A stretch of DNA of 64,000 nt from Rhodothermales bacterium (lineage in GTDB: Bacteria; Bacteroidota; Rhodothermia; Rhodothermales; VXPQ01). Positions 1-64,000 of this stretch are shown one piece after another. The notes below the pieces were generated by a model. That model saw only the letters and a list, made by a program, of their open reading frames with translations. It ran no database searches and was not told the DNA's origin. Within the stretch, counting starts at the first letter, position 1; the number at the start of each line of letters is the position of its first letter. Location: the NCBI GenBank assembly GCA_022825385.1, contig JAJDWX010000022.1, forward strand, positions 1-64,000, read 5' to 3'. A program made the position numbers and the translations under genes.

Positions 1-77
1 CCGTCGCCGCGAATGGCGGCAAAGGCTACCTTCGCCTTGAACGAAGGGCTGTGGGTTCTACGGGTGCGTTTGGGCAT
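1..77 (-). CDS. IS3-family transposase orfA (partial, N-terminus only)
   Basis: The minus strand begins an open frame at an ATG with a good ribosome binding site (GGAGGT seven bases upstream) and runs off the left edge after 25 codons. The peptide starts MPKRTRRTHSPSFKAKVAFA, the typical N-terminus of the OrfA helix-turn-helix protein of IS3-type elements, which binds the element ends. The rest of OrfA and the OrfB integrase lie outside the window. The gene points away from the RhuM gene, whose 3' end the element has replaced. The family call rests on the N-terminal motif only; the exact IS subgroup cannot be decided. Confidence 0.7.
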   Translation of the reverse strand, partial: MPKRTRRTHSPSFKAKVAFAAIRGD

Positions 78-167
78 GGAATACCTCCAGTGGGTTGGTT
101 GGATCGGAACAAGGTCGCAATCCTGTACCTTAAAAGCCCAACAACCTGTTCAGACAACCCGAACCAC
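1..167 (-). mobile_element. End of an IS3-like insertion sequence inside a RhuM gene
   Basis: RhuM homology stops abruptly around position 168, and the bases from there to orfA match no RhuM continuation. On the minus strand the foreign part would begin TGGTTCGGGTTG, and IS3-type ends usually start with TG. About 90 bases separate this inferred terminus from the orfA start codon, a normal leader length for such an element. The boundary is inferred from loss of homology; the other end and any target duplication lie outside the window. Confidence 0.5.
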
Positions 168-725
168 CTCTGCCTTGCGATCATAGTCAATGCTGGTTGC
201 ATAGATATCGAGCACTTTGCGCCAGAACACTTTCTCGGACGACCGGATGTCGCGAATGCGGGCAAGCAGTTCGTCAAAGTAGTTCCCTCCCCCGGACTCC
301 TTGAGCCGTTCGTCATCCATTGCGAAGCCTTTGACGATGTACTCTTTGAGTTGGTTGGTAGCCCAAATTCGGAATCGTGTGGCTATGGCGCTTTTCACCC
401 GATAGCCAACGGAGATGACCATGTCAAGGTTGTAGAAATCCCGTTCTCTCTGCACTTGGCGCGAGCCTTCCTGTTGAACTGACAAGAATTTCTTGTGAGT
501 TGTCTCAAGAGAGAGCTCGCCCTCATCAATGATGTTTTTGATGTGGTGGCTAATGTTCTGCTGTGTCGTTTGGAACAATTGGGCCATCATTTGCTGTGTG
601 AGCCAGACAGTTTCATCTTCAAGCCGGGTCTGGATGCGTACCCGACCGTCCTCTGTCTTGTAGAGTAGAAATTCCGTGCTCGCGGGGATATCCCTCCTTG
701 GCGCAGGCGATTTGCTTTTCTTCAT
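150..725 (-). pseudogene. RhuM-family (Fic/DOC-associated type) protein, 3' truncated by IS
   Basis: The 191-residue frame starts at an ATG with GAGGA six bases upstream. It carries the RhuM signature: an N-terminal 'EFLLYKTEDGRVRIQTRLED' segment, then 'VWLTQQMMAQLF' and 'NISHHIKNI', then 'DFYNLDMVISVGYRVKS' and 'FRIWATNQLKEY'. Family members are usually about 320-350 residues long. Here the frame reaches 'LDIYATSIDYDRKAE' and ends five codons later in unrelated sequence. Only the N-terminal DNA-binding-like half remains. RhuM proteins are common in mobile and defence regions and their biochemical role is poorly defined. It is probably non-functional. Confidence 0.75.
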
Positions 726-905
726 TTCGCTTCCTCATTTACGTATGACCGAAGACAGAATGACTTCGCGTGGCTTGTCATATCCGTGATCGCGGCGAGC
801 ATAACCAGAGCGTAAAAACTTGTACAGGCGGCGCGCCACTGGAAGGATACGCTATCTATGCTTTCCGGTCAATATCTGGAAGCGAGGCGGCCGCAGGAGG
901 CCTTT

Positions 906-950
906 GCGGCGGGCCAGATTCAACACGACATGGGCTCCGGCGGCGCCATT
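906..950 (-). pseudogene. Remnant of a DUF2384 (Xre/MbcA/ParS toxin-binding) antitoxin
   Basis: The minus strand encodes NGAAGAHVVLNLARR, closely matching SSSAGAHAVLNLVRR at the C-terminus of the intact DUF2384 protein at 14993-15244. The DNA is also similar, with about 29 of 33 bases identical in the core at 906-938. No start codon or upstream part of the domain survives, because the frame enters the 12-C run just upstream. It is best read as the debris of a second copy of the same toxin-antitoxin family. Confidence 0.5.
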
Positions 951-985
951 TGGGCCGCTCTTTTCGTAAGTATTCTGCCGCCTTA

Positions 986-997
986 CCCCCCCCCCCC
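986..997. repeat. Poly-C tract of 12
   Basis: Twelve consecutive C residues on the plus strand, followed by G and five more C. It lies 165 bp upstream of the B3/B4-domain gene start and within no recognised gene. It resembles the two 11-base tracts near the starts of the minus-strand surface-protein genes, although its immediate flanks differ. The length may vary between cells or be misassembled. Confidence 0.9.
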
Positions 998-1162
998 GCC
1001 CCCGCATACGGAAACACCCTGCCGCAAAAGGGTTTTGATCAGGTATCCCGAAGCGTTTCCGGGCGTGTTCGCATCCGCCGGACGGCGCTGCATGCAACGC
1101 TTCTCGCCGGATCGCGACTCGCCGGGCGCCGAAAAGATCAACCATCTGCCAGTGCGATATCC

Positions 1163-1879
1163 ATGCTGACCATTCGCCACGCCATTCCCCGCGACGACGT
1201 ATTGCTTGGCGTGGTCCGCGCCGAAGGGATCGAAGCGGATCGATATCCGGAAGATTTCGATCTCCGGCTGGAGCAAGCGCTTGCCGAACGCGCCGGACCG
1301 CTTGGGGCAGCCGAAGAGGCCCGGCGCGCCGCCGCCCGCGATATGCTGCGGAACGGTTCGTACAAGCCCACGGGTCGGGGCAAGCCGGCTTCCGAATACC
1401 TGCTTCGGGCCGCCGCGCAACCGGACTATGCGTTTCCGCGGATTAACGCCCCGGTGGATATATGCAATTATCTCAGTCTCTGGTACGTCGTGCCTATATC
1501 GCTGTGGGACCTTGACCGGGCCGCTTCGGACGGGTATGTTTTCCGGCTGGGACGCGAAGGGGAGGGGTTCGCGTTTAACCATGCCGGGCAGCGGATTGAC
1601 GTGAAAGACCTCGTCTGCGGGTGCCGCGCGCCGGGCGACGAGCTGGAAGCCGACGCGGGTGGAGAACCCATCGTCAATCCCGTTCGGGACTGCATGGCCA
1701 CGAAAACAACCCCCGAAACGCGCCGCGTCGCCGCGTGCGCGTATGCGCCGTCGCAAGCCATGTCTCTGGAGACGCTCCAGGCCTTGTGCGAGAAATTCGC
1801 CGCGTTATTGTCCGCATGCGGAACGAACGCGGAGGCGGCTTGGGGCGTGGCCGCGCCGCAGGCGGTCGCCGAGGTGTAG
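1163..1879 (+). CDS. B3/B4 tRNA-binding domain-containing protein
   Basis: The 238-residue frame resembles the free-standing B3/B4 domain proteins related to the beta subunit of phenylalanyl-tRNA synthetase. Typical elements are 'RFxINAPVDICNYLSL'-like sequence (here PRINAPVDICNYLSL), a predicted 'VPISLWDLDRA' loop, and a late 'VNPVRDCMATKTTPETRRVA' segment. Such proteins are thought to bind or edit misacylated tRNA, but the function is not established. The ATG at 1163 was chosen because family similarity begins there and the open frame further upstream is low-complexity. There is no strong ribosome binding site. It is a single gene with no co-oriented neighbour. Confidence 0.6.
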   Translation: MLTIRHAIPRDDVLLGVVRAEGIEADRYPEDFDLRLEQALAERAGPLGAAEEARRAAARDMLRNGSYKPTGRGKPASEYLLRAAAQPDYAFPRINAPVDICNYLSLWYVVPISLWDLDRAASDGYVFRLGREGEGFAFNHAGQRIDVKDLVCGCRAPGDELEADAGGEPIVNPVRDCMATKTTPETRRVAACAYAPSQAMSLETLQALCEKFAALLSACGTNAEAAWGVAAPQAVAEV

Positions 1880-2153
1880 GGACGAATCCGCAAGGGCTAC
1901 CGCGCTGTCGGCGGCATGGCGCAGGCCGCGTTGGCGCGCCCGGAAACACGCCGCCTTAATAATTTAACCCGGAAAAATTCGGACCTAAATAATTTAAGTT
2001 GCCACTTCGGGCGGGCATTTATTCAATATCCGTTATTGCATTTATCCCTGCTTATCTCTGCCTGCCTCTTGGTTACTTCCCTCTGTCAAGGATACGCTGA
2101 TTAAGCCCATAAAGCGCAGCGCTTGCGAGGGACGCGCTGGCAAGGAATCAGGC
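1880..2153. other. Intergenic region, AT-rich, no gene
   Basis: A 274-bp gap between convergent genes. Its middle is clearly AT-richer than the surroundings and contains two copies of AATAATTTAA about 31 bp apart (near 1957 and 1988). A 62-codon open frame crosses it but has neither a ribosome binding site nor recognisable similarity. No hairpin terminator was evident. Confidence 0.5.
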
Positions 2154-5100
2154 TTACTTCAGCAGCACCATGGTCTTGATGGCGACCTCCTCCTCTGACC
2201 GCAGGGCGTAGAGGTACGTCCCGCTGGCCAGGTCCGAAGCGTCGAATGGAATGCGGTAGCGGCCCGCCGGCCGTACGCCGTCCGTCAGCACCCGCACTTC
2301 CTGTCCCACCAGGTCGTACACTGCAAGCCGGACATGCTGCGCCTTGTCCAGGGAAAATTCGACGGTCGTGAGCGGATTGAAGGGGTTCGGATAGTTCTGC
2401 TTCAGCGCGAAGCGGGTCGGTATTTCTTCTTCCCTTGCTGTCACGATGTCGTTGTCGTCCACGGTAACGGCGATTTCCGGTCCCGTGGTCAGATTCCCGT
2501 AGCCGGAGATCGCATGGGTAATGGTCGCGGCCTCGTCGTCCGCGTCCGCGTCGCCTACAGGGGTAACGGTGACGGTCTGCGGGGTCTCCCAGTTGGAAGC
2601 GTCGAACGCGAGCGGGCCGGAGACGGTTACGGCCCCCGCGTCGCTCGACGACGGCGTGACCGTAACCGCGCCGCCGGGATTGGTGCGCAATACCAGGGTG
2701 TACGTACCGGAACCTCCTCCTTCGTCGAGGGCAAGGGCGTTTGTGCTTGCGTCAACGCCCGGCGTTCCGGGGTTTACAGGCGGCGTTACAGGCGTTTCGT
2801 CGTCGTCCACGGTAACGGCGATTTGCGGTCCCGAAGCGATATTCCCGTAGCCGGAGACCGCATGGGTAATGGTTACCGCCTCGTCGTCCGCATCCGCGTC
2901 GCCCACAGGGGTAACGGTAACGGCTTGCGGGGTCTCCCAGTCGGAAGCGTCGAACGTGAGCGCGCCAGAGACGGTTACGGCCCCGGCGTCGCTCGACGAC
3001 GGCGTGACCGTAACCGTGCCGCCGGGATCGGTGCGCAATACCAGGGTGTACGTACCGGAACCTCCTCCTTCGTCGAGGGCAAGGGCGCTTGTGCTTGCGT
3101 CCACGCCCGGCGTTCCGGGCGCCACAGTCGTTTCGTCGTCGTCCACGGCGACGGCGATTTGCGGTCCCGAGGTCAGATTCCCGTAGCCGGAGATCGCATG
3201 GGTAATGGTTACCGCCTCGTCGTCCGCGTCGGCGTCGTCCACAGGCGTAACGGCGACGGCTTGCGGGGTCTGCCAGTTGGAAGAATTGAACGTGAGCGCG
3301 CCAGAGACGGTTACGGCCCCCGCGTCGCTCGACGACGGCGTAATGGTAACCGTAGCGACCGGCTCGGCGTCGAGCCGGAGTTCGTACCTGCCGTCGGCGC
3401 CGCCTTCGTTCACGTTCAGCGTTGTGACGTTCGCCGTGACGCCGGGCGTGTCGTTGTCCGTAATCGTCAAGGTATGCTGGTTCGACGAACCCGGATTATA
3501 TCCCGTCCCGTTCCGGAGCGTCAGGATAATGGTTTCGCTGCCCTCCACGACGCCGTCGTCGGTGATCGTTATGGAGATTGTGGCGTTCGTCGCCCCGGAA
3601 GCAACGTCCAGCGTACCCGTATTGCTTGTCACGCCCGCGATTCCGTAGTCGTCGCCCCGCGTCGCGCCGCCGGAGAGGCCATACGCCAGCGTAACGCCCG
3701 AAGCGAGTGCCTGATCGAAATTCACCGTCACGTTCGCTGTTCCGGCCGCTTCGCCCACGCTCGCCGTCGCGGAAGCGAAGGAAGCCTGGGCCGTGTCGTT
3801 GTCCGTAATCGTCAAGGTATGTCCGTTCGGCGAACCTACGCTATATCCCGTCCCGTCCTGGAGCGTGAGGATAATGGTTTCGCTGCCCTCCACGACGCTG
3901 TCGTCGGTGATCGTAACGGGGATTGTGGCGCTCGTCGCCCCGGAAGCAACGTCCAGCGTACCCGTATTGCTTGTCACGCCCGTGATTCCATAGTCGTTGC
4001 CCCGCGCCGCCGTGCCGGAGAGGGCATAGGACAGCGTGATGTCCGAAGCCAGCGCAGGGGCGAAATTCACCCTTGCGTTCGCCGTTCCGACCGCTTCGCC
4101 CACACTCGCCGCCGCGGAAGCGAAGGAAGCCTGGGCCGTGTCGTCGTCCATGATCGTCGCTTCGACGCGGCTCGGACTGCCGAGCGCGACAGGGGTCGTT
4201 GCGCCCGCAGGGATGCTCAGGACGACATGGAAGGTTTCGTTGCCCTCGATCGCCGCGTCGTCAAGGATCGGGACAGAGAAGGTCTTTGACGTCTCGCTGG
4301 CGCCGAAATTCAGCGTTCCGGACGTCGCGGTATAGTCCTGGCCTGCCGTAGCCGTCCCGTTTTCGGTGGCGTAGGCGATGGTCGCCGCGTCACTGCCCGT
4401 TTTGGTCACGGTTATCGTCGCCGAGCCGGACGATTCAGGGACGCTGTACGCGGAATTATCGAATTGCGCCCTCGTCAGATTGGCCGCATCCGTCACTTTT
4501 ACCTGCGTCGCGGGGACGCGTATGCCATGATAGGGATTGTTCGAATTCGCCGCCGCCGCCGTATGCCTGATCACTACGTATGGCTCGTTCGTCGTGTTCG
4601 CATCCGCCGGGGCGCGCAATTGCATGGTCTGCGGCGTATTATAGTTGCCGTTCGTTCCGCCCGTGAACGAAAGCGTAGCCGCCGCGCCGAACGCGCCGCC
4701 AGAAGACACCTCCACCGCGGGGTTGTCCGACGTGGCCGTGATGGTAATGGTCTCGCCCGGGTTGGTTTCCAGCCATATGGTATAGGACTGCGGCGGGTGC
4801 GTTTCGATGAGGTCCCGAGAGGCGGCGGATACCGTTACCTGGGGCGCGAGTATCGTCAAGGACCCACTCAGATCCTGGCCAAGGGGGTTTTTACCGAATT
4901 CGTCCCGGAGCAGTTTTGCATCGACGACGAGGGTTGTTGAAGTGATATTGCCGATAGGCGAGCCGTTATACGCCAGCGTGACTTCGACGGAACGATTCTT
5001 GTTTAATAGGCCGAATCTTTCAGGCGCAAGCAACCGACCGCTATGGATCGTTAATCCCGACGGCCCGCCGGCCAGGGAGATGAGGGCGAGACCTGTTGCA

Positions 5101-5447
5101 TTCAGTCGCACAGTGCGCTCGGGAATCCTGAGCGTATTGAGACTATCCCTTACAAGATCGTCCGGCTCGATATATTCCACGCCGCGGTATACGTAGTGTT
5201 CTGCTCCGAAAAAGGTTGCATTGTGCGGGCGGATCTTGATCGTCGCGCCGTCGAGCGCGCCCCCTTCGACTATTCTGGGTTGAAGCTGAAGCGTCCGAAA
5301 TTGTCCCCGGGCCGGAAAAGCGAACGATAGCAACAGGAAGAGGGCCGCGAAGCCCCCGATTCCTTGCCGGGCTAACGCAATGCCGCGGCGCGCGTTGATC
5401 GAAGAACTCACGAATGCGAAGGCATGTGCAAGAGGGAAAAAGCGCAT
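2154..5447 (-). CDS. T9SS-sorted Calx-beta/Ig-like repeat surface protein
   Basis: The ATG at 5447 has AGAGG eight bases upstream and opens a plausible signal peptide (hydrophobic 'GGFAALFLLLSFAFPARGQ'), giving 1,097 residues. After an N-terminal module shared with the giant neighbour come three Calx-beta repeats ('GxDYTATSGTLNFGASETSK', 'DDAAIEGNETFHVVL') and three repeats of the type 'LALDEGGGSGTYTLVLRT ... TVTPSSSDAGAVTVSG ... NWETPQ ... ITHAISGYG'. The last about 75 residues are a T9SS type A sorting domain (NYPNPFNP, 'VYDLVGQEV', 'DLASGTYLYAL'), so it should be exported by T9SS and attached to the cell surface or released. Calx-beta domains commonly bind calcium and are found in adhesins. 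The specific ligand is unknown. Its 5' region carries an 11-C tract. Confidence 0.85.
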   Translation of the reverse strand: MRFFPLAHAFAFVSSSINARRGIALARQGIGGFAALFLLLSFAFPARGQFRTLQLQPRIVEGGALDGATIKIRPHNATFFGAEHYVYRGVEYIEPDDLVRDSLNTLRIPERTVRLNATGLALISLAGGPSGLTIHSGRLLAPERFGLLNKNRSVEVTLAYNGSPIGNITSTTLVVDAKLLRDEFGKNPLGQDLSGSLTILAPQVTVSAASRDLIETHPPQSYTIWLETNPGETITITATSDNPAVEVSSGGAFGAAATLSFTGGTNGNYNTPQTMQLRAPADANTTNEPYVVIRHTAAAANSNNPYHGIRVPATQVKVTDAANLTRAQFDNSAYSVPESSGSATITVTKTGSDAATIAYATENGTATAGQDYTATSGTLNFGASETSKTFSVPILDDAAIEGNETFHVVLSIPAGATTPVALGSPSRVEATIMDDDTAQASFASAAASVGEAVGTANARVNFAPALASDITLSYALSGTAARGNDYGITGVTSNTGTLDVASGATSATIPVTITDDSVVEGSETIILTLQDGTGYSVGSPNGHTLTITDNDTAQASFASATASVGEAAGTANVTVNFDQALASGVTLAYGLSGGATRGDDYGIAGVTSNTGTLDVASGATNATISITITDDGVVEGSETIILTLRNGTGYNPGSSNQHTLTITDNDTPGVTANVTTLNVNEGGADGRYELRLDAEPVATVTITPSSSDAGAVTVSGALTFNSSNWQTPQAVAVTPVDDADADDEAVTITHAISGYGNLTSGPQIAVAVDDDETTVAPGTPGVDASTSALALDEGGGSGTYTLVLRTDPGGTVTVTPSSSDAGAVTVSGALTFDASDWETPQAVTVTPVGDADADDEAVTITHAVSGYGNIASGPQIAVTVDDDETPVTPPVNPGTPGVDASTNALALDEGGGSGTYTLVLRTNPGGAVTVTPSSSDAGAVTVSGPLAFDASNWETPQTVTVTPVGDADADDEAATITHAISGYGNLTTGPEIAVTVDDNDIVTAREEEIPTRFALKQNYPNPFNPLTTVEFSLDKAQHVRLAVYDLVGQEVRVLTDGVRPAGRYRIPFDASDLASGTYLYALRSEEEVAIKTMVLLK
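2449..3440 (-). repeat. Near-identical tandem coding repeats (about 340 bp units)
   Basis: Three consecutive units lie inside the 2154-5447 gene at about 2449-2772, 2795-3120 and 3133-3440. The first two are almost identical at the DNA level, for example sharing long runs across the 'LALDEGGGSGTYTL' and 'TVTPSSSDAGAV' segments. The third is more diverged. This points to recent duplication or homogenisation of the array, and copy number may differ between strains. Confidence 0.8.
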
Positions 5448-5700
5448 ATGCGATACCTCTGTTCGATGCAATGGATTCCCTCCTGAAATACGTTGCCAAA
5501 AAACGCTCTGTCGGTCGTTTCCCACCGGGGGCAAGACGCGACATGCGTAGACAAATGCGGGGGGGGGGGCTATTATGAGGCATTGCCGGTTTAGCGATTA
5601 TTCTATATGATATGTAATTATAAAGAATAATCAAACGTATTGCGCAAGGAGGCGTTCCGCGCGCCGAAAAGTTGAAAATTCAACGAATAGCGCGCGCTTC
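5448..5700. promoter_or_regulatory. Upstream region of surface-protein gene, AT-rich promoter candidate
   Basis: This 253-bp region lies between the giant gene's stop and the 2154-5447 gene's start. The part at 5600-5635 is strongly AT-rich (on the minus strand TTTGATTATTCTTTATAATT) and is the best promoter candidate, but no spacing-perfect -35/-10 pair is clear. Between it and the start codon lies the 11-C tract at 5559-5569. Confidence 0.4.
5559..5569 (-). repeat. Poly-C tract of 11 upstream of surface-protein gene
   Basis: Eleven C on the minus strand in the context AATAGC..., 112 bases before the ATG of the 2154-5447 gene. An upstream ATG (5583-5581) reads through the tract. With 11 C it is out of frame with the gene, and with 10 C it would join the gene's frame without a stop codon. 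Because a good ATG with a ribosome binding site and signal peptide exists downstream, the tract may act on expression rather than switch the protein itself. The same ATAGC(11) context precedes the giant paralogue. Confidence 0.85.
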
Positions 5701-8700
5701 CTACTTGATGAGCAACATGGTTCTGACGACCCGCTTCTGGTCTGTCGCGAGGACGTAGAGATAGGTTCCGCTGGCTAGCCCGTTGGCGTCGAAGGCTATG
5801 CTATAGCGCGCCGCGGACTGCATGTCGTCGACGAGCGTACGCACCTTTCGTCCGAGAATGTCGTACACCGTGAGGGTTACCCGCGCGGTCTTGTCGAGGG
5901 CGTACTCGATGGTTGTCGTCGGGTTGAACGGGTTGGGGTAATTCTGCTCAAGGGCGAAGGTCGCCGGTATTTCCCGCGTTTTCTCTGCGCGTTCTTCCTG
6001 CGCTTCCGCTATGCCCTGTTCGCGCTCCACGGAAACGACGCCGGTAGCGTCGATGACGGTAACGGTGACGACGGGTCCCGCCGTTACGCCCGCATAGCCT
6101 GCGACCGTGTGGGTGATCGTTACTGTCTCGTCGCCCGTATCGCTGTCCTCGACGGGCGTAACGCGCACGTTCTGCGGGGACTGCCAGTTGCCGCTGTCGA
6201 ATGTGAGCGCGCCCGAGACGGTCGCGGCCTGCTCGTTGCTCGAAAGGGGCGTGACGGTAACCTCCGCGCCGGGGTTGGTGGCGAGGCGAATGGCGTAGCT
6301 GCCGTCGCTTCCGCCTTCTTCGATGGTAAGCGCGAGCGGACTGGCGGTGACGGCGGGCGTATCGTTGTCCGCGACGGTGAGCGTATGTACGCCGACGGTT
6401 CCCACGTCGTATTCCGCGCCGTCCTGGAGGGTCAGGAGGATGGTTTCCGCGCTTTCCGTTTCGCTGTCGTCCGCAATGTTTACTATGATGTCCGCCGTCG
6501 CGCTTCCTCCGGCGACGACGATGGTTCCCGCGCTGGTCGCGGCGCCGCTTATGGCGTAGTCCTCGCCTATGGCGGCGTCTCCCGCTATCGCGTATGTTAT
6601 CGTTACGTCGAGGGACGGCGCGGGGTCAAGGTTTATCGTTACGGCGACGGTTCCCGCTGCCTCCGAAACGTTCAGGCTGGACGAGGCGAAGGCTACCGTC
6701 GGCGTCGGCTCGTCGTCGTCCGTGATGGCGACGGTCACCTGCGGTCCGTCGGTAACGCCGCCGTAGCCCGCGACCGTATGCGTAATAGACACCGTCTCGT
6801 TGCGCGCGTCGTTGTCGTCCTCGGGGATAATGGTTACGTTCTTCGGCGTCTGCCAGTCGCTGCTGTCAAACTCGAGGGCGCCTGAGGATGTTTTCGTGTC
6901 CACGGTCGCCGCGCCCGCGTCGCTGGTTTGGGGCGTGACGGTTACCGTTCCTCCGGGGTCTGTGCGCAGGGTGAGCGCGTAGGTTCCTGCTGCGCCGCCT
7001 TCGGAGAGGTTGAGGGTTAATGGGCTTGCGTTCACGCCCGCCGTGCGCGCGCCCTCGTCGTCGGCTACGGCGACAGTAACCGTCGGTCCCTGCGTCAGGC
7101 TGCCGTAGCCCGCGACCGTATGCGTAATAGACACCGTCTCGTTGCGCGCGTCGTTGTCGTCCTGGGGCGTAACGGTTACGGGCTGCGGCGTCTGCCAATT
7201 GTCGCTGTCGAACGCGAGGGCGCCTGTCGTGGTCGCCGCGCCCGCGTCGCCGGATCGGGGCGTAATGGTCACGGTGGCGCCGGCGCCCGGGTTCGTTGCG
7301 AGCCGCAGCGTATAGGTTCCCGCAAGGCCGCCCTCGTTTACGGTGAGGGACAGCGGGTTCGCTATGACGCCGGGCGCGTCGTTGTCCGCGACGGTGAGCG
7401 TGTGCGTATTCGCGGTTCCCAGCGCGTAGCCCTCGCCTTTTTCGAGGGTCAGGACGATGGTTTCGCTCGCCTCCGTTACGTCGTCGTCCGTCACGGATAC
7501 GGGTATTTCTACGGCCGTGTCTCCTGCCGTCGCAGTAACCGTTCCGCTTGCCGTATAGTCTTCGTTCCGGGTTGCGTCGCCGCCGAGCGCGTAAGCGATC
7601 GTAATGTTCGTGGGGGGCGCGGGGTTCAGGACGACCTGCACGTTCACCGTGCCGGACGCCTCTGTTGCGTTCGCGGCGGGCGCGAGGAAAGATACTTGCG
7701 CCTCGTCGTCGTCCGTGATGGTTATTTCGCCGTCGCCCGCGCGTCCGCCTGTGGCTCCGCCCCCGAGGTTCGTCGCCGCAAGGGTCGGGCTGGCGCCTGT
7801 CGAGGAGGCGGGGATAGATACGGTAACCGTTCTGTCCGCCGCGTCCGCGTCGCCCCGCGCGGCGAGCGTGAGCGTCGCCTCTGTCGCGCTTGGCGTACCC
7901 GATCCTTCGAACGATAGCGTACTCGACGGGGCGTCGAACGTTACGCCCGCCGGCGCGCCGGAGAGGGCCAGGGTAAAGTGCGTACCCGCTTCGCCCCCCG
8001 TAAACTGCAAGGGCGCAGCAAGCGCCTCGCCGTCCGTCAGCGCGCGGCTGAGCGTAAGGGTAAGCGTCGCCGTGGCCGCTGCGTCGTCCTCTGTCGCCGT
8101 CTTGTCCGGCGTCGAAAGCGTCACCGTGGTCGCGTCGTTGTCGTCTACGGCTACCTCGGCCGACGCCGGGTTGCCCACCGCGTAGTCCGCGCCGTCGATC
8201 ACCGTCGCCGTAACCGCGCCGTTCGGTTCGTCGATAGCGTCCGGATTCGTCACGACGGCGAACGTGGCGGACGACTGGTTCGCCGCGATCGTAACCGTCC
8301 TGTTGCCTTCGCCGCCCGCCGCCACGAAGTCGCTGGAGGCCGCGTCGTCCACCTTCACCGTAACGGCGAGGGGGGCGGACGGCACCGGGTTCGCGTTAAG
8401 CGTGAAGGAGGCGGGCGCGCCCTCCTCTACGCCCGTGCCTGCGCTAACAGTGATCGTTGGCTCCGCCCCGGGGTCCTCTATGCCGAAGGAGGCGAGGTTG
8501 TTCGTTTGCGTCGCGCCGCCGCCAAGGCCCGTCGAGGCGGGCGCGCCAAGTCCTATAGCAACCGTCTCCGGCGGGTTTTCTGCGTCTGCGTCCGCCGTCG
8601 CCCGGAACGTTATGGGCGCTGCTTGCGCCGAGGGGCCCGTAAAGACGACCGAGGCGCTGCCGCTTGCAAGGTTATTGTAGGTTACGCCTGCGGGCGTCGT

Positions 8701-11700
8701 CTGCGGCGCGGCGAGCGCATAGTCTGCGCCGCGCGTCGCCGTGCCCGCGAATGTGAGGGGGGCCGTGAGCGTTTCGCCGTCCGTAAGCGCGCGTCCAAGC
8801 GTGAGCGTAAGCGTTTTCGCGCCGCCCTCTGTCACGTTGCCCGTCGGTCCCGCCAGCGTGACGCTCGTGGCGTCGTCGTCCGCCACCGCCACCGAGTCCG
8901 CCGCGCCCGCAGAAGCAATCGTATAGCCCGCCGCGCCCGCAAGCGTTGCTCTGGCGTACCCGTTCGGTTCGTCCGTATTATCCGCCGTCGTCGCCACCGT
9001 GAACGTTTGCGACGCGCTGCCCGCCGAGATCGTCACCGTGCGCGTTGTCTCGTCGCCCGCCGCCACAAAGTCGCCGCTGCCCGTTTCCGCAATCGTTACC
9101 CGCACGTTCGTATTCTGCGTGGGCACGGGGGTCGCGCTGAGCGTGAAGGAGGCCGCTGCCCCTTCGTCTACGCCCGATCCGGCGGAAACAGCTATTTCCG
9201 GTATCATGTCGTCGTCTTCTATCGCTATTTCGCCGTCGCCCGCGCGGCTGCCTGTGGCGCCGCCGCCAAGGCCCGTCGCCGCAAGTTTCGGCGCGCTGCC
9301 GGTCGAGGAGGCGGGGATGGATACCGTCACCGTTTCGTCGTCCTCGTCCGCATCGTCCTCCGCCCTGAGTATGAGCGTGGCCTCCGTAGCGCTTGGCGTA
9401 TTCGTCGGTCCCTCGAACGTAACCGTGCTTGTGGCTGAGGCGAACGTTACGCCCGTCGGATTGCCCGAGAGCGCAAGCGTAAACTCCGCGCCTGCAGAGC
9501 CGCCGGAGAATTGCAAGGGTGCGGCGAGCGCCTCGCCCGCTCTGAGGGCGCGCCCGAGATTCAGCCTGATCGTCGCCGTCGCCGAAGCGTCTCCCTCCTT
9601 CGCCGTCTTGTCCGGCGTCGAAAGCGTTACCGTCGTGGCGTCGTTGTCGTTTACGGACCCCTCGGCGGACGCTGGACTGCCCAACGCGTAGCCCGATCCA
9701 CTCGTTACGGTTGCCGTTACGTTCCCGTTCGGCTCGTCCGCAGTGTCGGCCGTCGTCGCCACCGTGAACGTTTTCGTCGCGCTGTTGGCGTCGATCGTAA
9801 CCGTGCGGGCGTTTTCGCCCGCCGACGGCACGAAATCGCTGTTCGCCGCGTCCGCTATCGTCACCGCTACGTCGAGGGCCTGCGTCGGGGCGGGGTTCGC
9901 CGTTAGCGTGAACGATAGCGCCGTGCCTTCCGTTACCCCCGATCCTGCGCTAATCGTTATCGTCGGGTCCGATGCGGGGTCTGTAATGCTGAAGGAGGGG
10001 AGGTTGTTCATCCCCGTCGCGCCGCCGCCGAGGCCTGTCGTCGCAAGCGCGCCAAGGCCTATTTCCACCGTCTCCGAGCCTTCCGACGCATTGTCTGTCG
10101 AAGCGGAAAACGTAATCGTCGTCGCGGTGGGCGACGGACCCGTAAAGACGACCGAGGCGCTGCCGCTATTCAGGTTATTGTACGCTACGCCTGCCTGGGT
10201 CGCGCCTGCAAGCGTATAGTCCGTACCCCGCGTCGCCGCCCCCGCGAACGCAAGGGGCGCCGTGAGTTTTTCGCCCGCAACGAGCGCGCGTCCGAGCGTG
10301 AGCGCGAGCGTTTTCGCGCCGCCTTCCGTAACGTTTCCCGCCGTCTGGGCCGCCAGCGTCAGCGTCGTCGCGTCGTCGTCCGCAACAGCCACCGAGGCCG
10401 CCGAAGAAGTCGAAGAGACCTGATAGCCCGATCCGCTCTGTACGGTCGCCGTTACGTTCCCGTTCGGCTCGTCCGTATTGTCCGCCGCCGTCGCCACGGA
10501 GTACGTCGCCGTCCTCTGGCCCGCCGCGATGGTAACCATCTTCGACCCTTCGTTCGCCGCCGTCACGAAATCGCTTGTCGCGTCGTCCTCTATGTTCACC
10601 GTCACGTCAAGGTCCGACGACGGGGCCGCGCTTGCCCGCACCGTGAAGGACGCCGCCGCGCCTTCGTCTACCCCCGACCCCGGCGCGATGCTAATCGTCT
10701 GGTCCATTATCCTGAATGTCACAGGGATATTCTTACCCGGTACCGCACCTAGCGCGCCAAGGCCCGCATATATGATACCTTTAATGCGTATAATCGCCGT
10801 TTCCGCCGTACTTTCCGCTACAGCGTCTGCCGTCGCCATGAGCGTGATTACAACTTCCTTCGCCGAGGCGCCCGTGTTCGGACCCGTAAACGTCACCTTC
10901 GGAGATTTGCTGGTGTCGTTGAGGTTCGCGTAGCTTACGCCCGTCGCCGTCGCCCCCGCAAACGTATAGTCCGTACCCCGCGTCGCCGTGCCATCCGCAA
11001 GGAGCGTCACCTCAATCTTTTCGCCCTTTACGAGGCTGCGATTGAGCATTATCCTGATCGTCCTCGCGTTGCCCTCCGTAACGTTGCCTGCAGCTCCCCC
11101 CAAGAACGTAACGGTTGTCTCACTGCAGTCGACTACGCGTGTCGCCCCCGACGAAGGCGTACCCACCGTGTAGCCTGCGCCAGGCTTTACCGTCGCTGTC
11201 ACGTCGCCGTCTGGCTCGTCCACGGTGTCGTCATTCAATGCCTGCACCGTAAAGATGTGTTCTACCTTGTTTGCGGGGATCGTTACGGTTCTGTCTCCCT
11301 CAGCCGCGGTCTTGAGAAAGTCGCCCGGAGCGTCTGCTATCGCAACCGTTACGTCCAGGTCCTGCGTCGGCGCCGGACTTGCCGTTAGGATAAAGGACGG
11401 GTGGGAGGTTCCTTCATGCGCCGGTGCGCCGCCGCGAATGCTTATCGTCGGAATAACCGACGTGTCGTCGTCTTCGAGCGTGAGCGTCGCGCCCGTAATC
11501 GTTACGCCGTCCGCCGCGCCCGATATCGTTATCGTCTCGTCCGCCTGGTCTGTGTTGTCGTTCGTGGGCGTCAGCGTAAACGTCGTCGAATCCGCGTCCG
11601 CTGCCGCAGGAATCACCAGATCGAAGTCTTCCACCGCCGCGAAGCCTGTTACGCCCTGGGCGCCGCTTGCCGCCACGCTCACCGCAATCGTATCCGGCGC

Positions 11701-14529
11701 GCCGAAGCGCGTTGCGCCCTGCACGTCTCCGCGCACCGTAACGGTCGTCGCGCCCGCATTTTCCGCCACGGTCGCCGGACGAACAGAGAGCGCCACCGAT
11801 GGCGCCGCGTCGTTGTCCTCAATGTCAAGAAGGACGCTCTGGTGCGTGGCTGCGCCCGTCGTCTGCGCAGCGTCTACGTCGAGATAGACGCGCTCCGGCC
11901 CCTCGTACAGGTTGTCGTCCGTGATTGTTAGCGTCGTCGTTGCGTCGGGCGTCGTCGCGCCCGCCGAGAACGCGAGCGACGAACTGACGCTAAAGTCCGA
12001 CGCGTCCCCCGGGACGTACGAGCCGTCGCCTGGATTGCTGAGGACGCGCGCCTTGAACGACACTGACGCGCCCCCGGACGGAGCCCCCTCTGAAAGCGTC
12101 GCTGTCACCTCGGCTGTCGCGCCCTCGGCAAGAGAAACAAGACGACGAACGCCATCTGTCTTTTGACCGGCAACGTTTATATCCACCCGCGGACGCGTCT
12201 TGACAACAATGCTCGCCTCGCCGTCCGACGCTTTCGCCAGACGCACCGATGGAGGCAAATTGTACGCTTCCACAATCACCGTTTCGTCCGGCTCGACAAC
12301 GCTGTCGTAGACGCCTGTGAAATCTTCGCCACCGGTTCTGCCACTGAATATAGTGATATTCTGCGTCCTGACGAGGGTATTCGGGTTGCTGAACGAGATG
12401 TCGTTCTCGGAGCCCGTCTTCGCGCGAACGGGTATGGTGACTTCAGCGTGAGGATCAGGCGTCAGGGTAGCCACGACCCTTGCGGATTCTCCCTCGTATA
12501 TGGACGATTTGTTTACCGACAGTACAAGCGTCGACGGCGCCGGATCGTTCTCAATGATAATGCCCACCGCGCTTATTGGGTTAGCGAGGGCGTATGGGTC
12601 CGCGGCGTCCGAAGGGACGCTAAGAAGTACGCGGAAGCTTTCGTTGCCTTCGTGTACATTGTCGTCCAGGAGCGCGACTGTGATCGTCTTTTCCGTATCG
12701 TTCGCGCCAAACGAAAGCGTGCCGGACGTCGCCCTGTAGTCATTCCCTGCCGTCGCCGTAAGGTCCGTTGTCGCGTACGCTACCTTCGCCGCGCCATGGC
12801 CTGTCTTCGTCACAGTCAGCGTCATTTGCTTCGACGCGAGATTCTCCTGGGCGGTGTAGCTGGACGACTGGAAGCGCACGGCCGGCAGGCCATGCGAGTC
12901 CGTAACGTTCACCGTAACGGGGTCGATAGATACGCCGTGGTAGGGGTTGCCCGTATCCGTCGGCACGGTCGCTGCGTGCGCGATGCGTACGCCCTGCTCG
13001 CTATTCTGGTCGTTGTCGCCCCGCCCCTGGACCGTGAACGTTTGCGGCGTATTCCAGTTGCCGCTTGCGCCGCCCGTGAACGTCAGCGTAGCCGAGGAGC
13101 CAAAGGCGCCTCCCGGGGCCGCTACCTGTACCGCCGATCCGTCGCCCGACGTCGCCGTAACCGTAACGTCGGCGTTAGGGTTCGTTGTCAAAACCACTTC
13201 GTACGTCTTCGGAAGGAATTTTTCTATGATCGACAGCGACGAAGTGCTTACGGACACGCCCGGCTTAAGCGTTGCTGGAGGAAGATCGTCGTCGAAAACA
13301 GTTATCACCGTGCTTCGCGGCACGCCAAGCACGGTGGGGTTCGACGTCCCCGCTACGACGGACAGCGTCAAATGAAAGGTCTCGGAGTCGGGGCCCTCGT
13401 ATATGTCATCATTCAGAATGGGAACAGAGATCGTCTTTTCCGTCTCGTTCGCGCCGAACGAGAGCGTGCCCGACGTCGCCGTATAGTCCGCTCCCGCCGT
13501 CGCGCTCACGTCATTTGTGGCGTACCCTGCGGTCGCCGCTCCGTTGCCCGTCTTGCGCACAGTGAGTAATATGCTGGATTTGTTTTCGTTTACAACGGCA
13601 ATACTGCCCGTAAACCTTACAACCGGCAAGCCGTCCGAATCTGTCACGTTCGCCGTAACCGACGGGATGGTTATGCCGTGGTACGGGTTGCTTGCGTCTG
13701 ATACCGTCGCCGCATGCGCGATCGTCACCGTTTCGCTTTGCGTGTCCGAGTCTGAGCGCGCGAAGACGCCTATCGTCTGCGGCGTGCTCCAGTTGCCGCT
13801 ATTGCCTCCTGTGAACGTTAGCGTAGCCGAGGAGCCAAAGGCGCTTGTCTCGTTCTTGACCCGTACCGCCGTCTGGTCGCCCGACGTCGCCGTAACCGTA
13901 ACCGTCGCCCCCGGATCCGAATTCAGGGACACCTCGTACGTCTGCAAGGGATTCGTTTCTATGATCGAGAGCGACGAAGCGCTTACGGACACGCCCGCCC
14001 CTGTTGCATCGATCATGAAAGACGCAGAAATACTTTCTGAGAGTGGCGAACTGTCGGTTTCGGCCCGGCGCAACAGGGCGGTCCCGACGGTGACCGTTAC
14101 CGAGGGCGTTCCGCTTACGCCGGAGCCCGAGTAGGCCAGCGTGATTTCTACGGAACGGTGAGTACTATTGGTATTCAGGCCGTGCGTCTCCCCGTCCTGG
14201 ACCGCAAGCAGCCGACCGCTCGCGATCGTCAAGCCCGCCGGCGCCCCCGACAAGGTGATGTGCGCAAGACCCGCTGCGCTGAGTCGCACCGCCGTGTCGG
14301 GTATAACGGTTTTGCTTCCATTCTTGACGAGGTCGTCGCTGTTAATATACGACTTGGCATCGCGTCTGTCAAGGCGGTCGCCCTCTTCGTTGCCGCCCCC
14401 GCCGGCCGCGATAAACGTGAGTTTCTTCGGGATGAGCGTGATCTTGGCTCCGTCGAGCGCGGAGGAAGCGATCTCGGTGGGGTCGAGCGCGAGCGTCTGC
14501 GCCTGCGCGGAAACAGCGAAAAACGCCAA
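5701..14529 (-). CDS. Giant T9SS-sorted Calx-beta repeat surface protein (start uncertain, possibly phase-variable)
   Basis: The frame is open for about 2,942 residues from a TTG at 14529. The region just upstream in the same frame encodes the rest of a typical signal peptide (FRVFSALCLLLFLAFFAVSA, then QAQ), but has no ATG, GTG or TTG before the 11-C tract at 14621-14631. The true start is therefore probably beyond the tract. The N-terminal module is paralogous to that of the 2154-5447 protein. Then come about 20 Calx-beta and Ig-like repeats, including alternating units with 'AGSGVxEGxxxSFTL' and 'GNVTEGGAKTL', many ending in D/N-rich 'DDND' or 'DDD' calcium-site-like turns. The C-terminus is a T9SS type A sorting domain (NYPNPFNP, 'VYDILGRKV', 'GLASGTYLYVL'). 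It is likely a very large adhesin; the ligand is unknown. Confidence 0.85.
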   Translation of the reverse strand: MAFFAVSAQAQTLALDPTEIASSALDGAKITLIPKKLTFIAAGGGGNEEGDRLDRRDAKSYINSDDLVKNGSKTVIPDTAVRLSAAGLAHITLSGAPAGLTIASGRLLAVQDGETHGLNTNSTHRSVEITLAYSGSGVSGTPSVTVTVGTALLRRAETDSSPLSESISASFMIDATGAGVSVSASSLSIIETNPLQTYEVSLNSDPGATVTVTATSGDQTAVRVKNETSAFGSSATLTFTGGNSGNWSTPQTIGVFARSDSDTQSETVTIAHAATVSDASNPYHGITIPSVTANVTDSDGLPVVRFTGSIAVVNENKSSILLTVRKTGNGAATAGYATNDVSATAGADYTATSGTLSFGANETEKTISVPILNDDIYEGPDSETFHLTLSVVAGTSNPTVLGVPRSTVITVFDDDLPPATLKPGVSVSTSSLSIIEKFLPKTYEVVLTTNPNADVTVTATSGDGSAVQVAAPGGAFGSSATLTFTGGASGNWNTPQTFTVQGRGDNDQNSEQGVRIAHAATVPTDTGNPYHGVSIDPVTVNVTDSHGLPAVRFQSSSYTAQENLASKQMTLTVTKTGHGAAKVAYATTDLTATAGNDYRATSGTLSFGANDTEKTITVALLDDNVHEGNESFRVLLSVPSDAADPYALANPISAVGIIIENDPAPSTLVLSVNKSSIYEGESARVVATLTPDPHAEVTIPVRAKTGSENDISFSNPNTLVRTQNITIFSGRTGGEDFTGVYDSVVEPDETVIVEAYNLPPSVRLAKASDGEASIVVKTRPRVDINVAGQKTDGVRRLVSLAEGATAEVTATLSEGAPSGGASVSFKARVLSNPGDGSYVPGDASDFSVSSSLAFSAGATTPDATTTLTITDDNLYEGPERVYLDVDAAQTTGAATHQSVLLDIEDNDAAPSVALSVRPATVAENAGATTVTVRGDVQGATRFGAPDTIAVSVAASGAQGVTGFAAVEDFDLVIPAAADADSTTFTLTPTNDNTDQADETITISGAADGVTITGATLTLEDDDTSVIPTISIRGGAPAHEGTSHPSFILTASPAPTQDLDVTVAIADAPGDFLKTAAEGDRTVTIPANKVEHIFTVQALNDDTVDEPDGDVTATVKPGAGYTVGTPSSGATRVVDCSETTVTFLGGAAGNVTEGNARTIRIMLNRSLVKGEKIEVTLLADGTATRGTDYTFAGATATGVSYANLNDTSKSPKVTFTGPNTGASAKEVVITLMATADAVAESTAETAIIRIKGIIYAGLGALGAVPGKNIPVTFRIMDQTISIAPGSGVDEGAAASFTVRASAAPSSDLDVTVNIEDDATSDFVTAANEGSKMVTIAAGQRTATYSVATAADNTDEPNGNVTATVQSGSGYQVSSTSSAASVAVADDDATTLTLAAQTAGNVTEGGAKTLALTLGRALVAGEKLTAPLAFAGAATRGTDYTLAGATQAGVAYNNLNSGSASVVFTGPSPTATTITFSASTDNASEGSETVEIGLGALATTGLGGGATGMNNLPSFSITDPASDPTITISAGSGVTEGTALSFTLTANPAPTQALDVAVTIADAANSDFVPSAGENARTVTIDANSATKTFTVATTADTADEPNGNVTATVTSGSGYALGSPASAEGSVNDNDATTVTLSTPDKTAKEGDASATATIRLNLGRALRAGEALAAPLQFSGGSAGAEFTLALSGNPTGVTFASATSTVTFEGPTNTPSATEATLILRAEDDADEDDETVTVSIPASSTGSAPKLAATGLGGGATGSRAGDGEIAIEDDDMIPEIAVSAGSGVDEGAAASFTLSATPVPTQNTNVRVTIAETGSGDFVAAGDETTRTVTISAGSASQTFTVATTADNTDEPNGYARATLAGAAGYTIASAGAADSVAVADDDATSVTLAGPTGNVTEGGAKTLTLTLGRALTDGETLTAPLTFAGTATRGADYALAAPQTTPAGVTYNNLASGSASVVFTGPSAQAAPITFRATADADAENPPETVAIGLGAPASTGLGGGATQTNNLASFGIEDPGAEPTITVSAGTGVEEGAPASFTLNANPVPSAPLAVTVKVDDAASSDFVAAGGEGNRTVTIAANQSSATFAVVTNPDAIDEPNGAVTATVIDGADYAVGNPASAEVAVDDNDATTVTLSTPDKTATEDDAAATATLTLTLSRALTDGEALAAPLQFTGGEAGTHFTLALSGAPAGVTFDAPSSTLSFEGSGTPSATEATLTLAARGDADAADRTVTVSIPASSTGASPTLAATNLGGGATGGRAGDGEITITDDDEAQVSFLAPAANATEASGTVNVQVVLNPAPPTNITIAYALGGDATRNEDYTASGTVTATAGDTAVEIPVSVTDDDVTEASETIVLTLEKGEGYALGTANTHTLTVADNDAPGVIANPLSLTVNEGGLAGTYTLRLATNPGAGATVTITPRSGDAGAATTTGALAFDSDNWQTPQPVTVTPQDDNDARNETVSITHTVAGYGSLTQGPTVTVAVADDEGARTAGVNASPLTLNLSEGGAAGTYALTLRTDPGGTVTVTPQTSDAGAATVDTKTSSGALEFDSSDWQTPKNVTIIPEDDNDARNETVSITHTVAGYGGVTDGPQVTVAITDDDEPTPTVAFASSSLNVSEAAGTVAVTINLDPAPSLDVTITYAIAGDAAIGEDYAISGAATSAGTIVVAGGSATADIIVNIADDSETESAETILLTLQDGAEYDVGTVGVHTLTVADNDTPAVTASPLALTIEEGGSDGSYAIRLATNPGAEVTVTPLSSNEQAATVSGALTFDSGNWQSPQNVRVTPVEDSDTGDETVTITHTVAGYAGVTAGPVVTVTVIDATGVVSVEREQGIAEAQEERAEKTREIPATFALEQNYPNPFNPTTTIEYALDKTARVTLTVYDILGRKVRTLVDDMQSAARYSIAFDANGLASGTYLYVLATDQKRVVRTMLLIK

Positions 14530-14620
14530 AAAAAGCAGCAGGCACAGCGCCGAAAAGACGCGAAATCCGTACGCAATAAACGAACTTAACGAAGGCGAAA
14601 AGCGCCCGCGTCTATATCGA

Positions 14621-14631
14621 GGGGGGGGGGG
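14621..14631 (-). repeat. Poly-C tract of 11 at the 5' end of the giant surface-protein gene
   Basis: Eleven C on the minus strand in the context ATGATAGC.... As sequenced, the ATG at 14638-14636 reads eight codons through the tract and meets TAG. With 10 C (or 13) the same ATG continues in frame as MIAPPPRYRRGRFSPSLSS into the signal peptide and the whole giant protein. A second ATG at 14642-14640 would be in frame with 12 C. This is the arrangement of a contingency locus, but homopolymer miscounting in the assembly would look the same. Confidence 0.85.
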
Positions 14632-14834
14632 CTATCATGCATCAAGGCAGTAAGAACATGCGACTCAGAGACGAACAGTTCGCGAAAAATGCGTTAATTC
14701 CGCATCCGCTGCGGGCGTTTGTACGAATTCCTGAAATATTCAACCGGGGCAAGTATACGGCAGCCTGCGCATATTGTCAAGCGGCGGCGGTTCTGGATTA
14801 TTTCGCTCCTCGCGGGGACAGGATACGGCGGCGG

Positions 14835-14881
14835 GAGCGAGAAAGGGGCGCGAAGGGGGCAAGAAAGGGGCGCGAAGGGGG
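14835..14881. repeat. GCGCGAAAGGGG-type tandem repeat, left copy
   Basis: Two imperfect units of about 22-23 bp, built of AAAGGGGCGCGAAGGGG with short spacers. The RES toxin remnant ends just where this repeat begins. A closely related repeat lies at 21171-21234 at the end of the AlbA_2 gene, so the two copies bracket most of the restriction-modification operon. Confidence 0.7.
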
Positions 14882-14896
14882 TGCGTCCTGTGAAAT

Positions 14897-14987
14897 CCGG
14901 CTGGCGCCCTCAGCGCTATAATATCGGCCAGGCGCCTTGGGAGTCGCCTGTGCGATATGCCGTTAGCGGCTCTCCAAGCCGATACAC
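14897..14987 (-). pseudogene. RES-domain toxin, frameshifted and truncated
   Basis: A GTG at 14987 begins five bases after the DUF2384 antitoxin stop, the usual antitoxin-toxin order. It encodes VYRLGEPLTAYRTGDSQG followed by AWPIL, then TAG. Inserting a one-base shift at 14918 restores SAEGASR. This is the N-terminal RES signature (YRxGDxxGxxPIxSxEGA), whose domain degrades NAD in MbcT/ParT-type toxins. Homology ends at about 14897, at the GC-rich repeat, and the RWN motif and the rest of the domain are absent. The toxin is dead, by a +1 frameshift plus loss of most of the gene. Confidence 0.65.
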
Positions 14988-14992
14988 ATGGC

Positions 14993-15244
14993 TTACGCGA
15001 CAACGCCGGCTACGGCGCGGCGCACCAGATTCAGCACGGCATGGGCTCCTGCGGAACTGGACCGCGCCATGTCAAAGGGCGTTGCGCCTTCGAGCAGCGG
15101 ATGAGGGCGATTCAGGAAACGATCCATGCGCGCCGCATCGCCGTGGTATGCCTGGGCGACGGCGTCAATGATGCGATCCAGTTCGCAGGTGTGTTCGCTG
15201 TGTTTTTGCGGAAAAGGCTTGAGCGACTTTTTCATGGGACGCAA
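14993..15244 (-). CDS. DUF2384 (Xre/MbcA/ParS toxin-binding) antitoxin-like protein
   Basis: A small protein of 83 residues (TTG start at 15244, eight bases after GAGG) or 80 residues (ATG at 15235). It matches the antitoxin toxin-binding domain: 'ARMDRFLNRPHPLLEGATPFDMA', then 'AGAHAVLNLVRRAVAG'. Such proteins bind and neutralise RES toxins. A dead RES toxin gene follows directly, so this antitoxin is probably an orphan. It has no separate HTH region, unlike the longer Xre-type members. It lies three bases after the Phd gene stop and is likely co-transcribed with it. A relic of a similar gene lies at 906-950. Confidence 0.65.
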   Translation of the reverse strand: MRPMKKSLKPFPQKHSEHTCELDRIIDAVAQAYHGDAARMDRFLNRPHPLLEGATPFDMARSSSAGAHAVLNLVRRAVAGVVA

Positions 15245-15247
15245 TGA

Positions 15248-15478
15248 TCAAACCTCGCAGGCAGACAATTCTTCTTCCGGGAGCGGATCGAAAAAGCTGT
15301 CGTCGAGCGCTATCCGGCCCTTCCATGAACCAAATTGCGGCTTCCCCTGGCACTGGAGACGCACAAGGCGCGCGACCGGCTTGCCGTTGCGGGCAATGAC
15401 GACTTCCTCGCCCTGCTCGACTTGCGCGAGCAGGCGCGACAAATGGGTTTTCGCTTGATGGACGTTCACTACGGGCAT
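15248..15478 (-). CDS. Phd/YefM-family antitoxin
   Basis: The 76-residue protein starts at an ATG with GAGGAG nine bases upstream. It begins MPVVNVHQAKTHLSRLLAQV and continues 'GEEVVIARNGKPVARLVRL', the classic Phd/YefM DNA-binding N-terminus. The C-terminal part ('FDPLPEEELSACEV') resembles antitoxins paired with PIN-domain VapC toxins, which it would wrap around. No PIN or Doc toxin follows; the next gene is the DUF2384 antitoxin. It is divergent from hsdM with about 100 bp between the starts. It could also be a regulator of the shared intergenic region. Confidence 0.85.
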   Translation of the reverse strand: MPVVNVHQAKTHLSRLLAQVEQGEEVVIARNGKPVARLVRLQCQGKPQFGSWKGRIALDDSFFDPLPEEELSACEV

Positions 15479-15548
15479 CGCAGGCTCCTCTTTGGGCGTA
15501 CGGTTGGCTAAAGATAATGATTCAACATCGATTTTTTTGCGTTTCCTC

Positions 15549-15584
15549 TTGACTTTTTGCAAAACGTTTGTTATACTGCATATA
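15549..15584 (+). promoter_or_regulatory. Promoter of the restriction-modification operon (leaderless start)
   Basis: TTGACT at 15549-15554 and TATACT at 15572-15577 are separated by exactly 17 bp, a near-consensus housekeeping promoter. The hsdM ATG begins at 15584, six bases after the -10 box, where transcription would be expected to begin. No ribosome binding site precedes this ATG. The mRNA is therefore predicted to be leaderless. Confidence 0.6.
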
Positions 15585-15600
15585 TGGCAGATATAGCAAA
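15567..15600. promoter_or_regulatory. Inverted repeat over -10 box and hsdM start (putative operator)
   Basis: The left arm TTTGTTATACTGC (15567-15579) and right arm GCAGATATAGCAAA (15587-15600) are inverted copies with one mismatch and one single-base gap, separated by 7 bp. The repeat covers the -10 box and the ATG of hsdM, so a protein bound here would block the promoter. The HTH domain at the N-terminus of HsdM is the obvious candidate ligand. Confidence 0.5.
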
Positions 15601-17419
15601 TATTCAATCCGTCGAGCCAGTTCTCCGGGCCATTCGAGCCAATCTGGACCTTACGCAGGCGCAGCTTGCGGAACGTCTTGGCGTGTCTTTCGCCACGGTC
15701 AATCGCTGGGAGGGGGGTGCCACAATGCCCCAGAAGGCGGCCCGATTGGCAATTCTAGATCTTGCTCAGGAAGCTGGGGTCGATACCTCGGACCCTGACG
15801 TTAATGCGGTCCGCTCTGCCGTATATGTAACCCGCCGCCGCTCTCGAAAGGATCACGCCACTGCTTCCACCAGGTCCATGGAGCAGATGCTCTGGGACGC
15901 GGCTTGCGCTATCCGGGGCGAAAAGGATGCGCCCAAATTCAAGGACTATTTGTTGCCCCTCCTGTTTCTAAAGCGGCTTTCCGATGTGTTCGACGACGAG
16001 GTGCATCGGTTGGCGGAAGAATATGGAAGCCTGGAGACCGCATGGGAAATTGTCGATGGAGATCACAATTTGGTGCGTTTTTATCTGCCACCGGAAGCGC
16101 GTTGGAGCGTCATCAGCGGTCGCGAAGAGGATGAGTTGCTCGACAGTACAGGCCCGGACACCCGTTCGAGGGACATCGGGGAGCGTCTGACGGATGCGGT
16201 ACGCGCTGTGGTGCGTTATAACCCGTCTCTTGGGGGCGTTATCGATCTGGTAGATTTCGCATCCGAGCGAAACGGCGAGCGCGATATAAATCCGGCCAAA
16301 CTGAGGCAGGTCGTAGAAACATTTTCCGATTCTCGGTACCGGCTGGGCCTTGCAGACGTGCAGCCCGACTTCCTCGGACGGGCCTACGAGTACTTGCTGC
16401 GCAAGTTTGCGGAGGGCTCCGGTCAGAGTGCGGGCGAATTCTTTACGCCGACCGAGGTGGGTTTTCTGATGGCTCACATACTGCGCCCGAAACCCGGCGA
16501 GCGTTGTCACGACTATGCTTGCGGGTCGGCAGGGCTATTGGTCAAACTCCAGCTTGTCGCCCGCGAACTTGACCCGACCAGCCGCGTACCGCTCAATCTA
16601 TATGGGCAGGAACTCCAAGCGGAGAGCTACGCTGTCGCTCACATGAACGCGATCATCCATGATATGGAGGTAAAGATCGCCCGCGGCGACACGATGATCA
16701 ACCCCAAGTTCAAGACACCTTCGGGGCAGATTGATACTTATCATGTCGTGGTCGCCAACCCGATGTGGAACCAGCCGTTCAATTCGGATTTATTCGCCAA
16801 CGATTCGTTTGATCGCTTCCGTACTGCGGGCGGTCCAACGACTGGCAAGGGGGATTGGGCCTGGTTACAGCACACCCTTGCGTGTATGAACGAGCGCGGA
16901 CGGGCTGCCGTGGTGCTTGACACAGGCGCTGTCACGCGCGGGTCGGGCAGTAAGCATGAAGACAAGGAGCGCAACATCCGCAAATGGTTCGTCGACCATG
17001 ACCTGATCGACGGCGTGATCCTGTTGCCGGACAATCTCTTCTATAATACGACCGCTGCCGGGGTTATCGTGGTGTTGTCGAAGCACAAGCCAGAAGCGCG
17101 AAAGGGTAAGATCGTGTTGCTTAACGCGAGTCGTCGAATGAAAAAGGGGCGACCCAAGAACTACATACCCAAGGAAGATATCCGTCCGCTTGCGGCGGCA
17201 TTCGTGAAGGGCGAAGCTGTGGAAGGGGAGATTGTCGTTATCACAAGGGAGCAGGCGGCGAAGGCGGATTACAATTTGAGTCCGAGTCGGTGGGTGAGTC
17301 GGATTAGCACTGTAGCGCAGCGTCCGATCAAAGACATTGTTGCCGATATGCAGAGTCTTGATGATGAGGCTCGTCAGGTTGATGCGTCACTGAAAAAAAT
17401 GCTGGTACATTTGCTATGA
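15584..17419 (+). CDS. hsdM: Type I restriction-modification DNA methyltransferase subunit HsdM with N-terminal HTH
   Basis: A protein of 611 residues from the ATG at 15584. Residues 11-65 form an Xre/HTH_3 domain ('[20 protein letters not shown]'). From about residue 95 there is an HsdM N-terminal helical domain ('[11 protein letters not shown] ... [18 protein letters not shown]'), then the N6-adenine methyltransferase domain. The SAM-binding motif I is DYACGSAG (310-317) rather than the usual DPxxGSGG. The catalytic motif IV is NPMW (392-395) rather than NPPF/Y/W. It would methylate adenine in the site chosen by HsdS and complete the restriction complex. The promoter and inverted repeat overlap its start, suggesting self-repression. 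Its stop overlaps hsdS by ATGA. Confidence 0.9.
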
Positions 17420-18762
17420 ATGCTTTCTGGACATGGCACCCGCTCGGAGATCTATTCGAGATTGGTGCGGGCAAAACCATGTCCGCCGCCGCTCGAAGCG
17501 GTCCTGACAAGACACCATTTCTCAGGACATCGAATGTCCTTTGGGATGAGGTAGATATATCGTTTATAGATGAGATGTCGATTCCGGAGCGCGAATTGTC
17601 TAACAAACTACTGCGGCCCGGCGACATGCTTGTTTGCGAAGGCGGTGAGATCGGTCGTGCGGCTATCTGGAGCGGGGAAGTCGAAACCATGTCGTTTCAG
17701 AATCACCTGCATCGCTTACGGCCTGTTGGCGAGGGGGTCGAACCACGTTTCTATGTGTATTTCTTGCAATCCGCTTTTACTCAACTAGGCATTTTTGAGG
17801 GGGCAGGCAACAAGACGACGATACCGAATCTGTCGCGCAGCCGGTTAGCAGGACTTGAGGTGCCGCAACCTGAGATCGGTGAGCAGCGGGCTATTGTTAC
17901 CGTGCTTGCAAGAGTACGTGAAGCTATCAAAATGCATGATCAGGGTGTCGTACTTGCACAGGAGTTGAAGCGTGTTGCGATGCAGACCCTGTTCACGTGC
18001 GGCCTGCGCGGCGAAGCACAGAAGGAAACCGAGATTGGACCGTTGCCGGAGAGTTGGGAGGTGGTGCCCTTGGACGCGCTTTGTACTTCTACTGGTTCAG
18101 TTGATCTGCGGTCCGAAGGCAGCCGAAAGATCAATTATGTGGATGTTTCATCCATTTCTCGCGATTACCTGCGCATTGAAACGACATCCTCATACATTCT
18201 TAAAGAGGCGCCCGGTCGCGCAAGGAAGCACATTTTGACCGGTGATATCATATTTGCAACCGTGCGACCCACTCTCTTGCGCGTCGCCGTTGTCCCTGAT
18301 GAACTGAATAATCAGGTTTGCTCCACCGCGTTCTGTGTTCTTCGTCGGGATAGCAAGATGACTGCTCGGAATTTTACCTACTACGCCGTGCAGCGTAGCC
18401 AGTTTGTTCAGCAACTTGCGGAAATACAAACAGGTGCCAGCTATCCGGCTGTAACGGATCGGATGATCAAGGAACAGCCAATCCCATTGCCGAGTCTGCA
18501 AGAACAGCATGAAATTGTTGCTATCCTCAATACTATTGACTGCAAGATTGACCTGCATCGTAGGAAGCGTATGGTGCTCGAAAATTTGTTCAAGGCCTTG
18601 TTATACAAACTCATGACAGGAAAGATCAGTACGGGGCAACTTGACCTACCGGCAGTTCGAAAAAAACGGGAAGAGCATTGCAGGGGGACTATCCCGGATT
18701 TACGGGACCCTGACAACACTCAATACATGCTGTATCTCAAAAATATTACAGAGGAAACATGA
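17416..18762 (+). CDS. hsdS: Type I restriction-modification specificity subunit HsdS
   Basis: The 448-residue protein has two target-recognition domains, each followed by a conserved helix. The first half begins '[19 protein letters not shown]' and ends in '[19 protein letters not shown]'. The second begins '[14 protein letters not shown]' and ends in '[18 protein letters not shown]'. This is the normal HsdS architecture, defining a bipartite recognition sequence that cannot be predicted by eye. It overlaps hsdM by ATGA and the following gene by ATGA, indicating translational coupling. No inverted repeats for domain shuffling were noticed. Confidence 0.92.
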
Positions 18763-19721
18763 AAGTATCCAGCGTAATAAATTCGGAAATTTCTGATACC
18801 CAAGCTGCGATCAGAACCTATTCTAACTATAACGCAGCATGGTGTCTGTGGACGCAGACGGATTGTACGCCATACGAGGCACAATCTCGCTTGGAGGCGT
18901 TTTCACAACTTCAACCGTCTTCGCGCTACAATCACCAATCAGTAAGACAACATTTACTACGAGGAAACCTAACATTGAAGCTCATTCAAGGCATTCCCAT
19001 TGACGAGAGGCCCGATTTCGCCATGGTCAGTGCGCTCTGGTTGTCCGTACAAGCATACTATGCAGTTCATGGATTCGGCATGGCTTTTTTATCCGCTAAA
19101 CATGGTGTCAACAATCTACCGAAAACACATGGTGCATTTATGCGAGAGGCCGCAGAACGTATAGTCCGTCATCTTTTTCCATCTCCTTTTTCAGCTATAC
19201 TTAAAAATGGTTATAAGGGGTGCAAAGATGCCCAGCCTGAATTGATAAACATTAGCGATAATCGTATGTCTATAGGGTCGGGATTTAATATCGAACGACC
19301 AAACGAAACAACGAGAGATGCTCATATCGCACAGTGTCTCAATACAACACGTCAAAGATTGATTGAATTTAAGTTGAAACAAGAAAGAAAGAAGGCTAAA
19401 AAGCCAGAAAAGATACGCGGTATCCTGAAAAAACAAAAGAAAATCGATATTGCACACAGTATCACACCAACAACAATTTTTGATTATTTATACCGTGCTC
19501 GAATCAAATCAAATTATCAGGATCCGACTATGTACCATGAGGGATCCAATGATGCAGATGCAATACTGGATTTGGTACGTAACATTCAAAAACTTACAAT
19601 GATGTTATGCACTTTTCTTGTCGCCATCCTATGGCAGATTATCGATACAACCGATAGGGATAAATTTAGAGAGGATGTAGACATTGATTGCCTGCTGAAA
19701 ATTATAGACAGAAAGCAATAA
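18759..19721 (+). CDS. Unknown protein in RM operon, HEPN-like helical region, C-terminal hydrophobic segment
   Basis: A 320-residue protein of no firmly recognised family. It overlaps hsdS by ATGA and has GAGGAA upstream. Its DNA is visibly AT-richer than the neighbouring genes. Residues about 85-140 ('SALWLSVQAYYAVHGFGMAF' then 'PKTHGAFMREAAER') resemble the 'YYAxFHAARALL...KTH' helices of HEPN proteins of the UPF0332 kind, but a clear RxxxxH nuclease motif is not seen. Residues about 205-235 are very basic ('KQERKKAKKPEKIRGILKKQ'), suggesting nucleic-acid binding. Near residues 280-300 there is a hydrophobic run ('LTMMLCTFLVAILWQII') that could be a membrane helix. Its position inside the operon implies a role with the restriction system. 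HEPN homology is a weak inference. Confidence 0.6.
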   Translation: MKVSSVINSEISDTQAAIRTYSNYNAAWCLWTQTDCTPYEAQSRLEAFSQLQPSSRYNHQSVRQHLLRGNLTLKLIQGIPIDERPDFAMVSALWLSVQAYYAVHGFGMAFLSAKHGVNNLPKTHGAFMREAAERIVRHLFPSPFSAILKNGYKGCKDAQPELINISDNRMSIGSGFNIERPNETTRDAHIAQCLNTTRQRLIEFKLKQERKKAKKPEKIRGILKKQKKIDIAHSITPTTIFDYLYRARIKSNYQDPTMYHEGSNDADAILDLVRNIQKLTMMLCTFLVAILWQIIDTTDRDKFREDVDIDCLLKIIDRKQ

Positions 19722-19739
19722 ATATTTTGATGATATTAG

Positions 19740-21326
19740 ATGGTATCTCCAGACTCACGTAGCGCGAAACTCGGTGTACCCATGACCATTGACCAAATCA
19801 CAACCCTGGTCGCCGCCGGCGAATCCGAGACCCTCGAGTTCAAGCATACGACGGGGGCGCGCCGCGAGGCAGCCAAAACCGTGTGCGCCATGCTCAACCA
19901 CCGTGGGGGGCATGTGTTGTTTGGCGTGACCCCTGAAGGCAAAGTAGAGGGCCAGCAGGTAGGCAAACGCACTATCGAGGACTTGAGCGAAGAACTTCGG
20001 AGAATCGAACCGCAAGAATTGCCCGTCATTGAGCGGATTCGCGTGAATGGCGACCGCGAAGTGCTGGCGGTTGAAGTGGGTAGAGGACCGTCGCGACCGT
20101 ATATGTATCGCGGAAAGGCGTATCGTCGGGTCGGCAACACGACCGTAGCCATGTCTTCTCACGAATACCGTCGCATGCTTATGGAGCAAATGCACGGCGA
20201 AATGCGCTGGGAGACCCAGCCCGCCGAAGGATGGTCCGTCGAGCATCTCGACGTCGCCCAAATTCGGCGAGTCGTTGCGGAAGCGGTTCGGCGCGAGCAT
20301 CTGGATGAGCCGCTAACCCGGGATCCGATTGATTTGCTGCGCGGACTTGGGCTTTTGCAAGAGGGCGTACTTCTGCGGGCGGCCGTAGTGCTGTTCGGCA
20401 AGCGGGAGCGGCTGATGTCTCGTCTGCCGCAATGCAAACTCCGGGTTGCCCGTTTCCGGGGCGTTGACAAGATGGATTTTCTGGATAATCGCCAGTTTAA
20501 CGGAAATGCCTTCTCATTGCTTGCAAGCGCCGAGCGATTTTTGCGCGACAGCCTTCCCGTCGCTGCGCGGTTCGAATCAGACCGTATTGAGCGGATCGAC
20601 GAACCGCTCTATCCTCAGCCAGCGACGAGAGAAGCGCTGGCGAATGCGATATGCCACCGCGACTATTCGATACATGGAGGATCGATAGGAGTGGCAATCT
20701 ACGCCGACCGCCTGGAAATCACCTCGGCCGGCCCACTGCCTTTCGACCTGACGCCGGAGCGCTTGTTTGTTTCGCACCCCTCGCGTCCCTGGAATCCGTT
20801 GATTGCGCAAACGTTTCATCGCTGCGGAATCATTGAAGAGTGGGGGACTGGAACGCTCAAAATGATGGATTGGGTAGATTCGGCGGGGCTTCCGCCTCTG
20901 GAAATAGAGGATGTCAACGATTCTGTGACCGTACGTTTCCGGCATGGCCAATTCGTGCCGGAGCAATACAGATATGGGCGGCCTGCTGATCGTAAAGCAG
21001 CGATTCTTAGCTTGCTATATCATTCAGAGGATGGCTTGTCGCGTCGAGAGATAAATACCCATTTGACTGCCGTTGTCTCCGAACGTCAATTGCGAAGAAC
21101 CCTTGAAGAGTTGAAAGGCGAAGGCTTGGTAATTTCCACGAATCAAGGAAAACTAACACGCTGGAAGCTTTCGAAGGGAGCGCGAAGGGAGCGCGAAAGG
21201 GGCGCGAAAGGGGCGCGAAAGGGGTTTAAGGGGGTGGATAGAGGTCTTATTCCCATCGTTGCAATACAAAGAAACATAGCCGTTATTCAGTATTCCGAGA
21301 GGATTGACAGCAATAGCCCGGCATGA
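19740..21326 (+). CDS. AlbA_2 / divergent ATPase (COG2865-type) protein in RM operon
   Basis: The frame gives 528 residues from the ATG at 19740, or 514 from the ATG at 19782 ([20 protein letters not shown]), where family similarity begins. The AlbA_2 domain ('[11 protein letters not shown]', '[15 protein letters not shown]') is followed by a GHKL-like ATP-binding region ('[20 protein letters not shown]', '[13 protein letters not shown]') and a C-terminal winged helix. Such proteins are often labelled RecG-like but contain no helicase domain; they are usual in defence islands and may act as DNA-binding sensors or regulators. After the winged helix, a tandem repeat has added the tail '[16 protein letters not shown]' and about 30 further residues. 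The stop overlaps hsdR by ATGA. Confidence 0.8.
21171..21234 (+). repeat. GCGCGAAAGGGG tandem repeat, right copy, within AlbA_2 gene
   Basis: About four to five 11-12 bp units of GCGCGAAAGGGG, with two variant units GCGCGAAGGGA at the start. It encodes an arginine/glycine/lysine-rich tail after the normal end of the winged-helix domain. It is related to the repeat at 14835-14881. Confidence 0.75.
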
Positions 21327-24274
21327 CTGACCTGAAAATCACAGAATCCGCCGCTGTCCAGTTCCCGATGGTTCGCCATGCGGAGACTATCGGCTGGGTG
21401 CCCGTCCCGCCCAGTACTGCCTTGCAGAAACGGGGGGGTGAGGCGGGAACGCTATTCCGGGACGAGATCGAAGGAGCGTTGAAGCGTTTCAATGTCTGGA
21501 TGACGGACGATGCTATTCGGTCTGTTATCGACCAGTTTGAAGCAATTAACCCCACTATCGAAGGCAACCGGGAGATACTTGCCTGGCTGCGTGGCGAACG
21601 GCAATGGTACGACCAGGACGAGCAACGTTCTCGGCGGGTTCGGTTCATCGATTTCGAGAATCCGGGAAATAATGCACTACACGTTACGTGGGAGTGGAGG
21701 ATAAAGCCTTTGGCCCGCAAGGGTAATCGGGCGGACGCTATTTTCGTAGTCAACGGCGTACCGGTTGCTATCGTCGAGCACAAGAATCCAACGGATGCCG
21801 ACGCTATCGAACGCGGCATTACTCGACTGCGGCGCTACGAGAAGGAAACGCCCGAGTTGCTGGGGGCGGCGCAACTCTTCAATGTCACGCACCTTCTCGA
21901 ATACTGGTATGGCGTTACTTGGAATGTATCGCATCGTTTTATGGCGCGCTGGAAGGAACGACCAGAGGACACCTATAAGTTCGCCGTCCAGTCGTTTTTC
22001 GAACCGACCGATTTCCTGCGTACGTTGCGCGACTGGATTCTTTTCTATGTTGAGGATGGCGAAACGAAGAAGTCTGTTCTTCGTCAGCACCAGCGTCGCG
22101 CCGCTGACCGCATTGTCGAGCGCTGTTCCAATCAGGAAAAACGTCGAGGGCTCATCTGGCACACGCAAGGTTCTGGCAAAACCTTCACGCTGCTAACCGC
22201 CGCCCGGCTTATTCTCGAACGAGAGGACCGGTTTCGTACGCCGACGGTGGTCGTCGTAGTGGACCGGACGGAGCTCGAAGGACAGCTGAAGGGCTGGGTA
22301 GAGCGCTTGCTTGGAGAAATGCAGCAGCAGGATATCATTGTTTCTGAAGCTCATTCCAAAATCGAATTGCGGGATATGTTTACGAGCGACAGGAGAGGAC
22401 TGATTATCTCAATGATACACAAGTTCGAAGGTATCGAGAAAAACGCCAACACCCGCGACAACATATACGTGTTCATCGACGAGGCGCACCGATCCGTGGC
22501 CAAGGATCTGGGTACGTATTTGATGGCAGCCTTGCCCAATGCTACGATTATCGGATTTACCGGCACTCCGATTGCCCGTACGCACCAGGGCGAAGGAACG
22601 TTCAAGATATTTGGGGCAGAAGACGAGCGGGGTTACCTGGACAAATACACGATTGCTGAATCTATTGAAGACAAGACGACGCTGCCGATTCGCCACACGA
22701 TGGCGCCCAGCGAAATGAGGGTGCCTGCAGAACGGCTCGACCAGGAGTTTTTCTCTCTTGCCGAAAGCGAAGCTGTCACCGATGTTGACGAACTTAACAA
22801 AGTGCTCGACAGAGCCGTTGGTTTGCGCACTTTTTTGACAGCCGATGATCGTATAGAGAAGATTTCCGCCTTTGTCGCCGATCACTATAAGGAAAATGTG
22901 AGGCCGCTCGGTTACAAGGCTTTTCTTGTTGCCGTGAATCGGGAGGCCTGCGCCAAATATAAGGCCGCGCTTGATAAACACCTTCCGAGCGAATGGAGCG
23001 CCGCAGTCTATACCGAGAACACTGACGATATTGTTCAGCGTCCGCTGGTCGCCGAATTACAGCTTTCGTCAAAGCGTGAGGAAGATGTCCGCCGCATGTT
23101 CAAGAAAGCAGGTCAGAATCCGCAGATTCTCATTGTCACTGACAAGTTACTGACCGGCTACGACGCGCCGTGTCTTTACTGCATGTATCTCGACAAACCG
23201 ATGCGCGACCATGTGCTTTTGCAGGCTATTGCACGCGTAAATCGGCCTTATGGGGATGGAAAAGCCGACCGCAAGCGCGTCGGCCTTGTTGTTGATTTTG
23301 TGGGAGTACTCGGAGAATTAAAGAAAGCGTTGCGATTCGACTCCGAGGATGTAAGTGGGGTTATTGAGGGGCTTGACCTCCTGAAAAAGGACTTTCTGGA
23401 AAAAATTCAGAAGGTAAAGGCGAATTACCTAACTGGAGAAGGCGAAGGATATACCGATGAACATCTTGAACGAATCGTTTATGGACGCTTTCTGGATTCT
23501 GAATCGCGTGAGGAATTCTTTAAGGCTTATAAGGAGCTCGAAGCCCTTTGGGAGATTTTGTCGCCTTCGCCGGAACTGCGCGATCATATAGAAGATTTTG
23601 GACAGCTTGCCCGTCTTTACGATACGGTACGGAACGCACATGCGAAGACCATTTCTTACCAAACGGATCTGGCGCAAAAAACACGCCTCATGGTGCAGGA
23701 AAGCGCAGCTCAGTATAAACTTGGCGATTCTACGAAGACAGTGATGTTCGATGCAGGTACGCTGGAAATGCTTCGGGGAGAGCCTGGTCCGAAAGAAGCC
23801 AAGGTGTTCAATCTGGTGCGCAGCCTCCGCTGGGAAATCGAAAATCGGCCCGAGATGGAAGCCATCCTGATACCTCTAAAAGAGCGGGCGGAATCTATTC
23901 TCCAGGATATGGAGCGCCGCCGCACGGACGGGTTGGCGGCCATGGATTTATTGATGGTTTTGGCTCGCGAAAAGGATGCTGCGGGCGAGGAACTGAAAAA
24001 CAGCGAACTTACGCCGCGCGCCTTTGGCGTCTATTGGACACTGAAGGAAGACAACGGCTTGCGAGCAGCCGGGATCGATTCCATGGAATTGGCGCGAGAT
24101 ACCGAAGCGCTCCTTGAGCGGTTTCCCAACGCGGCGGTGAATTCTGAAGAAAGACGACGATTGCGGGCGTATCTGTATAAACCGCTTCTGGCGCTGTCCG
24201 AAGAAGACCGTCGCCGTATCGTAGCGCGAATTCTTGTAACGCTTTTTGGTAAGAATGCCGATGCAGACGCATGA
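21323..24274 (+). CDS. hsdR: Type I restriction endonuclease subunit HsdR
   Basis: A 983-residue protein with the full HsdR layout. An N-terminal PD-(D/E)xK nuclease has D138 and E152-x-K154 ('[20 protein letters not shown]'). A superfamily 2 translocase follows, with Walker A TQGSGKT (281-287), DEAH (386-389) and motif III 'IIGFTGTPI', motif V/VI 'LTGYDAP' and '[10 protein letters not shown]', and then a helical C-terminus that docks on HsdM. It cleaves DNA lacking the HsdM/HsdS methylation mark after ATP-driven translocation. It overlaps the AlbA_2 gene by ATGA, and the next gene starts within its last codons. All catalytic motifs are present, so it should be active. Confidence 0.95.
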
Positions 24275-24560
24275 CGAGCGGCGTACGGCGATTTGTCACC
24301 GCGTCGAATACTGGGCAGGGCGCTTGAATGTGCGACCCCGGCAAGTACGGGTTCAGTATATGACCCGTAAATGGGGATCCTGCTCACTGTCAGGGATTAT
24401 AACGCTGGCGAACGATCTGGCTGACCAGGAAGACGGATTTCAGGATTTTGTGATTGCCCACGAATTGCTGCACCTGCGAGTCCCCAATCACGGACGGCTA
24501 TTCAAGGCGTTAATGACCGCTTATGTACCCGACTGGAAGCGGTACGACATGCAGAAGTAG
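24255..24560 (+). CDS. YgjP-like (DUF45) metallopeptidase, last gene of RM operon
   Basis: A short zinc-metallopeptidase-like protein of about 100 residues with '[18 protein letters not shown]' and the zinc-binding motif HELLH followed by '[10 protein letters not shown]'. These are the hallmarks of the YgjP/WLM-type family. It is the compact form without the long N-terminal region of YgjP (about 230 residues). The start is ATG at 24255 or 24261; either overlaps the end of hsdR. Genes of this kind commonly follow hsdR in type I systems. Their substrate is unknown. Confidence 0.8.
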
Positions 24561-24683
24561 CATTTTTTCCTTCGGTCAGAATCAATTGTTAGCGGATCAC
24601 TTCCGGCCCGTCTCCGGAACCCCTTTCGTTTCGGATCGTGCACGGGATTCGCCGTCTCTCGCAATTACAACCTGCTCGCGCCC

Positions 24684-25895
24684 ATGGCCTCGCCGCGCCT
24701 GAACCCCGACGATGTCCTGCTCCTCGAATCCATGCTGACGGAGGAAGACCGCCTCATCATGGAGTCGGCCCGGGAGTATGCGCAGTCCCGCCTGGAGCCG
24801 CGCGCGCTGGAAGGCAATCAGGACGAAGTCTTTCACAAGGAGATTGCCCGCGAAATGGGCGAACTTGGCCTGCTGGGCGCCACGATCCCGGAGGAATACG
24901 GCGGCGCGGGCGCAAGCCATATGGCCTACGGCCTCATTGCCCGCGAACTCGAACGCGTGGACTCGGCCTACCGGTCGTTCGCGTCGGTGCAAAGCTCGCT
25001 CGTCATGCACCCCATCCATCTGTTTGGCACGGAGGCGCAACGGCGGCGGCTGTTGCCCTTGCTGGCCACGGGCGAATATATCGGCTGTTTTGGACTCACC
25101 GAACCCGATCACGGGTCGGATCCGGGTTCCATGGAAGCGTCCGCCATCCGGGTCGACGGAGGCTGGGCGCTCAATGGCGCCAAGGCGTGGATCACGAACG
25201 CGTCCATTGCGGATATTGCGGTGGTCTGGGCCAAGGCCCGCGAAAACAAGGGGGACGAGGGACAGATCCGGGGATTTATCCTCGAACGGGGCATGAAAGG
25301 CTTTTCCACGCCCAAAACGCATCACAAGATGTCGCTGCGCGCCTCCGTAACGGGCGAGATCGTGATGGAGGACGCGTTCGTCCCCGACGAAAATGCGTTT
25401 CCGGAAATCAGGGGGCTGCGCGGGCCGTTCGCGTGTCTGAACAGCGCCCGGTTTGGCATTGCGTTCGGGGCGCTGGGCGCCGCCGAAGATTGTTTCCGCC
25501 GCGCCCGCCGCTACGTAAGCGAACGGCGGCAATTCGGGCATGCGCTCGCCTCCATGCAACTCGTCCAGACGAAACTGGCGCACATGCTGACGGAGATTAG
25601 CCAGATGCAACTCCTGGCCTGGCGGCTGGGAACGCTCAAGGACGAAGGCCGCCTCACGCCCCCCATGATTTCGCTGGCCAAGCGCAACAATTGCGGCAAG
25701 GCGCTCGAAATAGCCCGGATGGCCCGCGACATGCTGGGCGGCAACGGCATTTCAGGCGAATACCGCGTGGTTCACCATATGATGAATCTCGAAAGCGTCA
25801 ATACCTACGAAGGCACGTACGACATCCACGGCCTCGTGCTGGGGCGGGCCCTGACCGGCGTCCAGGCTTTCGTGCCCCGGGGCAACGAGGCGTAA
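24684..25895 (+). CDS. gcdH: Glutaryl-CoA dehydrogenase-type acyl-CoA dehydrogenase
   Basis: A 403-residue FAD flavoprotein of the acyl-CoA dehydrogenase family. It carries 'GCFGLTEPDHGSDPGSMEA' (FAD/substrate region), 'WITNASIADI', 'RRQFGHALASMQLVQTKLA' and 'DMLGGNGISGEY'. Near the C-terminus the segment 'NLESVNTYEGTYDIHGLVLG' contains the catalytic glutamate in the YEGT context typical of glutaryl-CoA dehydrogenases, which oxidise and decarboxylate glutaryl-CoA to crotonyl-CoA in lysine/tryptophan breakdown. It is a single gene, convergent with ppdK. Assignment to glutaryl-CoA rather than another acyl-CoA rests on overall pattern. Confidence 0.85.
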   Translation: MASPRLNPDDVLLLESMLTEEDRLIMESAREYAQSRLEPRALEGNQDEVFHKEIAREMGELGLLGATIPEEYGGAGASHMAYGLIARELERVDSAYRSFASVQSSLVMHPIHLFGTEAQRRRLLPLLATGEYIGCFGLTEPDHGSDPGSMEASAIRVDGGWALNGAKAWITNASIADIAVVWAKARENKGDEGQIRGFILERGMKGFSTPKTHHKMSLRASVTGEIVMEDAFVPDENAFPEIRGLRGPFACLNSARFGIAFGALGAAEDCFRRARRYVSERRQFGHALASMQLVQTKLAHMLTEISQMQLLAWRLGTLKDEGRLTPPMISLAKRNNCGKALEIARMARDMLGGNGISGEYRVVHHMMNLESVNTYEGTYDIHGLVLGRALTGVQAFVPRGNEA

Positions 25896-25922
25896 GATCG
25901 CCTTTGCTTTCGCTTCTTTCCG

Positions 25923-28589
25923 CTACGCTTCGTTCAGCGCCGCTTGCGCCGCGGCGAGGCGGGCGATGGGCACCCGGAAGGGCGAGCAGGATACGTAGTC
26001 CAGGCCCGTCCGGTAGCAGAACCCGATGGACGAAGGCTCGCCGCCGTGCTCCCCGCAGATGCCCACCTTGAGGTCGCTCCGCGTGGCGCGTCCGCGCTCC
26101 GTGCCGATCTGCACGAGTTGCCCGACGCCCTTCTGGTCCAGCGCCTGAAACGGATCGTCCGCCAGAATCTTGCCCTCCACATAGTACGGCAGGAACTTCC
26201 CGGCGTCGTCCCGGCTGTACCCGAAGCCCATCTGGGTCAAATCGTTCGTGCCGAAGGAGAAGAAGTCCGCCTCGCGCGCAATCTCGTCCGCCACCAGCGC
26301 GGCGCGCGGCACCTCGATCATGGTGCCCACGAGGTACTCCACAGATGCCCCCTTTTCGGCGAAAACGTCCTTCGCGGTCCGGTCGATGACCGCTTTCTGG
26401 TTGGAAAATTCTTCCAGCGTACCCACGAGCGGCACCATGATTTCCGGGAGCACTTCGACGCCTTCTCCCGAAAGTTCCACCGCCGCTTCAAGGAGGGCGC
26501 GGGTTTGCATCTCGGTGATTTCCGGGTAGGTTATGCCCAGGCGGCACCCGCGGTGGCCCAGCATGGGGTTGAATTCGTGCAAGAACGCCACCTTGGCCTC
26601 GACGACGTGCAGGGCGACGCCGAGCGCGTCCGCCATTTCCTGCTGCCCCGCTTCGTCGTGCGGCAGGAATTCGTGCAGGGGCGGATCCAGCAGGCGCACC
26701 GTTACCGGCTTGCCCGCCATGGCCCGGAAGATGCCCAGAAAATCTTCCTTCTGATAGGGGAGGAGTTTGGCGAGCGCCTCGCGCCGGTCCTTTTCGGAGT
26801 CCGCCAGGATCATCTCCCGAACGGCCTGAATGCGTCCGCCCTCGAAGAACATATGCTCGGTGCGGCACAAGCCAATGCCTTCCGCGCCGAACTCGATGGC
26901 CTTGGCGGCGTCCGCCGGCGCGTCGGCGTTCGTGCGCACCTTCATCGCCCGGAATTCGTCGGTCCATTCCATGAACTCCCCGAACGCGCCGCCCATTTCC
27001 GGCTCCACCAGCGGCTGTTGCCCGGAAATGACTTCGCCGGTCGTTCCGTTGATAGAAAGCCAGTCGCCTTCGCGGAACGTAACCTTGCCGTTGGTGAACG
27101 ACTTGTCCCGATAATTGATTACGATTTCGTTGCAGCCCGCCACGCACGGCTTGCCCCACCCCCGGGCCACGACGGCTGCGTGGGAGGTCATGCCGCCCCG
27201 CGACGTCAGAATGCCCTCGGCGGCGTCCATGCCCCCTACGTCCTCCGGGCTGGTTTCGATGCGGGCGAGGATGACCTTTTTGCCGTCCGCTTTCCAGGCC
27301 TCGGCTTCGTCCGCCGAAAACACGATCTGCCCGACCGCGGCGCCGGGCGAGGCGGGCAGCCCCTGTCCGATCACGTCGGGTTTGTAGGCGTCCATGTCCT
27401 TGAATTGCGGATGCAGCACCTGGTCCAGGTGGTTCGGCTCCACAAGGTCCCGCACCGCCGTTCGCTGGTCCACGAGGCCTTCCTTCACCATGTCCACCGC
27501 GATGGTCACCGCCGCCGTGCCGGTGCGCTTCCCGTTGCGCGTCTGGAGGATGAAGAGCCGGTTGTCCTGGATCGTGAACTCGATGTCCTGCATGTTGCGG
27601 TAATGCTTTTCGAGCCGGTCGGTCACCTCCAGCAACTGTTTGTACGCCTCGGGGAAATGATCCGACATGCGGCTGATGTCCTCGGGCGTACGGATGCCGG
27701 CCACCACGTCCTCGCCCTGCGCGTTGACCAGAAATTCCCCGTAGAGCAGGTGTTCTCCGGTCGAAGGATTGCGCGTAAAACATACGCCGGTGCCGCTCGT
27801 CGGCCCCATGTTGCCGTAGACCATGGCCTGCACGTTTACCGCCGTGCCCAGCAGGCCCGCGATCTTGTTGATGCGCCGGTACTTGACGGCCCGTTCCGCG
27901 TCCCACGAAGAAAACACGGCGTTGACGGCGAAGCGCAGCTGCTCCCGGGGGTCTTCGGGAAACATGTGGCTGGTGTTCTGGCGATAGATGGCCTTGTAGC
28001 GCTCCACCAGGACTTTCAGGTCGTCCGCCTCGAGGTCCATGTCGTTTTCCACGCCCCGTTCTTGCTTGAGCGCTTCGATGGCCTCCTCGAAATGTTCGTG
28101 CGGCACGCCCACCACGACGTCTCCGAACATATCGATGAACCGCCGGTAGGCGTCGTAGGCGAAGCGCGGGTTGCCCGTGCGGCGGGCCAGCCCTTCCGCA
28201 ACCGCGTCGTTCATGCCCAGGTTCAGCACGGTGTCCATCATGCCCGGCATGGAGATCGCCGCGCCGCTGCGCACCGACACCAGCAGCGGATTTTCCGGAT
28301 TCCCCAGTTTGGCCTGCATATCGGCTTCGAGGCGGACAATGGCCTCCTCGATTTGTTCTTCCAGCCCGTCGGGCCAGGCATGCCCCTCGGAGGAATAATA
28401 GCGGCAGGCCTCGGTGGAGATGGTGCATCCCGGCGGCACGGGCAGGCCTATCGCGCTCATTTCGGCCAGATTGGCGCCTTTGCCTCCCAGCAGGGATTTC
28501 ATGCTTCGGTCGCCTTCCGCGCGGCCTCCCCCGAAACTGTATACGTATTTGACGGTTTGCGCTGCGTCGGTTTGGTCGTGCGTGTTCAT
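25923..28589 (-). CDS. ppdK: Pyruvate, phosphate dikinase
   Basis: An 888-residue protein from the ATG at 28589, the usual length. The N-terminal nucleotide-binding domain contains '[20 protein letters not shown]'. The swivelling phospho-histidine domain has [13 protein letters not shown] with the catalytic His at residue 470. The C-terminal TIM barrel includes '[10 protein letters not shown]' and [11 protein letters not shown] with the catalytic Cys at residue 845. It interconverts pyruvate, ATP and phosphate with PEP, AMP and pyrophosphate, at the gluconeogenic/glycolytic branch. The ATG at 28589 was preferred because similarity begins shortly after it. It is divergent from topA. Confidence 0.97.
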
Positions 28590-28886
28590 GTGCAGAGATT
28601 GCGTTACTAATAACGAATGATTCAGATGGCGAATGATCTGGATGGCGCGCCAGGGCGCCCTGTTCGCCGTTTGGCCCCGGCGCCGCAGGAATATAAATCG
28701 AAACATTCCTGGCTCCGCGCCGAAAAAAGGCCTATCCTGACAAATTACGAAAAATTCTGGAAAGAATTAAAAATTGCGCCGTCTTTTGCGAATCCGGCCC
28801 CTGCGTTCGGGAACGATGCGCGGGGGATAGCGTGAGAAGGCGCGCATTCCGCCGCTGTTTTTTTCGCACCGTACCCTTCTTTGCGC
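28590..28886. promoter_or_regulatory. Divergent intergenic region between ppdK and topA
   Basis: This 297-bp region must hold the promoters of ppdK (minus) and topA (plus). An AT-rich patch at about 28738-28788 contains AATTCTGGAAAGAATT, a small inverted repeat. No consensus promoter or RNA element could be assigned. Confidence 0.4.
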
Positions 28887-31490
28887 ATGAAGCGATTGGT
28901 TGTCGTCGAATCGCCTACCAAGGCCAAAACCATCCGGAATTTCCTCCCCGCCGGTTTCAGGGTGGAGGCGAGCATGGGGCACATTCGCGACCTGCCCCGG
29001 AAAGCCTCCGAGATACCGCAGGCGCGCCGGGAGCAATTATGGGAGCACTATGGCGTGGACGTGGACAACGGGTTCGCCCCCGTGTACGTAACGCCTCCCG
29101 ACAAGCAAAAAGTGGTGCGAAAACTTCGCGCGGCGCTCAAGGAAGTCGACGAACTGTACATCGCCACGGACGAAGACCGCGAGGGCGAATCGATAGGCTG
29201 GCATCTCGTCGAGGCGCTGTCGCCCAGGATTCCCGTGCGGCGCATGGTGTTTCACGAAATTACGCAGGAAGCCATCCAGCGCGCGCTCCGCGAAACGCGA
29301 GACATCGACCGAAGCCTTGTAGACGCGCAGGAAACGCGGCGCATTCTGGACCGCCTCGTCGGATACAGCATTTCCCCGCTCCTTTGGCGCAAGATCGCCC
29401 CGAAATTGTCCGCGGGGCGCGTACAGAGCGTGGCGACCCGGCTGCTTGTGCAGCGAGAGAAACAGCGGATGGTCTTCGTTCCGGCCATCTGGCTCGACCT
29501 GAAGGCGTCGCTGTCGGCGGAGGGCCAGGCGTTCCAGGCGGAAATGACGCATTACGGCGGGGTGCGCCTTGCCGCGGGCAAGGATTTCGACGACCATACC
29601 GGGCGGCTCCGGGAAGAACTGGAGCCAGGCAAGGACCTGGTGTTGCTTGGCGAAGCGCAGGCCCGGGCGCTGGTCGCCGAGCTGCCGGACCGCGCCTGGC
29701 GGGTGGTCCAGGTCGAGGAGCGGATGACGTCGCCCTCGCCGCCGCCGCCGTTCATTACTTCGACCTTGCAGCAGGAAGGGAGCCGCAAATTGCGTTTTTC
29801 CGCCCGGCGGACCATGCAAGTCGCGCAGCGCCTCTACGAGCAGGGCCTGATCACCTATATGCGCACCGACTCCACCCAGCTTTCCGACGAGGCCATTCGG
29901 GCCAGCCGGAAGGCGGTCGCCGCGCGGTACGGCAAGGAATATCTGCCCGCGAAGCCAAGGCGTTTCGGGGGCAAGGTGGCGAATGCGCAGGAGGCGCACG
30001 AGGCGATTCGGCCCGCCGGGAGCGATATGAAAACGAGAGACGAACTGGGCTTGAGTGGCGAGGAGGCGGATTTGTACGAACTGATATGGAAGCGCACCGT
30101 GGCGGGCCAGATGGCCAAGGCCCGCGTGCGTCGCCGCGCGGTGCGCATCGAGGCCGGCGAAGGGGAGGACGCGGCCGGCTTCCGGGCGTCGGGACAGCAG
30201 GTTGAATTTCAGGGGTTCTACCGGGCCTACGTGGAAGGGTCCGACGACCCGGACGCCGCCCTGGAGCATCGCGACCGCCCGCTGCCGCCCATGGCCGAAG
30301 GCGACGCGCTGGTCTGCCGCGAGGTGGAGTCCGTGGAGCACGAGACGAAGCCGCCCGCCCGGTACACGGAAGCCACGCTGGTGCAGATGCTCGAAAAAGA
30401 GGGCATCGGACGGCCCAGCACCTATGCCTCTATTATAGACACGATCGTGCGCCGCGAATACGTGCGGCGCAGCGGATCGCAACTGGCGCCCACGTTTACG
30501 GCGTTCGCTGCGGTCCAGCTCCTCGAAGATCAGTTCGCCGACCTGGTCGATGTGGGCTTCACGGCGGACATGGAGCAGATTCTGGACGATATCGCTACGG
30601 GAGATCGCGCCTCGACCGGGTGGCTGGAGGACTTTTACCTTGGCGACGCGGGGCTTGTGCAGCAGGTGCAGGCAGGACAGGACCGGATCGACCCCAGAAA
30701 AATATCCACGATTTCCTCCCCGAAATGGACCGGGTTCGTCGTGCGCACGGGGAAATACGGGCCGTATGTGGAAGGCAAGGTGAACGGCGCGTCTGCCCGG
30801 GCGTCCATTCCGAGGGAACTGTCTCCCGGCGATCTTTCTGCGGAAGCGTTGCAGTCGCTGCTGGAAACTTCCTCCAACGGCAGCAAGGAGCATCCGATTT
30901 GCGCGCACCCGGAAAGCGGGCTGGACGTGCTGCTTTGCCAGGGCCCCTACGGTCCCTATGTGCAGCTGGGCCGGGTGGGGGACGTAACAGGCAAGCCGAA
31001 GCGCGTTTCGTTGCCCAAGGATACGCCCCCGGAAGCGGTAGATTCGGAACTGGCGCTGGCCTTGCTGGAACTGCCCCGGTCCCTGGGCGCGCATCCGGAG
31101 ACGGGCAAACCTGTGCTTGCGAATATCGGTCGGTACGGCCCGTACGTGCAGCACGAACGAACCTTCGTGTCGCTTACGGAAGGAGACGACGTGCTGTTTG
31201 TGGAGCTGGACCGGGCGCTTGCGCTCCTGGCGCAGCCCAGGAAAGGCGTGGGGCCGCTCCGCGTCCTCGGCGAGCACCCCCAAACCGGCGATCCGGTGGA
31301 CGTGCGCAAGGGGCGGTATGGCCCGTACGTAAAGCACGGCAAGGTCAACGCGTCCATTCCGAAAACCCTGTCCCCGGAGGAGATTACGCTGGAGGAGGCG
31401 CTGGGTTTGCTGGCGGAAAAGGCTGCTTCGGGCGGACGAATGCAAGGAGGGCGCAGGGGGGCAGGCAGAAGGCGGTCCGCAAGGAAGTAG
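28887..31490 (+). CDS. topA: DNA topoisomerase I
   Basis: An 867-residue type IA topoisomerase that relaxes negative supercoils. The TOPRIM domain starts 'KRLVVVESPTKAKTI' and has D95-E-D97-R-E99. The active-site tyrosine is Tyr324 in 'LITYMRTDST'. No CxxC zinc fingers are visible at the C-terminus. Instead there are about four copies of the repeat of the form 'HPETGKPVLANIGRYGPYVQ', known from zinc-finger-less TopA proteins. The tail is Arg/Gly-rich. The ATG at 28887 was chosen because the conserved protein begins there. It converges on rsgA with about 30 bp between stops. Confidence 0.96.
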   Translation: MKRLVVVESPTKAKTIRNFLPAGFRVEASMGHIRDLPRKASEIPQARREQLWEHYGVDVDNGFAPVYVTPPDKQKVVRKLRAALKEVDELYIATDEDREGESIGWHLVEALSPRIPVRRMVFHEITQEAIQRALRETRDIDRSLVDAQETRRILDRLVGYSISPLLWRKIAPKLSAGRVQSVATRLLVQREKQRMVFVPAIWLDLKASLSAEGQAFQAEMTHYGGVRLAAGKDFDDHTGRLREELEPGKDLVLLGEAQARALVAELPDRAWRVVQVEERMTSPSPPPPFITSTLQQEGSRKLRFSARRTMQVAQRLYEQGLITYMRTDSTQLSDEAIRASRKAVAARYGKEYLPAKPRRFGGKVANAQEAHEAIRPAGSDMKTRDELGLSGEEADLYELIWKRTVAGQMAKARVRRRAVRIEAGEGEDAAGFRASGQQVEFQGFYRAYVEGSDDPDAALEHRDRPLPPMAEGDALVCREVESVEHETKPPARYTEATLVQMLEKEGIGRPSTYASIIDTIVRREYVRRSGSQLAPTFTAFAAVQLLEDQFADLVDVGFTADMEQILDDIATGDRASTGWLEDFYLGDAGLVQQVQAGQDRIDPRKISTISSPKWTGFVVRTGKYGPYVEGKVNGASARASIPRELSPGDLSAEALQSLLETSSNGSKEHPICAHPESGLDVLLCQGPYGPYVQLGRVGDVTGKPKRVSLPKDTPPEAVDSELALALLELPRSLGAHPETGKPVLANIGRYGPYVQHERTFVSLTEGDDVLFVELDRALALLAQPRKGVGPLRVLGEHPQTGDPVDVRKGRYGPYVKHGKVNASIPKTLSPEEITLEEALGLLAEKAASGGRMQGGRRGAGRRRSARK

Positions 31491-31521
31491 GAAGCAGCCC
31501 GCCGGCGTTGGCCCGTCTTGC

Positions 31522-32508
31522 TTAGCGCCCCACGTCCTTGTCCCCCAGCCGGATGGCGTCCAGGATGTTGAGGTAACGCTGGTACCGCCCGCCGGAAACG
31601 CCGCCGTCCTCTACGCCTTGCCGGACGCCGCAGTCCGGTTCGTGGTCGTGGGTGCAGGTAGGGAATCGGCAGGCCTCGATGTACGGCTTGAACTCGACGA
31701 AATAGTGTGAAAGCTCCCAGGGTTTGATGTGCAGGACGCCGAATTCCCGGATGCCGGGCGTATCGACGATATAGCCGCCGCTGCCCAGGGCGAAGAGCGT
31801 GGCGCAGGCGGTCGTATGGCGGCCCCGCCGCGTTTTTTCGCTCACCTCGGCCGTTCGGACGTCCAGACCGGGTTCGAGCGCGTTGATCAGCGAAGATTTG
31901 CCCACGCCCGATGGCCCGGCGAATACGCTTGTTTTGTCGTCGAGGCGGGCTTTCAGGGCCGCGACGCCTTCTCCGGTTTCGGCGCTTGTGGTCAGGACGG
32001 GATAGCCAATGCGCAGGTACTCGTCGCAGAGTCTCGACAGGGTTGCGGCATGTTCCTTTCGGGCCAGGTCCACCTTGTTGAACAGGACGCCCGCCGGGAT
32101 TTCGTTTGCTTCCGCCGTCGCCAGCACCCGGTCCACGAAGCCCGCGTTGGGGCGCGGCAAGCGGACGGATTGCACCACCCATATGTGGTCGATATTCGCC
32201 GCCAGAATATGTTCGCGTCCTACCCGCCTTCCGGCGGCGCGGCGGCCCAGCTGGTTCCTGCGCTCGTGAATATGCGTGATGACCCCGGCCCCGTCGGGGT
32301 TTCGCTGCATCGTAACCCGGTCTCCCACGGCCACGGGGCTTGTGGCGTCCTGTTCTTCCAGTTGAAACCGCCCGCGTACGCGCGCCGGAATGGTTTCGTC
32401 CCCGGCGCGTACGTCGCACCAGCTTCCCGTCGATCGGACCACCGTGCCTTCAAGGAGGTCGTCCGGGGGGCGTTCCGAAGCGGAATGTGCGTTCGGCGAG
32501 GCGTTCAT
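31522..32508 (-). CDS. rsgA: Ribosome small-subunit-dependent GTPase A
   Basis: A 328-residue circularly permuted GTPase that helps late maturation of the 30S subunit. An N-terminal OB fold ('DLLEGTVVRSTGSWCDVRAG') is followed by the permuted G motifs: 'LFNKVDLA' (G4), 'SAETGEG' (G5), 'FAGPSGVGKSSLINAL' (G1) and 'VDTPGIREF' (G3). A C-terminal zinc finger is formed by Cys residues in 'CRFPTCTHDHEPDCGV'. All expected motifs are intact. Confidence 0.96.
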   Translation of the reverse strand: MNASPNAHSASERPPDDLLEGTVVRSTGSWCDVRAGDETIPARVRGRFQLEEQDATSPVAVGDRVTMQRNPDGAGVITHIHERRNQLGRRAAGRRVGREHILAANIDHIWVVQSVRLPRPNAGFVDRVLATAEANEIPAGVLFNKVDLARKEHAATLSRLCDEYLRIGYPVLTTSAETGEGVAALKARLDDKTSVFAGPSGVGKSSLINALEPGLDVRTAEVSEKTRRGRHTTACATLFALGSGGYIVDTPGIREFGVLHIKPWELSHYFVEFKPYIEACRFPTCTHDHEPDCGVRQGVEDGGVSGGRYQRYLNILDAIRLGDKDVGR

Positions 32509-32646
32509 GGGCGCTTGGCGGCGGCGGAGGGCAGCGGAACTTTCGCGCCCGTTTTTCGTCTACCGGGAAAGGACGCGAGGACCGCATGGAAGACTGCATA
32601 CTCGCCAGGCCACGCGCCTGTTCGCGGAAAGATCATTCGCAAGACC

Positions 32647-33072
32647 ATGAACGATACCGGTTCGGAAAAGAAGAACGAAACGTATCAACGCATGCGTTCC
32701 GATTTCGATGCGCTTTCTGCGCAGGAAAAAGTTGTTTTTCTTGCGGAGGCGGCGTCTTCCACCGTCGTTCGAGGCGCGCAGCAATTCGGCGAGGCGCTTT
32801 CCGGGGAAATCGACGACTTTCTGGGCAAGCGCGACAAACCGTCCGGCAAGGAGGCGCCGGGAACCGACGACGAGAATATTTCGGTGACCGATGCGGCGGG
32901 AGCGGTCGCGCGCAGCCTGCAACGGTTTGGGCAGGTTCTTTCGCACGAGGTCGAGGATTTGTTCAGGAAGCGGTTCGGCGAGGACGAGGCGGCGCGGGAA
33001 GAATCTGCGGCGCCGGGCGACGACGATGCGCAGGCGGGCGACGCGGGCAAAACCGACGAGGCGACGGCGTGA
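32647..33072 (+). CDS. Small acidic protein with duplicated helical motif, unknown function
   Basis: A 141-residue protein of no recognised family. Residues about 39-62 ('TVVRGAQQFGEALSGEIDDF') and 85-109 ('AVARSLQRFGQVLSHEVEDL') are two copies of the same amphipathic motif, pattern V-x-R-x-x-Q-x-F-G-x-x-L-S-x-E-[IV]-[DE]-D-[FL]. The C-terminal 30 residues are strongly acidic. There is no signal peptide or membrane segment, so it is cytoplasmic and possibly a coiled-coil or phasin-like protein. It overlaps the next gene by GTGA, so the two are probably translated together and may act together. Confidence 0.6.
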   Translation: MNDTGSEKKNETYQRMRSDFDALSAQEKVVFLAEAASSTVVRGAQQFGEALSGEIDDFLGKRDKPSGKEAPGTDDENISVTDAAGAVARSLQRFGQVLSHEVEDLFRKRFGEDEAAREESAAPGDDDAQAGDAGKTDEATA

Positions 33073-33311
33073 GCAAGGCGGACCCCCCTTTGGAAGAGCG
33101 CATCGTCGAGTTTGACCGGCTCAATACGCTGGGCAAACTGGCGTGCCTTGGCGGGCTTGCCGCCCGGCTCGCCGCCGGGACGCTCCACGCAGCCGCCCGG
33201 CGGGCCGCGACCCTCTGCGCGGACTCCGCAAAGGCGTTCAGAGAGGGCAAGGACCCGAATATCGACGAGGCCCGGATTATCGGCGAAGAGCAGGGTATCG
33301 ACAAGCCGTAG
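33069..33311 (+). CDS. Small helical protein, unknown function
   Basis: An 80-residue protein beginning with GTG inside the stop of the previous gene (GTGA overlap). It reads 'LEERIVEFDRLNTLGKLACL', then an alanine/leucine-rich stretch 'GGLAARLAAGTLHAAARRAA' that could form an amphipathic or membrane-associated helix, and a polar tail. No family was recognised. Tight coupling to the 141-residue acidic protein suggests a two-protein unit. A strong hairpin terminator follows directly. Confidence 0.55.
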   Translation: MSKADPPLEERIVEFDRLNTLGKLACLGGLAARLAAGTLHAAARRAATLCADSAKAFREGKDPNIDEARIIGEEQGIDKP

Positions 33312-33312
33312 C

Positions 33313-33343
33313 CTGTCGGCGCGTCGTCGCCGACAGTTCTTTG
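33313..33343 (+). terminator. Rho-independent terminator after the small two-gene unit
   Basis: Perfect 9-bp stem CTGTCGGCG / CGCCGACAG (33313-33321 with 33328-33336) around a 6-base loop, followed by TTCTTTG. It begins two bases after the stop codon. The stem also lies downstream of the convergent lon gene, but the T-rich side fits the plus strand. Confidence 0.75.
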
Positions 33344-33393
33344 CTCGTTGGCTCCCTGGCCCGCTGGCTCCCTGGCCCGAACGCGGCGGCCCG

Positions 33394-35925
33394 TCACGCA
33401 ATCTCCACGTCCACTTCCGCCCCGGTCGAGCCGTTGGCGTCGTGCGGAAGCGGTTTTTCCTTGTCTTCGGCGGCGCAGAACGCCTCTCGCGGGTCTGCGA
33501 CCGGTTCTTCTTCCAGCGCCCGGTCAAGAATGTCTTCCACGCGGCGCGCATAAAGAATGCGCAGTCCTTCCAGCGCGTCGTCGCCGATCTCCTTCACGTC
33601 TTTTTCGTTTTTGTCCGGAAGGATCACGGTTCGGATGCCCGCCCGCCGCGCGGCAAGGACTTTTTCCTTGATGCCCCCCACCGGCAGAATGAGTCCGCGC
33701 AAGGTAATTTCGCCGGTCATGGCTACGTCGTGGCGGATGCGTCGCTGCGCGTAAATCGACACAAGGGCGCTTAGCATGGCGGCGCCTGCGGACGGGCCGT
33801 CTTTCGGCACCGCGCCCGCCGGCACATGAATGTGCACGTCCCATCGCCGGAACGCCTCTTCCGGAATGCCCAGCGTGTCCGCCCGCGATTTGACGTACGA
33901 AAGCGCGGCCTGGGCCGATTCTTTCATGACCTCGCCCAGTTTGCCGGTCAGGATGTGTTTTCCGGTTCCCCTCGATACGGAGGCTTCTATGAAAAGAATG
34001 TCGCCGCCGGTCGGGGTCCAGGCCAGCCCCGTAGCCACGCCGGGCACTTCCGTGTGCTGGGCCACCTCGGGAAAATGCTTGCGCCCGCCAAGGTATTTTT
34101 CCAGGTCTTCCGCCCGAATCGCGGCGGAGTCCGCTTCGCCCGTGGCGATCTGCCGGGCGACGCCCCGCGCTACGGCGCCGATCGTGCGTTCCAGCTTCCG
34201 TACGCCGGATTCGCGCGTGTATCCGTCTATGATGGTGCGGATGGCCTCGTCCTCCAGGGTCATTTGCTCTTCCGCGAGTCCGTTTTGCTCCAGTTGGCGG
34301 GGCGCGAGGTATTGCTTTGCGATCCGAAGTTTTTCTTCCCGGGTATATCCCGTGATTTCGATGCTTTCCATGCGATCCCGAAGGGGGCCGGGAATCATTT
34401 CCGGGAAGTTGGCCGTCGCAATGAAGAAAACCTTCGACAGGTCGTAGTCCAGCTCGATGTAGTGGTCGTTGAAATTGTCGTTTTGTTCTGGGTCCAGCAC
34501 TTCCAGCAGGGCGCTGGACGGGTCTCCCCGAAAATCCGCCCCGATCTTGTCCACCTCGTCCAGCATGAAGACGGGATTGTTGACGCCCGCCTTTTTGATC
34601 CCCTGGATTATTCGTCCCGGCAGCGCCGCCACATAGGTGCGCCGGTGCCCCCGGATTTCCGCCTCGTCCCGGATGCCGCCCAGGCTCATGCGGACGAATT
34701 TCCGCCCGATGGCGCGGGCAATGCTTTTGCCCAGGCTCGTTTTGCCGACGCCGGGGGGGCCGTACAGGCACAGGATGGGCGCTTTCATGTCCCCCTTCAG
34801 GTGCAGGACCGCAAGGTATTCGAGGATGCGTTTCTTTACCTGATCCAGTCCGTAATGGTCTTCGTCCAGCACCTCGGCGGCCCGCGCAATATCCAGGTCG
34901 TCTTTCGAATACTCCAGCCACGGCAGGTCCAGCAGCCAGTCCACGTAATTGCGTGTGACGGCGTAGTCCGGCGAAGCCGGGTGCGATCGCGACAGGCGCG
35001 TTATTTCCTTGCCCAGCGTTTCCCGCACATGTTCTGGCAGCGATTTCTTTTCGGCCTTTGCGCGAAGCTCCTGGGCCTCGTCGCCGTTATTTTCGCTTTC
35101 GCCCAGTTCGTCCTGAATGATTTTCATCTGCTGGCGCAGCAGATATTCGCGCTGTTGCTTGTCCACGTCCGTGCGCACCCGGCTGCGGATGTCTTCGGAA
35201 ACCTGCAACATCTGAATTTCGCGATTCAGGTACTCCATGAGCTTGTCGGCGCGCCGGGTCAACTCGTTGAATTCGAGCAGGGCCTGCTTTTCCTCGACGC
35301 TGATCTGAAGATTCGAGGCGATGAAATGGACGAGCAGCGCAGGCGAGTCGATTTGCTGGACGGCGACGGCGGCTTCTCCAGGCAGGTGGGGCGACAGGTT
35401 GACGAACTGGATGGCCAGTTCCTTGACCGAGCGGATGCGCGCCTTGATTTCGATCTCGTCCGCGGCCCCGTCTTCGTCTATGGGGGTCGCGCGGGCCTTG
35501 AAGTACGGCTCGGTCTGGATGTACTCCTGGATTTCGAACCGCCGCCGGCCCTGAATGATCATTGAGTTGGGGCCGCCCGGAATCTTGATCAACTTGAGGA
35601 TTTCGGCCACCGTGCCAAGGCGATACAAGTCCTCCGTGCCGGGCGTTTCGATTTCGCTCCGCTTTTGCGCCACGGCCCCGATGATGCGTTTGCCTGCGAA
35701 CGCGTCTCGCGCCAGCTGTATGGAGGAATCGCGTCCGAGCGTGATGGGGAGGACGACGCCCGGATACAGCACGGTGTTGCGGAGCGCCAGCACGGGCAAT
35801 TCTTCCGGGACGTCCGCCGCGCCCATTTGTTTTTCCTCGTCGGGCGTGGGGAAGGGAATAAACTGCTCGTCGTCGTCGATGGCGCTGTGGCCGCGCGTAT
35901 CGAAGTATGGGTCCCGTGGAGGCAT
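33394..35925 (-). CDS. lon: ATP-dependent protease Lon
   Basis: An 843-residue LonA-type AAA+ protease that degrades misfolded and regulatory proteins in the cytoplasm. The N-terminal substrate-binding domain begins '[20 protein letters not shown]'. Walker A is [13 protein letters not shown] near residue 390, and 'MLDEVDKIG' is Walker B. The catalytic dyad is Ser712 in '[10 protein letters not shown]' and Lys753 in '[15 protein letters not shown]'. The ATG at 35925 was preferred over an upstream in-frame start because of fit to the family. The C-terminal 45 residues are an acidic extension. It is divergent from the cystathionine beta-synthase gene. Confidence 0.97.
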
Positions 35926-36231
35926 AGGCAACGTGTTCCGGCAGGCAGGCAAGGCGGGCGAAGTTTAGGGAAAATACGGTTCCCGCCGCGTAAAGCAAGG
36001 GGGAAGCCCGCCATCCTCAAAAACCGGGCCAAGCGGGTTGTCTGCCAATATTGCGGGCATTCCGGGAGAATATTTCGGATTTTCGCCATGCAAGGGGCGT
36101 TTTTGTCGGCTTTTTCGTTACAAAAAGTTACAATTGGGCGCGTCTGTGCAGCGAGCAAAACGCCGCCTGATGCGTATTATCCAAATCGAGTTCACGCATT
36201 CTATCCACGCAATACAACCGGAAAGCGGATC
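35926..36231. promoter_or_regulatory. Divergent intergenic region between lon and the CBS gene
   Basis: This 306-bp region should contain both promoters. A direct repeat GTTACAA at 36117-36123 and 36127-36133, 10 bp apart (one helical turn), lies in an AT-rich patch 100 bp before the plus-strand gene. It could be a protein-binding site or overlap a promoter. No RNA element was recognised. Confidence 0.4.
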
Positions 36232-37617
36232 ATGTGGCGCGACGACATCACCGACGCAATAGGCAATACCCCTCTCGTGCGGCTTCGCCGCATTACGGCG
36301 GAATGGCCCTGTACGGTGCTGGCCAAACTGGAATATTTCAATCCCGGAGGGTCCGTCAAGGACCGCATCGGGCTGGCCATGATCCGGGAAGCCGAAGAAA
36401 AGGGCTTGCTGGAGCCGGGCGGAACCATTATCGAAGGCACGAGCGGCAATACGGGCGCTGCGCTGGCCATGGCCGCCGCGATCCGCGGGTACCGGTGTAT
36501 TTTTACGACCACGGACAAGCAAAGCCAGGAAAAACTGGACGTGCTGCGGGCGCTGGGCGCAGAGGTGATCGTATGCCCGACGAACGTAGCCCCGGAGGAT
36601 CCAAGGTCGTATTATTCCGTGGCGCGGCGCCTTGCCGAAGAAATTCCGGGCGCGGCGTATCTGAATCAGTACGACAATCCGGCGAACCGGGCGGCGCATT
36701 ACGAAACGACCGGCCCTGAAATATGGGCCGACACGGAGGGCCGCGTTACCCATTACGTAGCGGGCGCGGGGACGGGCGGCACCCTGTCCGGCGTTGCGCG
36801 CTATCTCAAGGAGCGGAATCCGGACGTCCGGGCGATCGGCGTGGATCCGTACGGCTCGATCTACCACGGGTATTTTCATAACCGGGAGGTCGATGCGGAC
36901 GATATCTATCCCTACCTGACCGAGGGCGTGGGCGAGGATATTCTGGCCGCCAATATGGATTTCGGCGTTCCGGACGATTTCGTGCAGGTTACGGATCGGG
37001 AGGCCATGCAGATGACGCGCCGCCTTGCCGCGGAAGAAGGGCTGTTTTGCGGACAATCTTCCGGGATGGCGCTGGCGGGGGCCCTTTCCTGGATGGAAGC
37101 GCGCGCCGGGGCCCTTTCCGCGGACGACGTGTTCGTGTTGCTTTTCCCCGATTCGGGATTTCGGTATCTTTCGAAGACGTACAACGACAACTGGATGCGG
37201 AACCACGGCTTTTTGCCCGCCGCGCCGGAAGTGACGGTGGACCGGGTGCTGAACGCCCGGACCGACGCGAGGCCGCTGGCGTTCGCTTCGCCCGAAGAGA
37301 CGCTGGGATCGGTGATCGGCGTCATGGCCGAACGGGGCATTTCGCAGATGCCCGTAATGCGCGAGGACGAGGTGGTCGGCAGCCTCACCGAAAGCGTGAT
37401 TATGAATCGTCTCGTGCAGGACCCGGACACGCAAGACCAGCTTGTGGAGAGCGTTATGGACGCGCCGTTCCCGGTGGTTTCGCAAACGCTTGGGCTGGAG
37501 CGCCTTGCCGCGTGTCTGGAGCGGGGGGGCGGGGCGGTGCTCGTTCGGATGGAACCGGAGGGCGCGTATCAGATTATCACCAAGAGCGACCTGATCGGGA
37601 CGCTGGCGCTTTCGTGA
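36232..37617 (+). CDS. Cystathionine beta-synthase (PLP domain plus CBS pair)
   Basis: A 461-residue protein. Residues 1-320 form a fold-type II PLP enzyme with the PLP lysine Lys43 in 'NPGGSVKDRIG', 'EGTSGNTGAALAM' and the phosphate loop 'VAGAGTGGTLSGVARYL'. Residues from about 335 form a pair of CBS domains ('LGSVIGVMAERGISQMPV', 'VSQTLGLERLAACLERGGG'). This arrangement matches cystathionine beta-synthases, which condense serine and homocysteine; a cysteine synthase role is the alternative. It stands alone between lon and the third Calx-beta gene. Confidence 0.88.
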   Translation: MWRDDITDAIGNTPLVRLRRITAEWPCTVLAKLEYFNPGGSVKDRIGLAMIREAEEKGLLEPGGTIIEGTSGNTGAALAMAAAIRGYRCIFTTTDKQSQEKLDVLRALGAEVIVCPTNVAPEDPRSYYSVARRLAEEIPGAAYLNQYDNPANRAAHYETTGPEIWADTEGRVTHYVAGAGTGGTLSGVARYLKERNPDVRAIGVDPYGSIYHGYFHNREVDADDIYPYLTEGVGEDILAANMDFGVPDDFVQVTDREAMQMTRRLAAEEGLFCGQSSGMALAGALSWMEARAGALSADDVFVLLFPDSGFRYLSKTYNDNWMRNHGFLPAAPEVTVDRVLNARTDARPLAFASPEETLGSVIGVMAERGISQMPVMREDEVVGSLTESVIMNRLVQDPDTQDQLVESVMDAPFPVVSQTLGLERLAACLERGGGAVLVRMEPEGAYQIITKSDLIGTLALS

Positions 37618-37666
37618 CGCGGGTTCGACAGGTTTCGCTATTGTTTTCAACCTGTTTGTTGCGCCC

Positions 37667-40600
37667 ATGACGCCTGGCCTTCCTCTTTCTCTTCGTTTTT
37701 CGGGTTCTCGCGCAGGCGCGTCCGTCGCGCCGGGCGGGAGCGCGGGCCTGCTCCTTGCGCTGCCGCTGCTTGCGCTCCTCTTCGGCGCCGCGCCCGAGGC
37801 CTTTGCGCAGGCCATCGGCGGCCCGTATACGGTGCCGAGCACATGGTCTCTGAGGCCCGCGGGCGATCCCGGGGGGACGGGGTTTCGCCTGCTGTTCGTC
37901 ACCTCGACGCGGCGCGACGCGGGGGCGCAGGATATATCCGTTTATAATCGCTTCGTACAAAGCGCCGCGGCCCGCGGGGACGCCGCGATCACGCCCTACG
38001 GCGCGCAATTCCGGGCGCTGGCATCGACTGCGCAGATAGACGCCCGCGACAACACCGAAACCACGGGTACGGGCGTGCCCATCTACTGGTTGAACGGCGA
38101 CAAGGTCGCCGACGACTACGTCGCGCTCTATAACGACCACGTATGGGACAGCTTCGTTCGCACGGACGAAAACGGCAACGCATACGCGGGCGACGGAAAC
38201 CAGTATATATGGACGGGCTCCCTGAAGAACGGCCAGAAGCACCCGACCGTTTTTCTCGGCTCTTCGGCCGGCCCGAAGGCCGGCAACCTGTCGCCTTTGC
38301 CTGGCAACATTATTGGCCCGGATCCCCGGCCCATCGAATTCTCGACCCAGCCCCGAGGATCACAGTATCCCCTGTACGCCCTCTCTCCGATATTCGTGGC
38401 CGACATTTCGGACAGAACCTGGGTTACCCCGACCGCGCTCGACCTGGACGAGGGGCGCTCGACGACCTATACGGTGGCGCTGAATACCGACCCGGGCGTG
38501 GATGTGACCGTTACCGCCACGCCGGACGATGATAGCGCCGTCCGGGTGCACGCAGGAGGCGGCGCGCCCGCCGCGAGCGTAACCCTGACCTTTACCCACG
38601 GGAGCAGCGGCAACTGGAGCGCGCCGCAGACGGTCACCGTGACGGCGGCGGAGGACGCCGACACGGATTCCGAGCAGAACGTCCGCATCGCCCATGCCGT
38701 TTCTGCGGCAAGCGGCCCCTATGCGAGCGTTTCCAGCGACCGCGTGGAGGTGGACGTGACGGACAACGACTACATACCGGCGATTACGTTCGTTTCCGCC
38801 GTGTCGAGCGCGGGCGAAGCGGGCGGTACGCATAACGTGAACGTGCGCCTCGACCGGGCGGCGGGCGCGAAAATCGAGTTGGCGTATACGCTCTCCGGCA
38901 CGGCGGCGCGGGCGAGCGACTACGAAATTCTCGGGGTGACGAGCGATTCGGGAACCCTCTATATCGCTTCCGGCGCCACCGCCGCCGCGATTCCTGTGGC
39001 GATCGCCGACGACTTCCTGGTGGAAGGGGACGAGAGCGTCGTGTTGACCTTGCAGGGCGCCGCGGCCTATACGCTGGGCGCTGCGACGGTGCACACGCTG
39101 ACGATCCAGGACAACGACAAACCGGAGATTTCCTTCGGATACGCCTCGTCGAGCGCGGGGGAAGCGGCGGGTACGCGCAACCTGCCGGCGAACCTCAACC
39201 AGGCTGCGGTTTCGGACTTTACGCTGGCGTATACGATTTCCGGCACGGCGACGCAGGGGGACGATTACGAAATTGCGGGCGCGACGGGCAATTCGGGCGC
39301 CGTGGACGTTTCCGTCGGCGACAAGACGGTGGAGATTCCCGTGGCGATCGTGGACGATAGCGCCGTGGAGGTCAGCGAGACCGTCGTGCTGACGCTCCAG
39401 GGCGGCGCGGCCTATACGCTGGGCGCTGCAACGGTGCACACGCTGACGATCCAGGACAACGACAAACCGGCGGTTTCCTTCGCCTCCGCCTCGTCCAGCG
39501 CAAGCGAAGCGGCGGGTATGCGCAACGTGACGGCGAACCTCGACCAGGCGGCGGTTTCGGACTTTACGCTGGCGTATACGATTTCCGGCACGGCGACGCA
39601 GGGGGACGATTACGAAATTGCAGGCGCGACGAGCAATTCGGGAACCGTGGACGTTCCCGCCGGCGCCACAACCGCTGCAATTCCTGTGGCGCTTGTCGAC
39701 GACAGCGTGGTGGAGGACAGCGAGACCGTTGTGCTGACGCTCGAGGCCGGCGCGCGCTATACGCTGGGTTCGCCGCAGGCGTATACGTTAACGATCCTCG
39801 ATAGCGAGACGCCGCGCATCGTGGCCAACCCCCGGACGCTGAACCTGAAGGAGGGCGGCGACGAGGGGAGCTACATGCTTTCGCTTGCCGCCGAGCCGGG
39901 CGGCAGCGTGACCGTCACGCCGATATCGAGCGACGCGGACGCCGTAACCGTTTCCGCCGCGCTTCAATTCGACGGTTCGAACTGGCAGGATCCGCAGTCG
40001 GTGACCGTTGCGCCGCAGGACGACATGGACGCGGACGATGAGAACGTTACGATTACGCATGCGGTGACGGGGTACGGATCGCTTGTCAGCGGGCCGGAAG
40101 TGATCGTGGGGGTGGAGGACGACGAGACGCCGATGACGGCGGGCGTGGACGTCAGCGTACTGACCCTTTCGCTTGCGGAGGGCGGGGCGAACGAATCCTA
40201 CACGGTCGCGCTGCGCACGGATCCGGGCGGCGCAGCGACCGTCACGCCCGTGTCGAGCGATGCGGACGCCGTAGCCGTTTCCGCCGCGCTTCAATTCAAC
40301 AGTTCGAACTGGCGGGAGCCGCAGACTGTGACCGTTGCGCCGCAGGACGACACGGATGCGGACGACGAGAACGTTACGATTACGCACAGCGTGACGGGCT
40401 ACGGGGGCGTTCCGAACGGCCCGAGTATCGGGGTGAAGGTAGTCGACGACGACGAGCCGACGGCGGTGGCGTCGTTCGCATCGTCTTCGGCAAGCATGGG
40501 CGAGGACGCGGGCGCCGGCGGCGTTACGGTCAATTTCAGTCCTGCGCTCGCCTCGGACGTCACGCTGCGCTACGCCGTGACGGGAACGGCGACCAAAGGC

Positions 40601-41437
40601 AAGGACTATACGATGGCCCATGCAAGCAGCGTGGACGCGCCCGCCAGTGCAACCGACGCGACGATCCCGATCACGATCATGGACGACGCCGCCGAGGAGC
40701 GCGACGAAATGGTCGTGTTTACGCTTCAGGCCGGGACGGGCTACGAGGTAGGGAATCCGTCTACGTATACCCTGGTCATTACGGACGACGACGCGCCGCC
40801 TGCGCCGCCGCCCGTCGCGCCGTCCGCCGTTTCGCTTTCGGCCTCGCCGAACCCGGTCATGGAGGGCGAGGAAGCGACCGTTATGGTCAGCCTTTCGCAG
40901 CTGGTTTCCCGCGCGGTAACCATTCCGCTGGTTCTGACCGCAGGCACCGCCGAAGCAGGAGACTACGGCGCGCTCGCCTCCATTGTCATCGAAGCGAACG
41001 AACCAAGCGGAATGGGCGTGATTCCCACGGTGGCGGACGACGACGCGGACGACGAAACGTTCACCGTAGCGCTCGGCGATTTGCCGGACGGCGTGCTTGC
41101 CGGAAGCCCGTCCTCGGTGGAAATCACCGTCATGGATTCGGGGGGGCCGACCTCCGCCGAAGAGGAAATTCCCGCGGCCTTTGCGCTGGAGCAGAACTAT
41201 CCGAACCCGTTCAATCCGGCGACGACCATCGCGTTTTCGCTGGACAAGGCGCAGCACGCCACGCTGACGGTCTACGACCTGCTTGGACACGAAGTGCGCG
41301 TACTGGTGGATGGCGTCCAGCCTGCGGCGCGTCGCGTCGTCTCGTTCGACGCGTCGGATCTGGCCAGCGGTACGTATATCTACGTCCTGAGAACCGAAGC
41401 GCGGACCGTCGCAAAAACCATGGCTTTGCTCAAGTAG
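37667..41437 (+). CDS. T9SS-sorted Calx-beta repeat protein with distinct N-terminal domain
   Basis: A 1,256-residue exported protein. The signal peptide ('LLLALPLLALLFGAAPEAFA') is followed by an about 200-residue domain ('FRLLFVTSTRRDAGAQDI', 'TGTGVPIYWLNGDKVADDY', 'IWTGSLKNGQ', 'YALSPIFVADI') often seen at the N-terminus of marine secreted repeat proteins, function unknown. Then come several Calx-beta repeats ('GDDYEIAGATSNSGTVDV', 'VEDSETVVLTL') and Ig-like repeats ('LNLKEGGDEGSYMLSL ... ITHAVTGYG'), and a T9SS type A sorting domain (NYPNPFNP, 'VYDLLGHEV', 'DLASGTYIYVL'). Unlike its two relatives it has no poly-C tract, and its N-terminal domain is different. It is likely a calcium-binding surface protein. 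Confidence 0.87.
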   Translation: MTPGLPLSLRFSGSRAGASVAPGGSAGLLLALPLLALLFGAAPEAFAQAIGGPYTVPSTWSLRPAGDPGGTGFRLLFVTSTRRDAGAQDISVYNRFVQSAAARGDAAITPYGAQFRALASTAQIDARDNTETTGTGVPIYWLNGDKVADDYVALYNDHVWDSFVRTDENGNAYAGDGNQYIWTGSLKNGQKHPTVFLGSSAGPKAGNLSPLPGNIIGPDPRPIEFSTQPRGSQYPLYALSPIFVADISDRTWVTPTALDLDEGRSTTYTVALNTDPGVDVTVTATPDDDSAVRVHAGGGAPAASVTLTFTHGSSGNWSAPQTVTVTAAEDADTDSEQNVRIAHAVSAASGPYASVSSDRVEVDVTDNDYIPAITFVSAVSSAGEAGGTHNVNVRLDRAAGAKIELAYTLSGTAARASDYEILGVTSDSGTLYIASGATAAAIPVAIADDFLVEGDESVVLTLQGAAAYTLGAATVHTLTIQDNDKPEISFGYASSSAGEAAGTRNLPANLNQAAVSDFTLAYTISGTATQGDDYEIAGATGNSGAVDVSVGDKTVEIPVAIVDDSAVEVSETVVLTLQGGAAYTLGAATVHTLTIQDNDKPAVSFASASSSASEAAGMRNVTANLDQAAVSDFTLAYTISGTATQGDDYEIAGATSNSGTVDVPAGATTAAIPVALVDDSVVEDSETVVLTLEAGARYTLGSPQAYTLTILDSETPRIVANPRTLNLKEGGDEGSYMLSLAAEPGGSVTVTPISSDADAVTVSAALQFDGSNWQDPQSVTVAPQDDMDADDENVTITHAVTGYGSLVSGPEVIVGVEDDETPMTAGVDVSVLTLSLAEGGANESYTVALRTDPGGAATVTPVSSDADAVAVSAALQFNSSNWREPQTVTVAPQDDTDADDENVTITHSVTGYGGVPNGPSIGVKVVDDDEPTAVASFASSSASMGEDAGAGGVTVNFSPALASDVTLRYAVTGTATKGKDYTMAHASSVDAPASATDATIPITIMDDAAEERDEMVVFTLQAGTGYEVGNPSTYTLVITDDDAPPAPPPVAPSAVSLSASPNPVMEGEEATVMVSLSQLVSRAVTIPLVLTAGTAEAGDYGALASIVIEANEPSGMGVIPTVADDDADDETFTVALGDLPDGVLAGSPSSVEITVMDSGGPTSAEEEIPAAFALEQNYPNPFNPATTIAFSLDKAQHATLTVYDLLGHEVRVLVDGVQPAARRVVSFDASDLASGTYIYVLRTEARTVAKTMALLK

Positions 41438-41460
41438 ACGTCCGTCAAACGAATGTCCAT

Positions 41461-41483
41461 CGCCCCTTGACAATCGAGGGGCG
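41461..41483 (+). terminator. Hairpin after the third Calx-beta gene
   Basis: CGCCCCTTGA and TCGAGGGGCG form a 10-bp stem with one T-G wobble around a 3-base loop, 24 bp after the stop. The following bases (GTTGATGTATTC) are only weakly T-rich, so termination efficiency is uncertain. Confidence 0.5.
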
Positions 41484-41619
41484 GTTGATGTATTCTATGG
41501 ACGAAAAGCGGCCGGCGCCCGCCGCTTCCAGACCGAAACCTAAAATACTAAGGCGGCCAAAATCGGAACCTTACTTTTTTAACCGCCTTGCCAAACCACC
41601 CGATTTTGCGCAGAACCGA

Positions 41620-42624
41620 ATGACGTTGCCCATCGCATTGATAGGGGCGGGCCGCATTGGGCGGCTGCATGCTGCGAACATCCATGCGGACGCCCGCGCG
41701 GCCTTGCGGTACGTCGTGGATCCCGCGCCGGAGGCCGCCGCCGAAGTGGCCGCCGCGACCGGCGCCCGGGTCGCTTCGCTGGACGAAGCCCTTGCGGACC
41801 GGGACGTGGCGGGCGTCGTGATCGCCAGCGCGACGGATGCCCATGCGGACCTTATCGAGCGCATTGCGCCGCTTGGCCTCCCGATTTTTTGCGAAAAACC
41901 GCTGGACCTTTCGGTTGCCCGCGCAACGGCCTGCGCCGAGGCGGCCATCCGGCGCGAGATTCCGTTCGTAACGGGTTTCAATCGGCGCTACGATCCCGAC
42001 TTCGCCCGTTTGCACGCCCTGATTCGGGAGGGAACGCTGGGGAACGTCGAGTCCGTCCACATCGTCAGCCGGGACCCGTTCCCGCCGCCCCTGGACTACG
42101 TTCGGACGAGCGGCGGCCTGTTTCGCGACATGGCGATTCACGACCTGGATATGGCCCGCTGGCTTCTGGGAGAGGATCCCGACGAAATCGCCGCCAGCGC
42201 CAGCAGCGTCGCTTTTCCCGAAATCGGCGCGGCGGGCGACGTCGATACGGCTCTGATCCTGTTGCGGACGCCCGCCGGCCGCTTGTGCTCCGTCAGCAAT
42301 AGCCGGCACGCTTCGTACGGATACGACCAGCGGATCGAGGTGCATGGTTCCTTGCGGACGGCCCGCGTCGGCAACCTGCCCCAAACGCAGCTGCTTGTTG
42401 CGGGCGCGGAGGGCCGCGTCCGTTCCGGCGCCAAACAGTTCTTTCGGGAGCGCTATCCCGAAGCGTATCGCCTGGAGATGCGGCACTTCGTTTCCGTCGT
42501 CCTTGGCGAGGAGACGCCCCGGACTACGGTTCGGGACGGGTTGCGGGCGCTGGAACTCGCGGACGCCGCCGAACAGGCGTTCCGGGAAAAAAGAACGATC
42601 TCCGTGCGATACGCCGACTTGTGA
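41620..42624 (+). CDS. iolG: Inositol 2-dehydrogenase (Gfo/Idh/MocA family)
   Basis: A 334-residue NAD-dependent dehydrogenase. The N-terminal Rossmann motif is 'IALIGAGRIGRLHAAN'. The conserved 'FCEKPLD' lysine motif and 'GGLFRDMAIHDLDMARWL' with the catalytic Asp-His follow. It should oxidise myo-inositol to scyllo-inosose, the first step of inositol breakdown. The inositol assignment comes mostly from the directly following iolD, iolE and iolB genes; other Gfo/Idh substrates cannot be excluded from the protein alone. The ATG at 41620 is where similarity begins. Confidence 0.85.
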   Translation: MTLPIALIGAGRIGRLHAANIHADARAALRYVVDPAPEAAAEVAAATGARVASLDEALADRDVAGVVIASATDAHADLIERIAPLGLPIFCEKPLDLSVARATACAEAAIRREIPFVTGFNRRYDPDFARLHALIREGTLGNVESVHIVSRDPFPPPLDYVRTSGGLFRDMAIHDLDMARWLLGEDPDEIAASASSVAFPEIGAAGDVDTALILLRTPAGRLCSVSNSRHASYGYDQRIEVHGSLRTARVGNLPQTQLLVAGAEGRVRSGAKQFFRERYPEAYRLEMRHFVSVVLGEETPRTTVRDGLRALELADAAEQAFREKRTISVRYADL

Positions 42625-42736
42625 GGCGCAAACAGCCTCGCGCCTTATCTTAATATTCGTTAAATAGTAGCAGGAAATGCATTGCGGCGCGGCGGCGCCC
42701 CGGAACGCAGGCCAGAAACCATCAGGAGATTCATCT

Positions 42737-44575
42737 ATGCGGTTGACCATGTCACAAGCGCTGGCGCGGTATCTTGCGCGCCAGTATATCGACGACGACG
42801 GCGATATCCAACCCTATTTCGCGGGCGTGTGGGCTATTTTCGGCCACGGCAACGTGGCGGCCATGGGCGAAGCGCTGTTTGCGAACAAGGACGTGCTGCC
42901 CACCTGGCGCGCGCACAACGAGCAGGCCATGGCGCTGGCGGCGATCGCCTACGCGAAGGCCAACATGCGGCGGCGGGCCATGGCGTGCACGACCTCTATC
43001 GGACCCGGCGCCACGAATCTGGTTACGGCGGCGGCCCTTGCGCACGCCAACCGTCTGCCCGTTCTGTTTTTGCCTGGGGACGTGTTCGCCAATCGCCGCC
43101 CGGACCCCGTATTGCAGCAAATCGAAGACTTCGGCGACGGTACGGTAAGCGCGAACGACTGCTTCCGTCCGGTATCCAGATATTTCGACCGGATCGCGCG
43201 GCCCGAACAGATTATCACGGCGCTGCCGCGGGCCATGGCCACCTTTATGGACGCTGCGCGCTGCGGCCCCGTTACGCTTGCGCTGTGCCAGGATGCCCAG
43301 GCCGAGGCGTACGATTACCCGGAAGCGTTTTTTGAAAAAAGGGTCTGGAAGGCGCTGGCGCCGGAGGCGTCCCGCTCGGATGCGCACGCGCTTGCGCAGC
43401 AGGTGCGCGCCGCGAAGCGTCCCCTGATTATCGCCGGGGGCGGGGTACTCTACGGCAAGGCCAGCCATGCCCTGGCGTCGTTTGTGGAGGATGTTGGCAT
43501 TCCCTGCGCCGAAACGCAGGCGGGCAAAGGCGCCTTGCACTGGAGAAATCCGCTGAACCTTGGCGCGATCGGGGTGACCGGCTCGACTGCGGCCAATGCG
43601 GCGGCGGCGGAATCCGACCTGGTGATTGGCGTGGGCACGAGGCTACAGGACTTTACCACCGCGTCGCGCTCGCTGTTCAGCCATCCGGACCGCAAACTGG
43701 TGCAAGTGAATGTGAATACGATGGACGCCGGCAAGCACGCCGCCACGCCGATTTTCGCGGATGCGAAACGGCTGCTAACCCGCTTGCGGTCGGCCCTGGA
43801 AGGATACGCGGCGGACGACGCCTGGCGGTCCCTGTCCATCCGAAGGGCCAACGAGTGGCGGGCCGCGGTGCACAACGCGCTAACCGAACCGGGGCGTCCG
43901 CCGTTCTCTTACGTGCAAATCCTCGGGGCCATCGACCGGGCGGCGGACGAAAACTCGGTGGTGGTTTGCGCGGCGGGCACCTTGCCGGGCGAACTGCACA
44001 AGTTCTGGCGCGCGTCCCGGCCCGCCGGATACCACGTCGAGTACGCCTATTCCTGCATGGGATACGAGATCGCCGGCGGCCTCGGGGTCAAGATGGCCCT
44101 GCCGGACCGCGAAGTTTTTGTCGTGGTGGGCGACGGGAGCTATATGATGATGAATTCCGAACTGGCCACGGCGGTCATGATGGGGCAAAAGATCATTGTG
44201 GTCGTATTCGACAACAAGGGATACGGCTGCATCGACAATTTGCAGCGCAGCGCCGGTTCGCCCGGCTTCAATAACATGTTCGAGGATTCGGTGCACGAAA
44301 CGCTTCCGGAAATAGACTTCGCGGCGCATGCGAAGAGCATGGGCGCGGACGCGGCGCATGTGGATTCCATGGACGCGCTGGAACTGGCCTTGCGGGACGC
44401 CCGGGCGTCGGCAAGATCGACGGTCATTACGGTAGCCGTCCGGCGCGTCGGACGCGGCGATCTGGGCGGCGCCTGGTGGGACGTGGCGGTGCCCGCCGTC
44501 TCCGAGCTGGACGCCGTGAACGAGGCGCGCGCGGCCTACGAGGACGCCATCGGCAAGCAGCGCGTAGACGGGTAG
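42737..44575 (+). CDS. iolD: 3D-(3,5/4)-trihydroxycyclohexane-1,2-dione acylhydrolase
   Basis: A 612-residue ThDP-dependent enzyme with an AGGAG ribosome binding site. The N-terminal 'FGHGNVAAMGEAL' and 'RAHNEQAMALAAIAYAKA' (with the conserved Glu that activates ThDP) and the C-terminal ThDP-binding 'VVVGDGSYMMMNSELATA' identify IolD, which hydrolytically opens the ring of the diketo intermediate to give 5-deoxy-glucuronate. The length fits the family. It lies 112 bp after iolG and five bases before iolE, in the same operon. Confidence 0.95.
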   Translation: MRLTMSQALARYLARQYIDDDGDIQPYFAGVWAIFGHGNVAAMGEALFANKDVLPTWRAHNEQAMALAAIAYAKANMRRRAMACTTSIGPGATNLVTAAALAHANRLPVLFLPGDVFANRRPDPVLQQIEDFGDGTVSANDCFRPVSRYFDRIARPEQIITALPRAMATFMDAARCGPVTLALCQDAQAEAYDYPEAFFEKRVWKALAPEASRSDAHALAQQVRAAKRPLIIAGGGVLYGKASHALASFVEDVGIPCAETQAGKGALHWRNPLNLGAIGVTGSTAANAAAAESDLVIGVGTRLQDFTTASRSLFSHPDRKLVQVNVNTMDAGKHAATPIFADAKRLLTRLRSALEGYAADDAWRSLSIRRANEWRAAVHNALTEPGRPPFSYVQILGAIDRAADENSVVVCAAGTLPGELHKFWRASRPAGYHVEYAYSCMGYEIAGGLGVKMALPDREVFVVVGDGSYMMMNSELATAVMMGQKIIVVVFDNKGYGCIDNLQRSAGSPGFNNMFEDSVHETLPEIDFAAHAKSMGADAAHVDSMDALELALRDARASARSTVITVAVRRVGRGDLGGAWWDVAVPAVSELDAVNEARAAYEDAIGKQRVDG

Positions 44576-44579
44576 CCGC

Positions 44580-45467
44580 ATGGAGATACGATTCGGCGTA
44601 AATCCTATTGCCTGGTCGAACGACGACCTGCGGCGGCTGGGCGGCGACACGCCGCTCCAGACGTGTCTTGCGGACGCGGCGCGCATCGGGTTCGAGGGGA
44701 TCGAACTGGGCAACAAGTTTCCGCGCGAGGCGGACGCGCTGCGCCCGATACTCGACCGGCACGGCCTGGCCCTCGTCGGCGGCTGGTATTCGGGCAACCT
44801 GCTGCCGGGCGACGTCGATACGGAAATCGACGGACTCCGCGCGCACCTTGCGCTATTGCACGCGATGGGCAGCGAGGTGTTCATCTATGCCGAATGCAGC
44901 AACACGATTCACCCGGACATCGACCGGGGCATGCAGGACAAGCCGGTTCTTGGCGACGAAAGCTGGCCGCTGTTCGGCGCGCGTTTAAGCGAACTGGCGG
45001 CCTGGATCCGGGGGCAGGGGTTGCGGTTCGCGTATCATCATCATACGGGCACGGTCGTGGAAACGGCAGCCGAACTGGATCGTTTTTTCGCCGAAACTTC
45101 GGACGACGTCGGCATCGTGCTGGATACGGGCCACGCCTGGGTGGGCGGCATAGATCCGGTGGAAATCGTTCGTTCGCATCCCCGGAGGATTTCGCACGTA
45201 CACTGCAAGGATGTGCGTCCCGCCGTGCTGTCGGACGTTCGCGACCGGAACGAAAGTTTCCTGACGGGGGTGATCCAGGGGATGTTTACGGTCCCCGGCG
45301 ACGGCGCCATAGATTTCGACCCCGTATTCGCCGCGCTGGAAACCATGGGGTATGCGGGCTGGGTGGTCGTGGAGGCGGAGCAGGACCCGGCTGTCGCGGA
45401 TCCGGCGCGGTACGCCGAAATCGGATTATCCGCCTTGCGCGCCTCGGTCCGCAAGGCGTCTTCATAA
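44580..45467 (+). CDS. iolE: Inosose dehydratase
   Basis: A 295-residue TIM-barrel protein of the xylose isomerase-like superfamily. It begins 'EIRFGVNPIAWSNDD', typical of IolE, and has metal-binding residues in 'FAYHHHTGTVVE', 'VLDTGHAWVGG' and 'SHVHCKDVRP'. It dehydrates scyllo-inosose to the trihydroxycyclohexane dione, the substrate of IolD. It starts four bases after the iolD stop codon. All expected motifs are present. Confidence 0.95.
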   Translation: MEIRFGVNPIAWSNDDLRRLGGDTPLQTCLADAARIGFEGIELGNKFPREADALRPILDRHGLALVGGWYSGNLLPGDVDTEIDGLRAHLALLHAMGSEVFIYAECSNTIHPDIDRGMQDKPVLGDESWPLFGARLSELAAWIRGQGLRFAYHHHTGTVVETAAELDRFFAETSDDVGIVLDTGHAWVGGIDPVEIVRSHPRRISHVHCKDVRPAVLSDVRDRNESFLTGVIQGMFTVPGDGAIDFDPVFAALETMGYAGWVVVEAEQDPAVADPARYAEIGLSALRASVRKASS

Positions 45468-45487
45468 CGCGAAAAACGAAATTAACC

Positions 45488-46288
45488 ATGAGCAAACTGA
45501 TCGTACCGACGGGGGAGGCGGGCGAAGACGGGCAGGTGTTGCGCGTTACGCCCGAATCCGCCGGTTGGGAATACGTGGGTTTCGCCGTACATCGCTTGCG
45601 GGCCGGGCAAACGTTCGAAGCGCCGCCGAGCGACAGGGAAACGTGCGTCGTGCTGCTGTCCGGCATGGCCACGGTGGCGGCGGGCGGCGAATCGTTTGCG
45701 GACCTGGGCGGGCGCAAGGACGTGTTCGACGGCCCCCCGACCGCAGTGTATATTCCGCAGGAGACGGCGTATTCGATCCATGCCCATACGGACCTTGAGG
45801 CGGCGCTATGCACGGCGCCCGGAGGCGGTCAGTACGCGCCGCGCCTTATCGCGCCGGGGGCCCTTCCGCTTGAGGTGCGCGGGACGGGAACGAACATGCG
45901 CCGCGTACAGAATATTCTCCCGGAAACCGAGCCTGCGCACAGTTTGCTGGTGGTGGAAGTCATTACGCCCGGCGGGAACTGGTCCAGTTATCCGCCGCAC
46001 AAGCACGACAGGGACAATCTGCCCATGGAATCTGCGCTGGAAGAGACGTATTACCATCGTTTCAATCCGCCGCAGGGCTTCGCCTTTCAGCGGGTGTATA
46101 CCGACGACCGCTCGCTGGACGAGACCCTGTCGGTGCACGACGGCGACTGCGTGCTGGTGCCCCGAGGCTACCACCCCGTAGGCGCTCCGCACGGATACGA
46201 TTTGTACTATCTTAACGTGATGGCGGGGCCCAGGCGAACCTGGGCGTTCACGGACGACCCGGACCATGCGTGGATCGTAGCAAAATAA
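45488..46288 (+). CDS. iolB: 5-deoxy-glucuronate isomerase
   Basis: A 266-residue bicupin of the KduI/IolB family. Its cupin metal ligands lie in 'SYPPHKHDRDNLPMESALEE' and 'VPRGYHPVGAPHGYDLYYLN'. The product of IolD is isomerised to 2-deoxy-5-keto-gluconate, which would then need the kinase IolC. IolC, the aldolase IolJ and IolA are not in this window, so the pathway is completed elsewhere or is incomplete. It follows iolE by 20 bp. Confidence 0.95.
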   Translation: MSKLIVPTGEAGEDGQVLRVTPESAGWEYVGFAVHRLRAGQTFEAPPSDRETCVVLLSGMATVAAGGESFADLGGRKDVFDGPPTAVYIPQETAYSIHAHTDLEAALCTAPGGGQYAPRLIAPGALPLEVRGTGTNMRRVQNILPETEPAHSLLVVEVITPGGNWSSYPPHKHDRDNLPMESALEETYYHRFNPPQGFAFQRVYTDDRSLDETLSVHDGDCVLVPRGYHPVGAPHGYDLYYLNVMAGPRRTWAFTDDPDHAWIVAK

Positions 46289-46293
46289 AGCCT

Positions 46294-46316
46294 CCGGCGG
46301 CGTTTTTCGCCGTCGG
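46294..46316 (+). terminator. Hairpin after iolB
   Basis: CCGGCGGCG (46294-46302) and CGCCGTCGG (46308-46316) pair as a 9-bp stem with one wobble around a TTTTT loop. No T-tract follows, so it is a weak candidate for a terminator or for processing between iolB and the next gene. Confidence 0.35.
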
Positions 46317-46360
46317 GATCAGGCGCCCAAACGCAATAGCAATACATTTGGAGGTTTGCA

Positions 46361-46681
46361 ATGCAGGACACGGAGAACCAGCAGGTAGACAATCAGCTGA
46401 ACATAGAACTGGATGAGAAAACCGCGGAAGGCGTCTACGCCAACCTGGTGATGATTTCTCATTCTCCCGAGGAATTCATTCTGGATTTTATCCGGGTGAT
46501 GCCCGGCGTTCCGACGGCCCGCGTCAAAAACCGGGTCATCGTTACGCCGCCCCATGCGCGCAGGTTGTTGCGGGCGCTCCGGGACAACATCGACAAGTAC
46601 GAGGCGAGCCACGGCGAAATCGAGGAGCGGGAGCAGCCGGGACAGCCCGTTCGGTTCGGAGGCGTCGCCGGGCAAGCGTAG
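46361..46681 (+). CDS. DUF3467 family protein
   Basis: A 106-residue protein with a strong GGAGG site upstream. The pattern 'NIELDEKTAEGVYANLVMIS', 'SPEEFILDFIRVMPG', 'RVIVTPPHARRLLRAL' identifies DUF3467, a small cytoplasmic family of unknown function common in Bacteroidota and other bacteria. There is no signal peptide. It sits 72 bp after the iol operon and is convergent with the LptG-like gene. No link to inositol metabolism is implied. Confidence 0.8.
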   Translation: MQDTENQQVDNQLNIELDEKTAEGVYANLVMISHSPEEFILDFIRVMPGVPTARVKNRVIVTPPHARRLLRALRDNIDKYEASHGEIEEREQPGQPVRFGGVAGQA

Positions 46682-46701
46682 GCGAGGGCGCTCTTTCGCG
46701 C

Positions 46702-47784
46702 TTAGTGTCGCGCCCGCGCGAGCAGCGCCGCGCCGCCCGCGAGGAACAGAACGTGGGGCAGCCATACCGCCGCCGCCGGGGGCAGGACGCCCGTGTATCC
46801 GAGCGGCTCGGCGATCTGCTGCGCGGCAAGGTACAGGAAGGCCACAAAGAGGCCCAGGCCGATCTGCATCGCTTGTCCGCCTCGCCGCCGCGTGGCCGCG
46901 AGCGGCATCCCGATCAGGACAAGGATCAGGTTTGCGCAAGGCCAGGCGAACTTGGCGTAATACCCGACTTGCGCGCGTTCGAGGCCGCTGGCCCCGGACC
47001 GCTTGACGTCCCGGATGTATCTTGCCGCGGCGGGGATCGTCATGGACTCTACGTCCCGTTCGGTGCGGGCAAGGTCGCGGGGCAGGATGGTCAGCGCCGT
47101 GTCGATTCGGGCCCGCGTCTCGCGGGTTTCGATTCCGCCGTCGAACGTGCGTACGACGGGCTGGTGGATGCGCCAGATTGCGAGGGAATCCACCCAGCCC
47201 ATGCGCAGCCCGTCGATGCGCCGCACCAGCTGGTTCTGGTCGTTGAAATGCTGCAGGGAGACGCGGTGGGCCGTTTCGTTGCGCCGGTCGTAATATCCGA
47301 GCGAGAGGTAGGATCCTGGCTGGTATTGCCGGTGTATATTGTTCGTTTCGACCACCCGGGGCGCGTCTTTAAGGAACCGCATCTCGAATTCCAGCACGGT
47401 TCGGTTCGTTTCCGGAACGACCCATCCATTGAACCAGAACATGCAGACGGTTACGGCGAGGCCCGTGGCGAGATAGGGGGCCAGCAGCCGATAGAGGGAA
47501 ACCCCGCTGGTTTGCAGCGCGGAGAGCTGCAGGCTCTGGGACAAATGACCGGTCAGGTATACGCAGGCGAGGAAAAGCGCCAGCGGCGCCGTAAGGCGGG
47601 CGATTTCCGGGACGTAATTGGGGTAATAGACGCCGAAAACTTCGCGCATCGTTGCGCCGCGGTCCAGGAAATCGTCAATGAATTCCACGTAATGCAGCAC
47701 GATGAAAAACACGACCAGCACGGCTATGAGCGTAGCGAAACTGCGCAAAAGCCGGAAAATAATATGAAAGTCGAATCGGTTCAC
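46702..47784 (-). CDS. LptF/LptG-family (YjgP/YjgQ) permease
   Basis: A 360-residue inner-membrane protein with GTG start. The N-terminal helices ('FATLIAVLVVFFIVLHYVEF', 'LTAPLALFLACVYLTGHL') are followed by a periplasmic jellyroll-like region. Three further helices close the protein ('FAWPCANLILVLIGMPLAA', 'GLGLFVAFLYLAAQQI', 'WLPHVLFLAGGAAL'). LptF/G form the ABC transporter membrane part that extracts lipopolysaccharide for transport to the LptD protein encoded 3 kb away. It is closer to LptG by general layout, but F versus G is not decided. Confidence 0.88.
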   Translation of the reverse strand: MNRFDFHIIFRLLRSFATLIAVLVVFFIVLHYVEFIDDFLDRGATMREVFGVYYPNYVPEIARLTAPLALFLACVYLTGHLSQSLQLSALQTSGVSLYRLLAPYLATGLAVTVCMFWFNGWVVPETNRTVLEFEMRFLKDAPRVVETNNIHRQYQPGSYLSLGYYDRRNETAHRVSLQHFNDQNQLVRRIDGLRMGWVDSLAIWRIHQPVVRTFDGGIETRETRARIDTALTILPRDLARTERDVESMTIPAAARYIRDVKRSGASGLERAQVGYYAKFAWPCANLILVLIGMPLAATRRRGGQAMQIGLGLFVAFLYLAAQQIAEPLGYTGVLPPAAAVWLPHVLFLAGGAALLARARH

Positions 47785-47880
47785 GGGGACTTTACAGCGC
47801 GCGGGATGGATTCTTCGAGCGCATGCCGTAGTTTATGGGCGCTTCTGTCATCACATACTGGAATTTAGGGTATACGCACG

Positions 47881-49062
47881 ATGAAACTGCACGAATATCA
47901 GGCACGGGACATTCTCGAAGGATACGGCGTGGCCGTACAGCCGGGCCGCGTGGCCCGCACGGCGGACGAAGCGGCGCTTGCCGCAAAAGCGTTGCAGGAG
48001 GAGCAGGGGACCTCCGTGTTCGTCGTGAAGGCGCAGATTCATGCAGGCGGACGCGGCAAGGGCGGGGGCGTCAAACTGGCGAACGGGCTGGACGAGGCGC
48101 GCGCGCGGGCGGAGGCCATGCTGGGCATGCAACTGGTTACGCCGCAAACCGGTCCCGCCGGACAGAAGGTGCGGACCGTGCTGGTCGCCGCCGCCGCCGA
48201 CATCGAACAGGAATACTATGTGGGCGTAACGCTGGACCGGGCGCGCGCGATGCCCGTAATCATGGTTTCCACGGAGGGGGGCGTAGAGATCGAAAAAGTG
48301 GCGGAGGAAACCCCGGAAAAAATATTTCGGATATGGGTGGACCCGCTCGCCGGATTGCGGCCGTTTCAGGCCCGGGCGGCGGCGTTTGCCTTGCAGCTTG
48401 AAGGGGACGCTTTCAAGCAGGGCGTTCGGTTCGTTGAGGCCCTGTACCGGGCGTACGAGGGCATAGACGCCTCGCTGGCGGAAATCAATCCGCTCGTGCG
48501 GACGGCGAGCGGGGAGCTCCTGGCCCTGGACGCCAAGATCAACCTGGACGACAATGCCCTCTATCGTCAAAAAGACCTTGCTGCGCTCCGCGACATACAC
48601 GAAGAGGATCCGCTGGAGGTCGAGGCCGGGGAGCATCGGCTCAACTACATCCGCCTCGACGGCGACGTAGGGTGCATGGTGAACGGCGCGGGCCTGGCCA
48701 TGGCGACCATGGACATGATCAAGCTGGCCGGGGGCGAGCCGGCCAACTTTCTGGACGTGGGCGGCTCGGCGGACGTGCATACCGTGGAGCAGGGGTTCCG
48801 GATTATCCTGAAAGACCCTAACGTCAAGGCGGTGCTGGTCAATATCTTTGGGGGGATCGTCCGGTGCGACCGGGTGGCGGCAGGCATTGCGGAGGCGGCG
48901 TCCAAAGTGGACATTGCGGTTCCCCTCATCGTGCGCCTTCAGGGGACCAATGCCGAAGAAGGGCAGAAGATACTCAAGGAAAGCGGCCTGAAGCTGGAAA
49001 CGGCCGTGTTGCTGAAGGAAGCCGCCGCCAGGGTTACGCAGGCGCTCCGCGGCGCGGCGTAA
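47881..49062 (+). CDS. sucC: Succinate-CoA ligase (ADP-forming) subunit beta
   Basis: A 393-residue ATP-grasp protein, the usual length. It begins 'MKLHEYQARDILEGYGVAV' and has 'VKAQIHAGGRGKGGGVKLA', 'EINPLVRTASGELLALDAKI' and 'FLDVGGSADVHTVEQGFRII', the standard SucC motifs. It couples succinyl-CoA cleavage to ATP formation in the TCA cycle with SucD, which is not adjacent. It is divergent from the LptG-like gene with about 96 bp between starts. Confidence 0.97.
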   Translation: MKLHEYQARDILEGYGVAVQPGRVARTADEAALAAKALQEEQGTSVFVVKAQIHAGGRGKGGGVKLANGLDEARARAEAMLGMQLVTPQTGPAGQKVRTVLVAAAADIEQEYYVGVTLDRARAMPVIMVSTEGGVEIEKVAEETPEKIFRIWVDPLAGLRPFQARAAAFALQLEGDAFKQGVRFVEALYRAYEGIDASLAEINPLVRTASGELLALDAKINLDDNALYRQKDLAALRDIHEEDPLEVEAGEHRLNYIRLDGDVGCMVNGAGLAMATMDMIKLAGGEPANFLDVGGSADVHTVEQGFRIILKDPNVKAVLVNIFGGIVRCDRVAAGIAEAASKVDIAVPLIVRLQGTNAEEGQKILKESGLKLETAVLLKEAAARVTQALRGAA

Positions 49063-49122
49063 GATGCGTTCCCTGTTTGCGCGTCCGCCTGATCGCTTTT
49101 CGCATGCGACGAATACGACAAC

Positions 49123-50163
49123 GTGGCGAATACGACCGCTCGGCCTGTTGAATCGATTGTGACGCTGGAGAGCGTTACGAAGCGGTATGGCGCTACCGTG
49201 GCGGCGGACGACGTATCGCTACAGGTGAGGGCGGGCGAATTCTTTTCGTTGCTGGGGCCGTCCGGGTGCGGCAAGACGACGCTGCTGCGCATGATCGGAG
49301 GGTTCGAACGGCCCGACGCCGGCGTGGTGCGCATTGCGGGCCGGGATATGACGACGGCGCCTCCCCGCCGCAGGCCCACGGCCATGGTGTTTCAGAACTA
49401 CGCGCTTTTCCCCAACATGACGGTGGGGGAGAATGTGGCCTACGGCCTGCGCGTACGCAAGACGCCGCTGGCGCAGCGGCGGGAGCGCGTCCGCGAAGCG
49501 CTTCGGCGGGTCGAGATGCAGGCGCTGGAAGACCGCCCCGTTACGGCGCTTTCCGGGGGACAGCAGCAACGGGTCGCGCTGGCCCGGGCGGTGGCCGTCG
49601 AGCCGGACGTATTGCTTTTCGACGAACCGCTTTCGAATCTCGACATTGCGCTGCGCGAGCAGACGCGCCGGGAGCTCAAAGTGCTTCAGGATCGCCTGGG
49701 CATTACCAGTATTTATGTGACCCACGATCAGCAGGAGGCGCTTGCGTTGTCGGATCGGATTGGCGTGATGCGGGCCGGACGGCTGGTGCAGTCGGGCGAG
49801 CCCGAGCGCCTGTACCGGGAACCGCAGACCGCTTATGTGGCCGAGTTTCTGGGGGGAAGCAATATCGTGCGGGACCCGCGGCTGGCGGCGCGGCTGGCGC
49901 CGGGGGAAACGCCGCCGCCGGGTTGCGCGCTGGCCATTCGCCCGGAGCATTTCGAGGCGTCCGCCGAGGGCGTCGAGGCCCGCCTCGTAAGCAGGCAATT
50001 TCTCGGAACGCTCACCGAATGGTGGGTGGAGATGGACGGCCATCGCCTGCGCGCATGGGTGGACCCGCAGGAACCCGTTTCGGAGGTCGTGACCTTGCGG
50101 CCCTCGTCCGTGCGATGGGTCCTCGACGATACGCAAGGCGCCGGCCCGCCGGACGTTGCATGA
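49123..50163 (+). CDS. ABC transporter ATP-binding protein (PotA/FbpC/UgpC-like, TOBE domain), orphan
   Basis: A 346-residue ABC ATPase beginning with GTG. Walker A is GPSGCGKTTLL, then 'FQNYALFPNMTV' (Q-loop), LSGGQQQRVALARA (signature), 'LLFDEPLSNLDIALRE' (Walker B, D-loop) and 'YVTHDQQEAL' (H-loop). The C-terminal 100 residues form a TOBE domain ('ALAIRPEHFEA'), the type used by spermidine, iron and sugar importers. No permease or binding protein lies nearby, so substrate and partners are unknown. It is convergent with the lptD-like gene. Confidence 0.85.
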   Translation: MANTTARPVESIVTLESVTKRYGATVAADDVSLQVRAGEFFSLLGPSGCGKTTLLRMIGGFERPDAGVVRIAGRDMTTAPPRRRPTAMVFQNYALFPNMTVGENVAYGLRVRKTPLAQRRERVREALRRVEMQALEDRPVTALSGGQQQRVALARAVAVEPDVLLFDEPLSNLDIALREQTRRELKVLQDRLGITSIYVTHDQQEALALSDRIGVMRAGRLVQSGEPERLYREPQTAYVAEFLGGSNIVRDPRLAARLAPGETPPPGCALAIRPEHFEASAEGVEARLVSRQFLGTLTEWWVEMDGHRLRAWVDPQEPVSEVVTLRPSSVRWVLDDTQGAGPPDVA

Positions 50164-50189
50164 GTTTCAGGGCTTGATCCGCGTATCCT

Positions 50190-52769
50190 TTAGTTCCGCA
50201 GCCGTCCGAACCGCCCCCGGACGTCGGAACGCGGTTGCCGCAGGCGCAGCAGGTCGCGCAGTTGCCCGCTTTTTACGTGCAGGTCGAAGCTGTAGGACTG
50301 GTAGGGACCGAACGGCACCCAGTTGATGGCCATTTCCCAGCAATCGAAATCGCGGAAAACGGACAAACTCGTGTAAATCAGTTTTTTCGCCTCGAAATCG
50401 TATCCGGAGCGCCCTTGCACTTTCCAGTTCGGCGTCAGGTTGAAATCGATGTTGGCGTTCACCGCCGCCGTGCGCCGGGATTCGCCCAGCGGTTTGGAAT
50501 AGTTGTAACTGAAGTCCAGGCGCAGGGACCATGGAATGGCGAAGTCGGCGTAGCTGTCCGCCGCGCCCGAATACGGGGAGCCGAACGCGCCGTTTCCGAT
50601 GGGCAGGCCCCCGCCGGGGATGTTTGCTCCCGCGGGCAGATTGCGAGAGCGCAGCTGGTTGAAGGGGCGAGCCGGTCCGGTTTGCTCGCTTTGGAACGAC
50701 GTATTCAGACTGGCCCTGAACGAGGTCGTTCGCAGGGGGAACCAGGGCCGTTCGGAAAAGAGGGATTGGCTAACGACCCGGGTGCGCTCCGCATTCAGGG
50801 CGTAGGGGGAAAACGTCGCGCCTGCGTTCAGGCTCAGATTGCGCGCGATGCGCGTACGCGCGTTCATGCGCAGATCGCCCAGTTTCAAGGAATCGGCGGC
50901 GAAATTGTAGCCCGTGGCCAGCCCCATATTCAGTAGTTGCACGACCTTTCTTTGCTCGGTCCCGGCGCTATCGGCGGAGACGTATCGGGTTTCGAATACG
51001 TTATCCACCGAAAAGCGCATGCTTTTTTGGCCGGAGCGCTGTACGCCGGGGACAAGCGCATAGCGTTGGCTTGCGCCGTTCGCATCCGTGTAGGAGGCCG
51101 TATAGCCCCAGGCGTCCGCGTAAAAGTCTGGCTGGTAACTGAAACTCGCGCTGGGGCGGACGGTATGGCGCAGGCCGTCCAGCGGCCCGATGCGGAAGGG
51201 GAAAATCCCGTAGAACGTGGTATTCGCGGAAACGCCGGTCGAAAATTGCCGCAGCGCAAGGAAATCCGGCGTTTTTTCGACGGCGAGGGTGCCTTCGTCG
51301 TCCAGCCGCCGTCGTTCGGTCTGGATAAACCAGTCTTCCGTGTATCGGAGGTTCGGGACGATATGGATGGGCAAGCTTCTGGAAAGGGCGGGCAGCCCGG
51401 CGCCTATGTTCATGCGATGCGCCGCCTTGAACGCGAAGGGTTCCGACCCGCCTGTGGCTTCCCGGTATTTCGAGGGCGAGAGGAGCGCTTCGTACCAGGC
51501 GATATCCGTCGATTCGTTCGGAACGAAATTATACCGGTTGTCCGCGTTCAGGCTGTAGTCGTACGTGATGCGTTCGTACCATCGGTCCCGGCCTCCTTGC
51601 GCGCGCGCAAACGGTTTGCGGGTGTTCTGCCGGAAGGTGAGGCTGGGCAACACCACGCGCACCGAGCCGTTGTCGAGGTTTTGCTGGTGACTCAGGTTCA
51701 GGGACAGGTTGCGTCCCGCATTGCGCCAGGTTTTGCTGAATCCCGCGCTCGACTGCACGGTTTGCCGGACGCGGTCGTCGTATTGTTCCGACGAGGTGCG
51801 CAGGTAACTGGACGAGGACAGGTCGATGTTCGCGCGGAGGCGGGCCGTGGGACTCAGTTCCTGATTGTGCGTCCAGCGCAGTCGGCCCGTGCCGAATTCC
51901 GAGAAGTCGGGGTCGCCTTTTTCGCCGTTTCGGTTTTGCAGATAGTCCACGACAATCTGCCCGGAATAGCGGTATCGCTTTGCATACCGGAACTGCGGCG
52001 TGACCTGAAAACTTCCCCGCGTCCACAGGCCGAACTCCAGTTGGGCGTCCATATAATCGTTTATAGCCTGGTACCATCCCCAGTTGCGCAGGTAAAAGCC
52101 GCGCTCGTCTTCTCCGTAGCGCGGGGGCAAGGGGCCGCTGCGCCGTCCTTCGCGGGCCGGCACGAAGCCGAACGGCAGCCACAGCGGCGTCGGGATATTA
52201 AACAGGTACAGGCGAATCGGTCCCGTGTAGATCCATTCCTGGTTCACGACTTTCATTTTGTCCGACCGGAGCGAGTACGACGGATCGTCCAGGCATTCGC
52301 AGGTCGTATAGGCTCCGTCTGCGATGTACAACGTGCTGTCTTCTCCGACTTTCACCACGTCGGCCCGAATGAATCCCTCGTCCAGCGTGGTGCGCGCGCC
52401 GGTTACCCGTCCTCGTTCCGTGGCGGCGTTGAAGGCGATTTCGGTTCCTTCGAAGGTTTCCTCGCCCTGCGTGAAAGAGGGCCTGCCGACCGCGCCGCTA
52501 TCGCTTTGGAGTCCGGACGCGCGCAGTTCGTCCTGGTCAAAAAGCATATCTATGCGAAATGCGTATAGTTCGGCCTCTTTGTATGCAATTTTTGCATAGT
52601 TGTATAAATTGCCCACGTCGTTGCCTTCCCGAAAGGAAATAATCAGGGAATCCCTGGCGGAAAACCGGATGGGCGCGTCCGTTTGCTGGGCCAGACACGG
52701 AAGGGACCCGGCAGCGCCTGCAAGGCAAAGCAGCAAAGCAAGAAGCGGTCGGCGGCGAACCCTGAACAT
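50190..52769 (-). CDS. LptD-like LPS-assembly outer membrane protein
   Basis: An 859-residue protein from the ATG at 52769. A signal peptide ('RRPLLALLLCLAGAAGSLPC') is followed by a periplasmic OstA-like beta-jellyroll ('EETFEGTEIAFNAATERGRV', 'DSTLYIADGAYTTCECLDDP'), the 'YLFNIPTPLWLPFGFVPA' segment typical of Bacteroidota LptD homologues, and a long beta-barrel with alternating aromatic strands ending in 'YSFDLHVKSGQLRDLLRLRQ'. It should insert lipopolysaccharide into the outer leaflet, together with LptE and the LptFG transporter. The cysteine arrangement of Proteobacterial LptD is not conserved. Confidence 0.82.
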   Translation of the reverse strand: MFRVRRRPLLALLLCLAGAAGSLPCLAQQTDAPIRFSARDSLIISFREGNDVGNLYNYAKIAYKEAELYAFRIDMLFDQDELRASGLQSDSGAVGRPSFTQGEETFEGTEIAFNAATERGRVTGARTTLDEGFIRADVVKVGEDSTLYIADGAYTTCECLDDPSYSLRSDKMKVVNQEWIYTGPIRLYLFNIPTPLWLPFGFVPAREGRRSGPLPPRYGEDERGFYLRNWGWYQAINDYMDAQLEFGLWTRGSFQVTPQFRYAKRYRYSGQIVVDYLQNRNGEKGDPDFSEFGTGRLRWTHNQELSPTARLRANIDLSSSSYLRTSSEQYDDRVRQTVQSSAGFSKTWRNAGRNLSLNLSHQQNLDNGSVRVVLPSLTFRQNTRKPFARAQGGRDRWYERITYDYSLNADNRYNFVPNESTDIAWYEALLSPSKYREATGGSEPFAFKAAHRMNIGAGLPALSRSLPIHIVPNLRYTEDWFIQTERRRLDDEGTLAVEKTPDFLALRQFSTGVSANTTFYGIFPFRIGPLDGLRHTVRPSASFSYQPDFYADAWGYTASYTDANGASQRYALVPGVQRSGQKSMRFSVDNVFETRYVSADSAGTEQRKVVQLLNMGLATGYNFAADSLKLGDLRMNARTRIARNLSLNAGATFSPYALNAERTRVVSQSLFSERPWFPLRTTSFRASLNTSFQSEQTGPARPFNQLRSRNLPAGANIPGGGLPIGNGAFGSPYSGAADSYADFAIPWSLRLDFSYNYSKPLGESRRTAAVNANIDFNLTPNWKVQGRSGYDFEAKKLIYTSLSVFRDFDCWEMAINWVPFGPYQSYSFDLHVKSGQLRDLLRLRQPRSDVRGRFGRLRN

Positions 52770-52831
52770 AAGGACGTCAACGGTCGCGAAAAAGGGCGGA
52801 TGCGAACATGCGGGGCCGCCGGACGTCGCAG

Positions 52832-53821
52832 CTACGCAGGCGACTTGCCCGCCTTTTCGTCGAGAAACTGAAAGACCAGATGGGCGGCTCCAAGCATACC
52901 GGCTTCGTTGCCGAGGGTTTCTCGCGCGATTTCTATCGCGTCCCGATGGTCTGGAATCACGTATTCCCGAACGCTTTTCCGGGCCGCGTCGATGATGAAA
53001 TCCCCCGCCGCCGAAAGTCCGCCGCCCACCACCACCTTGCGTATGTCCAGCAGGTTGATGCATGCGCCAAGCATTACGCCCAGTTTGTGTCCGGCCCATC
53101 CCAGGATTTCCCGGGCCGGTTCGTCGCCGCGGCAAGCCGCCTCGTAGAGCATGAGCGGCGTCAGGTCTTGCAGGTCCTGCCCCGCCATGTCGTGTATGGC
53201 GCTTTCGGGCCGCGTGAGCAATTTGTGGCGTCCGTAACGGGAAAGATATTTCTGGCCAAGGTACGCTTCGATGGAACCCGCAATGCCGTACCGGTCGATG
53301 TCTCCTGCGAAATTAATCGTCATGTGGCCTATTTCGCCCGCCGCGCCGGTGGTTCCGCGAAATATTGTCCGGTCGTGGATAATGGCGCCGCCTACGCCCG
53401 TGCCCAGCGTGATCATGATAAACGAGGGATACGGGCGGCCTCGGCCATAGTGCGCCGAACCCAGCCCGGCGAGATTGGCGTCGTTTTCCACGAATACGGG
53501 AAGGCGTTTCCCCAGGCGCCGTTGCAAGGCTTCCCGGAGATTCACGACGCCCCATCCGGGCAGATTGGGCGGCTGCACGACCGACGTGCGCTCCCAGTTG
53601 ATGGCGCCCGGCGCGCCGATGCCGACGCCGTGGACGGTTTCGTCCGGGGCCTTCGCCGCTATCGAACGAATCAGGTCCGCAATGCGGTCCAGCACATGGT
53701 CGGGCCCATGGACGCCCTCCGTATCGCATGCTTGCTCGACGACGAATCCCTCGTCGCGCCGGACCAGGGCCGCCTTGATCCGCGTTCCTCCGAGGTCGAT
53801 CCCTATTGCCAGTGGATTCAT
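52832..53821 (-). CDS. ROK-family sugar kinase (glucokinase-like)
   Basis: A 329-residue kinase that probably phosphorylates glucose or a related sugar. It has the ATP-binding 'IGIDLGGTRIKAALV', the catalytic Asp in 'VENDANLAGLGSAHYG', the phosphate motif 'ITLGTGVGGAII', 'TTGAAGEIGHM' and 'VVVGGGLSAAGDFI'. The usual ROK zinc motif CxCGxxGCxE is replaced by 'DRYGIAGSIEAYLG', so three Cys ligands are missing and zinc binding via this site is not expected. The neighbouring enolase gene and the GT5 gene a few kb away fit a role in sugar metabolism, but substrate cannot be assigned from sequence. Confidence 0.82.
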   Translation of the reverse strand: MNPLAIGIDLGGTRIKAALVRRDEGFVVEQACDTEGVHGPDHVLDRIADLIRSIAAKAPDETVHGVGIGAPGAINWERTSVVQPPNLPGWGVVNLREALQRRLGKRLPVFVENDANLAGLGSAHYGRGRPYPSFIMITLGTGVGGAIIHDRTIFRGTTGAAGEIGHMTINFAGDIDRYGIAGSIEAYLGQKYLSRYGRHKLLTRPESAIHDMAGQDLQDLTPLMLYEAACRGDEPAREILGWAGHKLGVMLGACINLLDIRKVVVGGGLSAAGDFIIDAARKSVREYVIPDHRDAIEIARETLGNEAGMLGAAHLVFQFLDEKAGKSPA

Positions 53822-53892
53822 GCCAGGCTTCGGCGAAGCGCCGGATTGATGGGGGCGGCGCGTACGCAGGCGCGCAGCGCGGCGGCGGAAAC

Positions 53893-54351
53893 TTACTCGT
53901 CTTCGTCGGGTCGCTCGTCCGTCGCGCGGGCCTCAGATTCCGGCGGGTTTTCCGGGTCGTCTTCTTCGTCTTCGTCGTCTTCGTCGTCTTCGTCGGGCGT
54001 TGCGACCCGGTACACCGTTTCGCCGGGGCGGCGCATCCCGTACTCTTCGCGGGCGATTTTTTCCACGGCTTCGTCGGAGAGCCCTTCGCTCACTTCTTTT
54101 TCGAGTTCCGCAATGTCCGTCCGCAGTTGTTCGTTTTCCTCGCGTACGTCCAGGTATTCGCTGCGCCACGTCATGCGCTTGAGGAGGCTGTGGCTGTCGA
54201 AAAACACGAAGGAGACCACGACGGCGCCCGCAAGAATCCAGAGCAGAACCTTGCGCAGCCGCCGTTTCGCGTCTGCGGACAGGGCCGCCCGGGAGGCGGG
54301 GCCGCCCGGTTCGGAGGGGTTCAGTCCCTGTCTGACGATTTTTTTTCTCAT
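53893..54351 (-). CDS. DivIC/FtsB-type septum formation initiator protein
   Basis: A 152-residue single-pass membrane protein. A short basic cytoplasmic N-terminus precedes a transmembrane helix ('RKVLLWILAGAVVVSFVFFD', about 33-52), a coiled coil ('EENEQLRTDIAELEKEVSEG') and the 'EKIAREEYGMRRPGETVYRV' motif of DivIC/FtsB, the divisome component that partners FtsL and FtsQ. The C-terminal about 35 residues are an unusual acidic run of Asp/Glu encoded by a repeating TCTTCG/TCGTCT tract (53963-54000). The gene lies 20 bp from enolase, the usual order in this group. Confidence 0.8.
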   Translation of the reverse strand: MRKKIVRQGLNPSEPGGPASRAALSADAKRRLRKVLLWILAGAVVVSFVFFDSHSLLKRMTWRSEYLDVREENEQLRTDIAELEKEVSEGLSDEAVEKIAREEYGMRRPGETVYRVATPDEDDEDDEDEEDDPENPPESEARATDERPDEDE

Positions 54352-54370
54352 GGCGCTATGACGCGATGAT

Positions 54371-55693
<1,323 letters not shown>

Positions 55694-55718
55694 TCAGAAT
55701 CGTGCGATCAAGGGTCCG

Positions 55719-57071
55719 TTACGGGGCGCGCACGGTGGTTGTTTCGGCGATCCAGGCGTAGCAGCCGTAATTCACCTGATAGGATTGCCCGGGCTCCCAG
55801 CTTTTGAAGAACAGGGCTTCCTGGTCCGGGAAACTGCGCCGGTACGTAGCGACTTTCTGGTTTGCTTGCGCGGCTACGCTGGAGTCCATGGCCCGGGCCC
55901 GCTCGTAGTAATCCACGGCCAGCCAGTACACGGCCCGGTCTTCCCGCTCGAAACTTCCGCAATTCGATACGGCGGTGGCGTACAGGTCCCCGATGGCGAT
56001 GTAGGCCTGCCCGAAGTTCGCGTCCAGTTGAATGGCTTGCCGGAAAAAGGACCGCGCCTGGGAAACGCCGCCTTCCTGTTGCCGGGCGATCCCCAGGTTG
56101 AACAAAATGTCTCGCCGGACCATCGCGTCCTCGTCGTCGCCAAGCATGGCGAGCGCTTCTTCGTAATAGGACGTGGCCTGCGCGGCGTTGCCGTCCTGCA
56201 GATGCAGTTCCCCAAGGCGGCGGTACGTCAGGGGCGAGGGGTCCATTTCGAGCAGGCGGTCGCCGAGTTCCGCGCCCTCGTCGCGGTAGCCCAGCTCAAG
56301 GTAGATGTCGAATAATTCTGCGGCCACCTCGACGTTCTCCGGGTCTGCTTCGAGCCGCGTCTGGAGGAATTCAAGGCGCTCTTCCGGGGTGCTGAACAGC
56401 GTGTTGCGTATTTCCGTGAGGTAGGCAGCGACGTCCGCATTGTCGGGATAGCATGCTTCCGCCTCGTCGGTCAGGTTTACGGCGCGCTGCTTGTCGCCGT
56501 TGCGGGCGGCGTCGTCGATGATGATGCGGACATAGTATGCGTCGATGTTGCACCCGATCATGGCGTAGACCTCGTTGTAGACCGCCGCGAAGGTCGGCGG
56601 GTCGCCGCTCAGCGCCTGCTGGTGCTCCTGAAGGAAGCGGCCCTTGCTGAGCATCCATTGGGATTCGTCGAACTCGATGGCGCTTTCCTTCATGCGGGCG
56701 ATGGATCGATCGAACCAGACGTAGGCCGAATCGAGGTAGGCCTGCTTGCCCTCTTCGGTTGGCGCTTCCTCGGCCAGCGCGGCGTAGAGTTCCACGGCGC
56801 GTTCGAAATTCCGGTCGTCGTTCCGGGGATAGTCCGCGGCGTTCTCCAGGACCCAGTGGAGGTTGGGGAGCGCGCTCAGATAATTTCTGTTCTTGAAATC
56901 CTCGTAGTAGAGGCTGTAGTGCATGCCTTTGTCCTGGGTGCTCACAGCGTTCGCCTCGTCGGATTGGGCAAGGACAGGCTGCGTCGGTCCGACGGCCCAT
57001 GCAGCCGCAATCAGTAAAAATGCGATGAGGCCCTCGGCGCAAAGAGGGATATGCCTTGCAATGCGTTGCAT
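55719..57071 (-). CDS. Tetratricopeptide-repeat periplasmic/outer-membrane-associated protein
   Basis: A 450-residue protein with a signal peptide ('GLIAFLLIAAAWAVGPTQPV'). It has TPR-like helical repeats, for example 'EVAAELFDIYLELGYRDEGA', 'YRRLGELHLQDGNAAQATSY' and 'GDLYATAVSNCGSFEREDRA'. In this group such proteins act as scaffolds at the envelope, but no specific role can be claimed. It is in the same orientation as enolase and the following outer-membrane protein gene. Confidence 0.72.
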   Translation of the reverse strand: MQRIARHIPLCAEGLIAFLLIAAAWAVGPTQPVLAQSDEANAVSTQDKGMHYSLYYEDFKNRNYLSALPNLHWVLENAADYPRNDDRNFERAVELYAALAEEAPTEEGKQAYLDSAYVWFDRSIARMKESAIEFDESQWMLSKGRFLQEHQQALSGDPPTFAAVYNEVYAMIGCNIDAYYVRIIIDDAARNGDKQRAVNLTDEAEACYPDNADVAAYLTEIRNTLFSTPEERLEFLQTRLEADPENVEVAAELFDIYLELGYRDEGAELGDRLLEMDPSPLTYRRLGELHLQDGNAAQATSYYEEALAMLGDDEDAMVRRDILFNLGIARQQEGGVSQARSFFRQAIQLDANFGQAYIAIGDLYATAVSNCGSFEREDRAVYWLAVDYYERARAMDSSVAAQANQKVATYRRSFPDQEALFFKSWEPGQSYQVNYGCYAWIAETTTVRAP

Positions 57072-57131
57072 GATTAAAGCTCGTCTCGTGAAAAGGAACG
57101 GTCTGCCAATGGTTACGCTACATCCTTGTAA

Positions 57132-58502
57132 TTAACGCAATTTCGGGGTCTGGAACCAGCGCTCGCCAATATTCACCGACATGGACAATCGGTAGAATAC
57201 GTCGCGGACAAGATTATCGCTGGCTGCGCCGCGCATGCCTACCTGCATGTTCAGGTCGAGGCGCGCGCCGGGCACAAGCGTGGGCAAGCCAAACCCCGCC
57301 GACGCCATGAGGGTTTCGATGTTCGTATCCCGGTCTGGCGAAATATACGCCCGATCCCAGGAAATTCCGAAGCGATAGGCAATGCGCGCAGGCCATGCCG
57401 CAAGCAGGTCGTTCCCCGCCGGGAGGAATTCGAAGCCGGTTCCGATTTGTACGGCGTTCGACAACCCCTGTTCGTTTCCGGGTCGATAGCCCGGCAAGGG
57501 AATCGTGCTTTCCATATTGGTCCACGGAGCGATCTTGCCCCCTGCCGACAAGGTCCATCGCGGATCGGGATAATACGCTACGCCCAGGCCCAGTTGCCAG
57601 GGGATGTCGATGGAGCCGGAGACGGTCGTGCCCAGCGTATCCCTGTCGAGGTTGAGCCCCAGCGAAGTAACTCGTTCGCCCGAAAGGGTCGCGGGGAGGG
57701 TAAAGGCGGCGCCCGCCGTGACGTAATCGTCGTCCGCCAATACGCCCTGGACGCTGAACAAGGCGCCGAACGTCGCCGAAAAACCGTGCAATCGCGTCGA
57801 GGTCTCAAGATGGGTGTCCAGAAACGGCGGGTCGGAAGCGCCCTCGAAAAAGATGGTTTCCCGTCCGTCGTCGATGATGCCGAAGAGGGCGTTGAGCGCC
57901 GCCCCCACGCGGATATTGGGGTGGACCTTGTATCCCAGTCCGCCGGTAATTTGCTGTATGCCTCCCGATCCGAAAAAATTGACGCGGTATCCCACCGTAT
58001 CGGGCCGGGCCGGGTCCCCGGAATAAAATACGCCGTCGTTGCCCACATGGTAACTCACGCGGGAAAACGGAGCGAATCCCAGCGCCACGCCCAGTTTCCG
58101 TTCGAGGATCGGAAAACCGATCTGTATGCCGCTCAGCTGGCCCGACGCCAGCCGACTGGTTTCGCCCGTTTCGTCGGAAATCTCCAGGCTCTGGTAGGCG
58201 AAGCCCGCCGAAATCCGGGTAAGCGCCTGATCGGCCCAGGCCCCCGGATTGTTCGGATTGACGTACTGCAACGAATGGAGCGCATACCCGGCGTGGCCGA
58301 TGCCTGCGCCCTGTCCGCCCGTATGCACCTGCAACGCGCCAATGCCGAAGCGGGAATACAACGAGCCGTCGCGGGCGTCTTGCGCGCCGGCCGGCGCTGC
58401 GGCGAAGAGGCCGGCGACAAGGCACAGGACAGCGTACGCCGCGGGCGACCGGACGAAGCGGCCGGGGCCGGATTCTGCGCGAAAGTACGGAGACAAGGGC
58501 AT
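57132..58502 (-). CDS. Outer-membrane beta-barrel protein, FadL-like
   Basis: A 456-residue exported protein with a signal peptide ending near 'LFAAAPAGAQ'. The N-terminal 'GSLYSRFGIGALQVHTGGQG' and 'GYALHSLQYVNPNNPGAWAD' segment and alternating strands ('GVALGFAPFSRVSYHVGN', 'GLGYKVHPNIRVGAALNAL') fit the FadL/OmpP1-type barrels of Bacteroidota. It ends in an aromatic strand. The transported substrate is unknown. It lies 20 bp from the DUF4270-like gene. Confidence 0.65.
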   Translation of the reverse strand: MPLSPYFRAESGPGRFVRSPAAYAVLCLVAGLFAAAPAGAQDARDGSLYSRFGIGALQVHTGGQGAGIGHAGYALHSLQYVNPNNPGAWADQALTRISAGFAYQSLEISDETGETSRLASGQLSGIQIGFPILERKLGVALGFAPFSRVSYHVGNDGVFYSGDPARPDTVGYRVNFFGSGGIQQITGGLGYKVHPNIRVGAALNALFGIIDDGRETIFFEGASDPPFLDTHLETSTRLHGFSATFGALFSVQGVLADDDYVTAGAAFTLPATLSGERVTSLGLNLDRDTLGTTVSGSIDIPWQLGLGVAYYPDPRWTLSAGGKIAPWTNMESTIPLPGYRPGNEQGLSNAVQIGTGFEFLPAGNDLLAAWPARIAYRFGISWDRAYISPDRDTNIETLMASAGFGLPTLVPGARLDLNMQVGMRGAASDNLVRDVFYRLSMSVNIGERWFQTPKLR

Positions 58503-58521
58503 TGCGGTTCGACGGGGCCGG

Positions 58522-59715
58522 TCAATAGATCGGGGTAAGCGTGATGAATCCGGCGGGCGTCCGCTCGTCGGCGTCGGCGTCGTACAGCAGCACAGGATTC
58601 AGCGAACTGTAATAATAGTAATAACTTGCGTTGTCCGAGACGAGGGACGTGGGCAAACTGACCGGGTTGGGCATGCGGAGTTCGAAGATCATGTCTTCCG
58701 CAATGCGGTCCTCGATCATGCGAGCCAGCCCGGGTCCCTCGAATACGAAGCGCCCCTCCTCGTCCATCGTGCTGCGGCCCAGCACGACGTAGGATGTGTC
58801 TCCCGGCGCGCGCGCATACAGGTCGAGCGTACGGATCAGGGGGCGTTCGAAATGCGCCGGCGCGTTTTGGCGGAGCGTCAGGGTGTCCGCCCACAGGGTA
58901 AGGCTCGCCCGATTCACGGAAAGGGGATCTCCCGGCGCATGAACCTCGCTGGAGACGGATAGGGAAAATTCGGGCGTGGGCCCAATGCCTGCCTGCATGA
59001 GGAACCGGCCTTCGGGCATAGCGGGCGGGGCCGCGCGGGACACGAAAGGATAGGCCCGCCCAAGCGGATGGGAAAGCGAGTCCGAACCGGTGGAAGCGAA
59101 CAGGAAAGAACGTTGCGGGCCAAATCCGACCACGGCGTTGCCCGCAATGGGGTCGATACGGAAACCATGCAAAAGATTCCCGACGTCCTCGTTCCTGAGC
59201 GCGGCGTCGTGCTCAGCAACCCAGGCATCGGGCAGGGGAACGACGACCAGCGTATCCGTGGCCAGGAAGGCGAATTCGGTAATAACAGGCCCGGTGGCGA
59301 ACGAGGCCCCGATGGACAGGTCGTCCGCCTCCCAGGCTTCGTCGATCTGCCGCAACGCGGCTTGCATCGTACTGGTCGAGTCGCCGTATACGTACGTGCG
59401 GCGCAGGCGCAATTCGACGGATTCGACGACGCCTGCCCGGAATTCTTCGGAGGTGAGGGCGGTTACGTCGAAATATCCCTGCACTTCGTATTGGCCGAGC
59501 GCGGGATCGTCCACCCTGCCCGCCAGTACGCGCGCAGGCCGGTCGGACGGGGTCCATTCCGCAGCGCGCAAGGCCGAGAGGGGTTCGACGGCGTTGACCG
59601 GTTCGCCCCCGGCGGCGCCAAGCAGGTCTCCGCCCACGTTTGCGGGATCGTCGCAGGCGACCAGCAGGGCGCCCATGCAGACGCATGCGAACAGGGTGGA
59701 AAATGCAGTCTTCAC
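58522..59715 (-). CDS. DUF4270-like outer-membrane lipoprotein
   Basis: A 397-residue lipoprotein from the GTG at 59715, with a lipobox ('MGALLVAC', Cys at residue 21). The body shows 'LAGRVDDPALGQYEVQGYFD', 'VVESVELRLRRTYVYGDST' and 'FRIDPIAGNAVVGFG', typical of DUF4270 proteins in Bacteroidota. The family call is supported by gene order, because DUF4270 lipoproteins often follow a short GT5 glycogen-synthase-like gene, as here (138 bp upstream). The start is uncertain because no ribosome binding site is visible. Function unknown. Confidence 0.7.
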   Translation of the reverse strand: MKTAFSTLFACVCMGALLVACDDPANVGGDLLGAAGGEPVNAVEPLSALRAAEWTPSDRPARVLAGRVDDPALGQYEVQGYFDVTALTSEEFRAGVVESVELRLRRTYVYGDSTSTMQAALRQIDEAWEADDLSIGASFATGPVITEFAFLATDTLVVVPLPDAWVAEHDAALRNEDVGNLLHGFRIDPIAGNAVVGFGPQRSFLFASTGSDSLSHPLGRAYPFVSRAAPPAMPEGRFLMQAGIGPTPEFSLSVSSEVHAPGDPLSVNRASLTLWADTLTLRQNAPAHFERPLIRTLDLYARAPGDTSYVVLGRSTMDEEGRFVFEGPGLARMIEDRIAEDMIFELRMPNPVSLPTSLVSDNASYYYYYSSLNPVLLYDADADERTPAGFITLTPIY

Positions 59716-59852
59716 GCGGGCGCAGTGTTTGGCGTAAGATATCCGGTACCATGAGGAACGACATCGACCGGATTTTATTGCGAAAGGACAAACGTTGCGT
59801 ATGCGCAAAACGCGCGGGGGTTCCCCGCAGGCGCGCGCAAACCGGCGCGTAT

Positions 59853-60620
59853 TCAGGCGGCGGCCTTGCTTAGCAACTGTTCGTACGTCGCCCGGGCCGT
59901 TGCGGCTTGCTCCGCGGGCGTATCTCCAAAGGACAACGCGCCGCCCGGCGCGTCTTCGGCCTGGTGGAGGGCGATGGCGGCGTCCGCGAACAGGTTGCCG
60001 ACATGGTTCGGATTCTTGCCGACCAGCGCGGCGCCGCGCTCCAGGCGTTCGGTTTCTGCGAAGGCTTCGTCGATCGCGTCGTCGAAAGGCGTCGCGTGCG
60101 CCGTGAATACGCTTTGCGCGTTTGCCAGGATGTCGTCGCCGGCGTATTCGGTTTGCAGTAGCATGGGGATAAAACCGCTCAACCACCCGAACGCATGAAT
60201 AATGTCCGGGGCCCAGCCCAGTTTGCGGATCGTTTCAAGCGCCGCCCGCCCGAAAAACAGCGCCCGTTCCAGATTGTCTTCGAAAAATTGCGGGTTTTGC
60301 GCCGTGCGATACACGCCTTTGCGCTTGAAATAATAATCGTTGTCCATGAAATAGACTTGCAAGCGCGCGCCCGGAATCGAGGCCACTTTGACTTTGAGCG
60401 TTTCCGTGCGCGCGCCCATTTCGATGCGCGTTCCGGAAAGGCGAATCACTTCGTGCAAGCGATTCTTGCGCTGGCTGACCACGCCGTACCTCGGCATCAT
60501 AATGCGCATTTCGTACCCTCCCTCCTCCTGGAGTTGCTCGGGGAGACTTCGAACGATCGTTGCGGCGCCGGAAGATTTTACAAAAGGAGTAACCTCATCG
60601 GATACGAAGAGAAGCTTCAT
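59853..60620 (-). CDS. Short GT5 starch/glycogen synthase-like protein
   Basis: A 255-residue protein equal to the N-terminal GT5 Rossmann domain only. It begins 'KLLFVSDEVTPFVKSSGAAT', where bacterial glycogen synthases have 'KxGGLADV'; here the Lys is kept and GGLA is changed. 'YFKRKGVYRTAQNPQFFEDN' and 'WAPDIIHAFGWLSGFIPMLL' follow. The C-terminal nucleotide-sugar-binding domain of full-length GlgA (about 480 residues) is absent, as is usual for this Bacteroidota subfamily, so it is not a truncation by mutation. A complete synthase activity is doubtful. It is probably co-transcribed with the DUF4270 lipoprotein gene. Confidence 0.8.
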   Translation of the reverse strand: MKLLFVSDEVTPFVKSSGAATIVRSLPEQLQEEGGYEMRIMMPRYGVVSQRKNRLHEVIRLSGTRIEMGARTETLKVKVASIPGARLQVYFMDNDYYFKRKGVYRTAQNPQFFEDNLERALFFGRAALETIRKLGWAPDIIHAFGWLSGFIPMLLQTEYAGDDILANAQSVFTAHATPFDDAIDEAFAETERLERGAALVGKNPNHVGNLFADAAIALHQAEDAPGGALSFGDTPAEQAATARATYEQLLSKAAA

Positions 60621-60737
60621 GGGATTGGTATGCCAGAATGTGTAACGATCTAAAGAGGCTGCACGTAACTAAGAAATATACTGAAAGCAAACCGATTTTC
60701 CAAGTTTGGAAGAAGAAGGGCCTTTTTCGCCGTCGGG

Positions 60738-63700
60738 TCACGGTTCCTGCCGCTCGCGCTGGAGCATTTCGAAATAGCGCCGGATCCGCTCTTCGAAGTC
60801 GGGCGCGTAGCCGCTTTCGAGCGCCCGGATGAGGTCGCGATGCAGTTTGTCCGCGGGGTCTTCCGGGAGGGCGTCGGGGGGCGCGGCGCGGGGCGCGTCT
60901 TGTCCTTCGCGCGATTCTCTTCGGCGTTCGCGGCCCCGTTCGTGCATGGAGCGCCGGGCGTCCAGCAGGCGTTGCAGAATCTGGCGTTGCCGTTCGATCA
61001 TTCGCGGAGCCACGCGGCGCGCTTCCAGTTCGCGCAGCGTTTCTTCCATGTCGTCGGCGATCTTGTCCAGGTCGCCCAGTAATTTGCCGCGGGCTTCCGG
61101 GTTGCGCCGCACCTGTCCCAGTTGATCCCGTATGGCTTGCTGTTGCGCGCGCATTTGCGCGAGGCGCTGTTCCATATCGTTTCCGAGACGACTTCCTTGC
61201 ATGTCGTTCAGAAATTGCTGGATTTGCTGGTTCAGTTGTTGTTGTTGCTGCGCCATTTGCTGCATTTGCCGGAGGACCTGCTGCATGCTGCCGCCTCCGC
61301 CAGACCCCTGCTGATTCATGAGTTGATCAAGTACGCCGGCCAGCAGCAAGGCCAGTTCGTTCAGGTGCATCATGGAGGCGGTCTGGTGGCCGCCCGCCTC
61401 GCCGACGGACCGCTCCGTCATGGCGCTTGTGGCTTGCTCCATTTCCATAAGCGCCTGTCCCGACAGGCGTTGCACTTCCCGACTGAGCTGGGGAATGTTC
61501 TTTTCCAGGCTTCTGAGGGAGTCGATGACGGTGGCGAACCCTGCCGACAACGCATCCTGAAGGCGGGCGTCCTCCCGTAGCGAGGGCTGGTTCGAAACAT
61601 GCTCCAGAAGATTTTTGCGGAGCGCTTCCTGTTCCTGCGAGAGCGTGAGCACGTCGCCGAGCGCGCGCCGCAGTCCCGCCAGGTTGATTTGCCGCTGCGC
61701 GCCCTGCATGCCCTGCTGCATGTCGGTCAGGTCGCTCTGGAGGCGCCGCAACCATTGTTGCATCTGCCGCTGCCCGGATTGCGCCTCGTCGAGCTGGTCG
61801 GAGCGCAACTGATCCGCATTTTCCCGCAATTGCCGCGGCAGGTCCTGCTCCTGCGTGGCGCGGTTCAATTGTTGCATCTCGCGGGCCGGGCCCTGCTGCA
61901 TTTCTTCGATCCGCCTTTGCGCCTCCTTCATCAATTCTTCCAGCTGTTGCATCTCCTCTACAGCGCTTTCCTGCCGCTCGGCAAGCCGTTCCTGCCCGGA
62001 GGGTTCTTCCGACGCGCCGGTTTCGTTTTCGCCCGCGGGCGTTTCGGGGGTTTGTTCGGAAGGCGCGTTCGCCTCGTTCGCCTCCTTCCCTTCGTTTCCC
62101 GCGTCCGCCTCCTCCGAGGGATTCTCCGTTGCCTGTCGCTGCGCCAACCCGGCGGTTTCTTCCTCCATGCGTTCTTGCTGACGCGCCAGTTCCTCGGCCC
62201 TGCGCGCCGCTTCTTCGAGGCTTTGCTGCGCCCGCAGGTTCCTGAACAATTCGAGGGTTCGCTCCAGGCGCTCCCGGTACTGCGTTTCGCTGAATTCGAA
62301 CTGTTCGACGGCTTCCTGAATCTGCGTCAGGTCCATGTTGGCGATGGCCTCCTGCAATTGCGCCATCGCTTCCCGGAGTTCAGGCGAATCGATTTCCTCC
62401 ACGACCTGTTGCATTTCCCGGTACAGCGAAAGCGTTTCCTCGCTTAGCAGGTTGTTGCGCTCCGCCGCGCGATTCATGGATTCGACCTGCTCGGCAAGAT
62501 CGTTTACCTGCTCCTCCATGCGCCTGTGCCGCTGTTCGATTTGCTCAAGCTGTCGCTGCTCCTCCCAGTCCGCCCGCTGTTTGTTGCGCACTTCGTCGCG
62601 CAGTTCGTCGAATTGTTCGTCCAGCTGTTCCGCCTGGTCCATGATGTCCAGGAGCCGGGATTCGACCCCTTCCTGCTCCTCGCGCAAGGATTCGTACCGT
62701 TCGGCGAGAGAGGGCATTCGGAGGTATCGCGGGGGCGTTTGCGCGGCCTTGTAGCCTGCCCAGGTGTCGTTGTCGCGTACGCGCACGAAGTATTCGATTA
62801 CGTCTCCCGGGACGGGATCAAGGGACGTGGTTTCCCCGATAAGCCAGTCGTACGCAAGGCGCTGGTCTGGCAGGCGCGGATCGGGGAGGGGCAACGGGAT
62901 TTTTTCGAACGCATCGGAAGGCTCGCCGAAACGGCTCTCCGAAAGCCGGTAGAAAAGCGCGAGGTCATGGAATCCGTAATCGTCCCGGATGCTGCCTTCG
63001 AGCGCGCGTTGCAGCGTTTCGTCCAGCAAGGCGTCCGGTTCCGGGCGCGCCAGCGCGATGGACGGCGCGCGGTCTTCCTCTGCGGAAATGGCATACTCGA
63101 TGGGGGCATGGTTTTGTACGCCCCGGGCGTTTTCCAGCACGATACGGTAGGACCCGCTCCGGGTGATCGCGAAGGCGCCCGCGGCGCGTCCGTCGTTTAT
63201 TTCGAGCGGCGCGGAGGCGCCGTCGTCGAAGGCGAGGCGGGCGCGGACGGTTTCGGAGCCGCCCAGAACAAGGTCGAGCGTTACCCGGGTGCCGGGCAAT
63301 CCCGCCACGTCGCCCATGTCCGGGTCCAGCTGCTGCGCGGGCAGGCCGGCGTAGGCCGGCGGGCGCAGGGCGATCCGCAGGCTGCGCACCAGAGGATAGT
63401 CTATGACGGATACGCGATGCCACGCGCTGGCGACGGGCGCCGCCGTCACGCGATAGCGCAGGGGCCGCCGGACATTTTCGATTTCATGCCGGAAGGCGCC
63501 GCTTGAATCTTCTCGCGCGCGCAACGTCTCGATATGGTCTTCGTTTTCGCGCCGGATCGCTATTTCGACGACGTCGGGCCGCGCTGTTCCCGTTGCGCGG
63601 GCTTCGATGGCCAGGGAAGCGCCCTTTGCTATTTCGACGTCGCCGGGCGTTACGTCAAGCTGGAACGGAGCCGGGCGGTCGAACCGGACGCCGGGCGAAA

Positions 63701-64000
63701 GGAGGCGAGCCGAGGCGCCTGTAAAGGTTCCGGGGGCGGCGGCGAGAAAGGCCAGCAAGAGGACGACGGGGATGGCCGCAAAACGCAGGCTCCGTTTCGC
63801 TTTGGAAAAATCGGCTACGGTTTCGAACGAGACCGCCTCGACTTCGGCGCCCAGCATGCGTACGGCCTGATCCAGCAGGGGGGGCGGCGCCGCGCTGTGC
63901 CGACCTTCCGAAAGGTCCAGCAGGTTTACGAGGCGATCCCCGATGCGCGGCATGCGTTGTCCGATTTCGCGGGCGACGGCATGGAGCGGTCGGTCGCGCA
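60738..64000 (-). CDS. DUF4175 family large membrane-anchored coiled-coil protein (5' end outside window)
   Basis: The frame is open from the right edge to the stop at 60738, so at least 1,086 residues are present and the N-terminus is missing. The visible part starts 'LHAVAREIGQRMPRIGDRLV', followed by a transmembrane segment ('FAAIPVVLLLAFLAAAPGTF') and Ig-like periplasmic regions ('LRIALRPPAYAGLPAQQLDP'). A very long Gln/Glu-rich coiled coil ('QQLEELMKEAQRRIEEMQQG', 'MQQMAQQQQQLNQQIQQF') follows, and it ends 'RIRRYFEMLQRERQEP'. This matches DUF4175 proteins of Bacteroidota, whose function is unknown. Confidence 0.85.
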   Translation of the reverse strand, partial: RDRPLHAVAREIGQRMPRIGDRLVNLLDLSEGRHSAAPPPLLDQAVRMLGAEVEAVSFETVADFSKAKRSLRFAAIPVVLLLAFLAAAPGTFTGASARLLSPGVRFDRPAPFQLDVTPGDVEIAKGASLAIEARATGTARPDVVEIAIRRENEDHIETLRAREDSSGAFRHEIENVRRPLRYRVTAAPVASAWHRVSVIDYPLVRSLRIALRPPAYAGLPAQQLDPDMGDVAGLPGTRVTLDLVLGGSETVRARLAFDDGASAPLEINDGRAAGAFAITRSGSYRIVLENARGVQNHAPIEYAISAEEDRAPSIALARPEPDALLDETLQRALEGSIRDDYGFHDLALFYRLSESRFGEPSDAFEKIPLPLPDPRLPDQRLAYDWLIGETTSLDPVPGDVIEYFVRVRDNDTWAGYKAAQTPPRYLRMPSLAERYESLREEQEGVESRLLDIMDQAEQLDEQFDELRDEVRNKQRADWEEQRQLEQIEQRHRRMEEQVNDLAEQVESMNRAAERNNLLSEETLSLYREMQQVVEEIDSPELREAMAQLQEAIANMDLTQIQEAVEQFEFSETQYRERLERTLELFRNLRAQQSLEEAARRAEELARQQERMEEETAGLAQRQATENPSEEADAGNEGKEANEANAPSEQTPETPAGENETGASEEPSGQERLAERQESAVEEMQQLEELMKEAQRRIEEMQQGPAREMQQLNRATQEQDLPRQLRENADQLRSDQLDEAQSGQRQMQQWLRRLQSDLTDMQQGMQGAQRQINLAGLRRALGDVLTLSQEQEALRKNLLEHVSNQPSLREDARLQDALSAGFATVIDSLRSLEKNIPQLSREVQRLSGQALMEMEQATSAMTERSVGEAGGHQTASMMHLNELALLLAGVLDQLMNQQGSGGGGSMQQVLRQMQQMAQQQQQLNQQIQQFLNDMQGSRLGNDMEQRLAQMRAQQQAIRDQLGQVRRNPEARGKLLGDLDKIADDMEETLRELEARRVAPRMIERQRQILQRLLDARRSMHERGRERRRESREGQDAPRAAPPDALPEDPADKLHRDLIRALESGYAPDFEERIRRYFEMLQRERQEP

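Follow-up and report, generated by a model that had tools for sequence, protein, structure and literature searches.

The hsd operon and the start of hsdM

The window, which is the whole 64,000-nt stretch of DNA analyzed here, carries a type I restriction-modification locus, a phage-defense system, on its plus strand. The locus opens with hsdM (15584–17419), which an open reading frame and Pfam matches identify as the gene of an HTH-fused, 611-aa methyltransferase subunit, and continues with hsdS (17416–18762), an ORF without assigned function (18759–19721), a gene for a Schlafen/AlbA_2 domain protein with a RecG-like C-terminal domain (19740–21326), and hsdR (21323–24274). Pfam detected all three type I subunits at this one locus: HsdM with its HsdM_N and N6_Mtase domains, HsdS with target-recognition domains, and HsdR with translocase and nuclease domains. 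The type I models of PADLOC also match the locus, and among NCBIfam models the one for hsdR scored above its cut-off while the match of the hsdM model fell below. The genes overlap or nearly touch: the hsdS start overlaps the hsdM stop codon in an ATGA at 17416, a second ATGA lies at 18759, an 18-nt gap precedes 19740, and there is a further overlap at 21323. Because hsdR overlaps the gene before it, it is presumably under the same promoter as hsdM. The two extra genes between hsdS and hsdR (18759–21326) encode a 320-aa protein, for which Pfam and PADLOC scans gave no family match, and the AlbA_2/RecG-C-like protein.

Several features on the minus strand lie upstream of this operon. A divergent Phd/YefM antitoxin gene (15248–15478) adjoins it and is followed by an 83-aa ORF that has only an Xre/MbcA/ParS C-terminal toxin-binding domain; the pair occupies 14993–15478. 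No toxin was seen, and the pair is perhaps a toxin-antitoxin remnant. Farther out, positions 5701–14529 encode a 2942-aa protein of Calx-beta repeats that ends in a secretion-system (Por) sorting tail.

The N-terminus of HsdM is a helix-turn-helix domain. The original prediction had placed an Xre-type HTH at residues 11–65, and Pfam confirmed it with matches to HTH_3 (residues 14–49, E 1.3e-8) and HTH_31 (14–61), followed by HsdM_N (99–247) and N6_Mtase (260–573). Based on Pfam and AlphaFold2, we delimit the domain, a proposed DNA-binding head, to residues 10–64 (15611–15775, plus strand). AlphaFold2 predicted an all-helical HTH domain with pLDDT values of 86–92 over residues 11–60 and a low-confidence linker at residues of about 70–98; the full-length model, whose mean pLDDT was 51, was used only for the boundary between HTH and linker. 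The nearest solved folds are those of the P22 C2 repressor and C.Kpn2I (probability 1.00, with weak E values of 0.02–0.03), and a sequence search against solved structures also lists P22 C2 and 4yba (C.Kpn2I). There is no separate small regulator at the locus, and another similar HTH was found only on another contig.

Upstream of hsdM is a near-consensus promoter, consisting of a −35 element TTGACT (15549–15554) and an extended −10 element, TGTTATACT (15569–15577), in which TG occupies 15569–15570 and the hexamer TATACT 15572–15577. The spacer between TTGACT and TATACT is 17 nt long, and the six nucleotides GCATAT separate TATACT from the hsdM ATG at 15584, just as had been described. The two hexamers match the consensus at 10 of 12 positions, in addition to the extended −10, and the site is one of two scoring at least 10/12 in 10.2 kb. 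The predicted transcription start of hsdM is the A of the ATG or an adjacent nucleotide. The original prediction had also pointed to the missing ribosome binding site. It is indeed missing, but this is unremarkable in a genome where only 5 of the 28 long ORFs in the window, whose starts are themselves uncertain, are preceded by a Shine-Dalgarno-like motif. Given this rarity, we dropped the missing motif as support for a leaderless start.

A 9-bp repeat array at HTH-HsdM starts

The −10 element and the ATG had been proposed to lie under a 13/14-nt inverted repeat. Such a repeat is present, formed by TTTGTTATACTGC (15567–15579) and GCAGATATAGCAAA (15587–15600), and is imperfect, with one indel and mismatches. 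In the window alone it is barely above chance: of 60 first-order shuffles of its 150-nt segment, 3 scored as high, and the window sequence taken alone is thus no proof of the repeat. Comparison with homologues revealed that the element is primarily an array of 9-bp units rather than a palindrome. In the window this array spans 36 bp (15566–15601) and consists of one inverted and three direct units: the inverted unit GTTTGTTAT (15566–15574, minus strand; reverse complement ATAACAAAC; 13.0 bits), a weak, degenerate direct unit ACTGCATAT (15575–15583, plus strand; 2.0 bits), the direct unit ATGGCAGAT that holds the start codon (15584–15592, plus strand; 11.2 bits), and the direct unit ATAGCAAAT (15593–15601, plus strand; 13.3 bits). 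The palindrome first noticed is the outer pair of this array. Since direct spacing of 9 bp dominates across homologues, a simple palindrome was kept as an operator candidate only in the sense of that outer pair.

A scan of GTDB genomes recovered 182 relatives of HTH-HsdM. The best 80 of these 182 are 67–78% identical to the window protein over the HTH as well as HsdM, and from them we took 70 non-redundant HTH-HsdM genes for array analysis. The homologues come from at least 13 phyla (Pseudomonadota, Actinomycetota, Chloroflexota, Acidobacteriota, Nitrospirota, Gemmatimonadota, Latescibacterota, Binatota, Deinococcota, Spirochaetota, Myxococcota, Melainabacteria, and Hydrogenedentota), and identity this high across so many phyla points to horizontal spread of the family. 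Among the plasmid matches listed, alignments begin at residue 73 or later and lack the HTH; phage records searched with HTH-HsdM gave no match. The nearest HsdM without an HTH among 148 kindred genomes is 53% identical.

In the upstream DNA of the best 80 relatives, a recurring 9-mer surrounds almost all start codons. With a weight matrix refined on the 70 sequences, we derived the unit consensus ATRRCAAAY. The segment from −45 to +30 relative to the ATG holds 167 direct and 62 inverted units, compared with 17 and 3 in shuffled copies, and flanking segments of the same 70 homologues hold 0–22 per strand. Direct units follow one another at 9 bp (84 cases) or 18 bp (31 cases), and inverted and direct units are 9, 18 or 27 bp apart. 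One inverted and three direct units in 36 bp was the best architecture tried, with a score of 28.6 (shuffles, −5.2), and the score dropped to 5–6 when the units were set 8, 10 or 11 bp apart. In a minority of homologues, several Actinomycetota among them, the inverted unit lies 5 bp further out. The array begins at −18 in 27 sequences (class A, which includes the window) and at −27 in 35 (class B), two registers that differ by exactly one 9-bp unit relative to the ATG. Parsimony places nine class changes on the tree, at least three of which are forced by well-supported branches. Conservation is near zero upstream of −45. Position 4 of the unit is R, and covariation between the arms in class A was judged by eye only. 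Conservation of the repeat among homologues with the same fusion, the check named in the original prediction, is strongly positive (n = 70, at least 13 phyla).

The coding part of the array has an unusual codon usage. In codons 2–6, ATA accounts for 63% of Ile codons, ACA for 78% of Thr codons and GCA for 62% of Ala codons, compared with 4, 9 and 11%, respectively, over the remaining coding sequence. Many homologues have units ahead of the ATG, and an in-frame stop falls within or next to a unit in L031, L032 and L070. Together with the forced rare codons, this shows that the constraint acts on DNA and not on protein.

The array is specific to the fused genes. None was found at 22 HsdM genes lacking the HTH, including those 47–53% identical, a finding that ties the array to the fusion. 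The 3.0-Mb host genome has a single match to a two-unit pattern, at the start of hsdM, and 17 other genomes together have 11, nearly always at hsdM; a reversed-pattern control gave 0. In 385 genomes from the class of Paracoccus marinus (L009), a three-unit pattern gave three matches, all at HTH-HsdM starts. Over all loci, 585 kb in total, 121 adjacent unit pairs lie at starts and 10 in the rest. One of these ten (in L025) falls in a remnant about 628 nt upstream of hsdM, where a degenerate second HTH-HsdM start (MAKSTDCKSISPTSQAIRASL...) has its own unit pair, and several others are in upstream clusters of Nitrospirota.

Viral contigs gave 26 matches to the array pattern, none at an HTH-HsdM and instead in tandem start repeats; the pattern alone is therefore not diagnostic in AT-rich DNA. 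Related phage contigs (L121, L122, L126, L127, L129, L130, L132, L140, L143, and L145) share a conserved tandem-start leader with units of the type ATAACAAAC/ATGGCAAAC, which opens a 12-aa ORF (MANILGEISWPH).

Four of the Nitrospirota loci (L019, L021, L028, and L032) carry a second, distal cluster of several TTTGCTAT/ATAGCA units roughly 110–230 bp upstream of the hsdM ATG. The units in these clusters are inverted and mostly 9–11 bp apart, which suggests distal operator sites or looping, and a DNA-binding role explains the clusters most easily. These four loci and L037, also from Nitrospirota, form a group in which the whole array precedes the ATG, and these genes may have a leader.

The homologues also bear on the leaderless start. 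Of the 70 sequences, 36 have TTGAC at −37, −36 or −35 relative to the ATG; no other position has it more than twice, and 32 sequences lack an exact TTGAC near −35. In class A, 10 of 13 TTGAC-bearing promoters, the window included, have a −10 hexamer matching at 5–6 of 6 positions that ends 6 nt (once 7) before the ATG. The distance from TTGAC to the ATG is kept in class B as well, where −10 hexamers are poorer, so that TTGAC lies at about −35/−36 from the ATG in both classes. Promoter and ATG thus shift together along the array. A promoter-to-ATG distance that is fixed despite two array registers is expected if transcription starts at the A of the ATG, and it supports the leaderless promoter originally proposed. 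Comparative evidence for a leaderless hsdM start is strong across the family, from which we infer a leaderless hsdM transcript in this organism.

A model of autoregulation and its alternatives

Taken together, the fused HTH and the conserved array at the start codon strongly suggest that the hsdM gene is under self-control. In our model, transcription of the hsd operon from a sigma-70-type promoter would begin with the first nucleotide (A) of the hsdM start codon and yield a leaderless mRNA, and four 9-bp half-sites would extend from the −10 element over the transcription start and through codons 1–6 (−18 to +18). The Xre-type HTH of HsdM would bind these half-sites, most likely with several HsdM subunits side by side, and bound HsdM would keep RNA polymerase off the promoter or prevent its escape. 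The modification subunit would thereby cap its own operon, HsdR included, by negative autoregulation. We consider it likely, judging from sequence comparison, that the HTH of HsdM binds the array and represses the leaderless operon in this way; both the identity of the binder and repression as the sign of the effect are inferred. A near-consensus promoter under half-sites is the layout of a repressor, and the recognition-helix region of the HTH (F36, N40–E43, and G45), which is invariant in 47 sequences, would match the nearly invariant half-site. Counting against the model, the 9-bp period is not a helical turn, which bears on the fit of neighboring heads, and the second unit of the window array is weak.

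Because the downstream genes overlap or nearly touch and there is no other array, HsdM should cap the whole operon. By the same token, with hsdR in the same operon and no second array, HsdM alone could not make the nuclease appear later than the methylase. The original prediction had cast the methyltransferase as a built-in autorepressor in the manner of a C protein. Array conservation favors the autorepressor, whereas C-protein-like timing of methylase and nuclease finds no support in an operon that includes hsdR.

Other readings of the array have to be weighed against this one. HsdM bound through its HTH might act mainly as an activator, or as a two-stage switch in which low HsdM levels activate and high levels repress. 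Several half-sites of unequal strength would suit such a switch, as would the class B promoters with their weak −10 hexamers; together with the homologues without an exact TTGAC near −35 (32/70), these promoters leave some room for activation or for promoter use assisted by the HTH. C proteins both activate and repress at their own promoters (PMC12707154), and in PvuII the transcript activated by the C protein has no leader (PMC2997769). Still, we regard this reading as unlikely: the array lies over the −10 element, the start and the first codons and not upstream of −35, where activators usually bind, and the window promoter, with its 10/12 match and extended −10, should need no activation.

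Alternatively, the repeats could be a translation signal for leaderless mRNA, with A-rich tandem ATGRCAAAY starts capturing the ribosome. A-rich early codons can help translation initiation, and the phage contigs have tandem ATGGCAAAC starts and no HTH. We find this very improbable, since the units reach into the untranscribed −10/−35 region, one of them is inverted, distal clusters lie at −110 to −230 in some relatives, and HsdM genes without an HTH have no repeats. There is similarly little to recommend a different host regulator as the binder of the array, with the HsdM HTH serving, for example, in DNA scanning or targeting. Binding by HsdM itself is deduced from sequence, which leaves room for such a regulator; however, the array follows HTH-HsdM in at least 13 phyla, is absent at hsdM genes lacking the HTH, and occurs about once per genome, and one and the same regulator would have to exist in all these hosts. 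The marginal score of the repeat in the window alone (3/60 shuffles) might suggest a chance palindrome beside a coincidental promoter in an AT-rich intergenic stretch, a notion that family-wide conservation with sharp borders refutes and that we give almost no credence.

Self-repression by HsdM could also have a further layer. As a doubtful possibility, the HTH might read the assembly or methylation state, such that HsdM would repress only when not occupied at unmethylated chromosomal sites. If this were true, HsdM would sense a naive genome, leave the leaderless operon active as long as methylation is unfinished, and afterwards shut it down through the cooperative 9-bp array, in what would be a widespread, undescribed type I clade. 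A leaderless start under an operator could, moreover, explain how one expression module works across hosts with differing ribosome-binding rules.

Comparison with known regulatory systems

Type I hsd operons are known to be regulated by separate proteins. RptR represses such an operon via three direct repeats that overlap the −10 element (PMC12255303); unlike the HTH fused to HsdM, it is a separate protein, encoded upstream of hsdM, and its site is a 6-bp palindrome (TAGCTA). HsdC of Mollicutes, a homologue of the C proteins, recognizes direct repeats in the −10/start region of a type I hsd promoter (PMC5282649). Some HsdC homologues are fused to methylases, and the fusions listed are all type II (PMC5282649). 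Type I HsdC, by contrast, is a separate protein, and its motifs, (GTGTTA-N5)2 and (AACGAAT-N12)3, differ from ATRRCAAAY.

C proteins such as those of PvuII, AhdI, and Kpn2I likewise have an Xre-type HTH and regulate their own genes, as HsdM putatively does. The C transcripts of PvuII and AhdI are leaderless (PMC2997769; PMC5333194), and C.Kpn2I binds inside its own reading frame and stalls the polymerase (PMC6237814), a precedent for an array site within the reading frame of hsdM. C proteins, however, are separate small proteins that time the nuclease against the methylase, whereas the HTH of HsdM belongs to the methylase itself, and they recognize C-boxes with GACT/AGTC cores, in contrast to the ATRRCAAAY half-site found here.

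The closer precedent, in our view, is not the C proteins but the type II regulatory methyltransferases (SsoII, Ecl18kI, and EcoRII), in which an N-terminal HTH represses the enzyme's own gene by binding an operator that overlaps its promoter (PMC3874152; PMC12707154; PMC3978073). For EcoRII, repression needs methylated sites (PMC12707154). M.SsoII, M.Ecl18kI, M.EcoRII, and ScrFI, all established as autorepressing, share with HsdM the N-terminal fusion of HTH and methyltransferase; HsdM also has, by sequence conservation, an operator-like site over its own promoter, where binding by the HTH and repression are putative. The differences are that these are single-chain type II enzymes, while HsdM is the N6-adenine subunit of M2S/R2M2S, and that here a 9-bp array lies over a leaderless start with hsdR in the same operon. 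All the described cases that we found are type II methyltransferases, and HsdM is type I. In the openly accessible literature that we searched, no type I HsdM is described as being fused to its own regulator and provided with an operator. As far as we could find, self-regulation of a methyltransferase has so far been described only for the simpler type II systems; in a family from at least 13 phyla, the type I modification subunit apparently carries its own regulator and has a predicted target defined to the base pair, which brings type I self-control within reach of a simple test by gel shift and reporter.
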